Below, piece by piece: positions 1 through 64,000 of a stretch of DNA of 64,000 nt. The first letter of the stretch is position 1; each line of letters starts with the position of its first letter. Position numbers and translations under genes: made by a program. The notes under the pieces were generated by a model. That model made no database searches. It saw only the letters and a list, made by a program, of their open reading frames with translations, and had not been told where the DNA came from. This DNA comes from Pectobacterium atrosepticum (GTDB taxonomy: Bacteria; Pseudomonadota; Gammaproteobacteria; Enterobacterales; Enterobacteriaceae), in assembly GCA_019056595.1 (NCBI GenBank), contig CP036163.1, positions 1,488,001 through 1,552,000 of the forward strand, given 5' to 3'.

Positions 1-865
1 GACCGTCGCACTGACATCACCGTTCGTCGCCAATACTGATCCCGGCACGTTCACACTCCAGGTTTTGCCATCCGTATTGACGGTGGTCTGGTAGGTCTCG
101 GTACCCACGGTGACCGTCACCGCATCACCGGCCTTCACGTCGTTATCGACCTTACCGGTCACCGCAATGGTCTGACCCGACTCGCTGGCGTTAATCACGT
201 TATCCGACGTGACATTATCGATAGTAATCGACGCGGTGGGCGCAACGATATCCACGCCATAAGCGTGGCTGGTATTGGCGGTAGTGATATTGCCGGCGGT
301 ATCGCGCGTAGTGACCGTCGCACTGACATCACCATTCGCCGCTAATACCGATCCCGGCACATTGACGCTCCAGGTCTTGCCGTCAGTATTCACTGTCGTC
401 TGGTAGGTCTCGGTACCGACTTTCACGGTGACTGCATCGCCCGCTTTGACATCGTTATCGACATTACCCGTCACCGCGATGGTCTGACCCGACTCGCTGG
501 CATTAATGACGTTATCGGAGGTGACGTTATCAATAGTAATCGACGCCGTGGGTGCCACCGTATCCACACCGTAAGCATGACTGGTATCGGCGGTAGTCAC
601 GTTGCCTGCCGTATCACGGGTAGTGACCGTCGCGGAGATATCCGCGTTCGCCGCTAATACGGTGCCCGGCACATTGACGCTCCAGGTCTTGCCATCGGTA
701 TTGACGGTGGTCTGGTAGGTCTCGGTGCCAACAGTAACGGTCACCGCATCGCCCGCTTTCACGTCGTTATCGACCTTACCGGTGACGGCGATGGTCTGGC
801 CCGACTCGCTGGCATTAATCACGTTATCCGACGTGACATCGTCGATAGAAATTGAGGCAACGGGG
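1..865 (-). repeat. 312-bp tandem coding repeats (Ig-like adhesin domains)
   Basis: The same sequence recurs at exact 312-bp steps: CGACGCGGTGGG at 229-240, CGACGCCGTGGG at 541-552 and a diverged copy at 854-865. Each unit codes 104 residues beginning near ASITIDNVTSDNVINASESG and ending in a DTAGN(V/I)TTA motif. Copies are nearly identical at DNA level, so recombination and copy-number variation are likely, and the array continues past the left edge. Confidence 0.92.
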
Positions 866-1668
866 GGCAAGGTATCAACTGTTACCGCTTCACTTCCCCC
901 TGTGCCAGGAATGCCCGCAGCATCGGTGTAACTGCCGTCAGGGATGCTGACACGGACTTCTCCCTCAAAATTGGCGGCTGGCGTCAATGTCGCCGTCCAG
1001 CGGGTAGGATCGCTAGGGTCTTGTACCAGATTCGTTATGGAGCCATTTGTTACACTGACATCACTGAGGTCAAAACCGACGGGGGGTCTTGTGAAAACAA
1101 AACTGATTGTGCCGTCACTATTGATGATAATGGTGACAGAAGACGGTGTGGTATCGGTAATATCCGTTGCGGCAGTAAGCAACGTAGATGAATCTGCGCC
1201 ATCCAGAACAGATGAAGCTCTGTCAGTAAACGATATACCTGCCGTATCATAACCAATCGGGGCCGTCACGACATCACCCGTTAGGTCCAGTACCACCGTT
1301 GAATTGAAATGCCCGCCACCGCCGTCACCTGCTTCGCCAGTGTTATCATTACCAGCGGCAGTCGCCTCTAGCACTTGCGTTGGGTCGGCACCCTGAGCGA
1401 TAGCATCTTGTATAGCAGCGACATCATTGGCGACATCCGCATTTTTCTGAGAAGACGCACTGCTTACATCGCTCCAGCGGCTATCGCGTCCCAGATCCAG
1501 TGTCTTGCCATCTGGCAACGTGATTGAAACCGCGCCGTTAGCCCCGGTTACCACTTCTTCACCGCTGTAAACCCGATCGCCAGCAACCAACAGTCTCTGG
1601 CTCCCATCAAGCGCGACGATAAAAACCTGTCCAATAACGAATTTAATGACGCCAATCACACTATTCAA
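1..1668 (-). CDS. Giant repetitive surface adhesin, LapA/BapA-like, N-terminal part (runs off left edge)
   Basis: No stop codon occurs between the proposed TTG start (1668) and the window edge, so only about 556 residues are visible. An AAGGGG ribosome site lies 8 nt before the TTG. Residues 1-70 (MNSVIGVIKFVIGQVFIVAL, then a DGxxLDLGRDSRW segment) match the N-terminal retention module of LapA-type adhesins. A TAAG motif at residues 103-106 followed by a Gly-rich linker (GDGGGG) sits where the periplasmic protease LapG cleaves LapA. After about residue 270 come Ig-like repeats of 104 residues. Such proteins are exported by type I secretion and held in the outer membrane by the N-terminal plug; the exporter is encoded divergently. 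No signal peptide is present, as expected. Function is inferred from family and context; the C-terminal secretion signal and total length lie outside the window. Confidence 0.88.
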   Translation of the reverse strand, partial: MNSVIGVIKFVIGQVFIVALDGSQRLLVAGDRVYSGEEVVTGANGAVSITLPDGKTLDLGRDSRWSDVSSASSQKNADVANDVAAIQDAIAQGADPTQVLEATAAGNDNTGEAGDGGGGHFNSTVVLDLTGDVVTAPIGYDTAGISFTDRASSVLDGADSSTLLTAATDITDTTPSSVTIIINSDGTISFVFTRPPVGFDLSDVSVTNGSITNLVQDPSDPTRWTATLTPAANFEGEVRVSIPDGSYTDAAGIPGTGGSEAVTVDTLPPVASISIDDVTSDNVINASESGQTIAVTGKVDNDVKAGDAVTVTVGTETYQTTVNTDGKTWSVNVPGTVLAANADISATVTTRDTAGNVTTADTSHAYGVDTVAPTASITIDNVTSDNVINASESGQTIAVTGNVDNDVKAGDAVTVKVGTETYQTTVNTDGKTWSVNVPGSVLAANGDVSATVTTRDTAGNITTANTSHAYGVDIVAPTASITIDNVTSDNVINASESGQTIAVTGKVDNDVKAGDAVTVTVGTETYQTTVNTDGKTWSVNVPGSVLATNGDVSATV

Positions 1669-2048
1669 AATTCTTTCCCCTTGATATCTATAATTATTTT
1701 TGTGATATTGAGATATTGCAGCTATAGATTTTGGCTATCATCCTGATAAAGTTGATTTGCTGTGTGTCGTCCTGACATTTAAAAAAAAACGCTACGATAG
1801 TGCTGCCGTTATGCGTCAAACGCTTGACTCAATGAGCGATATAATAAAAAATTCAGAATATTCTTTCCAGAACTTTACTCACTTAGAGTAGCCCTTATTT
1901 TTCTTGTATTAGGGCCCTTCAGGAATTGAAGTTAACACATTGATATAAAACGAATAAAATCAAATCAATTCGTTAAGCGCTTATATAACACCCAAGCACC
2001 CTAATAGGAATAATCACAAATAAAGTTTTTTGTGAAGGAAAACTGCTG
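1669..2048. promoter_or_regulatory. Divergent AT-rich intergenic region between adhesin and its secretion operon
   Basis: This 380-bp region lies between the adhesin (leftward) and the TolC-like gene (rightward), so it must carry promoters for both unless the latter is read from elsewhere. It is strongly AT-rich (for example around 1835-1860 and 1935-1995), the type of DNA often bound by H-NS. I could not identify a convincing -35/-10 pair or a named operator. Confidence 0.5.
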
Positions 2049-3401
2049 ATGATTCGTAGATACCGTTTTATTTTATTACCTTTTATTACTTTTTTTTCCA
2101 CAGCGACGTATGCCGATACGATCCAAGAAGCAATAAAAAGTACGCTCTACACACATCCCGAAGTGAGCGCATCCATTAATAGCCGTTTTTCTGCCGAACA
2201 CGATTTGCGCGCAGCAAAAGGTGGATATCTTCCTTCCATCACGCTGAGTGCAGGTGCTGGCCGCGAAGAGACAGACAGCCCCTCAACACGCTCCAGTATC
2301 AATAAACGTGTTGAGCTAAGCAGACAGGAATCAAGCATCAATCTGAGCCAGACGGTATTTGATGGCTTTGCCACTTCCAGCGAAGTGGGCAGACAGCGTG
2401 CGACTGTTAATTCACGTGCCTATAAAGTATTAAATACCAGTGAAGCAACGGCGTTAGATGCTGTTCAGGTGTACCTCAATGTGCTGCAACGCCAGGAATT
2501 CGTGCGTTTAGCAGAAGCCAACCTTACAAGCCATGAGCGTATTTACGATCAAATAAAGCTGCGCAGCGAGCAAGGCGTTGGGAGATTGGCCGATCTGGAT
2601 CAGGCTGAAGCGCGTTTAGCACAAGCGCGCAACAACATGCTGACAGAAAAAACCAATCTGGATGATGCCAAAATCAACTACATGAGCGTTGTAGGGAAAG
2701 TACCTGAGAGTTTGGTCGTGCCCGATGCGTCTGCGATAAAACTCCCCGCCTCATTGGAGGAAGCACAGCGCATCATGCTGGCGAACAGCCCGGCGCTGAA
2801 ATCTGCAGAGTCAGATATTGAAGCCACTCAGCAACAGTATGAAACTTCAAAATCAACGTTTTATCCACGTCTCAATGTTGAACTCTCTCGCACAATGGAT
2901 AACAACGTTGACGGGACACGCGGCCAAAACAATGAGTGGCAGGCGATGCTACGGATGCGCTACAACCTGTATGAAGGCGGTAGCAGCAAGGCCAACATGG
3001 AATCCAAAGCTTATCAGGTAAAAGAAGCACAGGATGTCCGAAATAATGCTCTGCGCCTGCTGAATGAAGAACTCAAGCTAGCCTGGTCAGCGTTAAACAA
3101 CTCCCGTCAGCAGGTTCCGATTGCCGCTGAATACGCGGACCGCAGTATGAAAGTACGTACCGCCTATCAGAAGCAATTTGGTCTGGGGGAAAGGACGCTA
3201 TTGGACTTGCTAGACAGCGAAAACGAGCTATTCACCGCGCAACGCCGTCTGGTCGAGGTTCGCTTCATCGCCCTCTATACCGAATACCGGATCACATCAC
3301 GCATGGGAGAGCTATTAAACCGTTTATCGATCCCAGCTCCTGATGCGGGTACCAGCTTGACAAACATGACAACCCACGCAGAGTTGCCAAGCCTCAATTA
3401 A
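2049..3401 (+). CDS. TolC-family outer-membrane factor of the type I secretion system (LapE-like)
   Basis: Outer-membrane channel of a type I secretion system, 450 residues. A signal peptide (MIRRYRFILLPFITFFSTATYA, cut before DTIQEA) is followed by two outer-membrane-efflux repeats rich in heptad-like helices. The C-terminal motif around GERTLLDLLDSENELFTAQR is typical of this family. The ATG is preceded by GAAGGA. It is the first gene of an operon with the ABC exporter and fusion protein (78-nt gap). With the adhesin encoded divergently, it probably forms the exit duct for that adhesin. It is a dedicated paralogue, not housekeeping TolC, judged by context. Confidence 0.9.
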   Translation: MIRRYRFILLPFITFFSTATYADTIQEAIKSTLYTHPEVSASINSRFSAEHDLRAAKGGYLPSITLSAGAGREETDSPSTRSSINKRVELSRQESSINLSQTVFDGFATSSEVGRQRATVNSRAYKVLNTSEATALDAVQVYLNVLQRQEFVRLAEANLTSHERIYDQIKLRSEQGVGRLADLDQAEARLAQARNNMLTEKTNLDDAKINYMSVVGKVPESLVVPDASAIKLPASLEEAQRIMLANSPALKSAESDIEATQQQYETSKSTFYPRLNVELSRTMDNNVDGTRGQNNEWQAMLRMRYNLYEGGSSKANMESKAYQVKEAQDVRNNALRLLNEELKLAWSALNNSRQQVPIAAEYADRSMKVRTAYQKQFGLGERTLLDLLDSENELFTAQRRLVEVRFIALYTEYRITSRMGELLNRLSIPAPDAGTSLTNMTTHAELPSLN

Positions 3402-3479
3402 TATATTTCATTAGTCAGACGGCGATAAATTATGGTTTATATGCGAGTGAATTACGTTGCGTAAGGGACGTTCAGTTAA

Positions 3480-5696
3480 ATGAAGTTGCATTCAGTAGAA
3501 GAGACGAAGGGTTCTGATGAATCAGTCGCCCATGAGCCTATCGTTCATGAACCCATCGTCTATGAAAATAGCGACCCTCGCAGCCGTCACGATGATCCTT
3601 TATTGGATAGTTTGCTGATCCTCTGTACTTTACAGGGGAAATCCGTCAGCCGTACTACACTCACCGCCGGGCTACCGTTAGCCAACCAGAGGTTGTCCGT
3701 AAAATTGCTCCCAAGAGCCGCTGCACGTGCGGGATTACAAGGACGCGTTCTCAAGCGTTCTCTGAATAAAATTTCTGAGATGTCGCTCCCTGCAATGCTG
3801 TTATTACGGGAAGGAAGAGCGGCGATTCTGTTAGGTTGGAACCCTGACGGTAGTGCACGCCTGATGCCCAGTGAGACAGAAGGCGGAGAAATTTCCGTTG
3901 AGCACAATACACTGCAACAAAATTACCTTGGTTTGGTGATGTTCGCCCAGCCTCGCCATCAGTTCGATCTACAGAACCCGTCTCTGATTCCTCGCACCAA
4001 ATCCTGGTTCAAGGATACGCTTAAGCTTTCACGTTCGCTCTATCTCGATGCCATTCTCGCCAGTTTACTGGTGAACATTATCGCGCTTGCCACACCGTTG
4101 TTCGTGATGAATGTCTATGACAGGGTCGTGCCTAATCAGTCAACAGCGACATTGTGGGTGCTGGCTATCGGCGTTACCGGTGCTTTTGTTTTCGATTTGA
4201 TACTCAAAACACTGCGCGGCATTTGTCTCGATATGGCGGGCAAAAAAACCGATCTGATTATTTCAGCCACGTTATTTGAACGTATTACCGGTATGTCGAT
4301 GAAGGCTCGGCCAGCACGGGTCGGTAGCTTTGCACAAAATATCCATGAATTTCAGTCGCTCAGAGATTTCCTTTCTTCACTGACGCTGACGACGCTGATC
4401 GATTTTCCTTTTACGCTGCTTCTGCTGTTGGTTATCGGCATCATCGGCGGCCCACTGGTCTGGGTTTCCATACTGGCCTACCCGATTGCCCTATTGGCGA
4501 GTTGGGCGATGCAAAAACCGCTGTCCGCTACGATCGAGAAAACGATGCACCTTGCCAGTGAACGGCAGGCTACGTTGATCGAAACGTTGAGCTGTCTGGA
4601 TGCGATCAAGGTCAACAATGCGGAAAGCGAACGGCAGCACCAGTGGGAACAGACGATTGGCAGCCTGAGCAAGCTGGAAATGCGGGTGAAAGCGTTATCC
4701 TCACTGGCGGTGAATCTGACGCAGTGGTTCCAGCAATTTGCTGGCGTTGCCATGATTGTCGTCGGTGTCTATATGCTGATTAACGGCAAACTCAGCATGG
4801 GTGGACTTATTGCCTGTTACATGTTGAACGGCAGAGCGCTCATGCCGTTAGGCCAACTGTCTGGCTTGGTCAGCCGTTACCAGCAGGCACGTTTAACGAT
4901 GCAAACGACTGAACAGATGATGCAACTGCCGCAAGAACGTAGCGATAACGAACGCCCACTAAAGCGCGAAAGCATCCGAGGTGGCATCGAATTTCGCGAT
5001 GTGACGTTCAATTATCCAGAACAAAAAACCAGTTCGCTGCAAAGCATCAGCCTGACTATCGCTCCCGGCGAGAAAGTGGGCGTCATTGGCCGCAGCGGCT
5101 CCGGTAAAAGTTCGCTACAAAAGCTGATCGTGAATCTCTATCAGCCGGATGCGGGCAATATTCTGATCGATGGTGTCGATGCCCGTCAGTTGGATGTCAG
5201 CGATTTGCGCCACAATATTGGCTATGTTCCTCAGGATATTCAGTTATTCAGCGGATCGCTGCGCAATAATCTCATTAGCGGCGCACGCTATGTCGAAGAC
5301 GAAGCTATGTTGCGAGCCGCCGAAATTTCTGGGGTGAACGAGTTTGCACGTCTGCACCCCGATGGTTACAACCTTCAGGTTGGCGAACGTGGTCAACAAC
5401 TCTCCGGCGGGCAGCGTCAGGCTGTCGCAATAGCCAGGGCGCTGTTGCTCGATCCGCCGATTCTGGTGCTCGATGAACCCACCAGTTCGATGGATAACAC
5501 CAGCGAAGATCGACTAAAGCAGGCTCTGGCCCCCGTGATTGCCGAGAAAACGCTCTTGCTGGTCACCCATCGGGTTTCCATGCTAGCGCTGGTCGATCGT
5601 TTAGTGATTGTCGACAGAGGTAAAATTATTGCTGATGGGCCGAAAGCGATCGTGATGGACGCGTTGAAGAAGGGGCAGATCAATGCGTCTCGGTAA
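3480..5696 (+). CDS. Type I secretion ABC transporter (LapB-like, degenerate C39 peptidase domain)
   Basis: Inner-membrane ATPase of the type I exporter, 738 residues. Residues about 35-155 resemble a C39-like domain, but I see no catalytic Cys/His arrangement, so it should bind substrate and not cleave a leader. Membrane helices lie about 190-450. The nucleotide-binding domain has Walker A GRSGSGKS (537-544), Q-loop YVPQDIQ, signature LSGGQ (641-645), Walker B LVLDEP (about 662) and H-loop VTHR. The reading frame overlaps the next gene by 14 nt, indicating translational coupling. The predicted cargo is the divergently encoded adhesin. Confidence 0.92.
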   Translation: MKLHSVEETKGSDESVAHEPIVHEPIVYENSDPRSRHDDPLLDSLLILCTLQGKSVSRTTLTAGLPLANQRLSVKLLPRAAARAGLQGRVLKRSLNKISEMSLPAMLLLREGRAAILLGWNPDGSARLMPSETEGGEISVEHNTLQQNYLGLVMFAQPRHQFDLQNPSLIPRTKSWFKDTLKLSRSLYLDAILASLLVNIIALATPLFVMNVYDRVVPNQSTATLWVLAIGVTGAFVFDLILKTLRGICLDMAGKKTDLIISATLFERITGMSMKARPARVGSFAQNIHEFQSLRDFLSSLTLTTLIDFPFTLLLLLVIGIIGGPLVWVSILAYPIALLASWAMQKPLSATIEKTMHLASERQATLIETLSCLDAIKVNNAESERQHQWEQTIGSLSKLEMRVKALSSLAVNLTQWFQQFAGVAMIVVGVYMLINGKLSMGGLIACYMLNGRALMPLGQLSGLVSRYQQARLTMQTTEQMMQLPQERSDNERPLKRESIRGGIEFRDVTFNYPEQKTSSLQSISLTIAPGEKVGVIGRSGSGKSSLQKLIVNLYQPDAGNILIDGVDARQLDVSDLRHNIGYVPQDIQLFSGSLRNNLISGARYVEDEAMLRAAEISGVNEFARLHPDGYNLQVGERGQQLSGGQRQAVAIARALLLDPPILVLDEPTSSMDNTSEDRLKQALAPVIAEKTLLLVTHRVSMLALVDRLVIVDRGKIIADGPKAIVMDALKKGQINASR

Positions 5697-7044
5697 ATAT
5701 ATCAAACGAATCAAACGATATTTTGTCGGCGGAGACGAAGAAAGCCTGCAAACGATGCCAGAAGTGAGTCGGGCAATGGCTGAGGATTCGCCACGCTCTA
5801 TTCGCTTCACGCTATGGGCTATCGGTGCTTTTTTCCTGTTTTTCATCCTGTGGGCCGGGCTTGCGAATATTGATGAAGTCACTCGGGGCGATGGGAAAGC
5901 GATCCCTTCTTCTCGGCTACAAAAAATCCAAAATCTGGAAGGTGGCATTGTCACAGAAGTGTTCATCCGTGAGGGTCAGGTGGTTAATGCAGGCGACCCT
6001 TTACTGCGCCTTGATGATACGCGTTTTGCTTCTAACGTCGGTGAAACCGAAGCCGATCGGCTTGCGCTACTGTCACGAATTGAGCGCCTGACTGCCGAAA
6101 TCAGCGGTCAGGAGTTAGTGCTTTCAGAAGAAATTACGACGCAAGCACCTAAAGTCGCGGCAGGAGAAAAAGAGCTTTATAACAGCCGCCGTCAGCAGCT
6201 TCATAATGAGATATCCGGCTTGGAAGAGCAGTTGATTCAGCGCCGTCAGGAACTGAGGGATTTCTCTGCCAAGGAGATTCAGTTCCGCAATAGTCTAGGC
6301 CTGCTTCAGCAAGAAATTAAAATGTCAGAACCGCTGATCGCAGAAGGCGCCATTTCTAAAGTAGAAGTTTTACGCCTGCGCCGTGCTGAAGTCGAAACCC
6401 GTGGTCAGCTTGATTCTATCAAACTCTCCATACCACGGGCGGAGTCCGCGACTAAAGAGAGCGAGAATAAAATAGAGGAAACGCGCAGCCGCTATAGAAG
6501 CGAAGCGTTATCTCAGCTCAGCGAAGCACAAACTAACCTAAACAAAATTGAAGCCACGGGTAAAGCACTCGAAGATCGCGTAAACCGAACGCTGGTTGTG
6601 TCTCCTGTTCGCGGTATCGTGCAGCAGGTTTTGGTGAATACCATCGGTGGAGTGATTCAACCGGGTAGTGATCTGGTGGAAATTGTTCCGCTGGATGACA
6701 AATTGTTAGTCGAAGCTAAAATTCGCCCTCAGGATATTGCCTTTTTGCACCCAGGTCAGGATGCCATAATAAAATTGACAGCCTATGACTACACCATCTA
6801 CGGCGGTTTAAAAGGTCAGTTGGAACAAATTAGCCCAGACACCGTAACGGATAAAGAAGGGAATAGTTTTTATATTATTCGGCTACGGACTGATAAGAAT
6901 TATTTAGGTTCAGCCGATAAACCCCTTCTTATCATTCCTGGCATGGTGGCCTCTGTTGATATAATAACGGGAAAGAAAACCATCCTCAGTTATTTGTTAA
7001 AGCCGATTATTCGCGCAAAAGCAGAAGCACTACGCGAAAGATAA
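5683..7044 (+). CDS. HlyD-family membrane fusion protein of type I secretion (LapC-like)
   Basis: Periplasmic adaptor linking ABC exporter and outer-membrane factor, 453 residues. It has a short basic cytoplasmic N-terminus, one membrane helix (about residues 42-61), a biotinyl-lipoyl-like half-motif (KIQNLEGGIVTEVFIREGQ), a long coiled-coil hairpin (about 130-310, Glu/Gln/Arg-rich) and a C-terminal beta-barrel containing the conserved PGMVASVDIITGKK segment. It starts inside the end of the ABC gene and is followed immediately by a strong terminator, closing the three-gene operon. Confidence 0.93.
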   Translation: MRLGKYIKRIKRYFVGGDEESLQTMPEVSRAMAEDSPRSIRFTLWAIGAFFLFFILWAGLANIDEVTRGDGKAIPSSRLQKIQNLEGGIVTEVFIREGQVVNAGDPLLRLDDTRFASNVGETEADRLALLSRIERLTAEISGQELVLSEEITTQAPKVAAGEKELYNSRRQQLHNEISGLEEQLIQRRQELRDFSAKEIQFRNSLGLLQQEIKMSEPLIAEGAISKVEVLRLRRAEVETRGQLDSIKLSIPRAESATKESENKIEETRSRYRSEALSQLSEAQTNLNKIEATGKALEDRVNRTLVVSPVRGIVQQVLVNTIGGVIQPGSDLVEIVPLDDKLLVEAKIRPQDIAFLHPGQDAIIKLTAYDYTIYGGLKGQLEQISPDTVTDKEGNSFYIIRLRTDKNYLGSADKPLLIIPGMVASVDIITGKKTILSYLLKPIIRAKAEALRER

Positions 7045-7048
7045 TAAA

Positions 7049-7075
7049 AAGGCGCTCAATTGAGCGCCTTTTTTC
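7049..7075. terminator. Bidirectional Rho-independent terminator
   Basis: Perfect hairpin GGCGCTCAATTGAGCGCC with T-tracts on both sides (TTTTTT rightward, TTTTTATTA leftward). It ends the secretion operon and also serves the convergent diguanylate cyclase gene ending at 7087. Confidence 0.93.
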
Positions 7076-7086
7076 TATTCTATTTG

Positions 7087-8601
7087 TTAGTGATCGTTCA
7101 TGCTGTGATAAATCTGAGTTTGGCTTCGCCCCATAGCTTTAGCCTGATACATGGCAGAATCGGCATTAATTGCCAACGTCAGAGAGTCGGAACCGTGCTC
7201 TGGGTACAGAGCAATACCGATACTGCATGATATATCAAGCATTTTACCATTGATCTCAAAAGGTTTATTCAACGCGTTATGAATTTTATCTGCAACATAA
7301 AGTGTATTATCAATTTCTTTAATGCCCTGAAGCAGAATAATGAATTCATCACCGCTACGGCGATATACCGTATCTGAATCCCTAACCGCACCACGCATAC
7401 GTGCAGCGGCTTCTTTTAATAGCAAATCTCCGACAGCATGTCCGAATGAATCATTTATCTGTTTAAATTTATCGAGATCCAAGAACATCAGCGCGATTTT
7501 CCTGCCTGTTTGTTTAGATAACAAAATCGCCTGTTCCATTTGCTCGGCGAACGTCAGGCCGTTAGCCAATGATGTTAATGAGTCATAGTGCGCCAGTTGC
7601 CGATAGTGTTCCTCGCTGCGCCGCAGCATATCGATGGCATGATAGCGCTCAATAGCGATCGCAATCAGCTGTGCCGATTTCTCTATAGAGAAAATTTCGT
7701 CTTCGGTCGGCACATACACTTTGCGGTGGTAAACACTTAAAACACCTAATATTTCTTTGTTCTGACCGATGATAGGTTCAGACCAACAGGAACGCAGCCC
7801 AGCATATAATGCGAGCCCTTTGTACAGCGACCAATGTGGATGAACTGAGATATCATCAGCGACTACGCGTTTACCGGTATAAGCCGCTGTCCCAAAAGAA
7901 GCGACACCGTCGGCAATTTTCACGTTGTGAATGGCATTTTTATAAAAACCCGGCAGGCTCGGCGCAGATCCAAGCGTCAGACATTTCTTGTCTTTATCAA
8001 CTAGCAGTACAGAACAGACAATACGGCCAGGGTTTTTTTCCTCAACGCTGAAAATGATCGCATCCAGGATATCCTTCAGCGGCGCACCGCTTGATAACAG
8101 CTCTAGCGCACGATTGTATGAATTATCATGATGCTCCTGTGATTTTCGCTCCGTAATATCTAATTTAATGCCGACATACTGGGTCGTGTTACTCGCCTTA
8201 TTATATATTTTAACGATATTGGCCTTTTCCCAATACAACTGCCCATCTTTACGTCGGTTAACGAACTCACCACTCCAAACATTACCTTTATTTATGGTAG
8301 CCCACAGATCTTCATAGACGCTGGCATTGGTCATACCGGAGTTTAATATATTTGTTTTTTTGCCAATAACCTCATCCGGCATATAGCCAGACATGGTAAT
8401 AAACTGACGATTTACATAAATAATTTCACAATTTTCATCTGCGATCATAATTGAGGCAGGACTATATTCCATTGCAAAGAAAGTCATGTTGAGAAAATCT
8501 TGTTTTTTCTGCTCAGTTTTAAACTTTTGTTTAATTTTTCTATTTTTTACAGAAGAAAACAATAACAGTAGCAATAGTAGGGTTATTATAATTTCATACA
8601 C
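7087..8601 (-). CDS. Membrane PAS-GAF diguanylate cyclase with non-canonical SGDEF active site
   Basis: Predicted to make c-di-GMP from two GTP at the inner membrane; 504 residues. GTG start with GAGGAG 9 nt upstream. An N-terminal membrane helix (YEIIITLLLLLLLFSS) is followed by PAS/PAC (about 45-150), GAF (about 165-325) and a GGDEF domain (about 335-500). The active-site motif is SGDEF (416-420), so the first Gly is Ser. The inhibitory I-site RDSD (407-410) is kept five residues upstream, and DLDKFKQIND and the DSAMYQAK segment look intact. I recall the P. atrosepticum protein ECA3270, reported as an active cyclase with SGDEF that raises secreted adhesin levels; this looks like its orthologue. 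It converges on the secretion operon. Confidence 0.92.
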   Translation of the reverse strand: MYEIIITLLLLLLLFSSVKNRKIKQKFKTEQKKQDFLNMTFFAMEYSPASIMIADENCEIIYVNRQFITMSGYMPDEVIGKKTNILNSGMTNASVYEDLWATINKGNVWSGEFVNRRKDGQLYWEKANIVKIYNKASNTTQYVGIKLDITERKSQEHHDNSYNRALELLSSGAPLKDILDAIIFSVEEKNPGRIVCSVLLVDKDKKCLTLGSAPSLPGFYKNAIHNVKIADGVASFGTAAYTGKRVVADDISVHPHWSLYKGLALYAGLRSCWSEPIIGQNKEILGVLSVYHRKVYVPTEDEIFSIEKSAQLIAIAIERYHAIDMLRRSEEHYRQLAHYDSLTSLANGLTFAEQMEQAILLSKQTGRKIALMFLDLDKFKQINDSFGHAVGDLLLKEAAARMRGAVRDSDTVYRRSGDEFIILLQGIKEIDNTLYVADKIHNALNKPFEINGKMLDISCSIGIALYPEHGSDSLTLAINADSAMYQAKAMGRSQTQIYHSMNDH

Positions 8602-9388
8602 AATAACACTCTCCTCAGGCCCGGGTGGTCCTGATCGTACAAATCACAACGCTGATGACGAAAAATCTCGGTAACAAACCCCCACCCCGTAGATTTTCAG
8701 GGTTGGTGCATTTCCGGAGAGCAGAAAGGATGAAAGAAAAAACGCTCCATGAAGCAGGAGTATTTAGAAACATAGCAACGTCAGCATAAAGCCCTCGCAT
8801 ATCACTGTGCGCAAATAAAAACAGCAAATTCAAAAGAGTATCTTAATTTAATAGTAGTAATTGTTCGGGTTATAAGCTTCTCTAATGGAATAAAAGAATA
8901 TTCCTAAAGGTACATAGCAATATATTCTGAACGTCAATTTTTTGTAAGCAAATCAATTATACCAATAAGTATCATTGTTTTAATCAACAAAATCTATCAC
9001 AAAATGATTTTTGATCGTTAACAGTAAACATTATATTTTTTTACCATTAAAAATCAAATAATTAAAAGAAAAAAATAAAATCATTAACGCAAACCTCCGA
9101 TTATATATGTCATAATTTGATGCAAAATCTGCAGCCCTCCTTTCTTTAGCCTCTTTAAAATTAAACACCGTCATAACAAATAAAATAAGAATCAAATAAC
9201 AAAAATAAAACAAAAAACAGCATTTTACTTTGTCACCTAGAGGAAAAATCAAAATACTTTAGTTGAGTGTTTTTTATACAAAAATGAAACGTTAGGGAAT
9301 ATAATGAATTGATATGGCGAAGGGCGAGCGGGGAACCGATAGCAGTACGTTAATAAGTAAAGTGATAGCCTAAACAACAGGTTATCAC
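8602..9388. other. 787-bp AT-rich gap without a convincing gene
   Basis: Between the EAL gene and the cyclase gene. It is very AT-rich from about 8880 to 9300. Short open frames exist (8615-8833 and 9031-9252, minus strand), but they lack good ribosome sites and family resemblance. The region presumably includes the promoter of the cyclase gene and the end of the EAL transcript. I see no clear terminator hairpin or RNA gene. Confidence 0.5.
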
Positions 9389-10180
9389 CTAAAGTTCAGG
9401 CTTCAATGCTTCAAAATTCTCAAATGGCTGGGGACGCGAGAGGTAGTAACCTTGGGCAGCATAAGCATGTGATGCCTGAACAATCGCCCATTCCTCCTGT
9501 GTTTCAATTCCCTCAATCACCACATAATTGCAAAAGCGCGATAGTAAAGCGATCAGAGCAGGAAAAACGGTCCGACCCTCACTACTTTGTTGTAGGAGAA
9601 TAAAAAGCTCACGCGCCACTTTGATACAGTCATACTGAGCCAGCATAAGTGATGAAAAATTCGCCATACCGCAGCCAAAATCATCCAGCCACAAGGTTTG
9701 TGCTTCAGGGAGCTTGGTTAATATTTCTTTCGGCAGCCCTCCCTGATTTTCGACCATTTCAAAACGAATCCAGGGCATCGCTGCGATCAGGCGCTTGGCT
9801 TCCAAATTATTCTGTAACGCCAGTAACGTCATGCCATCAATGTTGACAGAGGCAAAAAGATCGTCGCGAATAAATCGAAAATTCCACTGAGATAAAAGTT
9901 GCAGTTGTTCTACAATAATTAGAAGGCGGGTTTCAACATCAATATTTGCGAAGTATTTTTCAGGAGAGATAAATTTTTGCGGCAGGGTAGGAGAAAAAAC
10001 GGAAGTCAGTAACTCAATAGCCATTAATTTACCTGATGTTCGGTAAATGGGCTGAAAAGTATACCGCCGTTGGCATTGGTGCCAGTAATCAGCGCCTAAT
10101 GCTTCAGCGCTTCCCTGTTGGAAAAATCCTGCCCCAACCAGATTAAGATGACCTTCCTGCTGCACTATGAGTTCCGCCAT
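9389..10180 (-). CDS. Stand-alone EAL-domain c-di-GMP phosphodiesterase
   Basis: Predicted cytosolic phosphodiesterase hydrolysing c-di-GMP to pGpG; 263 residues, no membrane segment, no GGDEF partner domain. The signature is IELL (Glu56) instead of EAL/EVL. Metal and catalytic positions are present: Asn113 (VNID), Glu141 (FEMVE), Asp166-Asp167 (LDDFGCG), Lys187 (IKVAR), Glu223 (IEGIET) and Gln243 (AQGYYLSRP). It should therefore be active and oppose the neighbouring cyclase. It resembles the enteric YhjH/PdeH type in being a bare EAL domain. It appears to match P. atrosepticum ECA3271, recalled as lowering secreted adhesin. Confidence 0.9.
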   Translation of the reverse strand: MAELIVQQEGHLNLVGAGFFQQGSAEALGADYWHQCQRRYTFQPIYRTSGKLMAIELLTSVFSPTLPQKFISPEKYFANIDVETRLLIIVEQLQLLSQWNFRFIRDDLFASVNIDGMTLLALQNNLEAKRLIAAMPWIRFEMVENQGGLPKEILTKLPEAQTLWLDDFGCGMANFSSLMLAQYDCIKVARELFILLQQSSEGRTVFPALIALLSRFCNYVVIEGIETQEEWAIVQASHAYAAQGYYLSRPQPFENFEALKPEL

Positions 10181-10912
<732 letters not shown>

Positions 10913-10930
10913 GAATCCATTGACGAACGG

Positions 10931-11311
10931 TCAGCTTTCGATAATCACCGTCGCACAGGCATAGCGTCTTTCATCAGCCAGTGTCACATGTACATGTCTG
11001 ACACCCATCTGTTCAGCCAACTCTGCCGCTTTAGCAAAAAACCGCAGACAGGGTTTACCCAGTTCATCATTAAAGACTTCAAACTGGTTGAACGCGAGCC
11101 CGTTGCGAATCCCCGTACCGAACGCTTTTGCTGCCGCTTCTTTCACGGCAAAACGCTTGGCGAGGAAACGGACAGGCTGCTGGTGCTGCTGATAATGCGC
11201 CCATTCAGCATCCGTCAGAATACGGCGAGCCAATCGCTCGCCTGAACGTTCAATCACAACCTCGATACGGGCGATTTCGACAATATCCGTTCCTAGCCCA
11301 AGAATCGCCAT
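10931..11311 (-). CDS. acpS: Holo-[acyl-carrier-protein] synthase
   Basis: Transfers the 4'-phosphopantetheine arm of CoA to Ser of acyl carrier protein, activating it for fatty acid synthesis; cytosolic. The 126-residue length and the motifs [12 protein letters not shown] (metal-binding Asp) and [16 protein letters not shown] are diagnostic. The ATG overlaps the pdxJ stop by one base (TGATG), so translation is coupled. It is the last gene of the rnc-era-recO-pdxJ-acpS block. Confidence 0.97.
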
Positions 11312-12042
11312 CAGCGGCGTGCTTCCCGCATCAGACTCTTCATTTCGGCAACCGCATCCTTCAGCCCGCTTATCACCGCACGCCCGATTATCGCATGCCC
11401 GATGTTTAATTCGTGCATTTCCGGCAGCGCCGCAATAGGCAGGACATTATGGTACGTCAAACCGTGACCGGCATTAACTTTGAGCCCTTTCGCCGCTGCG
11501 TAAGTCGCAGCATCACGAATGCGCTCGAACTCATGCTGACGAGTTTCATCATCTGGCGCATCAGCATACGCCCCAGTATGGATTTCGATATAGGGCGCAC
11601 CGCTGGCAACGGCGGCATCAATTTGCCGTTTATCCGCATCAATAAAGAGCGAAACCAGTATGTTAGCCTGGCTAAGTCTGGCTACTGCGTTACCAATTTT
11701 GTCCTGCTGCCCTGCCACATCTAACCCGCCTTCTGTTGTCACTTCCTGGCGTTTTTCCGGTACCAGACAGCAAAAATGCGGCTTCACTTCACAGGCGATG
11801 TTCAGCATTTCTTCCGTGACGGCCATTTCCAGATTCATACGGGTTTGGAGTGTCTCTCTCAGGATCCGCACATCACGATCCGTAATATGGCGACGATCTT
11901 CACGCAAATGCACAGTGATACCATCCGCTCCCGCCTGCTCGGCGACAAAAGCCGCCTGAACGGGGTCGGGATACGGTGTTCCACGTGCATTACGCAGTGT
12001 CGCAATGTGATCGATATTAACGCCAAGCAACAGTTCAGCCAT
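11311..12042 (-). CDS. pdxJ: Pyridoxine 5'-phosphate synthase
   Basis: Condenses 3-amino-2-oxopropyl phosphate with deoxyxylulose 5-phosphate in the last ring-closing step of vitamin B6 synthesis. 243 residues, the usual length. A TIM-barrel protein beginning [29 protein letters not shown] and [12 protein letters not shown] (phosphate binding) are intact. It is translationally coupled to acpS (1-nt overlap), and recO lies 80 bp upstream. Confidence 0.97.
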
Positions 12043-12122
12043 GATAAATCCTCGGTAAAGTCATGCACGGTACGTGGCAGTTTACACCGATGTCACAGCG
12101 TCAGGGTACTGACGAAAGGGGA

Positions 12123-12860
12123 TTATTTATCAGAAGAAGTGGGTTTGGACAAATTAGCAGCAGGAACGAACTGTCGGAACAGTTCACGACTTTTCAGCGG
12201 TTTTCCACCCAGATACGGCTTTAACGCGATGCGGGTGAAACGCTTTGCTGCCTTCAGTGTGCCAACATCAGGAAATTCACGCGACGCCAGTGAATGTAAC
12301 TCATGCCCGGTAAAACTTTTATTATCGACAACCAAACTGGCAGTAAACCCTCTTTCCTCTCGATACTGATAGGTCATGGTATCTGCCACGGGTTCACCGC
12401 TGCCAGCACAATGCAAGAAATCAACGCCGTATCCCAAATAGCCCAATAACGCTAACTCAAAGCGCCTTAATGCCGGTTCTGGAGAAGCATCCTGTGCAGC
12501 AAGATGTTGTAAACAGTGGAGATAATCGAAGAAAAGAGCGGAATAATTGGTTTCATGTTCCAGCACGCGAGCCAGCAGTTCGTTAACGTATAAACCGCTA
12601 TACAGCATCGAGCCAGTCAGTGGCAGCGCCAGCGAGACGGGCTCCGCACTGCGTAACGTTTTCACTTCACCCCGCCCGCTCCAACGCACCAGCAACGGAG
12701 TGAAAGGCTGTAAACAACCTTTCAGGCTAGAACGGCGAGCTCGTGCGCCTTTGGCAAGCACACGAACACGACCATCGCTTTCACTAAACAGATCCAGCAA
12801 TAAACTAGTTTCACTATAAGGTCGCCCATGTAAGACAAATGCGCGTTGCCAGCCTTCCAT
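12123..12860 (-). CDS. recO: DNA repair protein RecO
   Basis: Recombination mediator acting with RecF and RecR to load RecA on SSB-coated gapped DNA. 245 residues with an N-terminal OB fold (begins [20 protein letters not shown], with [14 protein letters not shown]) and a helical C-terminal domain. Located just after era (11-bp gap) in the conserved rnc-era-recO operon. Confidence 0.96.
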
Positions 12861-12871
12861 CGGCGTGAACC

Positions 12872-14746
<1,875 letters not shown>

Positions 14747-15712
14747 TTAATGAATACCACCGATGCGACTCAAACGTACACCGGTAGGCCATTCACCTTC
14801 CTGTTTCTCAAAACTCATCCAGATAGCGGTGGCTTTACCGACCAGATTTCTCTCCGGTACAAAGCCCCAATAGCGACTATCCAGACTGTTGTCTCGGTTA
14901 TCACCCATCATGAAGTAGTGCCCTGCCGGGACAACCCATGTCGCAAGCTGCTGCTGCGATTGCTGATAATAACCACCAAGCTGATCCTGCTGGCCCGGTA
15001 CTAACAAAATATTATGTGTGACATTGCCTAATGACTCTTTGCGCGCACCCATGCGAGTGCCATCTACACTGTTGTCATTGGCAGGCACCTGATAGAAACC
15101 GCCACGCGATTCCCCCCCAGGCTGATTGAAGGTCTGAACAAAGTCGCTAGGTTGCACATTACTATATGTGACCGCCAATGCCGTATCACATGCCTGCAGC
15201 CCCTGACAGGATGGACGAATCGTGACCTGCTTGGTAATCGGGTTATAGCTAACGCGATCGCCCGGTACACCAACCACGCGCTTGATAAAGTCCACTTTAG
15301 GATCGGACGGATATTTAAACACCACCACGTCTCCACGCTTCGGATGCCCCGTTTCGATCAGCGTCTTTTGCGTGAAGGGTTCTTTAATGCCATAGGCAAA
15401 TTTTTCCACCAGAATAAAATCACCGATCAACAGCGTCGGCATCATCGAACCGGATGGAATTTGAAACGGCTCATAAATAAAAGAGCGCACAACCAATACC
15501 AGAGCAACGACAGGGAATACGGATGCTATCGTCTCAATCCAGCCTGGTTGTTCAATGGCTTTCGATGAAATCGCTCCATCGGCCAGATCGGCACCGCTCA
15601 TAGCGGCAAATTTTTTCCGACGAGCGGGTTCCCAAACGAAGCGCTCTAAACACCAGACAATCCCCGTGACCAGCGTCACTAATGCCAGAATTACGGCAAA
15701 CATATTGGCCAT
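14747..15712 (-). CDS. lepB: Signal peptidase I
   Basis: Inner-membrane serine protease that removes signal peptides from exported proteins. 321 residues with two N-terminal membrane segments, catalytic Ser in IPSGSMMPTLLIGD, catalytic Lys in FIKRVVGVPGDRVSY, and the late GDNRDNSLDSRYWGFVP box. It follows lepA by 16 bp in the conserved lepA-lepB operon. It would mature the exported proteins of this window that have type I signals (DegP, Sbp, the TolC-like factor). Confidence 0.98.
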   Translation of the reverse strand: MANMFAVILALVTLVTGIVWCLERFVWEPARRKKFAAMSGADLADGAISSKAIEQPGWIETIASVFPVVALVLVVRSFIYEPFQIPSGSMMPTLLIGDFILVEKFAYGIKEPFTQKTLIETGHPKRGDVVVFKYPSDPKVDFIKRVVGVPGDRVSYNPITKQVTIRPSCQGLQACDTALAVTYSNVQPSDFVQTFNQPGGESRGGFYQVPANDNSVDGTRMGARKESLGNVTHNILLVPGQQDQLGGYYQQSQQQLATWVVPAGHYFMMGDNRDNSLDSRYWGFVPERNLVGKATAIWMSFEKQEGEWPTGVRLSRIGGIH

Positions 15713-15728
15713 GCCAACTCCTCAGAAT

Positions 15729-17528
15729 TTATTTACTGTCTTTGCCGACGTGCAGAATTGCCAGAAACGCTTCTTGCGGCAGCTCGACGTTACCGACCTG
15801 CTTCATACGCTTCTTACCGTCTTTCTGTTTCTGCAACAGTTTCTTCTTACGGCTGACGTCGCCACCATAACACTTGGCCAGTACGTTTTTACGCAATTGC
15901 TTAACCGTCGCACGCGCAATAATGTGGTTACCAATCGCAGCCTGAATCGCAATATCAAACTGCTGACGTGGAATGAGTTCTTTCATTTTTTCGACAAACT
16001 CACGGCCACGATATTGTGAGTTATCACGGTGAGTAATCAGGGCCAATGCATCGACGCGCTCGTTGTTGATTAATACATCAACGCGCACCATGTCCGATGT
16101 CTGGAAACGTTTGAAGCCGTAATCCAGCGATGCATAACCACGAGAGGTTGATTTCAGACGGTCAAAGAAATCGAGCACCACCTCGGCCATCGGGATCTCA
16201 TAGGTCAATGCAACCTGATTACCGTGATACACCATATTCGTCTGCACGCCGCGCTTCTCAATACAGAGCGTAATCACGTTACCCAGATATTCCTGAGGCA
16301 TCAGCATGTGACACTCGGCAATCGGTTCGCGCAGTTCCTGAATATTATTCAGCGGCGGCAGTTTAGACGGGCTATCGACATAAATGGTTTCTTTAGCCGT
16401 CGTTTCTACTTCATACACTACCGTCGGTGCCGTGGTGATCAGTTCCAGATCGTACTCACGCTCCAGACGTTCCTGAATGATCTCCATGTGCAGCAGACCT
16501 AGGAAACCACAGCGGAAACCAAAGCCCAGCGCGGTAGAACTTTCCGGTTCATAGAACAGAGAGGCATCATTAAGACTCAGCTTGCCTAACGCGTCACGGA
16601 ATGCTTCATAATCGTCGGAACTGATCGGGAACAAACCGGCATAGACCTGAGGTTTGACTTTTTTGAAGCCTGGCAGCGCTTTTTCAGCTGGCTGACGTGC
16701 CAGTGTCAGGGTATCCCCGACTGGCGCACCCAAAATATCTTTGATGGCGCACACCAGCCAGCCTACTTCACCGCAATTCAATACATCGCGGTCAATCTGC
16801 TTCGGTGTAAAAATACCGAGACGGTCGGCGTTATACACCTGACCCGTACTCATCACCTTAATTTTGTCGCCTTTGCGCATCGTGCCGTTTTTGATACGAA
16901 CCAGCGACACAACGCCAAGGTAGTTATCAAACCAGGAGTCGATAATCAGCGCTTGCAACGGCGCATCAGGGCTGCCTTCCGGCGGCGGAATATCACGCAC
17001 CAAACGATCCAGAATATCTGGCACGCCAACCCCTGTTTTCGCGGAGCAGCGCACAGCATCAGTGGCATCGATACCAACGATATCTTCAATTTCTTGAGCA
17101 ACACGATCCGGGTCAGCTGCAGGCAGGTCAATCTTGTTTAGGACCGGCACCACTTCCAGATTCATATCCAACGCGGTATAACAGTTAGCCAACGTTTGAG
17201 CTTCAACACCCTGCCCGGCATCAACAACAAGCAGCGCACCTTCACAGGCGGCAAGCGAGCGGGAAACCTCATAAGAGAAGTCTACGTGCCCAGGCGTATC
17301 AATGAAGTTTAACTGGTAGGTTTGGCCGTCCTGCGATTTATAATCCAGCGTCACGCTTTGCGCTTTAATCGTTATTCCGCGTTCACGTTCCAGATCCATG
17401 GAATCCAGAACCTGCGCAGCCATTTCACGTTCGGTTAATCCGCCGCAGATCTGGATAATACGGTCAGATAACGTCGATTTACCGTGGTCGATATGGGCAA
17501 TAATGGAGAAATTTCGTATATGCTTCAT
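15729..17528 (-). CDS. lepA: Elongation factor 4 (LepA), back-translocating GTPase
   Basis: Ribosome-binding translational GTPase. The frame is open 33 codons further upstream, but the start [19 protein letters not shown] at 17528 gives the family's usual 599 residues and has AAGGTAG upstream, so it is chosen. G1 [10 protein letters not shown]3 DTPGHVDF, G4 NKIDLP; the LepA-specific C-terminal domain includes [17 protein letters not shown]. Upstream, 17529-17824 (296 bp) separates it from rseC and contains no gene I can support. Confidence 0.97.
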
Positions 17529-17824
17529 TATAAAAATTTTTCTACCTTGATATTCCTGAAATTCTTGCCCATGGGCATGCGCATAGGTGAAAACAGCAGC
17601 GATGTTATTCCACCTGAATCGCAGCATTCTACATGCGAGAAGCGTGAAAACCTAGTCATGTCCGGTGCATTCCCCTTGATTATGACGGTTTTATTTGGAA
17701 TAGCAGAACAACAAGAGGAAAGCAGGAAGTAAAGTGTCATTACGTGGCAAACATCATGTTGAAAGATAACAAAATAGCGAACAGTGTCTCCACATTGCGC
17801 GCCATTGATGCTCAGGCACACAGA

Positions 17825-18277
17825 TCAATTTTGTAAGAGAGTGCCAGGCAACGCAATTTGCAGGATAACAGGCTCATAACGCTTATTCTTACCTAACCGC
17901 TTTGCCCACAGCTTCACGCCGATAAACGCTAATCCGCCGCCCAACAACGCACCAATAACAGCAGCCAAATCGGTACCGAATAGCGTTTGGAATATCGCAG
18001 CCCCAAACAGCAACCCAACCAGCGGAACGAAATAAACCAGAGCGGCAGAAAGCAATAGCCGCCCTTCGGAAATACCCAATTCCACCTTTTGTCCGATCTC
18101 TAAAGGTCGATCGTAAGGGACATACAGCGTATTTTCAGCGGAAAGCCCGAGCTGGCTTAACAAGCCCGTTCCACACGACGAGCGGGATTTACAACTGCCA
18201 CATCCCGCACTCGGCTCACACCGCAGCTCTGCGATTCCATCCTGCCATGATACAACCGTTGCCCACTCTTTGATCAT
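17825..18277 (-). CDS. rseC: SoxR-reducing system / sigma-E regulatory protein RseC
   Basis: Small inner-membrane protein, 150 residues. The cytoplasmic N-terminal region holds a Cys cluster (CGSCKSRSSCG, about residues 26-36), followed by two membrane helices (about 75-125) and a basic tail. The family is linked to SoxR reduction (with Rsx/Rnf) and weakly to sigma-E control. It overlaps rseB by four bases as the last gene of rpoE-rseABC. Confidence 0.95.
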   Translation of the reverse strand: MIKEWATVVSWQDGIAELRCEPSAGCGSCKSRSSCGTGLLSQLGLSAENTLYVPYDRPLEIGQKVELGISEGRLLLSAALVYFVPLVGLLFGAAIFQTLFGTDLAAVIGALLGGGLAFIGVKLWAKRLGKNKRYEPVILQIALPGTLLQN

Positions 18278-19236
18278 GGCTCAGCCTTCAAGACGATACT
18301 GTCAGCCACGCGCTTAGCGGTAGAGGGAGGAATATCACCGACAACGGTAATCTCGCGATTTCCCCGCATGACGGTATGAATAGAGCGTCGCCCCGTGAGC
18401 AGAGACTGTTCCTCACTCACATCAGAAGACGGGCTAATATTAATCGAGAAACTGAACAAACCGTCGCTGTACAGACGTGTTTCAATCGGAATAGACGAAC
18501 CGGGCAATACTTTTTTATTGTACGAAAGTGCTTTCATCCCCGCAGGCAACCATTCTGGCTCCCAGGTAAAATCACCTTTTTCAGCGGCAGGCGTGGGTAA
18601 CACGGGAGGCAGTTTGATCCCTTCCAGCGGACGCATCACGCTAACGACATCATCGTCAACAATCAGCGATGTCGTTAAGAATTGCTCCAACCGTTTGTCG
18701 CCATTACGATCCTGTAAATCAATGCGCAAGGGAAGTTTCGATTCCGCATCAATCCACACCATGTAACTGTAGCGCGTGCCATCACGAGAAATGACCCGAA
18801 TCCCTGATGCCAGACGATCGGCAATGCGCACCCTTCCGTCGGCGGGAATAAAGTCATAATAAGGCGATAATTTCTGGAAATCAGCGAAAACCAGAGAAGG
18901 GAAAGAATCGACAATATGATCGCTGGCGAGAGTAAATGGCTCAAAACCGGGATCGAAATAGCTGACCTCATTACCACGCTGCACGATCTCGCGTCGCGGC
19001 CCGTCCATAAACAGCAGCTGCGCCAAGGAACGATTGTTGACTACGGCATGACGATACCGTACCGACTCAAATCCTTGCAGGGTGATGTTGATAAATGAAA
19101 CTTCGTAATTCAGAGAACGAACTGCGCTATTCATCTGCTGCAGCAACGCGCCCGGCTCAACATTCTGAGCCGGGGCGAACGTAGAATAAAACAGACTGCC
19201 AATCAGAAAACAGGCGGCGGACCAAACACGCTTCAT
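18274..19236 (-). CDS. rseB: Periplasmic sigma-E regulator RseB
   Basis: Periplasmic protein that binds RseA and protects it from DegS, and is released by mislocalised LPS or porins. 320 residues; signal peptide ending near FAPAQN (first 23-25 residues), then MucB/RseB lipoprotein-like domain and smaller C-terminal domain. Starts on the last base of the rseA stop, so synthesis is coupled with its partner. Confidence 0.96.
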   Translation of the reverse strand: MKRVWSAACFLIGSLFYSTFAPAQNVEPGALLQQMNSAVRSLNYEVSFINITLQGFESVRYRHAVVNNRSLAQLLFMDGPRREIVQRGNEVSYFDPGFEPFTLASDHIVDSFPSLVFADFQKLSPYYDFIPADGRVRIADRLASGIRVISRDGTRYSYMVWIDAESKLPLRIDLQDRNGDKRLEQFLTTSLIVDDDVVSVMRPLEGIKLPPVLPTPAAEKGDFTWEPEWLPAGMKALSYNKKVLPGSSIPIETRLYSDGLFSFSINISPSSDVSEEQSLLTGRRSIHTVMRGNREITVVGDIPPSTAKRVADSIVLKAEP

Positions 19237-19883
19237 TACCGTGACTGTGTTCCTAATGATTGAGTGCCGGGAACCTGAATTGCCGCTTGCTGGTCGTCCT
19301 GCGGCAGAGCGTGTTCGGCATGTAGCCGACGCTGTAATTCGTAGTCCTGCAAAATGGCGTTAAGCCGGTTACGCTGAATATCAGATTTCTGTTGGCCGCT
19401 GTGAGGGGCAATATTTTCTGACGGCACGCCCAAGCTCACAGGAGAAGCGGTACCCATGGCAGGTAAGGTACTGAACACGCCGGATTCAACAACATGCTCA
19501 GGTGCATTACCCTGTTGGTAATTTTGTACGCCGACGATTACCGCTAAAGATACGCAGGCTGCGACACCGACTTGCGTCAGTTGGCTACCCCACGGACGGA
19601 TTTTGTGCCAGAAAGGCATTTTCGTCCACTCGACAGGTTGTGGCTGAGATTCAGGCTGCGTTTGTGGAACCAGACGAACAGGTTCTTTTTCGATTGCAGC
19701 GGCAACACGAGAAGCGATGTCCAGGTGAATCACGTTTTCACTGATATCGCCACGCAACGTATCACGAATTAGATGATAACTTTGCCAACTTTGCTGCAAC
19801 GCGTCATCACGTGACAATGCGCCTAACAGTTCGGAATCTACTGCTTCGCCATCCATTAAAGCGGAAAGTTTCTCTTTCTGCAT
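19236..19883 (-). CDS. rseA: Anti-sigma-E factor RseA
   Basis: Single-pass inner-membrane protein that sequesters sigma-E until cleaved by DegS and RseP. 215 residues: N-terminal sigma-binding domain (MQKEKLSALMDGEAVDSELL), Pro/Gln-rich linker, one membrane helix about 102-120 (VGVAACVSLAVIVGV), periplasmic domain. Located 59 bp after rpoE and overlapping rseB by one base. Confidence 0.97.
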   Translation of the reverse strand: MQKEKLSALMDGEAVDSELLGALSRDDALQQSWQSYHLIRDTLRGDISENVIHLDIASRVAAAIEKEPVRLVPQTQPESQPQPVEWTKMPFWHKIRPWGSQLTQVGVAACVSLAVIVGVQNYQQGNAPEHVVESGVFSTLPAMGTASPVSLGVPSENIAPHSGQQKSDIQRNRLNAILQDYELQRRLHAEHALPQDDQQAAIQVPGTQSLGTQSR

Positions 19884-19942
19884 ACCGACACCCTTACCTT
19901 GTCAAATCCATCATTAGTCATGCGGATAGCTGGAAACGCTAG

Positions 19943-20518
19943 CTAGCGCTGAATAAGCGGTTGTACTTTATTATCAATAGCTTCCCGCGCTCGGAAAATA
20001 CGAGAACGAACAGTGCCGACGGGACAATCCATAATCACGGCAATCTCTTCGTAGCTTAAACCGTCCAACTCACGCAGCGTAATCGCTAAACGTAAATCTT
20101 CCGGTAAAGACTCGATAGTTCGGAAAACTATGCTTCGTAATTCCTCTGACAACATTAAATTCTCAGGGTTCGATATTTCTTTCAGTGCGCCCGCATTTTC
20201 ATAGTTTTCTGCGTCATTGGCATCAATGTCGCTGGAAGGCGGGCGGCGGCCCTGAGCTACCAGATAATTCTTGGCCGTATTCACTGCAATACGATACAGC
20301 CACGTATAGAACGCACTATCGCCACGGAATGATTCTAACGCGCGATACGCTTTAATAAACGATTCCTGTACCACATCCGGCACGTCCCCTTGTGGAACAT
20401 ACCGCGATACCAGGCTCGCTACCTTATGCTGATAACGAACGACCAACAAGTTAAACGATTTTTGATCGCCTTTTTGGACTCGCTCGACCAGAACCTGATC
20501 TGCCAGTTGCTCGCTCAT
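19943..20518 (-). CDS. rpoE: RNA polymerase sigma-E factor (envelope stress)
   Basis: ECF sigma factor for the extracytoplasmic stress regulon. 191 residues with region 2 (DVVQESFIKAYRALESF, YTWLYRIAVNTAKN) and region 4 (LDGLSYEEIAVIMDCPVGTVRSRIFRAREAI). First gene of rpoE-rseA-rseB-rseC and preceded by a sigma-E-type promoter, giving autoregulation. Divergent from nadB as in E. coli. Confidence 0.98.
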   Translation of the reverse strand: MSEQLADQVLVERVQKGDQKSFNLLVVRYQHKVASLVSRYVPQGDVPDVVQESFIKAYRALESFRGDSAFYTWLYRIAVNTAKNYLVAQGRRPPSSDIDANDAENYENAGALKEISNPENLMLSEELRSIVFRTIESLPEDLRLAITLRELDGLSYEEIAVIMDCPVGTVRSRIFRAREAIDNKVQPLIQR

Positions 20519-20897
20519 CCGAGGTAATCTCTACTCAAACCGTTCTCCACACATGAAATAGTACTGCCAGCTATATAAGTCATATTTAGAGCAAGCTCCT
20601 CATTAGAACCAAGACATTCAATAAAGTTCCGAGTCATCATTTTTCTTTTACTTAGCGCCGTTACTCGTCTTTACGATGCATACCGTGACGCACCGTCTCA
20701 TCACATATGGTCTTCATCTGAGGCTTCTACGCTCTTGCGAAGATGATACGATAAATCCGGGGTATTCGCACGATTCACCATGCTCCATCATCCGCTTATT
20801 CTTTATAGCGTAGATAAGGGGCTAAAAACCAATACGGCAATCAACCGTTGGGTGCTACCATCGGAATTCCTCTTCTTTTCGCACCCACGACACGACC
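20519..20897. other. rpoE-nadB divergent intergenic region
   Basis: 379 bp holding the rpoE promoter region (see 20603-20630) and, rightward, the nadB promoter, for which I found no clear -35/-10 pair or NadR-like palindrome. No small gene is supported. Confidence 0.5.
20603..20630 (-). promoter_or_regulatory. Sigma-E-dependent autoregulatory promoter of rpoE
   Basis: On the minus strand GGAACTT (20630-20624), 16-bp spacer, TCTAA (20607-20603). This matches the sigma-E consensus and closely resembles the sigma-E promoter of E. coli rpoE, which also has GGAACTT, 16 bp, TCTAA. It lies about 85 bp upstream of the rpoE start. Confidence 0.85.
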
Positions 20898-22499
20898 ATG
20901 CAAACGACTACTGAACACGTCTGTGATGTTTTAATCATTGGCAGCGGTGCTGCCGGGCTTTCACTAGCGCTGCGTCTGGCTTCACAGGCCAACGTGACAG
21001 TACTAAGCAAAGGCCCGCTCAATGAAGGCGCGACGTTTTATGCTCAAGGCGGCATCGCAGCCGTTTTCGATGAAACCGACACGATTGACTCCCATATCGA
21101 CGATACCCTGATCGCCGGCGATGGCCTGTGTGAACGCGAAGCCGTTGAATTCATCGCCAGTAATGCCAAACACTGCGTGCAATGGCTGATCGAACAAGGC
21201 GTGCTATTCGATACCGAAACCAGCACCAGCGGCGAAGAACGCTATCATCTGACGCGCGAAGGTGGACATAGCCACCGTCGGATTCTGCACGCAGCGGATG
21301 CAACCGGAAAAGAAGTGGAAAATACGCTGGTACAGAAAGCGTTATCCCATCCGAATATTCGGATTATGGAACGCTGCAACGCCGTCGATTTAATTACCTC
21401 CAATAAGCTGGGTTTGCCCGGTACTCGCCGTATTATTGGTGCTTATATATGGAACCGTGAACAGGAACGCGTAGAGTCCTGCCGGGCGAAAACGGTAGTT
21501 TTAGCGACCGGTGGCGCATCCAAAGTTTATCAATACACCACGAACCCCGATATTTCGTCTGGCGACGGTATCGCGATGGCGTGGCGTGCGGGTTGTCGCG
21601 TAGCAAATCTGGAATTCAATCAATTTCACCCGACCTGCCTGTTCCATCCGCAGGCGCGAAACTTCCTGCTAACGGAAGCGCTACGCGGTGAAGGCGCGTA
21701 CCTCAAACGCCCTGACGGCTCACGCTTTATGCCCGATTTCGATGCCAGAGGCGAACTGGCACCGCGCGATGTAGTCGCCAGAGCGATTGACCATGAGATG
21801 AAACGGCTTGGTGCAGACTGTATGTATCTGGATATCAGCCACAAGCCCGAAGCGTTCATCAAACAGCACTTCCCTACCATCCATGAAAAGCTACAGTCTC
21901 TCGGCATTGATCTGACGCGCGAAGCGATACCGATCGTCCCAGCAGCGCACTATACCTGTGGCGGCGTGATGGTCGACCAGCATGGGCGTACCGACCTTGA
22001 CGGACTGTATGCGATTGGCGAAGTCAGCTATACCGGATTACATGGTGCAAACCGTATGGCGTCCAATTCACTGCTGGAATGTCTGGTTTACGGCTGGTCA
22101 GCCGCAGAAGATATTTTGCAGCGCTTACCGCAAATCAAAGCAGTGAAAAAGTTGCCGGATTGGGATGAAAGTCAGGTCGATAATTCCGACGAACAGGTGG
22201 TGATCCAGCATAACTGGCACGAACTACGTCTGTTTATGTGGGATTACGTTGGGATCGTGCGGACCACCAAGCGGCTGGAACGAGCGCAACGCCGTATCCA
22301 TCTGCTTCAGCAGGAAATCGATGAGTACTACGCCCACTTCCGTATTTCCAACAACTTGCTAGAACTGCGTAATCTGGTGCAGGTCGCCGAGCTCATCGTC
22401 CGCTGTGCGCTAGAAAGAAAAGAAAGCCGTGGACTGCATTATAACTTGGATTATCCCGAACAATTCGAGGCACCGACACCAACTATTCTGGTGCCATAG
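20898..22499 (+). CDS. nadB: L-aspartate oxidase
   Basis: FAD enzyme oxidising L-aspartate to iminoaspartate, first step of de novo NAD synthesis (with NadA). 533 residues. FAD dinucleotide motif [16 protein letters not shown] at about 12-27; substrate/FAD motifs [39 protein letters not shown] and [16 protein letters not shown] are intact. Single gene divergent from rpoE; convergent with trmN6. Confidence 0.97.
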
Positions 22500-22558
22500 T
22501 TCACAAAAATCATAATTCGCAAAAACCGCAGTTCACGAACAATAGTTCACTCAGGAAA

Positions 22559-22585
22559 GGCAGACGCGGCTACAAAGCGTCTGCC
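22559..22585. terminator. Hairpin between convergent nadB and trmN6
   Basis: Nine-bp perfect stem GGCAGACGC/GCGTCTGCC with a 9-nt loop, three bases from the trmN6 stop. No good T-run follows on either strand, so terminator function is probable from position and not certain. Confidence 0.5.
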
Positions 22586-22587
22586 AC

Positions 22588-23334
22588 CTACATGAAAAGA
22601 TAAAAATCTTTTGTCAGTTGCTGAAAATCCGTCGAATAACATCTTTCTGCATCACGGATTGCCAATAAGAAATTCACACACTCCTTTTCTTGGCGAGACA
22701 GCGCCAGCAAAACGCGGTGCGCAGGTTTATCTTCCTGTTCAGATACGCGGAGCTGCTGCTGGACGTGCCAATTGTGTTGCTGCGCCAGAGGAATAAAGTG
22801 CTCAGCAACCTGAACGGGCAACACCACGCAAAAAAGTCCTTCAGGCATCAGCAACTGATGAGCACAACGCAATAGCACTTCATGGGTTAACAAGGTCGTG
22901 TAACGCGCCTGCTCACGCTGAGCTGAACCACACGCGATCCCAGGTGGGAAATAAGGCGGATTGCTTATAATTAGCGAATAATCGGCAGTTCGCATCGCGG
23001 AAAAACTCACGATATCCTCAGCATAAACCGTTATTCTGTCAGCCCATGGAGAGGCAGCACTGTTTTCTTTCGCCTGCTGACTGGCGGCGCTATCCAGCTC
23101 AACGGCATCAATCCGAACATGTGGCTCGGAACGCTGCGCTAGCATCAACGCGAGAAGGCCAGAACCACTGCCGATATCCAGAACCCGCGTGGCTGAAGAC
23201 ACCGGAGCCCAGGCTCCCAGAAGAATACCATCGGTTCCAACCTTCATTGCACAGCGATCGTGCGCCACAAAGAATTGCTTGAAGGTAAATCCATCCCGAC
23301 GCAATGTCAGTTTATAATCAGCCTGATGACTCAT
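22588..23334 (-). CDS. trmN6: tRNA1(Val) (adenine-37-N6) methyltransferase
   Basis: Class I SAM methyltransferase (YfiC/TrmN6), 248 residues. SAM motif [18 protein letters not shown] (about 51-68) and amino-methylase motif NPPYFPPG. It methylates A37 of tRNA-Val with the cmo5UAC anticodon; three genes for UAC-anticodon tRNA-Val occur in this window (29606-29958). Neighbours nadB and srmB are as in E. coli. Confidence 0.93.
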
Positions 23335-23468
23335 GAAAATAAGATTCCAAACGCAAACCGCAGTAGCATAGGCGAAACATCAATGCAGGAAAAGTGCCGA
23401 TGTCTGCTTAAACAGGTGAAGAAACCGGCCAATCCGTCTATAATCGGCGCCCCAAATAGAGGTAGACC

Positions 23469-24794
23469 ATGACTGTAACCAATTTTTCCGAGCTCGATCT
23501 TGATGAAAGCCTGTTAGACGCCCTGCGTGATATGGGTTATGAACGTCCGACTGCGATTCAAGCCGAGGCAATCCCTCCGGCGATGGAAGGCCGTGACGTA
23601 CTGGGCTCCGCGCCAACAGGAACAGGTAAAACCGCCGCTTATCTGCTGCCGGTTTTGCAGCATCTTATCGATTTTCCTCGTAAAAAATCAGGTCCACCTC
23701 GTGTTCTGATCCTCACGCCGACCCGTGAACTCGCCATGCAGGTGGCGGATCAAGCGCGAGCATTCGCGGCGCATACGCATCTGGATATCGCGACAATCAC
23801 TGGCGGCGTGGCCTACATGAATCATGCGGAAGTGTTCAGTGAAAATCAGGATGTCGTCGTCGCGACGACGGGCCGTCTGATGCAATACATCAAAGAAGAA
23901 AACTTCGATTGCCGCGCGGTAGAAACGCTGATTCTGGACGAAGCGGACAGAATGCTGGATATGGGCTTCGCCCAGGATATTGAACACATCGCCGGAGAAA
24001 CCCGCTGGCGCAAGCAAACGCTGCTGTTTTCTGCGACGTTGGAAGGAAACGCGATCAAGGATTTCGCCGAGCGTCTGCTCAACGAACCCGTTGAAATCGA
24101 GTCCGATCCATCACGTCGGGAACGTAAAAAAATTCTGCAATGGTATTACCGTGCCGACGATCTCAAACACAAAACGACCCTGCTCTGCCATCAGTTAAAA
24201 CAGCCAGATGTTACGCGTTCTATCATCTTTGTGCGCAAGCGTGAGCGGGTGCATGAGCTCGTATCCTGGCTGCATGAAGCTGGCATTAACTCATGCTATC
24301 TCGAAGGCGAAATGGTGCAAGCCAAGCGCAACGAGGCAATCAAACGCATGAGCGACGGTCGGGTTAACGTGCTGGTGGCAACAGATATCGCCGCGCGTGG
24401 CATCGATATTGACGATGTCAGCCACGTATTTAACTTCGACTTGCCGCGCACAGCAGATACTTACCTTCACCGTATCGGCCGCACTGGCCGCGCGGGTCGT
24501 AAAGGCTGTGCCATCTCTTTCGTTGAAGCACACGATCACCTGCTGCTGGGAAAAATCAGCCGCTACTTGAATGAGCCGCTAAAACCGCGCGTCATTGAGG
24601 AACTTCGCCCAGAGACCAAAGCGCCAAGCGCCAAAACCACGGGCAAACCGTCGAAAAAAGTGCTCGCGAAGCGGAAAGAGAAAAAAGAGAAGGAAAAAGA
24701 AAAAGTTAAAGTGAAGGTTCGCGATCGCGACAGTAAAAATGTTGGTAAGCGTCGTCAAGCAACGCAGAAAACTGACGAACCGTCCGCTGAATAA
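23469..24794 (+). CDS. srmB: ATP-dependent RNA helicase SrmB
   Basis: DEAD-box helicase assisting early 50S ribosome assembly. 441 residues: Q-motif with PTAIQAEAIPPA, Walker A APTGTGKT, DEAD (LILDEADRMLDMGF), SAT (LFSATLEG), motif VI HRIGRTGRAGRKG. The C-terminal tail is Lys/Glu-rich (KRKEKKEKEKEKVKVKVRDR) and probably binds RNA. Divergent from trmN6; ends at a strong terminator. Confidence 0.96.
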   Translation: MTVTNFSELDLDESLLDALRDMGYERPTAIQAEAIPPAMEGRDVLGSAPTGTGKTAAYLLPVLQHLIDFPRKKSGPPRVLILTPTRELAMQVADQARAFAAHTHLDIATITGGVAYMNHAEVFSENQDVVVATTGRLMQYIKEENFDCRAVETLILDEADRMLDMGFAQDIEHIAGETRWRKQTLLFSATLEGNAIKDFAERLLNEPVEIESDPSRRERKKILQWYYRADDLKHKTTLLCHQLKQPDVTRSIIFVRKRERVHELVSWLHEAGINSCYLEGEMVQAKRNEAIKRMSDGRVNVLVATDIAARGIDIDDVSHVFNFDLPRTADTYLHRIGRTGRAGRKGCAISFVEAHDHLLLGKISRYLNEPLKPRVIEELRPETKAPSAKTTGKPSKKVLAKRKEKKEKEKEKVKVKVRDRDSKNVGKRRQATQKTDEPSAE

Positions 24795-24820
24795 AATTCC
24801 TTTAAAGCATAGATATAAAA

Positions 24821-24842
24821 AAGGGAGCTTCGGCTCCCTTTC
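24821..24842. terminator. Rho-independent terminator between srmB and grcA
   Basis: Hairpin AAGGGAGCTTCGGCTCCCTT with a TTCG-type loop, A-run on the left and TTTCTATT on the right; serves both convergent genes. Confidence 0.9.
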
Positions 24843-24863
24843 TATTAAGGCTTAAGTAACAAC

Positions 24864-25247
24864 TTACAGGCTTGCGGTAAAAGTACGAGCGATAACGTCG
24901 CGCTGTTGTTCCGGCGTCAGTGAGTTGAAACGAACAGCGTAGCCAGATACGCGGATAGTCAGCTGCGGATAGTTTTCCGGGTGCTTAACGGCATCTTCCA
25001 GCGTCTCACGGCGCAGAACGTTTACGTTCAGGTGTTGACCACCTTCCACACGCACTTCAGGTTTGATTTCCAGTGGGATTTCACGATACTCGATCTGACC
25101 CAGATCGCTCATCGGAACGATTTGATCTTCGCTATAACCAGATTTAGCACATACGCAACGCGCCTGTGATTTTTCTTCATCCAGCAACCAGAAGGAATTG
25201 ATCAGCGCGCTGTCGTTAGCCTTGGTGATTTGAATACCAGTAACCAT
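24864..25247 (-). CDS. grcA: Autonomous glycyl radical cofactor GrcA (YfiD)
   Basis: Spare glycyl-radical domain that restores pyruvate formate-lyase after oxygen cleavage. 127 residues; C-terminal [13 protein letters not shown] carries the radical Gly, and the family's full length is kept. The promoter has two FNR-like sites (see 25401-25495), consistent with anaerobic induction. Beside ung as in E. coli. Confidence 0.96.
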
Positions 25248-25290
25248 AATTGCCTCCGTAAACGGTGTGTTATCGTCTTAATTGAAAATT

Positions 25291-25338
25291 GACGTAGTTA
25301 AAAACTGATGTAGTTAAAAACTGATTTAGTTAAAATCG
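25291..25338. repeat. 16-bp tandem repeat, three copies, in the grcA leader
   Basis: Units GACGTAGTTAAAAACT, GATGTAGTTAAAAACT and GATTTAGTTAAAATCG lie head to tail between the grcA promoter and its ribosome site. It would lengthen the 5' untranslated mRNA by about 32 nt relative to one copy. Function unknown. Confidence 0.85.
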
Positions 25339-25400
25339 CTATCGGCAAAAAACTACCAAACGTCGTAACGATCGTATAAAACTCTGCGTCTCTACTCTCT

Positions 25401-25495
25401 TATATACCAGTCTGATAACCAGATATCTTTGACTTAAATCAATTTTAAACCCCCACAACTTAGCAGCGCTAGGGCAATATATTGTTTTATATCAA
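25401..25495 (-). promoter_or_regulatory. grcA promoter with tandem FNR-type sites
   Basis: Two FNR-like palindromes: TTGACTTAAATCAA (25429-25442) and TTGTTTTATATCAA (25482-25495), each 9/10 against TTGAT-N4-ATCAA. Their centres are 53 bp apart. A minus-strand -10 TATATA at 25406-25401 places the start near 25395, which puts the sites at about -40.5 and -93.5, the arrangement known for E. coli yfiD. Confidence 0.82.
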
Positions 25496-25653
25496 TTTTA
25501 CCAACACGCTAAATTGCAAATATTTTTGTAAATTTTCAATTTTTTTTCGAAAAAAAGCCTCTTTCATCCCGACAACAACGGTTACGGTTTTACCTCAACA
25601 CGATAGATCGGTAAGCTACCCACAACACCATTCAACCTGTAAAAAAAGAGTGC

Positions 25654-26343
25654 ATGATGGCGACCTCTCTCACCTGGCATGACGTACTGGCACAAGAAAA
25701 GCAGCAGTCTTACTTCATCAATACCCTTGAATTCGTTGGGAAGGAACGGTCTGCGGGTAAGACGATCTATCCTCCGCAGAAAGATGTTTTTAATGCGTTC
25801 CGCTTCACTGAGCTGCATCAGGTCAAAGTCGTCATTCTGGGGCAAGACCCTTATCACGGCCCGAATCAAGCACACGGGCTGTCATTTTCTGTACGTCCGG
25901 GCGTCCCCGCTCCGCCTTCTCTGGGCAATATTTATAAAGAACTGGCGAGCGACATCCCTGGATTTGAAATTCCACGACACGGTTTTCTGCAAAGCTGGGC
26001 GGAGCAAGGGGTTTTACTGCTAAACACGGTATTGACCGTTGAAGCCGGGCAAGCGCACTCGCATGCCAATCTGGGCTGGGAAACCTTTACTGACCGCGTT
26101 ATTGCGGCATTGAATGAACAACGGGAAGGTCTAGTCTTTCTCTTGTGGGGATCGCATGCACAGAAAAAAGGCAACATCATTGACCCACAGCGTCACCATG
26201 TTCTGAAATCGCCGCACCCTTCCCCACTGTCTGCACATCGTGGTTTCTTGGGCTGCAAGCATTTTTCACAAGCTAACCAGCTTCTGGAACAGCAAGGTTT
26301 GTCGGCAATAGACTGGACGCCAAGGCTCCCAGAAGAGGCCTAA
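25654..26343 (+). CDS. ung: Uracil-DNA glycosylase
   Basis: Removes uracil from DNA to start base-excision repair. 229 residues. Catalytic-water motif GQDPYHG (about 62-68) and the [10 protein letters not shown] loop are intact. The reading frame starts with two ATGs; the second (25657) aligns better with E. coli (M-x-x-x-LTWHDVL), so either is possible. Divergent from grcA. Confidence 0.97.
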
Positions 26344-26491
26344 GCGGTAACGGTTTGGTTGCCTTCAAAGCGCGGGGCAGCCAACTATCGTTTATAGAAA
26401 ATCGTTTACAAGAGTATTAAGCAAATGAACAAGGTTGATTGAATACGTATTCATCGAGAAAAAGAGATAACTAAGGAGTAGTGCGGTGATT

Positions 26492-26567
<76 letters not shown>

Positions 26568-26614
26568 ACAACGTGTGGAATGTTCGTGATAATTAACCAA
26601 ACAGAGGGAGTGTT

Positions 26615-26690
<76 letters not shown>

Positions 26691-26738
26691 GTATCTTACA
26701 GCATCACCGCGAAGGCAAGTACCGTACGAACGCGTCGC

Positions 26739-26767
26739 ATAATATGAAACCCGATTAACAGTGTCAA
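26739..26767 (-). promoter_or_regulatory. Sigma-70 promoter of the Ala tRNA pair
   Basis: Minus strand TTGACA (26767-26762), 17-bp spacer, TATTAT (26744-26739), followed by a GC-rich discriminator GCGACGCG. This is the classic architecture of a stringently controlled stable-RNA promoter. Confidence 0.88.
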
Positions 26768-26940
26768 CGGCTAAATCCGGTTATCCGATCAACCGCTGAA
26801 AAAGACGCCAAAGGTAAGAAAAAACAGGCGGCAAATTTCGGTGTAATATCATCACAAGCACAAAAAAAGCTGCCAACGATAACGCGATTTATTATCATCG
26901 ATTCACGTTACACTTCTGTCTTCTATTAAGCACCCAGCAC

Positions 26941-27825
26941 ATGCGCTATTTTCCTATGATTGTATTTTCTCTGATGATATCTGCCTCTGGCATGTTGCCC
27001 GTTCGGGCACAGCCAACCATTCCTGATATTACCGAACAAGCAAAAGCTCAATTTGAGATCAGGCACGTTGAGGTGCAAAGCGATGCAAAACATGCCTATC
27101 GGCTTTTCATCGCGCTTCCCCGCCAACCCGCACCAGAAGGCGGCTATCCGGTTCTGTATATGCTGGACGGCAATGCTCAGTTTCCTGTTGCCATAAACAG
27201 CTATAACGAGAAAAATGGCGCGGCTCCGCTGATTGTCGCTATCGGTTATCCGATCGATAAGCCATACGATGTTCCCGCCAGAACACGCGACTACACACCG
27301 CCAACAACGCTCACCGACCCAGATTTTGCCACAGGCGGTGAAGCCGAGACGTTTTATCAATTCCTGCAATCCACGGTAAAACCCTGGGTTGAAGCGAACT
27401 ACGCCGTCAATAAACAAAAACAAACATTTGCCGGGCACTCTTTCGGCGGTCTGTTCACGCTCTATACGCTTTTTAACCACACCGAGTCTTTCCAGCGTTA
27501 TGTTGCTGCAAGTCCGTCTATCTGGTGGGGAAATGGCGTTGTTATTCCGGCAAGAACACCGTTGCTCGCTACACCGCCGCTGTCCATTACCATCACAGTA
27601 GGGGCAAATGAAGATGAACCTGTCAAAACGCAGGCGGGTAAACCCGTTGATGAAAAACGGGCAGAAAGGCTCAGTCAAAGAAAAATGGTGGAAAGAGCAA
27701 CAACTCTGGCCGCACAGCTCAATGAACAAGGTACAAAAGCGGACTTTATTCTGTTCCCAGGAAAGGGCCATGGTGACGTGATTCCCGATGCCATCGGTAA
27801 AGCCGTTGCCATCGCTGGTCAATAA
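26941..27825 (+). CDS. Periplasmic alpha/beta-hydrolase esterase (IroE/Fes-like family)
   Basis: 294 residues with signal peptide (MRYFPMIVFSLMISASGMLP, cut near RAQP). Esterase-D-type fold: YPVLYMLDGNAQFP (about 76-89), nucleophile elbow AGHSFGG, and a late GKGHGD likely providing the catalytic His. The family includes trilactone siderophore esterases such as IroE, and S-formylglutathione hydrolase relatives. With the fhuCDB genes far away and no enterobactin genes here, the substrate cannot be assigned. Followed by a terminator; appears monocistronic. Confidence 0.8.
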   Translation: MRYFPMIVFSLMISASGMLPVRAQPTIPDITEQAKAQFEIRHVEVQSDAKHAYRLFIALPRQPAPEGGYPVLYMLDGNAQFPVAINSYNEKNGAAPLIVAIGYPIDKPYDVPARTRDYTPPTTLTDPDFATGGEAETFYQFLQSTVKPWVEANYAVNKQKQTFAGHSFGGLFTLYTLFNHTESFQRYVAASPSIWWGNGVVIPARTPLLATPPLSITITVGANEDEPVKTQAGKPVDEKRAERLSQRKMVERATTLAAQLNEQGTKADFILFPGKGHGDVIPDAIGKAVAIAGQ

Positions 27826-27846
27826 TGCTCATACCATATAATAAAA

Positions 27847-27876
27847 AACCCCGGCATTCCGGCCGGGGTTCGTTTT
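27847..27876. terminator. Rho-independent terminator between esterase gene and gltX
   Basis: Stem AACCCCGGC/GCCGGGGTT (interrupted by ATTCCG) preceded by an A-run and followed by CGTTTTGT; suited to terminate both convergent genes. Confidence 0.85.
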
Positions 27877-27898
27877 GTATACATTCACACGATAGCAA

Positions 27899-29314
27899 TT
27901 ACTGTTGGGTTTCACGCTCAGCAATGAACGCCAGCGCTTTATCAATCCGCGCCAACGAACGCTGTTGACCAATCGCGTGTACGGTAACGTCAACGCCCGG
28001 AGACTGGCCAGCGCCCGTTACTGCAACGCGTAGCGGCATACCAACCTTGCCCATACCCTGACCCAGCTCGTCCGCCGTACCCTGAATGGCGTGGTGGATG
28101 TTCTCTGCCGTCCAGCTAGTAATCGCTGCAAGTTTTTCACGTACCAGCTCAAGCGGCTGACGCGCAACCGGACGCAGATGTTTCTTCGCGGCATCCGCAT
28201 CAAACTCAGCAAAATCTTCATAGAAATAACGGCAAGAGTCCGCCATTTCTTTCAGCGTCTTACAACGTTCGCCCAACAGGCCGACCAGTTCGCTCAATTG
28301 CGGGCCGGTGCGTGTATCAAGCCCAGCCTGCTCAATATGCCATGACAGATGCGTTGCCACGTATTCTGCTGGCAGATGGTTAATATAGTGATGGTTCAAC
28401 CATTGCAGTTTCTCAGTATTGAAAGCGCTCGCGGATTTATTGACGGCATCCAGTGAGAACAGAGACTTCATCTCATCGATAGAGAAGATTTCCTGATCGC
28501 CAGATGACCAGCCTAAACGCACCAGATAGTTCAGCAGTGCTTCCGGCAGATAGCCATCATCGCGGTATTGCATCACACCGACAGCACCGTGACGCTTGGA
28601 CAATTTCTTACCGTCATCGCCCAGAATCATCGACACATGCGCATATTCCGGTACCGGTGCACCCAGCGCTTTCAGGATGTTGATCTGACGCGGCGTGTTG
28701 TTGATATGGTCTTCACCACGAATAACGTGCGTAATTTCCATATCCCAATCATCGATAACGACACAGAAGTTGTAGGTCGGTGAACCGTCAGTACGGCGGA
28801 TGATCAGGTCGTCGAGTTCCTGATTGCTGAATTCGATTGGCCCGCGAATGCGGTCATTGAAGATGACAGAGCCTTCCTGCGGGTTAAGGAAACGGACAAC
28901 GTGCGGTTCATTATCAGCATGATGCTCGTGAGAACCACGGCAATGCCCGTCGTAGCGGGGCTTATCACCCTTTTCCATCTGCTGCTCGCGCAACGCTTCC
29001 AGACGTTCTTTCGAACAGTAGCACTTATATGCGGTACCATTTTCCAACATCTGATCGATGACGGCGTTGTAACGGTCAAAACGTTTAGTCTGGTAGTACG
29101 GGCCTTCATCCCAGTTCAGGCTCAGCCAGTTCATACCATCCATAATGGCATCAATCGCGTCCTGAGTTGAACGCTCCAGATCGGTATCTTCAATACGCAG
29201 CACGAACTCGCCATCCTGATGACGAGCAAACAGCCAAGAGTACAGTGCGGTACGAGCGCCGCCGACGTGAAGATAGCCAGTAGGACTAGGGGCGAAACGG
29301 GTTTTGATTTTCAT
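27899..29314 (-). CDS. gltX: Glutamyl-tRNA synthetase
   Basis: Class I synthetase charging tRNA-Glu, cytosolic, 471 residues as in E. coli. Class signatures [18 protein letters not shown] (HIGH equivalent) near residue 8 and KLSKRHGA (KMSKS equivalent) near 237; Cys residues of the zinc-binding segment ([11 protein letters not shown], then GHCRG) are present. Flanked by the Val-Lys and Ala tRNA clusters, as in E. coli. It shares a catalytic ancestor with gluQ at 60791. Confidence 0.98.
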
Positions 29315-29560
29315 TTGGGATTACAGCCTTATTACGCAACGGCTGTCGACATAGGCCGACATAAGCTCAGAGAACAAAAGTGAGTAACATTCTATCACTC
29401 TGCTTCGATTCCTCAACGCCGTAACATGACGCACGTGCTTTTATTCTGGCGGAAATGACAAGGTAGCTGACTGAATTGTGCAAGGATAACGCGCCAACGA
29501 CGATAAATACGACGCCTTGCCTAATTTTGCAACGAACAATCATTTTAGTTTTAAAAAGCG

Positions 29561-29588
29561 TTGACTCATATTCAAGGATCCCTATAAT
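29561..29588 (+). promoter_or_regulatory. Promoter of the Val-Lys tRNA operon
   Basis: TTGACT (29561-29566), 16-bp spacer, TATAAT (29583-29588), then GCGACTCC discriminator; the first tRNA starts at 29606. Confidence 0.88.
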
Positions 29589-29605
29589 GCGACTCCACAC
29601 AGCGG

Positions 29606-29681
29606 GGGTGATTAGCTCAGCTGGGAGAGCACCTCCCTTACAAGGAGGGGGTCGGCGGTTCGATCCCGTCATCACCCACCA
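29606..29681 (+). tRNA. tRNA-Val (TAC)
   Basis: 76 nt including CCA. Acceptor GGGTGAT/ATCACCC, anticodon stem CCTCC/GGAGG, loop CTTACAA (anticodon TAC). First of three identical copies, equivalent to E. coli valU-valX-valY; likely target of TrmN6. Confidence 0.98.
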
Positions 29682-29739
29682 CTCTTTACTGATTTTAATT
29701 AAGAGTATCTCGCTGTGTAGAGTAAGAAGATTTGAGATT

Positions 29740-29815
29740 GGGTGATTAGCTCAGCTGGGAGAGCACCTCCCTTACAAGGAGGGGGTCGGCGGTTCGATCC
29801 CGTCATCACCCACCA
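29740..29815 (+). tRNA. tRNA-Val (TAC)
   Basis: Second identical copy; separated by 58 nt from the first with no promoter seen between, so co-transcribed. Confidence 0.98.
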
Positions 29816-29882
29816 ATCTCACACCAGCTGGTCTTCTTACTAGAAGTTGAAGTAAACCAAGAAGTAAACGTAGTACAGAAGT

Positions 29883-29958
29883 GGGTGATTAGCTCAGCTG
29901 GGAGAGCACCTCCCTTACAAGGAGGGGGTCGGCGGTTCGATCCCGTCATCACCCACCA
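29883..29958 (+). tRNA. tRNA-Val (TAC)
   Basis: Third identical copy, 67 nt after the second and only 7 nt before tRNA-Lys. Confidence 0.98.
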
Positions 29959-29965
29959 CTTCTGC

Positions 29966-30041
29966 GGGTCGTTAGCTCAGTCGGTAGAGCAGTTGACTTT
30001 TAATCAATTGGTCGCAGGTTCGAATCCTGCACGACCCACCA
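29966..30041 (+). tRNA. tRNA-Lys (TTT)
   Basis: 76 nt including CCA. Acceptor GGGTCGT/ACGACCC, anticodon stem GTTGA/TCAAT, loop CTTTTAA (anticodon TTT). Last member of the Val-Lys operon, equivalent to E. coli lysV. I see no strong terminator in the 154 bp that follow. Confidence 0.98.
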
Positions 30042-30195
30042 CTTCCGCAAAGTAATTCCTACCTGAAGTAACTACACCCAAAATTACTTGTTGCACGTGT
30101 CGTGTAGGCGAATAACCTGCATTCAGTTGCTCCGCATTAACCTTTCCAATACACAATTGAAGTACCGCGACCTCATCGGCCACGGCACCCAAACG

Positions 30196-31302
30196 TCACG
30201 CCAGCACGGCTAAATCCGCTGCATCAAAACCGCGTAATTTATCAGTCTGTCCAGTACGCACTTTTTGCACCCATTGCGCATCAGAGAGCAATACTCGGCC
30301 GACAGCGATCAAATCAAACTCTTCCCGCTCCATCCGCGCATACAGATTGTCCAGCGCCGCCGTACCAGAACCTTCGCCACCAAACGCAGCAAAGAAATCC
30401 GAGGTCAACCCCACCGAGCCAACGCTGATTGTCGCCGCACCTGTTAGCTTCTTCGCCCAACCAGCGAAGTTCAGTCCTTCAGCCCCATCAACCTCAGGGA
30501 ACTCCGGATCCCAGAAACGGCGCTGGGAACAGTGGAGAATATCCACACCAGCCTCAACCAGCGGTGCCAGCCAGTCCGTCATCTCCTGTGGGGAGGTGGC
30601 AAGCCGTGCGCTGTAATCTTGCTGTTTCCACTGACTCACGCGCAGGATCAGCGGGAAATCTTCACCAACAGCGGCGCGGACCGCGCGGATAACCTCTGCG
30701 GCAAAGTGGGAACGCTCACGGATCGTTGCTCCACCGAAGGCATCTGAACGCTTATTCGTACCCGGCCAGAAGAATTGATCGATCAGGTAGCCATGTGCAC
30801 CATGCAGCTCCAGCGTGTCAAAACCCAGCCGTTTGGCATCAGCTGCTGCACGGGCGAAAGCCGCCACAGTATCGGCAATATCTTCTTCCGTCATCACCAC
30901 ACCACGAGGCTCATCCGGCCCAACCAGCCCAGAAGGGCTCTCAACGGGGGCATCAGGTTCCCAGCCGCGACCGTGCGTTGATCCCGTATGCCAAATTTGT
31001 GGGCCAATACGACCACCAGCGGCATGAACCGCTTTAGCCACCGCATCCCAACCTGCCAGCGCTGCCTCACCATGGAAAAATGGAATCCCTGGCATGTTGC
31101 GCGAAGCGGGACGATCGACCACCGTCCCCTCTGTCAGAATCAGTCCTACGCCCCCTTCAGCACGGCGCCGGTAATATTCCGCATTCGCCGGGCCGGGAAT
31201 CCCCTCTTCCGCCATACTTCGCGTCATGGGTGCCATAACGATGCGATTGGGAAGGGTTAACCCTTTCACCGTGAAGGGACTAAACAGAATATCGTCAGAC
31301 AT
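30196..31302 (-). CDS. Old Yellow Enzyme family NAD(P)H:flavin oxidoreductase
   Basis: FMN-dependent ene-reductase/nitroester-reductase-type TIM barrel, 368 residues. FMN motif RIVMAPMTRS (about 20-29), substrate His pair in LHGAHGYLIDQFFWPGTNKR (about 179-198) with Tyr following, and late phosphate-binding segment LIAVGRVLLSD. Divergent from an aldo/keto reductase; a TetR regulator follows that gene, suggesting a small response module to reactive carbonyls or electrophiles. It differs enough from NemA that I give no symbol. Confidence 0.88.
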   Translation of the reverse strand: MSDDILFSPFTVKGLTLPNRIVMAPMTRSMAEEGIPGPANAEYYRRRAEGGVGLILTEGTVVDRPASRNMPGIPFFHGEAALAGWDAVAKAVHAAGGRIGPQIWHTGSTHGRGWEPDAPVESPSGLVGPDEPRGVVMTEEDIADTVAAFARAAADAKRLGFDTLELHGAHGYLIDQFFWPGTNKRSDAFGGATIRERSHFAAEVIRAVRAAVGEDFPLILRVSQWKQQDYSARLATSPQEMTDWLAPLVEAGVDILHCSQRRFWDPEFPEVDGAEGLNFAGWAKKLTGAATISVGSVGLTSDFFAAFGGEGSGTAALDNLYARMEREEFDLIAVGRVLLSDAQWVQKVRTGQTDKLRGFDAADLAVLA

Positions 31303-31432
31303 GGATATTTCCTTTTAAGGTTTAACGCCATAGCGACGTTGAACATTGATTAAAAACGCAATTCATGCAGTTAAGCAACTGCTATTAGCATGACCTCTCG
31401 TAAAGAGAACGCCATCCTTCTTGCACTTATAG

Positions 31433-31469
31433 ATGATGTATGACATATATAATAAATGTCAATCAACAT
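31433..31469. promoter_or_regulatory. Imperfect 14-9-14 palindrome: candidate TetR operator and promoter
   Basis: Arms ATGATGTATGACAT and ATGTCAATCAACAT pair at 11 of 14 positions, with the inner TGACAT/ATGTCA perfect (31441-31446, 31456-31461). A TATAAT (31448-31453) lies in the spacer. It sits between the divergent oxidoreductase and aldo/keto reductase genes, upstream of both, where a repressor could block transcription. Binding by the TetR protein at 32624 is inferred. Confidence 0.5.
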
Positions 31470-31489
31470 TTAAATGTAAGGTAAACGGT

Positions 31490-32539
31490 ATGAAATACAC
31501 AACTTTTGGACGTAATACGGGCTTACGCGTCTCTGAACTGGCTCTCGGAACAGGAAATTTTGGCACTGGTTGGGGCTACGGTTCTGAAAAAGAACAGGCT
31601 AAACAGGTATTTGATCGTTATGCCAATGCTGGCGGCAACTTTATCGATACGGCAGATGCTTATCAATTCGGCCAATCTGAGCAGATGGTCGGAGAATTCA
31701 TTGCCGCAGACCGCGATCATTTTGTCGTAGCGACGAAATACACCTTAAGCGCCATGCCGGATGCCGGAATTTCACGAACCGGCAATAGCCGTAAAAATAT
31801 GATCTCATCGGTAGAAAACAGCCTTAAGCGACTACAAACCGATCGTATTGATGTGCTGTGGGCGCACTTTGATGACCAATTAACCCCGCTTGAAGAGGTT
31901 GTTCGCGCATTTGACGATCTCATTCGAGCAGGGAAAATCCAGTACGCAGGCTTCTCTAATTTCCCAGCCTGGCGTATTGCCCGAGCGGACACCATGGCGG
32001 AACTGCGCGGCTGGTCGCGAATTGCCGGTATTCAGGTGGAATACAGTCTGGTGCAGCGCACAGCAGAACGAGAACTGCTGCCGATGGCAGAAGCAATGGG
32101 GTTAGCAGCAACGCTTTGGTCTCCTCTGGGTGGCGGCCTGCTAACGGGAAAATACCGTCAAAGTAAAGAAGGTCGTCTGATCGGTTTTGGCGGAAGATTA
32201 GTGCACACCGAGCAAGACACGACCTTGCTGGATGAGGTATTTCGCATTGCAAACGACGTAAACGTCATGCCAATACAGATTGCAATCGCTTGGTTAAGAT
32301 ATAAATCCGCACGCTCCAGCACCAGCCTGATCCCCATTCTGGGTTCCCGCACTCTGGCGCAGTTGGATGATACGCTACTCGCATTAGATGTGACGTTAAG
32401 CGAAGATCAGGTCGCGCGACTGGATGAAGTCAGTGCTATTTCGCTGGGAACGCCGCACGATCAGATCGCGGGGACATTGCCACGGGCTCTGGGAGGCGAC
32501 AGCGCTCATATCATTACGCCGTGGCCACCACGAGCCTGA
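31490..32539 (+). CDS. Aldo/keto reductase
   Basis: NADPH-dependent carbonyl reductase, 349 residues, (beta/alpha)8 barrel. The start at MKYTTFGRNTGLRVSELALG (31490) has an AAGGT site 8 nt upstream and matches the family; the frame stays open upstream to 31433 but that region is the palindrome. Catalytic tetrad visible: Asp and Tyr in FIDTADAYQFGQSE, Lys in VATKYTL, His in WAHFDD. Probably detoxifies aldehydes or ketones together with the divergent ene-reductase. Confidence 0.88.
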   Translation: MKYTTFGRNTGLRVSELALGTGNFGTGWGYGSEKEQAKQVFDRYANAGGNFIDTADAYQFGQSEQMVGEFIAADRDHFVVATKYTLSAMPDAGISRTGNSRKNMISSVENSLKRLQTDRIDVLWAHFDDQLTPLEEVVRAFDDLIRAGKIQYAGFSNFPAWRIARADTMAELRGWSRIAGIQVEYSLVQRTAERELLPMAEAMGLAATLWSPLGGGLLTGKYRQSKEGRLIGFGGRLVHTEQDTTLLDEVFRIANDVNVMPIQIAIAWLRYKSARSSTSLIPILGSRTLAQLDDTLLALDVTLSEDQVARLDEVSAISLGTPHDQIAGTLPRALGGDSAHIITPWPPRA

Positions 32540-32623
32540 TCTGACTATTGATGAAAGGCATCATCTATTGAGTCTGGTTTTTTCATACTCTAAGATGATG
32601 CCTGACAGAGAAAGGAGAACAAA

Positions 32624-33205
32624 ATGGCCCGTGTATCAAAACAGCAGATGGAGCGTAACCGAGAGGAAATTATCCAAGTTTCTTCACAGCTCTTTCGTGA
32701 ACGAGGCCTGAACGGCGTCAGCGTGAACGACTTGATGGCCGCGGCTGGATTAACCCACGGAGGCTTTTATGGTCATTTTGCTTCTAAAGATGAACTTGCC
32801 GCTATCGCCAGCCGTAAAGCGTTTGAAGATTCGGGTTCCCGCTGGCAAGAAATAAGCCGTCAGCCAAATCATCATGACCTGCAAACGCTGGTAGAACATT
32901 ATCTCTCCCCCAACCACCGTGATGGCGCCAAAGATGGCTGCGCGATCACCGCGTTAGCCAGCGACATCGCTAGGGAAAGTGAAGGCAAGCCAGTACGTGA
33001 GGTTTATCTCAGCGGCGTCAGAGCCATGCTCGACAGGCTGGAGTCCCTCTCAGCGATAGAAGATAAAGAACAGCGTAGGCTACATGCTCTGGCGCAATTC
33101 GCACTGCTGTCCGGCGCACTAACCTTAGCGCGCGCAACAGCTGGCGATCCCTTATCGGACGACTTTCTTAAGGCCGCTAAAAAAGCACTGCTTGGCGAAG
33201 CATAA
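32624..33205 (+). CDS. TetR-family transcriptional regulator
   Basis: 193 residues. N-terminal helix-turn-helix (about 28-50: VNDLMAAAGLTHGGFYGHF) preceded by a helix EIIQVSSQLFRERG; C-terminal ligand-binding domain with a conserved GCAITALASDIARES segment. A GAGAAAGGAG ribosome site precedes the ATG. Placed 84 bp after the aldo/keto reductase, so it likely controls these neighbours. The ligand is unknown. Confidence 0.88.
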   Translation: MARVSKQQMERNREEIIQVSSQLFRERGLNGVSVNDLMAAAGLTHGGFYGHFASKDELAAIASRKAFEDSGSRWQEISRQPNHHDLQTLVEHYLSPNHRDGAKDGCAITALASDIARESEGKPVREVYLSGVRAMLDRLESLSAIEDKEQRRLHALAQFALLSGALTLARATAGDPLSDDFLKAAKKALLGEA

Positions 33206-33495
33206 ACCGGTTATGAAAAGGGGCCTACCGCATCCGTGGTAAGCCCCAAACCGCGTTCCCTGACCTTCAGCCGTTCAGGTTGTAGACGCTTTTCATAACA
33301 TATTGTTATTGCGTTATTCTCATCCATCATTAGACCGCCACAATTGCGGTGCTATGCTTATCCGCGTTGACACGCTTCACCTAATTTTTTGACAGAAAAT
33401 ATCAAATTTATTTGTTTTCTATTCAGGCGCTAAATCGACGACACTGCCGCCTTATATCCAATAGCACTTTTCGCTTACTCATGAGGTTGTTTAGT
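33206..33495. other. Intergenic region with two hairpins downstream of the TetR gene
   Basis: A stem GGGGC/GCCCC with an inner pairing TACC..GGTA lies at about 33220-33247, and a second CCTGA/TCAGG hairpin at about 33259-33280. Neither is followed by a clean T-run. They probably end the TetR transcript. The rest should hold the doxX-like promoter, which I could not define. Confidence 0.4.
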
Positions 33496-33930
33496 ATGAT
33501 TTCTCAGTTGAATCAGTGGTTCACGCGTTTAACCGATCACCCCGATGCAGGTAAACTTTTACTGCGTTTAACCGTGGGTATTCTGCTGCTGTTTCACGGC
33601 GTAGCAAAAGTTGAGCACGGCGTAGGCTGGATCGTACAGATGCTGCAAGGCGCAGGCCTGCCAAGTTTCATCGCTTATGGCGTTTATGTAGGTGAAGTGG
33701 TTGCGCCGATTCTGATTATTCTGGGCGTGTTTACCCGTATTTCTGGCCTGATCGCCGCGCTGACGCTGGTTGTCGCTACGCTAATGGTGGGCACCGGTAA
33801 ATTCTTCACGCTGACCAATGTCGGCGCATGGGCACTGGAAGTAGAAGCACTCTATTTCTTTGCTGGCATTATCATCATGTTGGTTGGCAGCGGCCGTTAC
33901 TCTGTTGCCTCTAACCCCGCTTATCGTTAA
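33496..33930 (+). CDS. DoxX-family inner-membrane protein
   Basis: 144 residues from MISQLNQWFTRLTDHPDAGK (33496), chosen for the GAGG site 8 nt upstream and family fit although the frame is open from 33412. Four hydrophobic helices; DoxX hallmarks GILLLFHGVAKVEHG and GTGKFF. DoxX-like proteins (E. coli YphA/YqjF) are membrane proteins of poorly defined redox function. Single gene, terminator follows. Confidence 0.85.
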   Translation: MISQLNQWFTRLTDHPDAGKLLLRLTVGILLLFHGVAKVEHGVGWIVQMLQGAGLPSFIAYGVYVGEVVAPILIILGVFTRISGLIAALTLVVATLMVGTGKFFTLTNVGAWALEVEALYFFAGIIIMLVGSGRYSVASNPAYR

Positions 33931-33967
33931 TCCTCGCTATCCGGCAAGTATTGATGACAAAAGCAAA

Positions 33968-33992
33968 AACCCGCGAATTTCGCGGGTTTTTT
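33968..33992. terminator. Bidirectional Rho-independent terminator
   Basis: Stem AACCCGCGAAA/TTTCGCGGGTT type (CCCGCGAATTTCGCGGG) with A-run left and TTTTTT right, between doxX-like gene and convergent cysA. Confidence 0.92.
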
Positions 33993-34010
33993 ATTTCGAT
34001 GCTCTACCGA

Positions 34011-35003
34011 TCAGATTTCCCAATCGTGATTATAGCGCTTAGGCTTGAACTGAATAACGTCACCTTTCTGCAACCCTTCCAGACTCACATCGTCTTTTGC
34101 AACTTCGGCTTCAATTAGCTCTGACTGCTCACCCAATTTCAACGACAGGCGCGTCAAAGCTCCTAGCGGGCGAATATCGCGAACCGTCACCGCCTGATAG
34201 CCATCCTGAGCTTGAACAGACAACGACACTTCATGCGGACGGAACAGAATGGTTTCTTCCGTTTGCGCTACTTTCAGCCGGTTACTATCGCCAAGGAAAT
34301 GATAAACAAATTCGCTGGCAGGATGGTTATACACTTCCGCAGGCGTACCAATTTGCTCAATTACGCCTTTATTCATCAGCACGATACGGTCGGCCACTTC
34401 CATCGCCTCTTCCTGATCGTGTGTCACAAATACCGATGTCAGATCGATATCTTCATGCAACTGAGATAACCAGCGACGCAGCTCTTTACGTACCTTGGCA
34501 TCCAGTGCCCCAAAAGGTTCATCCAACAGCAGAATGCTCGGTTCAACAATCAACGCACGTGCCAGCGCAATACGCTGACGCTGGCCGCCGGAAAGCTGTT
34601 CAGGATAGCGATCCCCTAGCCAGTCCAATTGCACCAGATTCAGCAATTCATGCACTTTCTTTTCGATATCACTCTTTGACGGGCGGATATTTTTCGGCTT
34701 CATTCGCAACCCAAACGCGACGTTATCGAACACCGTCATGTGGCGGAACAGCGCATAGTGCTGGAATACAAATCCCACATTGCGTTTACGCACATCGTGG
34801 ACGGACACATCCTGACCGTGAAAGATAATACTGCCGCTATCCGGTTGCTCCAGCCCGGCGATAATACGTAGCAACGTCGTCTTACCACAGCCCGATGGCC
34901 CCAGCAGCGCCACCAGCTCGCCGCTGTGGATCGACAAATTAATCTCGTTCAGCGCCCGAAACTGGCCAAATTGTTTATTAATATTGCGAATCTCAATGCT
35001 CAT
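34011..35003 (-). CDS. cysA: Sulfate/thiosulfate ABC transporter ATPase
   Basis: Energises sulfate uptake at the inner membrane, 330 residues (shorter than E. coli CysA, about 365). Walker [12 protein letters not shown] (about 33-43), signature [15 protein letters not shown], Walker [16 protein letters not shown]-loop [16 protein letters not shown]-terminal TOBE-like domain with [10 protein letters not shown]. It overlaps cysW by 11 nt. Last gene of the sbp-cysT-cysW-cysA block, with no cysM after it. Confidence 0.92.
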
Positions 35004-35874
35004 TTTTGGCCAACTCCTGTTGTTTCTGTATTTGCTTCGTCAATCGCTCTTCGCTCCACTGGCGCAATAACAGTACCACCAGCGACATCATCAGCAGCAG
35101 AATCGCCACGCTGAAGGCAGCAACGATGTTGTACTCGTTATAAAGAATTTCGATATGCAGCGGCAGTGTGTTAGTCAGGCCGCGAATATGGCCAGAAATG
35201 ACGGAAACTGCGCCAAATTCCCCCATCGCGCGCGCGGTACACAGCACCACGCCGTAAATCAGTGCCCACTTCACATTCGGCAGCGTAATGTGCCAGAACA
35301 TTTGCCAGCCGTTCGCCCCCAGCAACCGTGCAGCTTCCTCTTCCTGCGAGCCCTGCTCTTCCATCAGCGGAATCAGCTCACGGGCAACGTAAGGCAATGT
35401 CACGAAAATCGTCGCCAGAACAATACCCGGCACGGCGTAAACAATTTGCAGATCGTGTTCGAGCAGGAAGGGATGAATTTTGCTTTGCGCCCCAAACAGC
35501 AGCACATACACCAGCCCCGCAACAACGGGTGATACTGAAAATGGCAAATCGATCAGCGCCAGCAGAAAACTCTTGCCACGAAATTCGAATTTCGTCACAC
35601 ACCACGCCGTCGCCAGTCCGAACACGACGTTTAACGGCACGGAAATGACAGTCGCGAGTAACGTCAGCTTAAGCGCAGAGATCGCATCCGGTTCGCTAAT
35701 CGCGTCCCAAAATGCGCCAACACCTTTATCCAGACCCTGAGTCACTACCATCATCAGCGGCAGCACCAGAATCAGGAAAAAGACGACCCACGCCAGTGAA
35801 ACTAGAATGTAATAGGCTGCGGGCTGTTTTTTTCTTTTAGCCGCACTGGCCTGAGCGGAAATAACCTGTTCCAT
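34993..35874 (-). CDS. cysW: Sulfate ABC transporter permease CysW
   Basis: Inner-membrane permease, 293 residues, six hydrophobic helices and the coupling loop [21 protein letters not shown]. The [19 protein letters not shown] segment is typical of CysW. Basic Lys/Arg-rich N-terminus. 12 bp after cysT; pairs with it as a heterodimer. Confidence 0.93.
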
Positions 35875-35886
35875 AACGACCAGCCC

Positions 35887-36699
35887 TTACAGTTTCGGTT
35901 GAATGCGACGCTGCAACACGTTAATCAGCAGCAGCATAATGAAAGAAACCAGCAGCATGAACACGCCGATCCCGGTTGCCCCCTTGTAGTCATACTGATC
36001 GAGCTTGGAGACAATCAGCAGCGGCAGGATTTCCGTTTTAAAGGGGATATTTCCCGCGATAAACACCACAGAACCGTATTCCCCTACGCCGCGGGCAAAG
36101 GCCAAAGCAAAACCAGTTAGCCATGCGGGTAACAGCGCGGGAAGTAATACATGGCGGAAAACCTGAAGCGGACGTGCGCCAAGGCAGGCGGCCGCCTCTT
36201 CCACTTCTTTGGGAATATCAGCTAACACCGGTTGCACCGTTCTGACCACGAAAGGCAGCGTGACGAAGATCAGCGCCAGCGTGATACCAATGCTGGTATA
36301 GGCAATTTTGAACGGAAACAGCGAACCAATCAGGCCATTCGGCGCATACAACGCTGTCAGAGCAATCCCCGCCACGGCGGTTGGCAGCGCAAAGGGCATG
36401 TCGATCATGGCGTCGATCACTTTACGGCCGGGGAAAGTATAGCGAACGAGCACCCACGCCAGCAGCGTCCCAAGAATGCCGTTAATAAAAGCGGCTGCCA
36501 GTGCCGTACCAAACGAAAGCCGAAGAGAAAAAAGCACCTGACGGCTGGTGATCAGATCCCAAAACTGGCCGAACGTTAATTGGCTTGCATACAAAAACAT
36601 TCCTGCCAATGGAATGAGGACAACTAATCCTAAATAGCTCAGGCTAAACCCTAACGTTAGCCCGAAACCGGGAATCACTGAGGGAGAACGCTGTGACAT
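35887..36699 (-). CDS. cysT: Sulfate ABC transporter permease CysT (CysU)
   Basis: Inner-membrane permease, 270 residues, with the family motif DMPFALPTAVAGIALTALY and coupling loop EEAAACLGARPLQVFRHVLLP. Compared with E. coli CysU as I remember it, the sequence is clearly divergent, suggesting that this is a second sulfate transporter and not the standard cysPUWAM copy. First gene after the sbp terminator. Confidence 0.92.
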   Translation of the reverse strand: MSQRSPSVIPGFGLTLGFSLSYLGLVVLIPLAGMFLYASQLTFGQFWDLITSRQVLFSLRLSFGTALAAAFINGILGTLLAWVLVRYTFPGRKVIDAMIDMPFALPTAVAGIALTALYAPNGLIGSLFPFKIAYTSIGITLALIFVTLPFVVRTVQPVLADIPKEVEEAAACLGARPLQVFRHVLLPALLPAWLTGFALAFARGVGEYGSVVFIAGNIPFKTEILPLLIVSKLDQYDYKGATGIGVFMLLVSFIMLLLINVLQRRIQPKL

Positions 36700-36804
36700 A
36701 CCGTGCCTTTAATTTTCATACTCACTATCCAGCCAACAACTGCTTGCCGACGCGCGCTACCTGACAGTACGTTTCAGGTGGCAGTTCCTCTGCCTTTTTA
36801 ACCT

Positions 36805-36831
36805 GAAAAAAGCCGCTAGGGTAATAGCGGC
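36805..36831 (-). terminator. Intra-operon terminator between sbp and cysT
   Basis: Read on the minus strand: GCCGCTA, loop TTACCC, TAGCGGC followed by TTTTTT. It stands 24 bp after the sbp stop and before cysT, so it would attenuate cysTWA and leave the binding protein in excess. Confidence 0.85.
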
Positions 36832-36855
36832 CTTAATCCGTCAGACGTTATAAAT

Positions 36856-37872
36856 TTACTTATTGATCTCTTTAAAGATTTTGTCGAACACGCCGCCATC
36901 GTTAAAGAATTTGTCCTGTGCCGCTTTCCAGCCGCCGAAATCCTTATCGATCGTAACCAGGTTCACCGGTGCAAACTGATCTTTAAACTCTTCGGCAATC
37001 TTAGCGTTACGTGGACGGTAGAAGTTTTTACCGATAATACGTTGTGCTTCGTCGCTATAGAGGTATTGCAGATAAGCTTCAGCCTGTTTCTGCGTCCCTT
37101 TGCGCTCGACCACTTTGTCGACAACAGCGACTGGCGGTTCGGCCAAAATCGACAAGGACGGCGTGACGATCTCAAGCTGATCGCCGCCCTGCTCTTTCAG
37201 AGACAGGTAAGCTTCGTTTTCCCATGCCAGCAGCACATCGCCCAGCTGACGTTGTACAAAGCTAATGGTCGCGCCACGCGCACCGGTATCCAGTACTGGA
37301 GCGTGACGATACAATTCGGTGACAAATTTCAGTGCGGTTTCTTCATTGCCGCCCGGTTGCGCTTTGGCATAAGCCCATGCAGCGAGGAAGTTCCAACGTG
37401 CTCCACCGGACGTTTTCGGGTTTGGCGTGATCACTTCAACGCCCGGTTTCACCAGATCGTTCCAGTCTTTGATTTGCTTCGGATTACCTTTACGCACCAG
37501 AAAAACGATGGTGGAAGTGTAAGGGGTGCTGTTATCAGGCAAACGCGCCTGCCACTTAGGATCGATCAGTGGTTGGTTCAGGTTTAATGCGTCAATGTCA
37601 CCCGCCAGCGCCAGCGTAACCACATCAGCCTGCAAGCCATCAATGACCGAACGCGCCTGCTTTCCAGAACCACCGTGCGAGTTTTTGATAGTGATATCTT
37701 CACCCGTGGTCGCTTTCCAATGCTTAATAAACGCTGAATTGTATTGCTGATACAGCTCACGCGTCGGATCGTAAGACACGTTTAATAATTCGGTAGCCGC
37801 CGAGGCCACACCAGAGAACAACAGCGCTGCCGTAGCAACAGATAACCCCAGACGACGTATTGACATTCTCAC
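36856..37872 (-). CDS. sbp: Periplasmic sulfate-binding protein (Sbp type)
   Basis: Captures sulfate for the CysTWA permease. 338 residues, signal peptide [20 protein letters not shown] ending at ASAA, then [17 protein letters not shown] and the anion-site segments [22 protein letters not shown] and DTGARGAT. The [13 protein letters not shown] and [13 protein letters not shown] stretches match E. coli Sbp better than CysP. In E. coli sbp is a lone gene, whereas here it heads a transporter operon. Confidence 0.9.
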
Positions 37873-38185
37873 TCCCTAACCTTAATGCTTGAAAGTATTT
37901 AGATGAAATAATGATGAATGCGATCGATTGACGCCGTTGATGCGGCTATCAGGCTGACAACATGGGAGTGACAATAGTGGATATAAGGAAGGGGCAAAAA
38001 TATTGTTTCGCGATAATTTATGCTATAGCGTTATATTGTTAATGGTTATGTCATAGTTTTCAGTCTAAGTAATGTTGTTACGACTGAAGACCTAGAGGGG
38101 TAGCCCTGATGCCAACCAGCATCAGGGGAACACGGTAGAAATTCAGATGGAGTAACGGTGGACGTAAAGCCGTTTTTCTTCTGCC
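37873..38185 (-). promoter_or_regulatory. Region upstream of sbp, downstream of cdaR
   Basis: 313 bp. A perfect 9-bp stem CCCTGATGC/GCATCAGGG with a 6-nt loop (38104-38127) lies 59 bp after the cdaR stop and may end cdaR transcription, though no T-run follows. The AT-rich part (37995-38060) should contain the sbp promoter. CysB sites have no strict consensus, and I cannot point to one. Confidence 0.45.
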
Positions 38186-39343
38186 CTACTCTTCTTCATC
38201 CAGTTGCAAGGCTACATACAGCAGCAGACGATCGTCAAAATTCCCCAAATCCAAGCCCGTCAGTTCAGAGATACGATTAAGGCGATACTCTAGCGTATTG
38301 CGGTGAATAAACAGCGCTTTTGCCGTCGCACCGGGTTGCACGTTATTACGGAACCAGGCACCTAGCGTCCGGCGCAACAGACCATTGCCATCCATTGCCT
38401 TGAGCTTCGAGAGCGGACGCACCAGTTCGTTTGCCTGCCATCCACCACGCAGGCTGTCCAACAGCACAGGCAACATCAGATCCTGATAGTAATAACAACG
38501 CTGTGCGGGCATTCGCTGCTTGCCTACGCTCATTGTCGTGCGCGCCGTACGGTAAGAACGCGCGATACTGCCGGGGCCAGCAAAATAGTTCCCCAGCGCC
38601 AGCCGCACCCGCAGCCGACTGCTTTCCGCCATCCGCGACATTAGCGTATCCACGCGTCTGCGATGTTCTTCCGCATCCCAACGCCCATGGCTATTCAGCG
38701 CCGGTTTTAGTACCACCATTTCCGTCAGGGAAACGATAGCGATCAGGTTGTCACGCTCTGGCGTAGTCAGCAGCGTCTGCAACTGCTGTAGCTCTGCCAT
38801 TGCCGAATCTACGCCAAGCTGCCCGCTGTCCACTTCGATCACCGCTGCAACACGGGGTTTATTCATATCGATACCTAAACGCTGCGCCCACTCCATGAGA
38901 GCAGGGGACAGATCGTCGGTACGGACCAGGTTCAACACGAGCTCTTCCCGCAGACGGCTGTCCTGTGCCAGCATATGCAACAGCCTCGCCTGCTCCAGCA
39001 TCATTTCCGCTGTCATACAGACAAGCTCGCCGTATTGGCGTAACTGGCTAGGATTCCCCGTAAGACCGATAACACCGACGATTTCACCGTCGATGCGCAG
39101 GGGTAAATTAATGCCCGGACGCACGCCATGCAGGTGGCGCGCCACAGCGTCATCAATATCGACAACCCGCCCCTGCGAGAGTGCCAGCAGCGCCCCTTCG
39201 TGCAGTTCCCCCAATCGTTCCTGATCGCCACTGCCGATAATCTTACCGCGAGCATCCATCACGTTGATATTGCTATCAATGATCTGCATAGTCCGCGAGA
39301 CAATATCCTGTGCCATCTTGGCATTGAGATGATACGACGCCAT
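38186..39343 (-). CDS. cdaR: Carbohydrate diacid regulator CdaR
   Basis: Transcriptional activator of glucarate/galactarate/glycerate genes in enterics. 385 residues from MASYHLNAKMAQDIVSRTMQ (39343), chosen because an AGAGG site precedes it and it matches E. coli; the frame is open 26 codons further. The N-terminal sugar-diacid recognition domain is followed by a C-terminal helix-turn-helix (ATAKALFIHRNTLEYRLNRI, about 345-364). Plant cell walls supply such diacids, fitting the lifestyle. Same neighbour order (degP-cdaR) as E. coli. Confidence 0.96.
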   Translation of the reverse strand: MASYHLNAKMAQDIVSRTMQIIDSNINVMDARGKIIGSGDQERLGELHEGALLALSQGRVVDIDDAVARHLHGVRPGINLPLRIDGEIVGVIGLTGNPSQLRQYGELVCMTAEMMLEQARLLHMLAQDSRLREELVLNLVRTDDLSPALMEWAQRLGIDMNKPRVAAVIEVDSGQLGVDSAMAELQQLQTLLTTPERDNLIAIVSLTEMVVLKPALNSHGRWDAEEHRRRVDTLMSRMAESSRLRVRLALGNYFAGPGSIARSYRTARTTMSVGKQRMPAQRCYYYQDLMLPVLLDSLRGGWQANELVRPLSKLKAMDGNGLLRRTLGAWFRNNVQPGATAKALFIHRNTLEYRLNRISELTGLDLGNFDDRLLLYVALQLDEEE

Positions 39344-39484
39344 TTTTACCTCTGAGAGGAACATTGACAATTGCACCAGCATACCGCCACATGGCGCGCC
39401 ACACATTGTGCAAATTAACAAAGAAATGGGAATTAGGTTAAATCTGTGGAAGAACTCACAAAAGCACTTTCATGGAGAAGCGAG

Positions 39485-39512
39485 AAATAGCCGGGCAACT
39501 GAGTACCCGGCC
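39485..39512 (-). terminator. Probable degP terminator
   Basis: Minus strand stem GCCGGG/CCCGGC closing a 10-nt loop followed by TATTTCTC; 64 bp after the degP stop. Modest T-tract. Confidence 0.55.
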
Positions 39513-39575
39513 AGAAAATCAACGTAATAGTTTGTCTTAAAAGGTAATTATTAACTTACACGCTGAACATTTCGA

Positions 39576-41042
39576 TTACTGAGCCAGCAGATAAATCGTG
39601 CTGTCACCTCGACGAACGTTCAACGCCAAGACTGCCGGTTTGCTGTCCAGAATTTTACGCAATTCGCCGATATTCTGAACCACCTGTTGGTTAACGCCGA
39701 GAATAATATCGTCCTTCTTCAGCCCCACTTTAGCCGCCGCGGAACCGGGTTTAACGTTATCCACCTTAACGCCTTTTTTATCGTCAATCTGAGTATTACT
39801 CAGTTCAGCACCTTCAATGCCGGAGTAGAGATTACCGGAAGCCACCTGAGCCTGATTGCTCTGTTGCAGCGTCACATCAACCGTCAGCGGTTTGCCATCA
39901 CGCAGCAGCCCCAGAGCGACTTTGCTGCCCACCGGCAGCGAACCGACCTGCGCACGCAGCGCGGAGAAACTGCTAACCGCCTTGCCATTCAGCGTGACGA
40001 TCACATCGCCCGCCTTTATGCCCGCCGCATCTGCTGCCGATTTCGGCCGCACCTGACTCACAAACGCGCCGCGCTGTGCATCAACCTTCATCGCCTGCGC
40101 CAGTTCGGAATTCAACTCCGTACCCGTGATGCCCAGTTCGCCGCGCTTCACTTCGCCAAATTCGATAATCTGTGCAACGACACTTTTCACCATATTGCTG
40201 GGGATAGCGAAACCGATCCCGATATTGCCGCCGTCTGGCGCAAGAATCGCGGTATTCAGCCCAATCAATTCCCCATTCAGGTTCACCAGCGCCCCGCCGG
40301 AATTACCCCGATTAATCGCCGCATCGGTCTGAATAAAGTTCTCGTAGTTTTCAATATTCAAGCCGCTGCGTCCCAGCGCGGACACAATGCCCGATGTCGC
40401 GGTTTCCCCCAGGCCATACGGGTTACCAATCGCTACGGTGTAATCACCGACCCGCAGTTGGTCGGAATCCGCAACCTTAATGGCCGTCAGATTTTTAAAG
40501 TCCTTCAACTGCACCAGCGCGATATCTGAACGCGGGTCTTTGCCTAGCACTTTACCGTCATACTTGCGGCCATCACTGAGTCGAATCTGAATTTTATCGG
40601 CGTTATCCACCACGTGACTATTGGTCACCACGTAGCCTTTTTCCGCATTAATCACTACGCCCGCGCCCAGCGCCTGGAAGTTTTCCTGTTTTGGTTGCGG
40701 TTGGCCGCTGTCATCGTCGTCACTATCGCCCTGACACATCGGCGACGACTGGAACGGCGATCCCTCTTGGCAGAACGGCGAGTTTTCACCAAAAAACGGC
40801 TGAAGCTGCGGCGGTATACCTTCTTTGCCTGCATTGCTTTCTTTACCCGCATTGGTGGTATGCCCTTCCACATAGATGCTCACCACGGAAGGCATAACAT
40901 TTTCCAGCATAGGGGCCAGACTAGGTAATTGACCTGATGACGCAGCAGACGCCGCTGACTCAGCCGCATTTGCCGTAGTGGAGCCCATCGCCATCGCCAG
41001 ACTTAACGCCAGCGCACTCAGAACCAGTGATTTTCTTTTCAT
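39576..41042 (-). CDS. degP: Periplasmic serine protease/chaperone DegP (HtrA)
   Basis: Degrades or refolds misfolded envelope proteins. 488 residues from MKRKSLVLSALALSLAMAMG (41042; signal peptide cleaved at ANAAES). The frame also opens at 41069, but no start has a good ribosome site. Catalytic triad: His in TNSHVVDNAD, Asp in PRSDIAL, Ser in RGNSGGAL; two PDZ domains follow (about 285-375 and 390-485). An acidic insert DSDDDDSGQ lies in the LA loop, which also holds the paired Cys (FCQEG, MCQGD). Preceded by a sigma-E-like promoter. Confidence 0.96.
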   Translation of the reverse strand: MKRKSLVLSALALSLAMAMGSTTANAAESAASAASSGQLPSLAPMLENVMPSVVSIYVEGHTTNAGKESNAGKEGIPPQLQPFFGENSPFCQEGSPFQSSPMCQGDSDDDDSGQPQPKQENFQALGAGVVINAEKGYVVTNSHVVDNADKIQIRLSDGRKYDGKVLGKDPRSDIALVQLKDFKNLTAIKVADSDQLRVGDYTVAIGNPYGLGETATSGIVSALGRSGLNIENYENFIQTDAAINRGNSGGALVNLNGELIGLNTAILAPDGGNIGIGFAIPSNMVKSVVAQIIEFGEVKRGELGITGTELNSELAQAMKVDAQRGAFVSQVRPKSAADAAGIKAGDVIVTLNGKAVSSFSALRAQVGSLPVGSKVALGLLRDGKPLTVDVTLQQSNQAQVASGNLYSGIEGAELSNTQIDDKKGVKVDNVKPGSAAAKVGLKKDDIILGVNQQVVQNIGELRKILDSKPAVLALNVRRGDSTIYLLAQ

Positions 41043-41124
41043 AGGAGTATGTCTCATAGTAATCAACACGCGAGTCTTACGGCCCGTGTACCCGACACCG
41101 GGTACACTCAGTGGTCGTGCTGTA

Positions 41125-41152
41125 TGAGATAAATATGAACCAACAATGTTCC
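41125..41152 (-). promoter_or_regulatory. Candidate sigma-E promoter of degP
   Basis: Minus strand GGAACAT (41152-41146), 16-bp spacer, TCTCA (41129-41125). One mismatch from GGAACTT and one from TCTGA. E. coli degP has a sigma-E promoter in this position, and rpoE with a matching promoter occurs in this window. Confidence 0.55.
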
Positions 41153-41231
41153 CGAGGGGAAGAGCGTGAAGCGTAAGGAAATATTGAACGGCTTTACAAA
41201 ACTCGCGATTTCCGTTGCAGCCTGTTCATCA

Positions 41232-42743
41232 CTAATCCGCCGCCATCAGCTTGCGGTATTCGTCGTAGGCGTACAAATCTGTCATACCGCTGATGTAATC
41301 CTGAATCAGACGCGCCCGATAATAATATTCACGGATGATGCGCTCGGGTTCAGCGACGCCGTCCAACTCAGTGACCGCTTCACGATAGGCCAGGCAATGC
41401 TTGCTGGATAACTTGTGATAAAGCCGCGTTTCAATCGGATAACGCTTATGCGTATCAGCGCTGACAAGCTGGCTGAAATCCTGATAAGGCATGTCGAGCA
41501 GCGGGCTATAAATATCCAGCAGGCCGCGAATCACACGGTCGCCCTGTAGCTCCAGTTGCTCAACTTCATGGTGATTAAAAACGTGCTTTAAGGCGACATG
41601 CTTGAAAATGCCTAACAGGCGATTCTGCGGGCTGTCGTCCTCAAGCAACGCCTGATTGAACGATCCGGTATAGATTTCCGGCAGGTTGTCGATAAAACGC
41701 AGCGCGGCATGTGGCACCATCTGCCCCACGGTATAAACACGGAGATTCATGAAGAATTGGTCATCGTGGCTGCGCCATTGAAAGCGTTCACGCTCTTTGT
41801 AGGCACGTTCGATCGTTTTGGCGAAGATGTCTTTCTCTGCGCCTGCGCCCCAATTTTCACGCAGACGATCGTAAAGTTCTTCGATTGTAAGGATATCTTT
41901 CTCAACGGCATCTTCTAAATCCGCGATACAGTACGAGACATCATCGGCCGCTTCCATAATGTAGCTCAGCGGGTGGCGATGAAATTCGCCCATATCCAGT
42001 TCTTCACGCAGCCTGGCGACAAACGCTTCCTCTGACAGATAATAACCCGGCTTCTTCATCAAATAGTTGTAATCTGCCGGAAGCTCGCCGTGCCAATACG
42101 CGGGGCGGGTATATTTCAGGATACAGGCCACCTGACCGTAGGTCAGATTAAGCTTCAGCAACGTATGCACCAGTCGGATCGCCTGCGCATTGCCTTCAAA
42201 ATGACTCAGATCCTGCCGGATCTGCCCGCGTAGATCGTCCAGCCCATCCTGCTGCATACGCAGCGTAGGGACTTTACAATCATCAACGCGTTCCGGAGAT
42301 TCATTGTCCAGATAATGGCTATCCAGTAATTTCCTGAACCATTGATTAATCGCGGATTCGCCAAAATGGCCAAACGGCGGATTGCCGATGTCGTGCATCA
42401 GGCAAGCCATTTCAACCAGACTTTCAAACGGCGTTTCTCTGTCGGCCAGCCCGAGCGATGCCAATCGCTCATCGGCTTGCAGGCGGTACAAAATCTCTTT
42501 TGCGATGTAGCGGCCAACCTGCTGAACTTCCATCGAGTGAGTCAGGCGGGAACGGACAGCCGCATTACGTTCCAGCGGAAAGACCTGGGTTTTTTGCTGT
42601 AAGCGACGAATGGCGGCGGAGTTAATGATACGACCGCGATCGCTCTCAAACTGACGCACAATCGCATATTCACTCTCGGCCGTTTTAGGTCGGCTAAAAT
42701 GCCGCTGAAAGCTCATTTTTTTGGCGAAATCGATATCAGACAT
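41232..42743 (-). CDS. dgt: Deoxyguanosine triphosphate triphosphohydrolase
   Basis: dGTPase hydrolysing dGTP to deoxyguanosine and tripolyphosphate. 503 residues. HD-domain metal residues: [12 protein letters not shown] and [18 protein letters not shown], later [12 protein letters not shown]. Sits between degP and mtnN, divergent from mtnN, as in E. coli. Confidence 0.96.
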
Positions 42744-42972
42744 ACGGTTCTCCCTGTCATCCCGCTACAGCACAATAATGCACACTCCATCTCATCCCGC
42801 TAGCCATGATAGACTAGCTCCCGCGATATACACCTAATACTGGTCATTTAACGATCGACATGCACGGTGCGACCACTGGGAGAGGCATCCCTGTGTTTCC
42901 GCTAAAATGGAACTTCAGTGGCCAGCATTAGGTATACATCTTCCATTTATAACAGAATTTACGGGGAACCTT

Positions 42973-43671
42973 ATGAAAGTCGGTATTATCGGCGCGATGG
43001 AACAAGAAGTAACGCTGTTACGCGATCGGATTGAAAACCGTCAGACCTTTCAGCGTGCAGGTTGCGAAATCTACACCGGACAAATCAACGGCGTAGAAGT
43101 CGCTTTGCTGAAATCCGGTATCGGTAAAGTCTCCGCCGCACTGGGTACCACGCTGCTGCTGGAACATAGCAAGCCGGACGTAGTGATTAACACGGGTTCC
43201 GCGGGCGGACTGGCATCCACATTGAACGTCGGTGATATCGTGATTTCTGATGAAGTACGCTACCACGATGCCGACGTCACAGCCTTTGGCTATGAACCCG
43301 GCCAGATGGCGGGTTGCCCTGCCGCTTTCCCTGCCGATGAAAAGCTCATCGCGCTGGCGCAGGAAGCCATTGCCGATTTACAACTGAACGCCGTGCGCGG
43401 ACTGGTTGTTAGCGGCGACGCCTTCATTAACGGCGCAGAGCCGTTAGCACGCATTCGTGCCACCTTCCCGAAGGCAATTGCCGTGGAAATGGAAGCTACC
43501 GCGATCGCACATGTCTGCCATCAATTTGGCACACCGTTTGTAGTGGTGCGCGCAATTTCTGATGTGGCCGATAAAGCCTCACACCTGAGTTTTGATGAGT
43601 TCCTAAGCGTTGCTGCACAGCAATCAACGCGGATGGTAGAAGCCATTCTGGCCAAGCTGGCTGCTCGCTAA
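42973..43671 (+). CDS. mtnN: 5'-methylthioadenosine/S-adenosylhomocysteine nucleosidase
   Basis: Cleaves MTA, SAH and 5'-deoxyadenosine; supplies S-ribosylhomocysteine to LuxS for AI-2. 232 residues from [20 protein letters not shown] (42973, GGGGAA upstream), the E. coli length; an upstream in-frame extension to 42907 is unlikely. Catalytic Glu in GAMEQE, MEME-type loop AVEMEATA, catalytic Asp in [10 protein letters not shown]. Followed after 3 bp by btuF. Confidence 0.97.
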
Positions 43672-43674
43672 TCG

Positions 43675-44514
43675 ATGACCTTCAGGTTCCTCTGCTGGCT
43701 GACCGGGCTGCTGCTCTGCACCGCCGCTTATGCCATTCCGCAGCGTGTTATCAGCCTCGCACCACACGCGACGGAAATGGCCTATGCTGCTGGCATGGGC
43801 GAACAACTGATTGCGGTCAGCGCCTGGTCAGATTACCCGCCGGAAGCGAAAAAGCTGGAACAGGTTGCCTCCTGGCAGGGAATCAACCTTGAGCGGATCC
43901 TCGCCCTCAAGCCCGATCTTATTCTGGCCTGGCGCGAGGGTAACCCGCAGCGACCGCTGGAACAGCTCGCTAATTTCTCGATTCCCATCGTCTATCTGGA
44001 TGCAAAAACATTAGACGATATTCCAGCGTCATTGCGACAGTTGGCGACATATAGCCGCCATCCTGAGCAAGCCGAACGGGCCGCGACAGATTTTCAGCAA
44101 CAAATAGGCGAACTACAGCACGCGGATGAGAAGCATAAGGCGGCACATACAGCGCCATTGCGGGTATTCATTCAATTCGGCACTCAGCCTCTGTTTACCT
44201 CTTCAAAAGCGACGCTACAGAGCCAGATCGTTTCACTGTGCGGCGCAGAAAATATCTTTAGTGACAGCACTGTGCCCTGGCCACAGGTAAGCCGTGAACA
44301 GGTGTTAAGACGACAGCCGCAGGCCATTATTATTGGCGGTGCGTCAGATAAAATTACCAATACGCAGGCGTTTTGGCAGCCGCAATTAACGGTTCCGGTT
44401 ATTACCGTCAATGAGGACTGGTTTAGCCGCAGCGGCCCCCGTTTGCTCTTGGCAGCACAGCAAATTTGTTCTCAATTAGCAGAATTAAAACTCGCGCCTT
44501 CATCAGCAAAATGA
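43675..44514 (+). CDS. btuF: Periplasmic vitamin B12-binding protein
   Basis: Delivers cobalamin to the BtuCD importer. 279 residues, signal peptide [20 protein letters not shown] then [15 protein letters not shown]; class III binding-protein fold with WSDYPPEA and [19 protein letters not shown]. Coupled to mtnN (3-bp gap). Same neighbours as E. coli on the left; the E. coli neighbour yadS is missing on the right. Confidence 0.95.
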
Positions 44515-44732
44515 TTGTTAATTAACACCACAGAACCATTTCGATAACAATAGCTTTATTAGTATACAAGTTGTAACACTAGCAGACTTTTATTTCGCCA
44601 TAATTTGCCGATAATCTGAACATAACGATGGAATCATAGACATCAATAAAGATGTTGATTACCACTCGTAATAAATGAAATTAGAAAATTTTGAACCGGT
44701 ATCGGTTCCTTTAACACCAGGTAGCTTTAAAC

Positions 44733-45011
44733 ATGAAAAATGCGTTGCTTTATGCGGGCTTGCTAATGGCGGCCTGTAGCACGGCATATGCAGGGAGTCA
44801 GGGTGGGCAAATTAACGCTCAACTGACGATATTACCGTCGTGTGGCGTAACGCCGCAATCCGGTCAATATCAAATGAACTGTAACGTAGCCTCTGTACCT
44901 CAACCTAAAATTACTGAGTCACGTATTCAGGTCGATCAGGCAAAATTTTCATCCTCCGCGACAAAAACGACGCAAGGTATGGAAACACGTTTGATTACGG
45001 TCGAATGGTAA
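44733..45011 (+). CDS. Small secreted protein of unknown function
   Basis: 92 residues with a clear signal peptide (MKNALLYAGLLMAACSTAYA, cut before GSQGG). The mature part of about 72 residues has two Cys spaced 15 apart (PSCGVT and MNCNV) that could form a disulfide. The layout loosely recalls DUF2574/YehE-like small periplasmic proteins, but I cannot assign it. No strong ribosome site (CAGGTAG about 12 nt before ATG). It sits between btuF and an ERIC element, apparently alone. Confidence 0.7.
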   Translation: MKNALLYAGLLMAACSTAYAGSQGGQINAQLTILPSCGVTPQSGQYQMNCNVASVPQPKITESRIQVDQAKFSSSATKTTQGMETRLITVEW

Positions 45012-45073
45012 CCACAGTAAAACACAAGGCGCATTATTCTAATTAACGCTTCTTATGACAGGTTGCTTGTTAC

Positions 45074-45200
45074 TATGCCCTAAATAATTCGAGTTGCATG
45101 AAGGCGGCAACCGAGCGAATCCCCAGGAGCTTACACAGGTAAGTGACTGGGGTGAGTAAGGGCAGCCAACGCACAAGCAGCTTGAAGTATGACGGGCATA
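45074..45200. repeat. ERIC element (127 bp)
   Basis: Contains the diagnostic ERIC core (GAATCCCCAGGAGCTTAC, then GTAAGTGACTGGGGTGAG) and is bounded by TATGCCC/GGGCATA inverted ends, giving exactly the canonical 127-bp length. Non-autonomous palindromic repeat common in enterobacteria. It lies between the small secreted protein gene and the erpA terminator and would fold into a long hairpin if transcribed. Confidence 0.93.
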
Positions 45201-45203
45201 TAA

Positions 45204-45238
45204 AAAAACCGTGTCTTGGTAATAAGACACGGTTTTTA
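45204..45238. terminator. Rho-independent terminator downstream of erpA
   Basis: Stem AAACCGTGTCTT/AAGACACGGTTT, 6-nt loop, A-run on the left and TTTATTTTTT on the right; functional in both directions. Confidence 0.92.
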
Positions 45239-45270
45239 TTTTTTAGTCGGTGAATAACCGCAATACGAGA

Positions 45271-45618
45271 TCAGACGCTGAAAGAGGAACCGCAGCCGCA
45301 GGTAGATTTCGCATTCGGATTCGTCACGATGAAGCGGGAACCTTCCAGCCCTTCGGTATAATCTACCGCACCGCCAACCAGATATTGCAAGCTCATCGGA
45401 TCAACCACCAACGCCACGCCTTGTTTCTCAATGGTCATGTCGCCGTCGTTGATTTGATCGTCAAAGGTAAAACCATACTGGAAACCGCTACAGCCGCCGC
45501 CCGTGATGTACACGCGCAGTTTCAGCTCTGGGTTCTCTTCATCAGCAATCAGGTTTTTCACCTTGCTTGCCGCCGCATCGGTAAATTGCAGAGGCAGTGC
45601 TGCTATATCGTCGCTCAT
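45271..45618 (-). CDS. erpA: Iron-sulfur cluster insertion protein ErpA
   Basis: A-type carrier passing 4Fe-4S clusters to targets such as IspG/IspH. 115 residues. The three cluster Cys are present: one in [10 protein letters not shown] and two in the C-terminal CGCGSSF. Divergent from hemL, as in E. coli; the 267-bp gap between them must hold both promoters. Confidence 0.97.
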
Positions 45619-45885
45619 ATTTTTACTCCCAACTCAGGGCTTATCAGGTGATAGACCCATATTCATACGCTTATTATCCGGCAGGATTAGAAAACGTTCA
45701 AGATTTGACAGCCATACCCTAAATAATCGCCGCATTATGCCGCTTCATATTCCCCCCAGCCAGTACTCTCAGTGGGTATGATGTCGTAAGTTTTCAAGTG
45801 AAAACCTGCACAGCGATTTCATAACGGCGGTCAGTTCATTAGAATACCTCTACATTTTACGATCAAGACCAGTCAGGACCGCGTA

Positions 45886-47166
45886 ATGAACAAATCTGAA
45901 AGCCTGTATGCTGCGGCACAGCAACTTATTCCCGGCGGGGTGAATTCACCTGTCCGCGCCTTTAACGGCGTCGGCGGCACGCCGTTGTTCATCGAACGGG
46001 CAGACGGAGCCTATCTCTACGACGTCGACGAACAGGCGTACATTGATTACGTGGGATCGTGGGGTCCGATGGTACTGGGTCACAATCACCCGTCGATTCG
46101 TGATGCAGTCATTGCTGCCGCAGAACGCGGTCTGAGTTTTGGCGCGCCCACCGAAATGGAAGTGCAGATGGCGCGTCTGGTCACCTCGCTGGTGCCTAGC
46201 ATGGATATGGTGCGGATGGTCAACTCCGGTACAGAAGCCACCATGAGCGCGATCCGTCTGGCGCGTGGCTATACGGGCCGCGATAAAATCATCAAATTTG
46301 AAGGCTGCTATCATGGTCACGCCGACTGTCTGCTGGTAAAAGCCGGCTCCGGTGCGCTAACGTTGGGCCAGCCTAACTCTCCCGGCGTTCCGGCCGATTT
46401 CGCTCGCCATACACTGACCTGCGTCTATAACGATCTGTCATCAGTACGCACCACGTTTGAACAATACCCTGACGAGATCGCCGCGATTATCGTCGAACCC
46501 GTCGCGGGCAACATGAACTGCGTTCCACCGCTGCCAGATTTCCTGCCCGGCCTGCGTGCCCTGTGTGACGAGTTTGGCGCTCTGTTCATCATCGATGAAG
46601 TCATGACCGGCTTTCGTGTCGCGCTAGCAGGAGCACAGTCACACTACGGCGTAGTACCGGATCTAACCTGTCTGGGGAAAATCATCGGCGGCGGCATGCC
46701 AGTCGGCGCATTCGGCGGTAAGCGTGAAGTTATGCAAGCGCTGGCACCGACCGGACCGGTTTATCAGGCGGGAACGCTGTCTGGCAACCCCATCGCCATG
46801 GCCGCAGGCTTTGCCTGTTTGACTGAAGTGGCGAAACCCGGCGTACATGAAAAACTCACCGCGTTGACCAATCAGTTGGCCGATGGCCTGCTGGCTGCCG
46901 CGAAAGCCGAAAACATTCCGCTAGTGGTTAATCAGGCGGGCGGCATGTTCGGCCTGTTCTTTACCGATGCCGAGAGCGTCACCTGCTATCAGGATGTGAT
47001 GAAGTGCGACGTCGAGCGCTTTAAGCGTTTCTTCCACATGATGCTGGAAGAAGGGATTTATCTCGCACCGTCTGCTTTTGAAGCAGGCTTCATGTCGCTG
47101 GCGCATACGCCACAAGACATTGAACGCACCATCGAAGCCGCACAGATCTGCTTCTCGCGTCTGTAA
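45886..47166 (+). CDS. hemL: Glutamate-1-semialdehyde 2,1-aminomutase
   Basis: PLP enzyme converting glutamate-1-semialdehyde to 5-aminolevulinate for haem. 426 residues, same as E. coli. PLP Lys in [17 protein letters not shown] (about 265), cofactor Asp in [11 protein letters not shown], and [15 protein letters not shown]. Followed by a 12-bp-stem hairpin and the convergent MocR gene. Confidence 0.98.
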
Positions 47167-47181
47167 ACGCGAATTTACTAT

Positions 47182-47210
47182 ACGACGGCGTCACTCACTG
47201 ACGCCGTCGT
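47182..47210. terminator. Strong hairpin between convergent hemL and MocR genes
   Basis: Perfect 12-bp stem ACGACGGCGTCA/TGACGCCGTCGT, loop CTCAC, 15 bp after the hemL stop. No T-run follows, so termination is likely but unproven. Confidence 0.55.
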
Positions 47211-47243
47211 CTGCACATAAACCAGATTCAGTAGACCCTACAG

Positions 47244-48704
47244 TTAGCCTTCATTCCCCGGCCCGATACCGCTCATTTCACACGCCAGTGCACCCGCGCG
47301 CTTAAGCGCATACGTGTAGCGTTCATCAAACGGGTAGCAGCAAGACAGACGAAGCGCGTGCTTACAGCGGCCGCTCAGCGTGTAGAGTTCGCCGGGCGTG
47401 ACGCAAATTTTCTCTTGCAGCAGACGATGGAATAACTCAACCCCATCTACACCGCCCGGTAATTCCAGCCAGAAGACGAACCCGCCCTGCGGCTGCGTCG
47501 CACGTGTACCCTGTGGAAAATGTCGGGCAATCAGCCCACGCGCCTCATCCATCTGCGCGGCATAGCGGCGACGCAGCGTGCGCAGATGGTGATCGTAACC
47601 GCCGGACTCCAGAAACTGCGCCAGCGTTTCCGATAGCAGCGCCGATTCCGCCATTGACGATACTGCTTTCAGCCGTGCCACCTGTGCCCGAAAACGCCCC
47701 GACGCCATCCAGCCAATACGAAAATCAGGTGCCAGCGTTTTCGTGAAGCTAGAGCAGTAAATGACCCACCCCTCGCGGTCGAAGGCTTTGACAGTAGGCG
47801 ACAGCGGCCAGGTAAACTGAAGCTCGCTGTATAGCCCATCCTCAATAAGCGGCACCTGATAGTCGTTCACCAGCTTTGCCAGCCGCTTTTTATCCGCCAG
47901 CGTCATGCTACACCCTAACGGATTCTGTGCGTTTGGCATGGCGATAATCGCCTGTAACCGATTTTCTGATAGCAGCAGTTCCAGCGCATCCAGCGAGAGA
48001 CCACGCTGCGGATCGGTAGGAATCTCCACCGTTTTCAAGCCCAGACTGGCTAGCAGAGGGAAGAGATAAAAATAGGTTGGCGTTTCCAACCCCACACAGT
48101 CGCCCGGCTGCGTAACCGTGCGTAGCGCCAGCTGCAGCGCTTCCATGCAGCCGTGAGTGATCGTGATGTCCTCGCGGGTCAATGTCATACCCAAATCCAT
48201 TGCTCGCCGCGCCACTTCGCGCCGCAGCCGTTCACTGCCCGGCGGCAGCGCATAGCGACCAATCAGTTCAGGCTGTCGCCGCAGCAAGGACGCGGCAATA
48301 CGGCTGATCTTTTCGGTAGGATAGAAATCGGTATGCTGCGGGCACGCCAGAGATATGTTGGTGTAGTCGGGGTGAGTCTGGGCAGCAAATACGGTATCAA
48401 TCAGATCCAGTTTTTCACTGCCCGGCACAATCACCTGCGCACGGTGAGGCTTGCTTTCCGTTAGCGACGGCAGACGCCCCCGGACAAAATAGCCGGACTG
48501 CGGTCGTGCTTCGATCAAACCGCGATCTTCGAGAATACGCCAGGCATTCAGCACCGTATTCACACTCACCTGATGCGATCCGGCGACACGGCGAATCGAC
48601 GGCAAGCGGCTTCCCGGCGCTAACGTCCCTTGATGAATGGCCGTTGCGAAGGTTTCCGCGAGCTGTTGATAGAGCGTACTTTCTTGTGAGTCGATGATGG
48701 ACAC
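47244..48704 (-). CDS. MocR/PdxR-type regulator: GntR helix-turn-helix fused to aminotransferase domain
   Basis: About 486 residues. N-terminal winged helix (LAPGSRLPSIRRVAGSHQVS and VNTVLNAWRILEDRGLI), then class I/II aminotransferase fold with PLP-type Lys in SSFTKTLAPDFRIGW and NAQNPLG. Such proteins bind PLP and usually regulate a neighbouring transporter or amino-acid/B6 gene; the divergent LysE gene (135-bp gap) is the obvious target. Start uncertain: GTG at 48704 has GGGGGA only 3 nt upstream, TTG at 48722 has none. Confidence 0.87.
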   Translation of the reverse strand: MSIIDSQESTLYQQLAETFATAIHQGTLAPGSRLPSIRRVAGSHQVSVNTVLNAWRILEDRGLIEARPQSGYFVRGRLPSLTESKPHRAQVIVPGSEKLDLIDTVFAAQTHPDYTNISLACPQHTDFYPTEKISRIAASLLRRQPELIGRYALPPGSERLRREVARRAMDLGMTLTREDITITHGCMEALQLALRTVTQPGDCVGLETPTYFYLFPLLASLGLKTVEIPTDPQRGLSLDALELLLSENRLQAIIAMPNAQNPLGCSMTLADKKRLAKLVNDYQVPLIEDGLYSELQFTWPLSPTVKAFDREGWVIYCSSFTKTLAPDFRIGWMASGRFRAQVARLKAVSSMAESALLSETLAQFLESGGYDHHLRTLRRRYAAQMDEARGLIARHFPQGTRATQPQGGFVFWLELPGGVDGVELFHRLLQEKICVTPGELYTLSGRCKHALRLSCCYPFDERYTYALKRAGALACEMSGIGPGNEG

Positions 48705-48839
48705 AGTTCCCCCGCCAGCCAATGAGTACAGTTAACGATTAATGCATTTTGTACCCATTACAATAATCATTTTGTGTATCTGTAACCATTTATTTTTTCT
48801 GCCTACTATAGTGTTCTTCCCCATCATCAGGATAACACC

Positions 48840-49430
48840 ATGCTCGATCCTTCTTTTTTCAGCTACGTCACCGTCATGTCGATCACACCGGGACCGAATA
48901 ATCTGCTGCTGGCGACGTCAGGCGTCAATTTTGGCCTGCGTCGTACGCTACCGATGCTGATGGGTATTTTAATTGGCTGTGCGCTCCAAACGGCGCTGAT
49001 GGGCGTGGCATTGGAGCTTTTGCTGAGTTGGATGAGCATGATCCGCCTCCCTCTTACCGTGTTGGGATGCGCCTATCTACTGTGGCTATCGTGGAAAATC
49101 GTGCGATCGTCGGCACCAGAATTACAAGGGCGAGTACAGCCGATGACTGTACTGCAAGGAACATTATTTCAGGCGGTGAACCCGAAAGCCTGGCTGATGT
49201 CCAGCAACATCGCGCTGCTTTATACCGCCAGCAACGGCATTTTCACCATTATGATCGCCTTTATGGCGCTCAATCTGCCCTGCATTTTAGTCTGGGCGCT
49301 ACTCGGCGATCGCATCGGCAAACATCTTCAGGAGCCGTGGAAACTGAAAGCCTTCAACGGCATCATGGCGCTTTCTCTGGTGCTCACCACGTTCTGGATG
49401 CTGGTCGAAGCCATCAACGTCTCCGGCTAA
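48840..49430 (+). CDS. LysE/RhtB-family amino-acid exporter
   Basis: Inner-membrane efflux protein, 196 residues, about six hydrophobic helices. Family motif SITPGPNNLLLATSGVNFGL near the N-terminus and QAVNPKAWLM in the middle. The substrate cannot be told. Divergent from a MocR regulator that probably controls it. Both lie as an insertion between hemL and fhuB relative to the E. coli order. Confidence 0.88.
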   Translation: MLDPSFFSYVTVMSITPGPNNLLLATSGVNFGLRRTLPMLMGILIGCALQTALMGVALELLLSWMSMIRLPLTVLGCAYLLWLSWKIVRSSAPELQGRVQPMTVLQGTLFQAVNPKAWLMSSNIALLYTASNGIFTIMIAFMALNLPCILVWALLGDRIGKHLQEPWKLKAFNGIMALSLVLTTFWMLVEAINVSG

Positions 49431-49438
49431 TCACACGG

Positions 49439-49461
49439 CGTCGGCGAGCTTCCCGCCGACG
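49439..49461. terminator. Hairpin between convergent LysE gene and fhuB
   Basis: Eight-bp stem CGTCGGCG/CGCCGACG with a 7-nt loop, 8 bp after one stop and 6 bp before the other. Without a T-run. Confidence 0.5.
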
Positions 49462-49467
49462 CTCGCG

Positions 49468-51486
49468 TTATTTCACCTGCTTGCGCAACAGATAAACAAA
49501 GTAAGGCGCACCGATAAACGTCGCGAGCAACCCTGCCGGAATCTGCGCCGGAAAGAGGATCATTCGACCAAACCAATCCGCAATTACCATCAGTGCTCCA
49601 CCAATCAACGCAGAGCTGGCGATTTGTGGCAACACACGACTAAAGCCCAGCATCCGCGCCATATGTGGTGCCATGAGACCCACAAAACTCATCGGCCCAA
49701 CCATCATAGTTGCCATTGCGGTCAGCACCGAGGCCAGCAGCAAAACCAGCAGGCGAACCGGCGTGACGGCCACACCAAGCGATCTGGCGGTTGTCGTACC
49801 AAGCGGCAGAATACGCAGCCAACGCTGACAGAACGGGACGATCAACAGCAACAGAACGGCGATCGCCGCCGTACGTATCGCGTCTACAGGTTCGACCGCA
49901 TAGGTTGATCCCGACAGCCAGGTCAGCACCGTGCTCATACGTGGATCGCCACTGGCTAACAGCAGCGCGATCACCGTGGAAAACGCCATACTCAGCGCGA
50001 TCCCCGCCAGCAGCATGCGCTGCGTGGAGAAACCGCCTCGTCCGGCGATAATCACCATGACCAACAACGTCAATGCCGCGCCCGCGCTACCGGCTGGAAG
50101 CAACCATACAAAAGCATTGCCGGGAATGAAGAACAGCAAAATAATGACGCCAAACGATGCGCCAGAGCTAATCCCCAGAACCTCCGGGCTTCCCATCGGG
50201 TTACCCGTCAATTTTTGGATTAGCGTTCCCGCCACCGCCAGTATCACCCCAGCAGTTAGCGCCGCCAGAACCCGAGGCCAGCGCCATGAAAGCAATTGCG
50301 CTAATACATCACCACCGCCCCACTGCCAGCCTTCCGCATCTTTTCCCAACATCAGTGCCATGAGAACGACCATTCCCAGCAGCATGATGCCGAGCACCAG
50401 CCACCTTCCCCACAGGCTACGTTCGAGCGTCGGCGTGCTATTACTGTCGACCAGCGCGTGTTGACCGCTATTACGCAGGCGCGGCAGCAGCCAGAGTAGC
50501 AGCGGCGCGCCAATCAACGCCGTCGCCGCGCCCGTTGGTACGTCAAGCCACACCCGACTCAGCCAGATAACCCCCTGATCGGTGACGCCTAGCAGCAGCG
50601 CCCCCAATAACGGTGCTAATAAGAGGCGGTGGAATAAGCGCCGCGCACCCAGCATTTTCGCCAGCAGCGGCGCAAACAGGCCGATAAAACCGATAATGCC
50701 CGCCGCGTTCACCAATTGCGCACACAGGAAAATACCCAAGCCAAGCGCGCTCAGACGCGCCAGCGACAGCCCAAGTCCCAGATTACGCGCAACGCCGTCA
50801 TCCAGTCCCAACAGCGTTAACGGACGAATCAGAAGCAGCGCCAGACAGAAACACACCAAAAGGCGCGGGAGAACAAACTGCACATTGCTCCAGTCCTGCT
50901 GGTTCAGCACGCCGCTGCTCCACAGGAACAACCCCTGAAGCTGTTCATGATGGAAGAGCACCAGCAGTTGATTGACCGCGCTACAGTAGAAACTCAGCAC
51001 CAGCCCCGCAAGTATCAGCGTCACTGGTGATAATCGCTTGCCCCAGGCAACGCCAAACACCAGTGCGCCAACCACTAGCGCACCGATCATCGCAGCGGCC
51101 TGCTGGATCCATTCGCCGCCGGGCAGCGCCCACAGCGTTACCACTGTGATGCCTAGCTGTGCGCCTGTGGCGATCCCCAGCGTTGACGGCTCAGCCAGCG
51201 GATTACGCAAGACCTGCTGGAACAGCACGCCACACAACCCCAGCCCTGCACCAATCAGCGGTGCCAGCGCCATGCGCGGTAACAGGCTGTAGTGGAACAG
51301 AAGCTGCTGCATATTATTCAAGGCGGGTTGTGTCAGCGCCTCAAACCACTGTGACACAGGCAATTGCTGCTGCAAATTGTAGCTACCCATCCCCAGAATC
51401 ACGAACAGCAGAAAACCAATTAAAACAATGGGAAGTACCAACGGGTGCACGGCACGCTTGTGCGCGATAGACAAAGAATTAGGCAT
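49468..51486 (-). CDS. fhuB: Ferric hydroxamate transporter permease FhuB (double-length)
   Basis: Inner-membrane channel for ferric hydroxamates (ferrichrome, aerobactin, ferrioxamine). 672 residues made of two homologous FecCD halves. Each half has a LA-AxxxG segment (LGLCGVLFQQVLRNPLAEPS; later VAGTLIQKLTGNPMGSPEVL) and a GFIGLFAPLLAK / GFVGLMAPHMAR-type motif for FhuC contact. Overlaps fhuD by 8 nt. Confidence 0.96.
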   Translation of the reverse strand: MPNSLSIAHKRAVHPLVLPIVLIGFLLFVILGMGSYNLQQQLPVSQWFEALTQPALNNMQQLLFHYSLLPRMALAPLIGAGLGLCGVLFQQVLRNPLAEPSTLGIATGAQLGITVVTLWALPGGEWIQQAAAMIGALVVGALVFGVAWGKRLSPVTLILAGLVLSFYCSAVNQLLVLFHHEQLQGLFLWSSGVLNQQDWSNVQFVLPRLLVCFCLALLLIRPLTLLGLDDGVARNLGLGLSLARLSALGLGIFLCAQLVNAAGIIGFIGLFAPLLAKMLGARRLFHRLLLAPLLGALLLGVTDQGVIWLSRVWLDVPTGAATALIGAPLLLWLLPRLRNSGQHALVDSNSTPTLERSLWGRWLVLGIMLLGMVVLMALMLGKDAEGWQWGGGDVLAQLLSWRWPRVLAALTAGVILAVAGTLIQKLTGNPMGSPEVLGISSGASFGVIILLFFIPGNAFVWLLPAGSAGAALTLLVMVIIAGRGGFSTQRMLLAGIALSMAFSTVIALLLASGDPRMSTVLTWLSGSTYAVEPVDAIRTAAIAVLLLLIVPFCQRWLRILPLGTTTARSLGVAVTPVRLLVLLLASVLTAMATMMVGPMSFVGLMAPHMARMLGFSRVLPQIASSALIGGALMVIADWFGRMILFPAQIPAGLLATFIGAPYFVYLLRKQVK

Positions 51487-52405
51487 GATTTCTCGCCTCC
51501 AATGCCTGATTCAATATGCGGCAAAAGCGCATCGCCGAGAGCGTTCCACCATACAGCCAAACGGCAGGCACACGCTGTAAACGCTGTTGACGCACAAATG
51601 GCATGGCCTGCCAGAGCGGATTATTATCAAGCTGCGCGCTGATGGCGCTATCGCCATGTTCGAAGCAGAGCACATTGGCATCACCGATTTCCACCAGACG
51701 TTCAATGCCCACAATCGTACTGCCCCAGAAGCTGGTTTCACCCTGCCAGGCATTCTCTATCCCGACATGATCCATCACTTCCTGAAAAAGACTGTTCTTG
51801 GCGATGATCAGTACATGACGGCTATCGATCAGCGTGATGAGCAACAGCGGCCGCTCCGTGTAAGGCTGAAGCGTGATCTTTTCCTGCTGGAGAAACTGCG
51901 CCAACTCCGTCAGATGCCGTTCTCCGGCCGCCTTCATATTTAGCGCATCAGCCAGTTTCATCACTGAGGTCTGTGCCGATGTGAGCGGTTTTCCCTGTTC
52001 GCTGCTGAAGCCAAAGCCCAGCAACGGAGAGATACGTGACATTTTCGCGACCGAAGGACCGTAACCTTCAGAATAAAGAATCATGGACGGGCGAATCTGC
52101 GTCAGCAATTCAAGATTAGGCTCGGTACGCAGTCCCACATCAATCACCGAGTCTGGCAGCGCGGGCTCTTTCACCCACAGGTTGTAATTGTGCTTATCGG
52201 CAATCGCGAAGGGCGTGATGCCCAGCGCCAGAAGCAGTTCAACAGGCAACCATTCCAGCGCCACAATACGGTTTAGATCAGGAAAAGCGCTTGTCCCTCC
52301 CCTGCTCGCCGCCGAATAAACCAGCGGTGACAGCAGTAGCGCCGTCAGTAAACGACGTCGTAGCGGATCGGGAGAACGCGGGGAAGAAAAAAATTCAGGC
52401 ATCAT
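51479..52405 (-). CDS. fhuD: Periplasmic ferric-hydroxamate-binding protein FhuD
   Basis: 308 residues from MMPEFFSSPRSPDP (52405), chosen because the longer frame (52450) overlaps fhuC. A twin-arginine-like RRRLLTALLLSPL segment forms the export signal, as in E. coli FhuD. The class III binding fold includes RIVALEWLPVELLLALG and WVKEPALPDSVIDVGLRTEP. Second gene of fhuCDB. Confidence 0.93.
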   Translation of the reverse strand: MMPEFFSSPRSPDPLRRRLLTALLLSPLVYSAASRGGTSAFPDLNRIVALEWLPVELLLALGITPFAIADKHNYNLWVKEPALPDSVIDVGLRTEPNLELLTQIRPSMILYSEGYGPSVAKMSRISPLLGFGFSSEQGKPLTSAQTSVMKLADALNMKAAGERHLTELAQFLQQEKITLQPYTERPLLLITLIDSRHVLIIAKNSLFQEVMDHVGIENAWQGETSFWGSTIVGIERLVEIGDANVLCFEHGDSAISAQLDNNPLWQAMPFVRQQRLQRVPAVWLYGGTLSAMRFCRILNQALEARNHA

Positions 52406-52421
52406 TAGCAGGTAAACCGAG

Positions 52422-53219
52422 TTAACAAACGAAGCTGACCGGTGCGCCACCAGCCGGATGAGGCAGAATGCCCATGGGAATGCCGTAGATATTTTCCAGC
52501 ACGTCCCCTTGCATCAGCGCAACAGGCTCACCCTGCGCAATCATTTTACCGCCGCGCAATGCCACCAGATGATCGCAGTAGCGGGCAGCCATATTGATAT
52601 CATGCAACACCGCAATCACGGTGATGCCACGCTCGTGGCTCATGCGCTGAATCAGCGCCAGAACCTCAACCTGATGCGCAATATCCAGCGCGGAAGTCGG
52701 TTCATCCAGCAACAGGCAGCGGCTATCCTGCGCCACGGTCATCGCCAGCCAGGCTCGCTGCCGTTCACCGCCGGACAGGCTATCCACCAAACGATTAGCA
52801 AACGGCTTTAATCCCACCAGCGTGATGGCTTCTTCGACCTTTTCCCGATCGGCGCTACCGAAACGGCCTAATGCACCATGCCACGGATAGCGCCCCACGG
52901 CGACTAGCTCGCGCACGGTCATCCCTTCGGCGGCAGGAAGCTGCTGCGGTAAATAGGCAACCTGACGGGCGAACAATTTGCTGTCCCAGCTTCCTGTCGA
53001 CTGTTCTCCCAACAGCGCGGTACCGCTGCTGGCAGGCTGATGACGACCCAGAATTTTCAGCAATGTCGATTTTCCTGAGCCGTTGTGGCCAATCAGACCA
53101 CACACTTTCCCCACAGGAAACGTGATAGATAGCGGATGTAGCAGCGTGCGCCCGGCGACGGAAAAGCTGACGTCATCCAGTCTGAAGGTGGTATCAGGCA
53201 GTACAGTTTGATTTTGCAT
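52422..53219 (-). CDS. fhuC: Ferric hydroxamate ABC transporter ATPase FhuC
   Basis: 265 residues from MQNQTVLPDTTFRLDDVSFS (53219); a GTG at 53243 is an alternative. Walker A GHNGSGKSTLL, LPQQLPAAEGMTVRELVAVG, signature LSGGERQRAW, Walker B CLLLDEPTSALD. The C-terminus GIPMGILPHPAGGAPVSFVC matches E. coli FhuC closely. First gene of fhuCDB; a Fur-like site lies about 105 bp upstream. fhuA, normally just upstream, is absent. Confidence 0.96.
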   Translation of the reverse strand: MQNQTVLPDTTFRLDDVSFSVAGRTLLHPLSITFPVGKVCGLIGHNGSGKSTLLKILGRHQPASSGTALLGEQSTGSWDSKLFARQVAYLPQQLPAAEGMTVRELVAVGRYPWHGALGRFGSADREKVEEAITLVGLKPFANRLVDSLSGGERQRAWLAMTVAQDSRCLLLDEPTSALDIAHQVEVLALIQRMSHERGITVIAVLHDINMAARYCDHLVALRGGKMIAQGEPVALMQGDVLENIYGIPMGILPHPAGGAPVSFVC

Positions 53220-53323
53220 AGTGCTTTTGATTTTTAATGTCACGGACGGAAAGGGGTATTAGCGGCGATCGCTATTCCCGTAACTATCGAACCAGACCCA
53301 TAACGATCAAGCTAAAAGAGAAC

Positions 53324-53342
53324 GATAATGATTACGATAAAG
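53324..53342. promoter_or_regulatory. Fur-box-like site upstream of fhuC
   Basis: GATAATGATTACGATAAAG; its reverse complement matches 14 of 19 positions of the Fur consensus GATAATGATAATCATTATC, including the last eleven in a row. Located in the fhuC promoter region, it would repress fhuCDB under iron sufficiency. Confidence 0.75.
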
Positions 53343-53433
53343 GCAGCATGATAGGCGCAACGGAATGCCAATCGCAAGACTTTTACCTGTCAACGCTGGA
53401 ATGGTATAGCAAGAAAAACGACATCTGAAAGGG

Positions 53434-53496
53434 TGTGACGGTTATCTAAAAATGACAGAGCCTAAAAATGGCAATCACCCACAAATAACCGTCACA
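53434..53496. repeat. 12-bp inverted repeat flanking 39 bp near mrcB end
   Basis: TGTGACGGTTAT (53434-53445) and ATAACCGTCACA (53485-53496). The interior has a CTAAAAATG direct repeat (TCTAAAAATGACAG, CCTAAAAATGGCAA). It could be a small mobile-element scar in the place where fhuA lies in relatives, or part of the mrcB 3' untranslated region. The rest of 53343-53433 holds nothing I recognise. Confidence 0.6.
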
Positions 53497-53523
53497 AAAG
53501 ACACCCCCCGGATTAACCGGGGG
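53497..53523 (-). terminator. Terminator of mrcB
   Basis: Minus strand stem CCCCCGG/CCGGGGG with TTAAT loop then GTGTCTTTTG, 11 bp after the mrcB stop. Confidence 0.75.
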
Positions 53524-53533
53524 CTGTGAGAGA

Positions 53534-56008
53534 TTATTGACCAAACATTTCTTTGATCCAGCCAGCGACACCTTCACCGTTTTGCTGGTCCTGCTGCGCT
53601 GAAGGCTGCGGCTGGCTAGCCTGACACAATGCCTGAGGGTTATCCGTCCAGACTGGCAATACGCGTCCGGCGCTGCTGCCGTTGCAGACAAAGTTGCCGC
53701 TAGCATCCACCGTCATGGTCGTTATGCCTTCCGGCGGCGTCAGCATCAACGGCAGTGGCGTTTGGTTTTCCAGATAGCGGCGATAAATCGTCAGTGCACC
53801 GTTCGCCCCGGTCAGTTTAGCCGGGCCGTTGTTATCACGTCCTACCCAGCTAATCGCCACTTCTTTACCATCAATCCCAGCAAACCAGCTATCACGCAGG
53901 TCATTGGTGGTACCGGTTTTGGCTGCCAGATGATAATTCGGGAATTTCACCGCCAGTGACCGTGACGTACCACGTTCGACCACCTGCTGCATACCGTATA
54001 GCGTCAGATAGGCCGCCTGTGCCGGAACCGCTCGTTCAGCCTGCGGGAAGCTCTGATACAGCATAGTGCCATCTTCCGCAATCACCGAACGCAGTGAGGA
54101 AAGTGGAGCACGATTGCCGCCGCTGGCGATCGTCTGGTATTCCTGCGCCACTTCCATCGGCGTTAGACTGATCGCCCCCAACAGCATCGCCGGTACAGTC
54201 TGAATCACGTTTTCGGGGATACCTAAACGCTTCAACGTTGCCGTGACCTGATCCAGCCCCACGGCCATCCCCAGATTGACGGTCGGGACGTTCAGCGAGT
54301 TTGCCAACGCATCGACTAACATGACGCGGCCACGGAATTCACGATCGTAGTTCTTCGGCTGCCACACTTGTCCGTTAGGTTGCTTGAGCGACAGTGGCTC
54401 ATCCGCCAGCAAAGTATTCAGACGATAGGTATCCGGCTGGCTCAACGCCGTCAGGTAGGTCGGCGGCTTCGCCAGCGATCCGACAGGACGACGCGCCTGT
54501 AGCGCACGGTTAAACCCAGCGTACTGTGTTTGAGCACCGCCAACCATCGCGCGGACTTCGCCACTGAAACGATCGACAATCACCATTGCCGCTTCAAGAT
54601 CGCTGACGTTACGGCCTGCACGCAGTGCCGGTATACCGACCTCCACCGCTCTTTCCGCTGCATCCTGCGAGACGGGATCGAGCGTGGTAAAGACCTTCAC
54701 GCCGGAGAGATCGTTAACCTTGTCGCCAAGCCGCTGTTGCAGTTCTTGACGCACCATCTGCATAAATGCCGGTTGAGGGCTGATTACGCCGCCTTTCGGC
54801 TGCACGCCCAGCGGACGCGCACTCAGCATGTTGTACAGATCGGCATCAATCACCTGTTGATTCTGCAACAAGCGCAGCACCAGATTGCGTCGCTCTAACG
54901 TAATATCTGGGTTACGCCACGGGTTATACAGCGATGCACCTTTCACCATCCCCACCAGCAGCGCCTGCTGATCGAGACTCAGTTCATTCACCGGACGACC
55001 AAAGTAATACAGGCTGGCAAGCGGGAAACCACGGATCTGATCGTTACCGCTCTGACCGAGGTACACCTCATTCAGATACAGTTCAAGGATACGATCCTTG
55101 CTGTAGCGATAATCCATGATCAGCGCCATATAGGCTTCGTTGGCTTTACGCCACAGCGAACGTTCGTTAGTCAGGAATAGGTTCTTCACCAGCTGCTGCG
55201 TCAGCGTACTGCCGCCCTGTACTGCACGTCCCGCCGTAATGTTCGCTAAAAACGCACGACCAATGGAGTACAGGCTGATGCCATCGTGTTCATAGAAATG
55301 GCGGTCTTCGGTCGCCACTAAGGTATCCACTAACAGATCGGGGAAACCGGCACGTGGCACGAACAAACGCTGTTCGCCATTCGGCGACTGCATCATGGTG
55401 ATCAGTTTCGGATCGAGACGGAAAAAGCCGAAGTTACGCTGATTGTCCAGATTCTGGATCTGCGACAGGCGATCGTTGGCAAAGGTCAGGCGCGCCTGAA
55501 TTTGCCCTTCTTTCCCATCAGGGAAATCAAACGGACGGCGCAGCATATCGATGCTGTTACCACGCACGCTGAATTCACCCGGACGGGTAATACGGCTCAC
55601 CTGACGGTATTGCATACCTTCCAACAGGCTAATCATCTCTTTCTGGCTATAGGCCATGCCAGGCTCGAGGTTGACCATGCGGCCATAGACGGCGGCAGGC
55701 AACTGCCAGACTTTACCTTCGATACGGCTGCGGATCTGGCTGTCGAGATAGACGCCATAGATCGCCATCGCCACAGCAAAGATCAGGAACAGCTTGATCG
55801 CCAGCCCCAGCCAGCGCCGTCTTCTCTGCGATTTCCGCGTCATGGTGTCATCGCCGTCATCATCATCGTCGTCATAGTCGTCCTGATAATCGTCATAGTC
55901 ATCATCATAGTCGTCATCCCTGCGACGTCGTATGGCCTGTTTGCGTTCAGGCTTACGTTTTGGCGCTTTCCCTTTACGTCCGATAGGTTCGCGGTCATCC
56001 TGAGACAT
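53534..56008 (-). CDS. mrcB: Penicillin-binding protein 1B (bifunctional transglycosylase/transpeptidase)
   Basis: Peptidoglycan polymerase, 824 residues. The cytoplasmic tail is unusually acidic (about 31-54: Asp/Tyr-rich, [20 protein letters not shown]) between basic segments, then one membrane helix (about 66-86), the UB2H domain, GT51 glycosyltransferase ([24 protein letters not shown]) and transpeptidase with SxxK in PVGSLAKP, SxN in ANSLN and KTG in AAKTGTTND. Order with fhu genes and hrpB follows E. coli. Confidence 0.97.
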
Positions 56009-56110
56009 TACAATAACTTCTCCATCAGGTTGTTCACGGCTATCTGCTCTGCGCTCAAGCCGCCTACTCTGTTTCCAGCTCCTTTTTTGGGAAAGCGGAA
56101 ACGTCTGAAA

Positions 56111-58597
56111 TTAGTGATTCTGATATTTTTTGGTACGTCTCGTTGGAGCCGTATTTGCCGGATCGTCCGGCCAGATATGCTTGGGGTAACGCCCCTTCAT
56201 CTCTTTTTGCACCTCACGGTACGTGCCTTGCCAAAACGCCGCTAAATCTCGCGTAATCTGTAGTGGACGCTGTGCTGGCGATAAAAGTTCCAACACCAGC
56301 GCCACACGGCCTTCCGCCAGAAGCGGACTCTTCTGCTCGCCGAACATCTCCTGCATCCGTACCGACAGCACCGGTGGCTTATCGTCATAATAAGCGATAG
56401 GCAAGCGACTGCCGCCAGGTGCCGTATAATGCGTAGGCAATGCGCTATCCAGCCGCTGGCGCAGCGACCAGTCCAACCGTCGCAGCAGCGCATCGCTCAA
56501 ATTAATCTGGTGCAGCGCACGTAAATCCCGCACGCCGGACAGCGACGGCTGTAACCAGATATCCAGCGTCGCCAGCAGTGTGTCGTCATCCACTCGCGGC
56601 CAGTCAACCTCATTCAACCACTGGTGAGCACACTGTAGGCGAGCGCGTAACTGTAACGCTGCAGCGTCCCAGTTTAATGCCTTGAGCCCCTGCTCCCGAA
56701 TCCAGGATAACATCGCCTGCTGCAATACCTCATCGGAAGGCTTGTTCAACGGGCGCCTCCGCAGAATCAGGCAACCTATCTGGTCGCGCTGGCTGGCGCG
56801 CAGAGTACCCTTTTCTTCGTCCCAGTGCACCACGTTACGCTCATTTATTAATCCAGGCAGTCGCCGTTCCAGCCGCTCAATATCCAGCGGCAACGCCAGC
56901 AGGATTCGCGCATCTGCGCTCTGCTTGTTTTGCATTAATCGATCGTTTTGTAATAGCGCGGGTGCCAGCAGCCACTCGTTACCTGACAACGCTTCATCAG
57001 CCGACATCATCGCGCCGCTACCGTTAGCGAGCTGGTAACGTCCATCCTGACTGCGCCGCCGGGCGATACGATCAGGGAAAGCCTGTGCCAGCAGCCAATC
57101 GGCTTCGCCGCTATCAATATGACCAAAATCAGCAATATGTCCCGAAGCCGTCGATAAACGGCGCGTCAGCTGTTTCGCTCGCCGCAGCCAGTGCGGTAAT
57201 GGACGATGCAGCCAGTCAGCCAGATTGATCGATCCGCTACGCGGCGGCTCTTCGAGTATCGCCGCCAGACATCCAGCGGTCGCCAACGCCTCTGCACTCT
57301 GCTGTGACGCGGCATACAGCATCGTCGCCAGTCGGGCATCGCAGCCGAGTGCTGCGATTTTCCGACCCTCGGCGGTCAACCGACCTTGGTCATCGGTAAT
57401 ACCAAGCTGGCATAGTAGTTGTCGTGCGGCATAAAGCGCGGGGGCGGGGGGCGTATCCAGCCAGGTTAACTGCGCCACATCGGTACAGCCCCACTGTAAT
57501 AAATCCAGCCAGACGCTGCTTAAATCGCTATTCAGTATCTCGGCTTCGCTTTGAGCCGCCGCACGTTCTGCCTGTTCGCGAGAGCACAAGTGCCAGCAAA
57601 TACCGGGGCTTAAACGCCCCGCACGCCCCGCACGCTGCACCATTGAGGCCTGACTGATTCGTTGCGTCACCAGCCGAGTTACGCCGCTTTTCACATCGAA
57701 GCTCGCTACGCGTTCAAGGCCGCTGTCCATCACCAGTCGAATCCCTTCAATTGTCAGACTGGTTTCAGCTATGTTGGTGGCTAACACCACCTTGCGACGG
57801 CCCCGCTCCGCAGGCAGAATGGCCTTTTGCTGTTCCGCCAGCGTCAGTGCGCCATATAAAGGACAAAGGTCGGTCTCGCTCGACACGCTATTTTCCAGCA
57901 GTGCCTGCACGCGGCGAATTTCAGCCACACCGGGCAAAAACAACAGCAGCGAACCAGCCTCTTCATTGAGCAAACGTCGCACCTGTCGCGCAACGCCTTC
58001 TTCAAAGCGATCCTGGCTATTTAGCGGTGCATAACACCGTTCTACTGGATAGCTGCGACCTTCGGAAACCACGCAGATGGCTTCCGGCAATAGCGCTGAT
58101 AGCCGCGCATTGTCGAGCGTCGCAGACATAATCAGCAGCGTTAAATCGTCACGCAGCCCCTGTTGCACATCCAGCAGCAGCGCCAATGCCAAATCGGCCT
58201 GCACGCTGCGTTCATGAAATTCATCAAGGATGATCAGCCCTACGCCTTGCAGTTCCGCATCCTGTTGCAGTAAACGGGTCAACATCCCTTCGGTGACGAC
58301 TTCCAGCTTCGTTGCTGCACTCACGCGGCTTTCCGACCGCATGCGATAACCTATCGTTTGACCTAGCTCTTCACCCAACTGTTGCGCCAAACGCCAGGCA
58401 ACACTCTTCGCCGCCAAACGGCGTGGCTCCAGCATGATGATGCGCCCATTCACGTTGCCCTGTTGCAGCAATTGCAACGGTAGCCAGGTTGATTTCCCCG
58501 CCCCCGTTGGGGCATTGAGCAGCACCTGAGGCGCGGTATGTAGCGCCGTTATCACATCATCCAACACGGCGCTAACGGGCGGTAAAATCACAGACAT
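56111..58597 (-). CDS. hrpB: ATP-dependent RNA helicase-like protein HrpB
   Basis: DEAH/RHA-type helicase, 828 residues. Walker A NAPTGAGKSTWLPL (about 29-42), motif II DEFH (LDEFHERSVQAD), motif III MSATLD, motif VI QRAGRAGRLSPG, then HA2 and the HrpB C-terminal domain. Cellular role unclear in enterics. Divergent from thpR, as in E. coli. Confidence 0.95.
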   Translation of the reverse strand: MSVILPPVSAVLDDVITALHTAPQVLLNAPTGAGKSTWLPLQLLQQGNVNGRIIMLEPRRLAAKSVAWRLAQQLGEELGQTIGYRMRSESRVSAATKLEVVTEGMLTRLLQQDAELQGVGLIILDEFHERSVQADLALALLLDVQQGLRDDLTLLIMSATLDNARLSALLPEAICVVSEGRSYPVERCYAPLNSQDRFEEGVARQVRRLLNEEAGSLLLFLPGVAEIRRVQALLENSVSSETDLCPLYGALTLAEQQKAILPAERGRRKVVLATNIAETSLTIEGIRLVMDSGLERVASFDVKSGVTRLVTQRISQASMVQRAGRAGRLSPGICWHLCSREQAERAAAQSEAEILNSDLSSVWLDLLQWGCTDVAQLTWLDTPPAPALYAARQLLCQLGITDDQGRLTAEGRKIAALGCDARLATMLYAASQQSAEALATAGCLAAILEEPPRSGSINLADWLHRPLPHWLRRAKQLTRRLSTASGHIADFGHIDSGEADWLLAQAFPDRIARRRSQDGRYQLANGSGAMMSADEALSGNEWLLAPALLQNDRLMQNKQSADARILLALPLDIERLERRLPGLINERNVVHWDEEKGTLRASQRDQIGCLILRRRPLNKPSDEVLQQAMLSWIREQGLKALNWDAAALQLRARLQCAHQWLNEVDWPRVDDDTLLATLDIWLQPSLSGVRDLRALHQINLSDALLRRLDWSLRQRLDSALPTHYTAPGGSRLPIAYYDDKPPVLSVRMQEMFGEQKSPLLAEGRVALVLELLSPAQRPLQITRDLAAFWQGTYREVQKEMKGRYPKHIWPDDPANTAPTRRTKKYQNH

Positions 58598-58683
58598 CTC
58601 CGTATAAGGTTAACTTTCAGCGGCGAGCATTGTAGCATCTGGATGAATGTAGCATCGGATGGAATCAGAACAGAGAGATCGCC

Positions 58684-59214
58684 ATGTCAGCCACCCGCCG
58701 CCTGTTTTTTGCCTTATCACTGCCGGAAACCACACAGCAAGAGATTATCCGCTGGCGTGCCGAACATTTCCCACTGGAAGCAGGCCGTCCAGTGGCTGCG
58801 GCCAACCTTCATCTGACGCTGGCTTTTTTAGGCGATGTGAGTGAGCAAAAGGCGCAAGTCTTACAGACCTTAGCAAGCCGCATTCGTCAGCCCGCGTTTA
58901 CCCTCACGCTGAATGACGCAGGACACTGGCCGCGGCCCGGTGTTGTCTGGCTGGGCTGCCGCCGTGCACCGCGTGGATTGCTACAGCTCGCGGAACTATT
59001 GCGCTCTCAGGCGGCGCGCAACGGCTGCTATCAAACAGCATTACCTTTTCACCCACATATTACGTTATTGCGCGGCGCGACTCGTCCCGTGGCGATTCCC
59101 CCCGCTACGTTCAGTTGGCAGGCCGACATGACACACTTTTCCCTTTATCAGTCACTTTTCGACAACGGTAAAACCCGCTATCAAAAGCTGGAAAGTTGGT
59201 CATTTATTAAATAG
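58684..59214 (+). CDS. thpR: RNA 2',3'-cyclic phosphodiesterase (LigT/ThpR)
   Basis: 2H phosphoesterase, 176 residues. Both catalytic HxTx motifs are present: HLTLAFLG (about 43) and HITLLRG (about 121). The family opens 2',3'-cyclic phosphates and reversibly joins 2'-5' RNA ends in vitro. Ends 20 bp before sfsA, so probably co-transcribed. Confidence 0.94.
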   Translation: MSATRRLFFALSLPETTQQEIIRWRAEHFPLEAGRPVAAANLHLTLAFLGDVSEQKAQVLQTLASRIRQPAFTLTLNDAGHWPRPGVVWLGCRRAPRGLLQLAELLRSQAARNGCYQTALPFHPHITLLRGATRPVAIPPATFSWQADMTHFSLYQSLFDNGKTRYQKLESWSFIK

Positions 59215-59234
59215 ACGGTTAGAACAGGATACTT

Positions 59235-59939
59235 ATGGACTATACCCCACGTTTACAGCCCGCCCGGTTGATTAAACGTTACAAACGCTTTTTGGCCGAT
59301 GTCGTAACGCCGGAAGGCGAGACGCTCACGCTGCACTGTGCCAATACGGGTGCAATGACGGGCTGTGCTACGCCCGGTGATACCGTCTGGTATTCAACGT
59401 CCGATAACCCTAAACGCAAGTATCCACAAAGTTGGGAACTGACTGAAACGCAACAAAATCACTGGATTTGTGTCAATACTCTGCGTGCCAACACATTATT
59501 GTACGAAGCCTTATTGGAAAATCGCATAGAAGAGCTGGCGGGCTATTCGGACATAAAAACAGAAGTGAAATACGGTACGGAAAACAGCCGAATAGACCTG
59601 CTTTTACAGGCGCCGGACAGGATTGACTGCTATATTGAGGTGAAATCCGTCACATTATTGCAACATGAATGTGGTTACTTTCCCGATGCGGTTACACTCA
59701 GAGGGCAAAAGCATCTGCGTGAGCTGCAACAAATGGTTTCCAATGGAAAACGCGCGGTTCTTTTTTTCGCCGTTCTCCATTCAGGGATCCAGCAGGTTTC
59801 TCCCGCTCGGCATATTGACTCACGCTATGCGGAATTATTTATCGAAGCGCAACAGGCAGGGGTTGAAATTTTATGTTACGGCTCCACATTATGCCCTGAC
59901 GGTATTAAATTGACGAATAAGCTACCGTTGTTGGGATGA
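59235..59939 (+). CDS. sfsA: Sugar fermentation stimulation protein SfsA
   Basis: DNA-binding/nuclease-fold protein reported to stimulate maltose metabolism when overproduced. 234 residues as in E. coli. N-terminal OB-like part ([22 protein letters not shown]) and a PD-(D/E)xK-like core: RIDLLLQ, then IEVKSVTLL. Between thpR and dksA, as in E. coli. Confidence 0.95.
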
Positions 59940-60207
59940 AGCACAAGCATTACATAACACGCCGAACGTACCACCAAAGGCGTAACACATTGTTTATTAT
60001 TTAATGTATGCAGGTTGTTCGTGACACTTTATCAGGCCGGTGTCAGGAAGCATTGCCAACCCCATCTTCATCTGCTATTTATAGCGGCCTGTTTTTTCCC
60101 CCCTTTGGGGGCCGATATACCCAGATAGCTGAAGTTCTGGCCAACAACGCCGCAACTTCACTGCATAAAAGGGTATTATGCGTGTCGTGTTATGTAGGAG
60201 AAGCAAC
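59940..60207 (+). promoter_or_regulatory. dksA upstream region with leader hairpin
   Basis: 268 bp. A C6-TTT-G5 hairpin (60098-60111), preceded by a T-run and followed by GCCGATATAC, lies about 100 nt before dksA. Its order (T-run before the stem) argues against a rightward terminator; leftward, the complementary A-run also fails. It may be a leader structure. A TATTAT at about 60174-60179 is a possible -10. Confidence 0.4.
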
Positions 60208-60663
60208 ATGCAAGAAGGGCAAAATCGTAAGACATCTTCTCTGAGCATTCTCGCAATTGCCGGAGTAGAGCCGTACCAAGAGAAGCCGGGCGAAGAGTAT
60301 ATGAACGACGCTCAGCTGGCTCATTTCAAGCGTATTCTTGAAGCATGGCGCAACCAACTCATGGATGAAGTGGACCGGACTGTATCGCACATGCGCGATG
60401 AAGCCGCTAATTTTCCCGATCCCGTGGATCGCGCAGCGCAGGAAGAAGAGTTCAGTCTCGAACTGCGTAACCGTGACCGTGAGCGCAAGTTGATCAAGAA
60501 AATCGCCAAAACCCTGGTGAAAATCGAAGATGAGGATTTCGGATTCTGTGAATCCTGTGGCGTCGAGATTGGCATCCGCCGTCTGGAAGCTCGTCCGACT
60601 GCCGATCTGTGTATCGACTGCAAAACGCTGGCAGAGATACGCGAAAAGCAAATGGCGGGATAA
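60208..60663 (+). CDS. dksA: RNA polymerase-binding transcription factor DksA
   Basis: ppGpp cofactor entering the RNA polymerase secondary channel; mediates the stringent response, for example at the tRNA promoters of this window. 151 residues from [20 protein letters not shown] (60208), with TAGGAG 7 nt upstream. Coiled-coil tip contains the paired Asp ([12 protein letters not shown]), zinc finger CESCG...CIDC. Same length as E. coli. Confidence 0.98.
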
Positions 60664-60680
60664 TTCTCCTGTCCAGAATC

Positions 60681-60703
60681 GGCTCCTGCCACTCGCAGGG
60701 GCC
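60681..60703 (+). terminator. Hairpin downstream of dksA
   Basis: Nine-bp stem GGCTCCTGC/GCAGGGGCC (one G-U pair) with a 5-nt loop, 17 bp after the stop; followed by GTCTTCGG, not a T-run. Partial read-through into gluQ is plausible. Confidence 0.5.
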
Positions 60704-60790
60704 GTCTTCGGATAATTTACCGCTGATGAATGACATTCATCACTCTATCTTCTGTCTGGATAAATGCTGACGAGATAGCACCAACCTATT

Positions 60791-61759
60791 ATGTCTGTGA
60801 CCGATTGTTTTACCCAAATTAATAGTTTTACCCAAATTAATCATTTTACCGAAACTCATCGTTATGTCGGGCGTTTTGCTCCCTCTCCCTCTGGTGACCT
60901 GCATTTTGGCTCACTGATCGCTGCACTAGGTAGTTATCTTCAGGCTCGTTCCCAACAAGGGCGCTGGCTGGTACGCATTGAAGACATCGATCCTCCACGG
61001 GAAATTCCCGGGGCTGCTTCCCGCATACTCGCACAGTTAGAACACTACGGCCTGTACTGGGACGGCGATGTGGTTTATCAGTCACAGCACCATGCGCGTT
61101 ACCGCGAAATTCTTCAGCAGCTTCAACAACAGGGAATGAGCTATTACTGCACCTGTACGCGTAGCCGTATTCAGCAGTTGGGTGGGCGCTATGACGGCTA
61201 TTGCCGAACGCGCAACCTGTCAGCCGACAACGCCGCGCAACGCCTGCGACAGACGACACCAGTATTTCACTTTCACGATAAATTGCGAGGCAACCTGTAT
61301 GCCGACAAGACCCTCGCTCAGGAGGATTTTATTATCCACCGTCGCGACGGGCTGTTTGCCTATAATCTGGCCGTCGTCATCGACGATAACGATCAGGGTA
61401 TTACGGAGATCGTGCGCGGCGCCGATCTTATCGAACCGACAGTTCGGCAAATTTCGCTCTATCAACAGTTGGATTATGCAATTCCCACTTATGTCCACCT
61501 GCCGCTGGTTCTGAACACCGAGGGAAATAAGCTTTCCAAACAGAATCACGCACCCGCACTGCCGGACAGCGATCCACGTCCCGTGCTGCTTGCTGCGCTG
61601 CAATTTTTAAATCAACCACTGCCGGAAAATGGCCAAGAGATGACGCTTTCAGCGCTTCTGGCATGGTCCGTCGCACATTGGTCCCTTAATATCGTCCCGT
61701 TACAGGCGGCAATAAACACATCCACGTTCACATCGGCATTCTCAAAGGGGCCTTGGTGA
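60791..61759 (+). CDS. gluQ: Glutamyl-Q tRNA(Asp) synthetase
   Basis: GltX-like enzyme without an anticodon domain that glutamylates queuosine of tRNA-Asp. 322 residues versus about 300 in E. coli. Extra N-terminus is a small repeat ([18 protein letters not shown]) from an 18-bp DNA repeat at 60810-60860. Class signature [16 protein letters not shown]; zinc residues CTCT...[16 protein letters not shown]. Alternative start within 60797 (GTG). Between dksA and pcnB, as in E. coli. Confidence 0.95.
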
Positions 61760-61897
61760 GCTATGATTAGCCGCTATTTTTAGTGACGCGCATCCTTAAC
61801 CGTCACTTTTGCAGGCCGCCGCCGGGGCGATATCAAAGACGCCTTCCGGAAGTTTTTTACTGTGCCGTTGATTTATCCATCACTATCGAGGTGTATT

Positions 61898-63310
61898 ATC
61901 TTTTCCCGAGTTGCTAATTTTTGTCGTAAAGTACTGAATCGTGAGAACGAAATGGTCCAATCAGAGGAACCGCGTCAGCATCTGACGGTAATCCCGCGTG
62001 ACCAACATACTATTTCACGCAGTGACATCAGCGATAATGCGCTGAAAGTACTTTATCGCCTGAACAAAGCGGGCTACGAAGCTTATCTGGTTGGCGGCGG
62101 CGTACGCGATCTGCTGCTGGGTAAAAAGCCGAAGGATTTTGATATCACCACTAACGCCACGCCCGATCAGGTGCGCAAGTTATTCCGCAACTGTCGTTTG
62201 GTAGGGCGTCGTTTCCGTCTCGCACATATTATGTTCGGGCCCGAGGTGATTGAAGTTGCTACATTCCGCGGTCACCATGAACAGCATCAGGAACAGCAAG
62301 AAGCCAAAAACTCTTCTCAGCAGGCTCAGAGCGGCATGCTGCTGCGCGACAACATTTTCGGATCGGTTGAAGAAGACGCCCAACGCCGCGATTTTTCTAT
62401 CAATAGCCTCTATTACAGTATTTCTGATTTCAGCGTACGCGATTATACCAATGGCCTGAACGATCTCCGCCAGGGTGTCATTCGCATGATTGGCGATCCT
62501 GAAACGCGCTACCGTGAAGATCCGGTGCGTATGCTGCGTGCCGTCCGTTTCGCTGCCAAGTTGAACATGACCGTCAGCCCGGAAACCGCCGAACCGATTC
62601 CTCGTCTGGCCGCGCTGCTGCATGATATTCCTGCGGCGCGGATGTTTGAGGAATCGCTGAAGCTGCTTCAGTCAGGCTATGGCTACCCAACGTATAAAAT
62701 GCTGTGTGAATACCAGCTGTTCCAGCCGCTTTTCCCACTGCTGAGCCGCCATTTCACACCAAACAGCGATTCCACGCTGGAACGCATGGTTGCACAAGTG
62801 CTGAAAAACACCGATCAGCGTCTGCAAAACGATATGCGGGTGAATCCGGCATTTTTGTTCTCCGCCATGCTGTGGTATCCGCTGATTGAACATGCGCAAA
62901 AGCTGGCACAGGAAAGTGGTCTGGCCTACTTAGATGCGTTCGCGCTGGCAATGAACGATGTGCTGGACGAACAATGCCGTTCTCTGGCGATCCCTAAGCG
63001 TATTACCTCTTTAGTCCGCGATATCTGGCAACTGCAAATGCGCCTGTCTCGTCGTCAGGGTAAACGCGCTTATAAACTGATGGAGCATCCTAAATTCCGC
63101 GCCGCGTATGACCTTCTTTGCCTGCGCGCCGAGATTGAAAACCATCAGGAGCTGCTGCGTCTGGCTCAGTGGTGGGGAGAATTCCAAGTTGCGGCCCCGC
63201 CGCGTCAGCAAAATATGCTTAAATCGCTGGATGATGGCCCGACACCACATCGTCGCTCCCGCCCTCGTCGACCGCGTAAACCTACGACAGCACGCAGGGA
63301 TCAACCCTGA
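61898..63310 (+). CDS. pcnB: Poly(A) polymerase I, with probable non-AUG start
   Basis: Adds 3' poly(A) tails that speed RNA decay. About 470 residues. Nucleotidyltransferase motif [20 protein letters not shown], later [11 protein letters not shown] and [19 protein letters not shown]; basic Arg/Pro-rich tail. The segment [12 protein letters not shown] aligns with the E. coli N-terminus, which starts at AUU. Here the corresponding codon is ATC (61898), preceded by ATT (61895) and a GAGGTG ribosome site; no ATG is near. A GTG at 61862 with GGAAG upstream is an alternative start; the next ATG (61952) would remove conserved residues. Confidence 0.93.
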
Positions 63311-63807
63311 TGACACGCGTGTATCTGGCGCTGGGCAGCAATCTTGCCCAGCCTTTGCAACAGGTACGCGCCGCACTGGCTGCGCTGGATGCGATTCTAC
63401 AGACTCGCGTCATTCGCTGTTCCTCGTTTTATCGTAGTCGCCCGCTCGGCCCGCAGGATCAACCGGATTATCTTAATGCCGTCGTTGAGTTGGAAACTAC
63501 ATTAGCCGCCGAGTCGTTGCTCGATTGCACACAGGCTATCGAGCTGGAACAAGGTCGCGAACGTAAGGCGCACCGCTGGGGTCCGCGCACGTTGGATTTG
63601 GACATTCTGCTGTTCGGTGATGCCATCATCCAGACAGAACGCCTGACGGTGCCGCATTACGACATGAAAAATCGTGAGTTCATGCTCTATCCGCTCGTAG
63701 AAATCGCCCCTGAACTGACGTTCCCCGACGGCGAAACACTCACTCAACGGTTAACCGATGTCGACCGCAATGGTCTGACATTGTGGGACAACAGCAATCC
63801 CGCCTAA
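63310..63807 (+). CDS. folK: 2-amino-4-hydroxy-6-hydroxymethyldihydropteridine pyrophosphokinase
   Basis: Transfers pyrophosphate from ATP to hydroxymethyl-dihydropterin in folate synthesis. 165 residues. Signatures VYLALGSNLAQP and RWGPRTLDLDILLFGD (metal Asp pair) intact. ATG overlaps the pcnB stop by one base (TGATG), so translation is coupled. Confidence 0.97.
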   Translation: MTRVYLALGSNLAQPLQQVRAALAALDAILQTRVIRCSSFYRSRPLGPQDQPDYLNAVVELETTLAAESLLDCTQAIELEQGRERKAHRWGPRTLDLDILLFGDAIIQTERLTVPHYDMKNREFMLYPLVEIAPELTFPDGETLTQRLTDVDRNGLTLWDNSNPA

Positions 63808-63826
63808 GCCATATTAAAGCCTGCCT

Positions 63827-63855
63827 ACAAGCAGATTGAAGCATGGCGGGTATAT
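63827..63855. repeat. Remnant of an ERIC right end
   Basis: ACAAGCAGATTGAAGCATGG and following bases match the right end of the intact ERIC at 45074-45200 at 25 of 29 positions. No left half or core is present, so this is a decayed or truncated copy between folK and panB. Confidence 0.6.
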
Positions 63856-63923
63856 CGCTACACGTCGGCTTACATTAGAATGTTCCCCTTGATTCTTCGC
63901 CCTATTGACATAGGAAGACCGTC

Positions 63924-64000
63924 ATGAAACCGACGACTATCTCCCACTTGCGCCAATGGAAACAAGAGCAGCGAAAATTCGCTACGATAACGGCTTACGA
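63924..64000 (+). CDS. panB: 3-methyl-2-oxobutanoate hydroxymethyltransferase, N-terminal 25 codons (cut by window end)
   Basis: First step of pantothenate synthesis. Only [20 protein letters not shown] and a few residues (TITAY, next codon incomplete or edge) are visible; this resembles the enteric PanB N-terminus, and pcnB-folK-panB is the conserved order. AGGAAG lies 7 nt upstream of the ATG. Confidence 0.9.

Follow-up and report, generated by a model that had tools for sequence, protein, structure and literature searches.

The multi-repeat adhesin MRP of Pectobacterium atrosepticum and its predicted LapA-type hold-or-release switch

Introduction

A well-described counterpart of the locus studied here is the LapA-LapD-LapG system of Pseudomonas fluorescens Pf0-1. 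Experiments in P. fluorescens place the cleavage of LapA at A108/A109 and show that an AA-RR variant is resistant (PMC3032545), and the features named for LapD are GWxQ, a degenerate RGGEF and KVL (PMC3032553). One protease can serve several adhesins (PMC13090378), and LapG of Vibrio cholerae cuts LapA and two adhesins of its own host (PMC6890996). The title of PMC9180339 assigns a von Willebrand-type domain to LapA of P. putida. In Desulfovibrio vulgaris, the DvhA/DvhG/DvhD system combines a retention domain with a [T/A/P]AAG motif cut by a calcium-dependent BTLCP protease, as in LapA-type systems, but its c-di-GMP receptor is an HD-GYP protein with a dCache domain, where the locus described below has LapD (PMC13090378).

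The adhesin of P. atrosepticum has a literature of its own. Table 2 of PMC3032553 lists, under Erwinia carotovora, ECA3263 as LapG-like, ECA3264 as LapD-like and ECA3266 as a LapA-like adhesin with the putative cleavage site QDAIAQGADPTQVLEATAAGNDNTGEAG, and ECA3266 is aligned with LapA in a supplementary figure of PMC3032545. PMC6584795 also groups ECA3266 with the type I secretion of the multi-repeat adhesin MRP, places ECA3270 and ECA3271 in its column 'DGC or PDE' and describes the LapA-type process as one that P. atrosepticum shares. ECA3270 has kept cyclase activity with an SGDEF motif and is a regulator of type 1 secretion (PMC3974145). The cluster is found in all Pectobacterium species compared in PMC6963963, where the MRP gene varies widely in size, and MRP has been characterised with respect to potato root adherence (PMC12310338). 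No cleavage experiment on this adhesin was found in the literature searched, whose coverage takes in few subscription papers.

We analysed a stretch of 64,000 nucleotides of the P. atrosepticum genome (the window; C2:1488001-1552000). Its first 1668 nucleotides very probably (about 0.93) encode the N-terminal end of MRP (ECA3266), a LapA-type adhesin that is either held or cut loose by a LapG/LapD switch. Gene content, motifs, family membership and conservation are results of this analysis, and retention, cleavage and c-di-GMP control are carried over from P. fluorescens. The LapA-type reading is correct, well supported and already known; it is not new, because the adhesin, its partners and a putative cut site have been in print since 2011 (PMC3032553).

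Results

The minus-strand frame at positions 1..1668 comprises the N-terminal 556 codons of the adhesin and runs past the left edge of the window, where the adjoining DNA completes the gene. The whole gene (G000:C2:1479790-1489668, equivalent to L002:9790-19668, minus strand) encodes a type I-secreted adhesin of 3292 aa. Translation starts with a TTG codon at position 1668, preceded by the ribosome-site-like stretch AAGGGGAAAG, which lies in the divergent intergenic region (1669..2048) between the adhesin and the secretion genes. At the equivalent place, 24 relatives have TTG (14), GTG (9) or ATG (1). The closest relatives of the N-terminal 264 residues are Pectobacterium proteins with at most 94% identity in the best segment, although nearer records may be missing. 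Adhesin frames across the genus range from 2381 to 5418 aa (single-contig genomes other than G168, which has 558). In G168 (L063), the adhesin frame is open for those 558 aa only, despite a lapG about 16 kb away, which suggests that the gene is broken or wrongly sequenced.

The original prediction had described a plug-like N-terminal domain, and residues 4-144 (1237..1659, minus strand) indeed match the LapA-type retention module NF033682 (retention_LapA) with 117.4 bits, well over the cut-off of 50. This module is the single NF033682 match in the genome (121.8 bits in the genome search, E <= 0.001). An NCBIfam scan with the full 3292-aa adhesin does not list the retention family, although the genome search and the query of 556 aa both do; the length and repetitiveness of the full query probably account for this. 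The N-terminus also aligns with a characterised module: by sequence, the 'cell surface anchoring domain' 5ix9 is the only solved-structure match below E 0.01 (E 3.3e-12), and Foldseek too gives it alone at E <= 0.001 (E 1.2e-4, probability 1.00, target TM 0.78), with 36% identity across the fold alignment. The predicted structure of the domain is of modest quality (mean pLDDT 54.4); its blocks over residues 1-70 average 70-80, with strands to residue 66, and a helix at 76-91 is predicted at low confidence. 5ix9 is the anchoring domain of the antifreeze adhesin of Marinomonas primoryensis, a different host. It is N-terminal too, and its aligned tail carries PAAG at the place of our TAAG. The idea that this LapG serves a second adhesin was considered and rejected, as a search limited to adhesins with a retention module gave one such module in the genome at E <= 0.001.

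The TAAG di-alanine motif, a putative LapG site, lies where the original prediction had put it, at residues 103-106 (1351..1362, minus strand), just after the retention module as is usual for LapA-type adhesins. From residue 98 onward, pLDDT falls below 50, and the model leads us to read the stretch that holds TAAG as a probable flexible linker; the predicted Gly-rich linker is likewise present in the N-terminal part. In modules of other genomes, [TAP]AAG stands at the aligned place in 39 of 39 cases (33 TAAG, 4 AAAG, 2 PAAG), a set made up of 24 other genomes of the genus and, from 14 further genomes of the family, 15 loci. A simple pattern search recovers the site in 21 of 24 relatives (18 TAAG, 2 PAAG, 1 AAAG), and these two sets overlap and are thus not independent. 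The three relatives without the pattern are L026, which has TAAD, L028, whose frame is broken ahead of the site, and L029, whose translation stops short of it. Neither alanine varies and the glycine changes just once (TAAD, L026) in an alignment of 18 modules, namely that of the window and those of 17 of the 24 relatives (leaving out L008-L012, L028 and L029).

From composition, 0.036 TAAG would be expected within the first 265 residues, and the motif found is the sole [TAP]AAG in all 3292; together with its conserved place in the two sets above, this rules out a chance string. Two relatives differ at or near the site. In Brenneria salicis (L026, 8980-9459), TAAD occurs where the other 17 aligned modules have AAG, a natural change just past the scissile bond region, and in Candidatus Symbiopectobacterium endolongispinus (L028, 10001-10450) the frame breaks shortly ahead of the cleavage motif.

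Beyond the linker, the window encodes a non-repeat bacterial Ig-like domain (Big_12, residues 182-264; 877..1125, minus strand; PF19078, 57.6 bits against a cut-off of 27) and the first three Ig-like repeats (1..867, minus strand; NF012196), the third of which is cut by the window end. The repeat period is exactly 104 residues, with 22 units across the whole adhesin; NCBIfam counts 23 Ig_like_ice and 23 Ca_tandemer stretches in the full 3292-aa protein. Identity among all 22 units averages 89.3% in protein (79-96%) and 81.4% in DNA (72-89%), and 77% of the differing codons are synonymous (summed over pairs). For the three units in the window, identity is 81-85% at the DNA level and 89-96% at the protein level, and their longest exact run is 29 bases. 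The period of 104 residues had thus been foreseen correctly, but the 'near-identical DNA' attributed to the repeats was an overstatement, given these DNA identities within the window and across all 22 units. As far as sequence comparison can tell, the pattern is one of constraint at the protein level, with DNA that has diverged. A recent amplification of the repeats is ruled out by the mean DNA identity of 81% and the mostly synonymous differences. We read the long plus-strand open reading frames across the repeats as mirror frames of the adhesin gene.

The C-terminal part of the adhesin carries RTX repeats (HemolysinCabind, Pfam) and the protein ends in a T1SS_VCA0849 type I secretion domain (NCBIfam, whole protein), so that extender repeats in tandem, RTX repeats and a type I secretion signal at the C-terminus are all in place, as expected of LapA-type adhesins. 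Since Pfam gave RTX repeats alone above the cut-off over the C-terminal 616 residues, no ligand-binding domain was identified there. A von Willebrand-type domain was detected neither by NCBIfam in the whole protein nor by Pfam in the N-terminal 556 and C-terminal 736 residues.

The genes for both regulatory partners lie 8.7-11.4 kb to the left of the window, beyond the 3' end of the adhesin gene. The original prediction had correctly stated that the window itself holds neither: LapG and LapD are the sole genome matches for PF06035 and PF16448 (E <= 0.001), at C2:1476652-1477740, left of the window start at C2:1488001. The genome thus has a LapG-like protease, and the extension to the left, which the prediction had proposed, supplied the 22 repeats, the RTX and type I signal, lapG and lapD. 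LapG (L002:6607-7296) is an NF045674 equivalog (380.7 bits against a cut-off of 320) and aligns with the solved structures 4u65 and 4fgo, with GDCED, AH and LD positions in common. Its C-H-D residues, assigned by motif as in the LapG family, are C114, H149 and D166 (GDCED, KAH, LDN), to which we assume the catalytic roles belong. LapD (L002:7306-9258) is an equivalog as well (1080.4 bits against a cut-off of 1020) and aligns with the solved 3pjw and 3pjv. It shows the marks of a LapD receptor, with a LapD_MoxY_N periplasmic domain, GWEQ at 124-127, RGGEF at 317 and KVL at 446.

Divergent from the adhesin, three type I secretion genes lie close by (2049-7044). They encode a TolC-family outer membrane channel, LapE-like (2049..3401, plus strand; TIGR01844, 305.9 bits against a cut-off of 225.15), a type I secretion ABC transporter of the LssB/LapB type (3480..5696, plus strand; TIGR03375, 982.9 bits against 693.1) and a HlyD-family membrane fusion protein, LapC-like (5683..7044, plus strand; TIGR01843, 436.7 bits against 208.65). 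Their place suggests that this TolC/LssB/HlyD system serves the adhesin. Next to it are a PAS-GAF-GGDEF protein with an SGDEF active-site motif at aa 416 (7087..8601, minus strand; Pfam and motif), which by motif and place appears to correspond to ECA3270, and an EAL-domain protein (9389..10180, minus strand; PF00563, 98 bits against a cut-off of 31.3), a candidate counterpart of ECA3271. With its non-standard SGDEF motif and its EAL domain, this pair beside the secretion genes resembles ECA3270 and ECA3271, which are named for P. atrosepticum.

Retention module and LapG were each found in 25 of 25 genomes of the genus, our own genome included, and none of these LapG matches has an internal stop. 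In a family sample of 149 genomes, the retention module is present in 15 and LapG in the same 15 (Fisher test, p ~7e-21, a value that ignores shared ancestry). The LapD N-domain exceeds its cut-off in those 15 of 149 and gives a weak match, under the cut-off, in one more (G014). Among 14 control genomes, Caulobacter vibrioides alone matches PF06035 (over the cut-off) as well as NF033682 and NF045674 (both under the cut-off); PF16448 has no match in the 14. Two of the 15 family LapG matches contain an internal stop (G113 and G117, loci L036 and L037). In-frame stops interrupt both the adhesin frame and LapG of G113, whose LapD frame is a short one of 144 aa. G117 combines an in-frame stop in LapG with open frames for the retention module and LapD, as would fit an adhesin that could be held but not released.

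Discussion

The locus reproduces the P. fluorescens Pf0-1 system in its retention module, di-alanine site, LapG, LapD motifs and type I secretion genes. It differs in the position of the site (104/105 here, 108/109 in Pf0-1) and in its secretion genes, which are divergent from the adhesin. Compared with the described MRP/ECA3266 system, residues 87-114 here match the printed peptide QDAIAQGADPTQVLEATAAGNDNTGEAG exactly, which points to P. atrosepticum or a close relative, the ABC transporter marked as present in Table 2 of PMC3032553 has its counterpart among the same kinds of genes, and an SGDEF protein adjoins, as for ECA3270. The two adhesins were compared by this peptide alone and their repeat numbers may differ. 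The original view that this adhesin can be held or shed is hence supported, as a prediction, by a LapG equivalog, a LapD and an N-terminus that fits the retention family.

By analogy with P. fluorescens, the switch probably works as follows. The C-terminal RTX repeats and type I signal would thread the adhesin out through the adjoining TolC/LssB/HlyD secreton, and the folded retention module would stay periplasmic and plug the TolC channel, so that the adhesin would hang on the cell surface. At high c-di-GMP, the receptor LapD, whose GGDEF and EAL sites are degenerate, would hold the cysteine protease LapG. At low c-di-GMP, LapG would be freed to cut TAAG between A104 and A105, and the adhesin would be shed.

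Alternatively, MRP could be a common RTX adhesin of the type I-secreted kind, set free immediately on export and with an N-terminal domain that has no holding role. Its C-terminal RTX repeats and T1SS signal do resemble those of freely secreted substrates, and the table in the review PMC6584795 speaks of secretion of the multi-repeat adhesin. Release on export nevertheless seems very improbable in view of the match to the retention-family profile, the [TAP]AAG in all 39 aligned modules, the nearby lapG-lapD pair and the fact that module and LapG mark the same set of 15 genomes out of 149. That the adhesin is held permanently, the protease step having been lost in this strain, is scarcely credible: two relatives (G113, G117) do have an in-frame LapG stop, and LapG and MRP are pseudogenes in P. 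c. subsp. odoriferum (PMC6963963), but the LapG, LapD and adhesin frames of our genome are open and stop-free, the signature residues of LapG and LapD are in place, and the 25 genus genomes are without a stop inside the LapG match.

With MRP read as a LapA-type adhesin under LapG/LapD control, this plant-associated enterobacterium carries all genes of a hold-or-release adhesin switch, with module and protease in every genome of the genus searched. Our small additions to the published picture are the co-occurrence counts of module and protease and the finding that the repeats are alike in protein and diverged in DNA. It is conceivable, though we consider it unlikely, that the SGDEF cyclase and the EAL protein form a dedicated local c-di-GMP supply for LapD. 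If so, export and retention of one adhesin would be set by one neighbourhood module and not by the cell-wide c-di-GMP pool.

A different arrangement occurs in one genome of another genus (G009), where two retention modules (L034 and L044) lie about 12 kb apart on opposite strands and the genome has a single LapG match.
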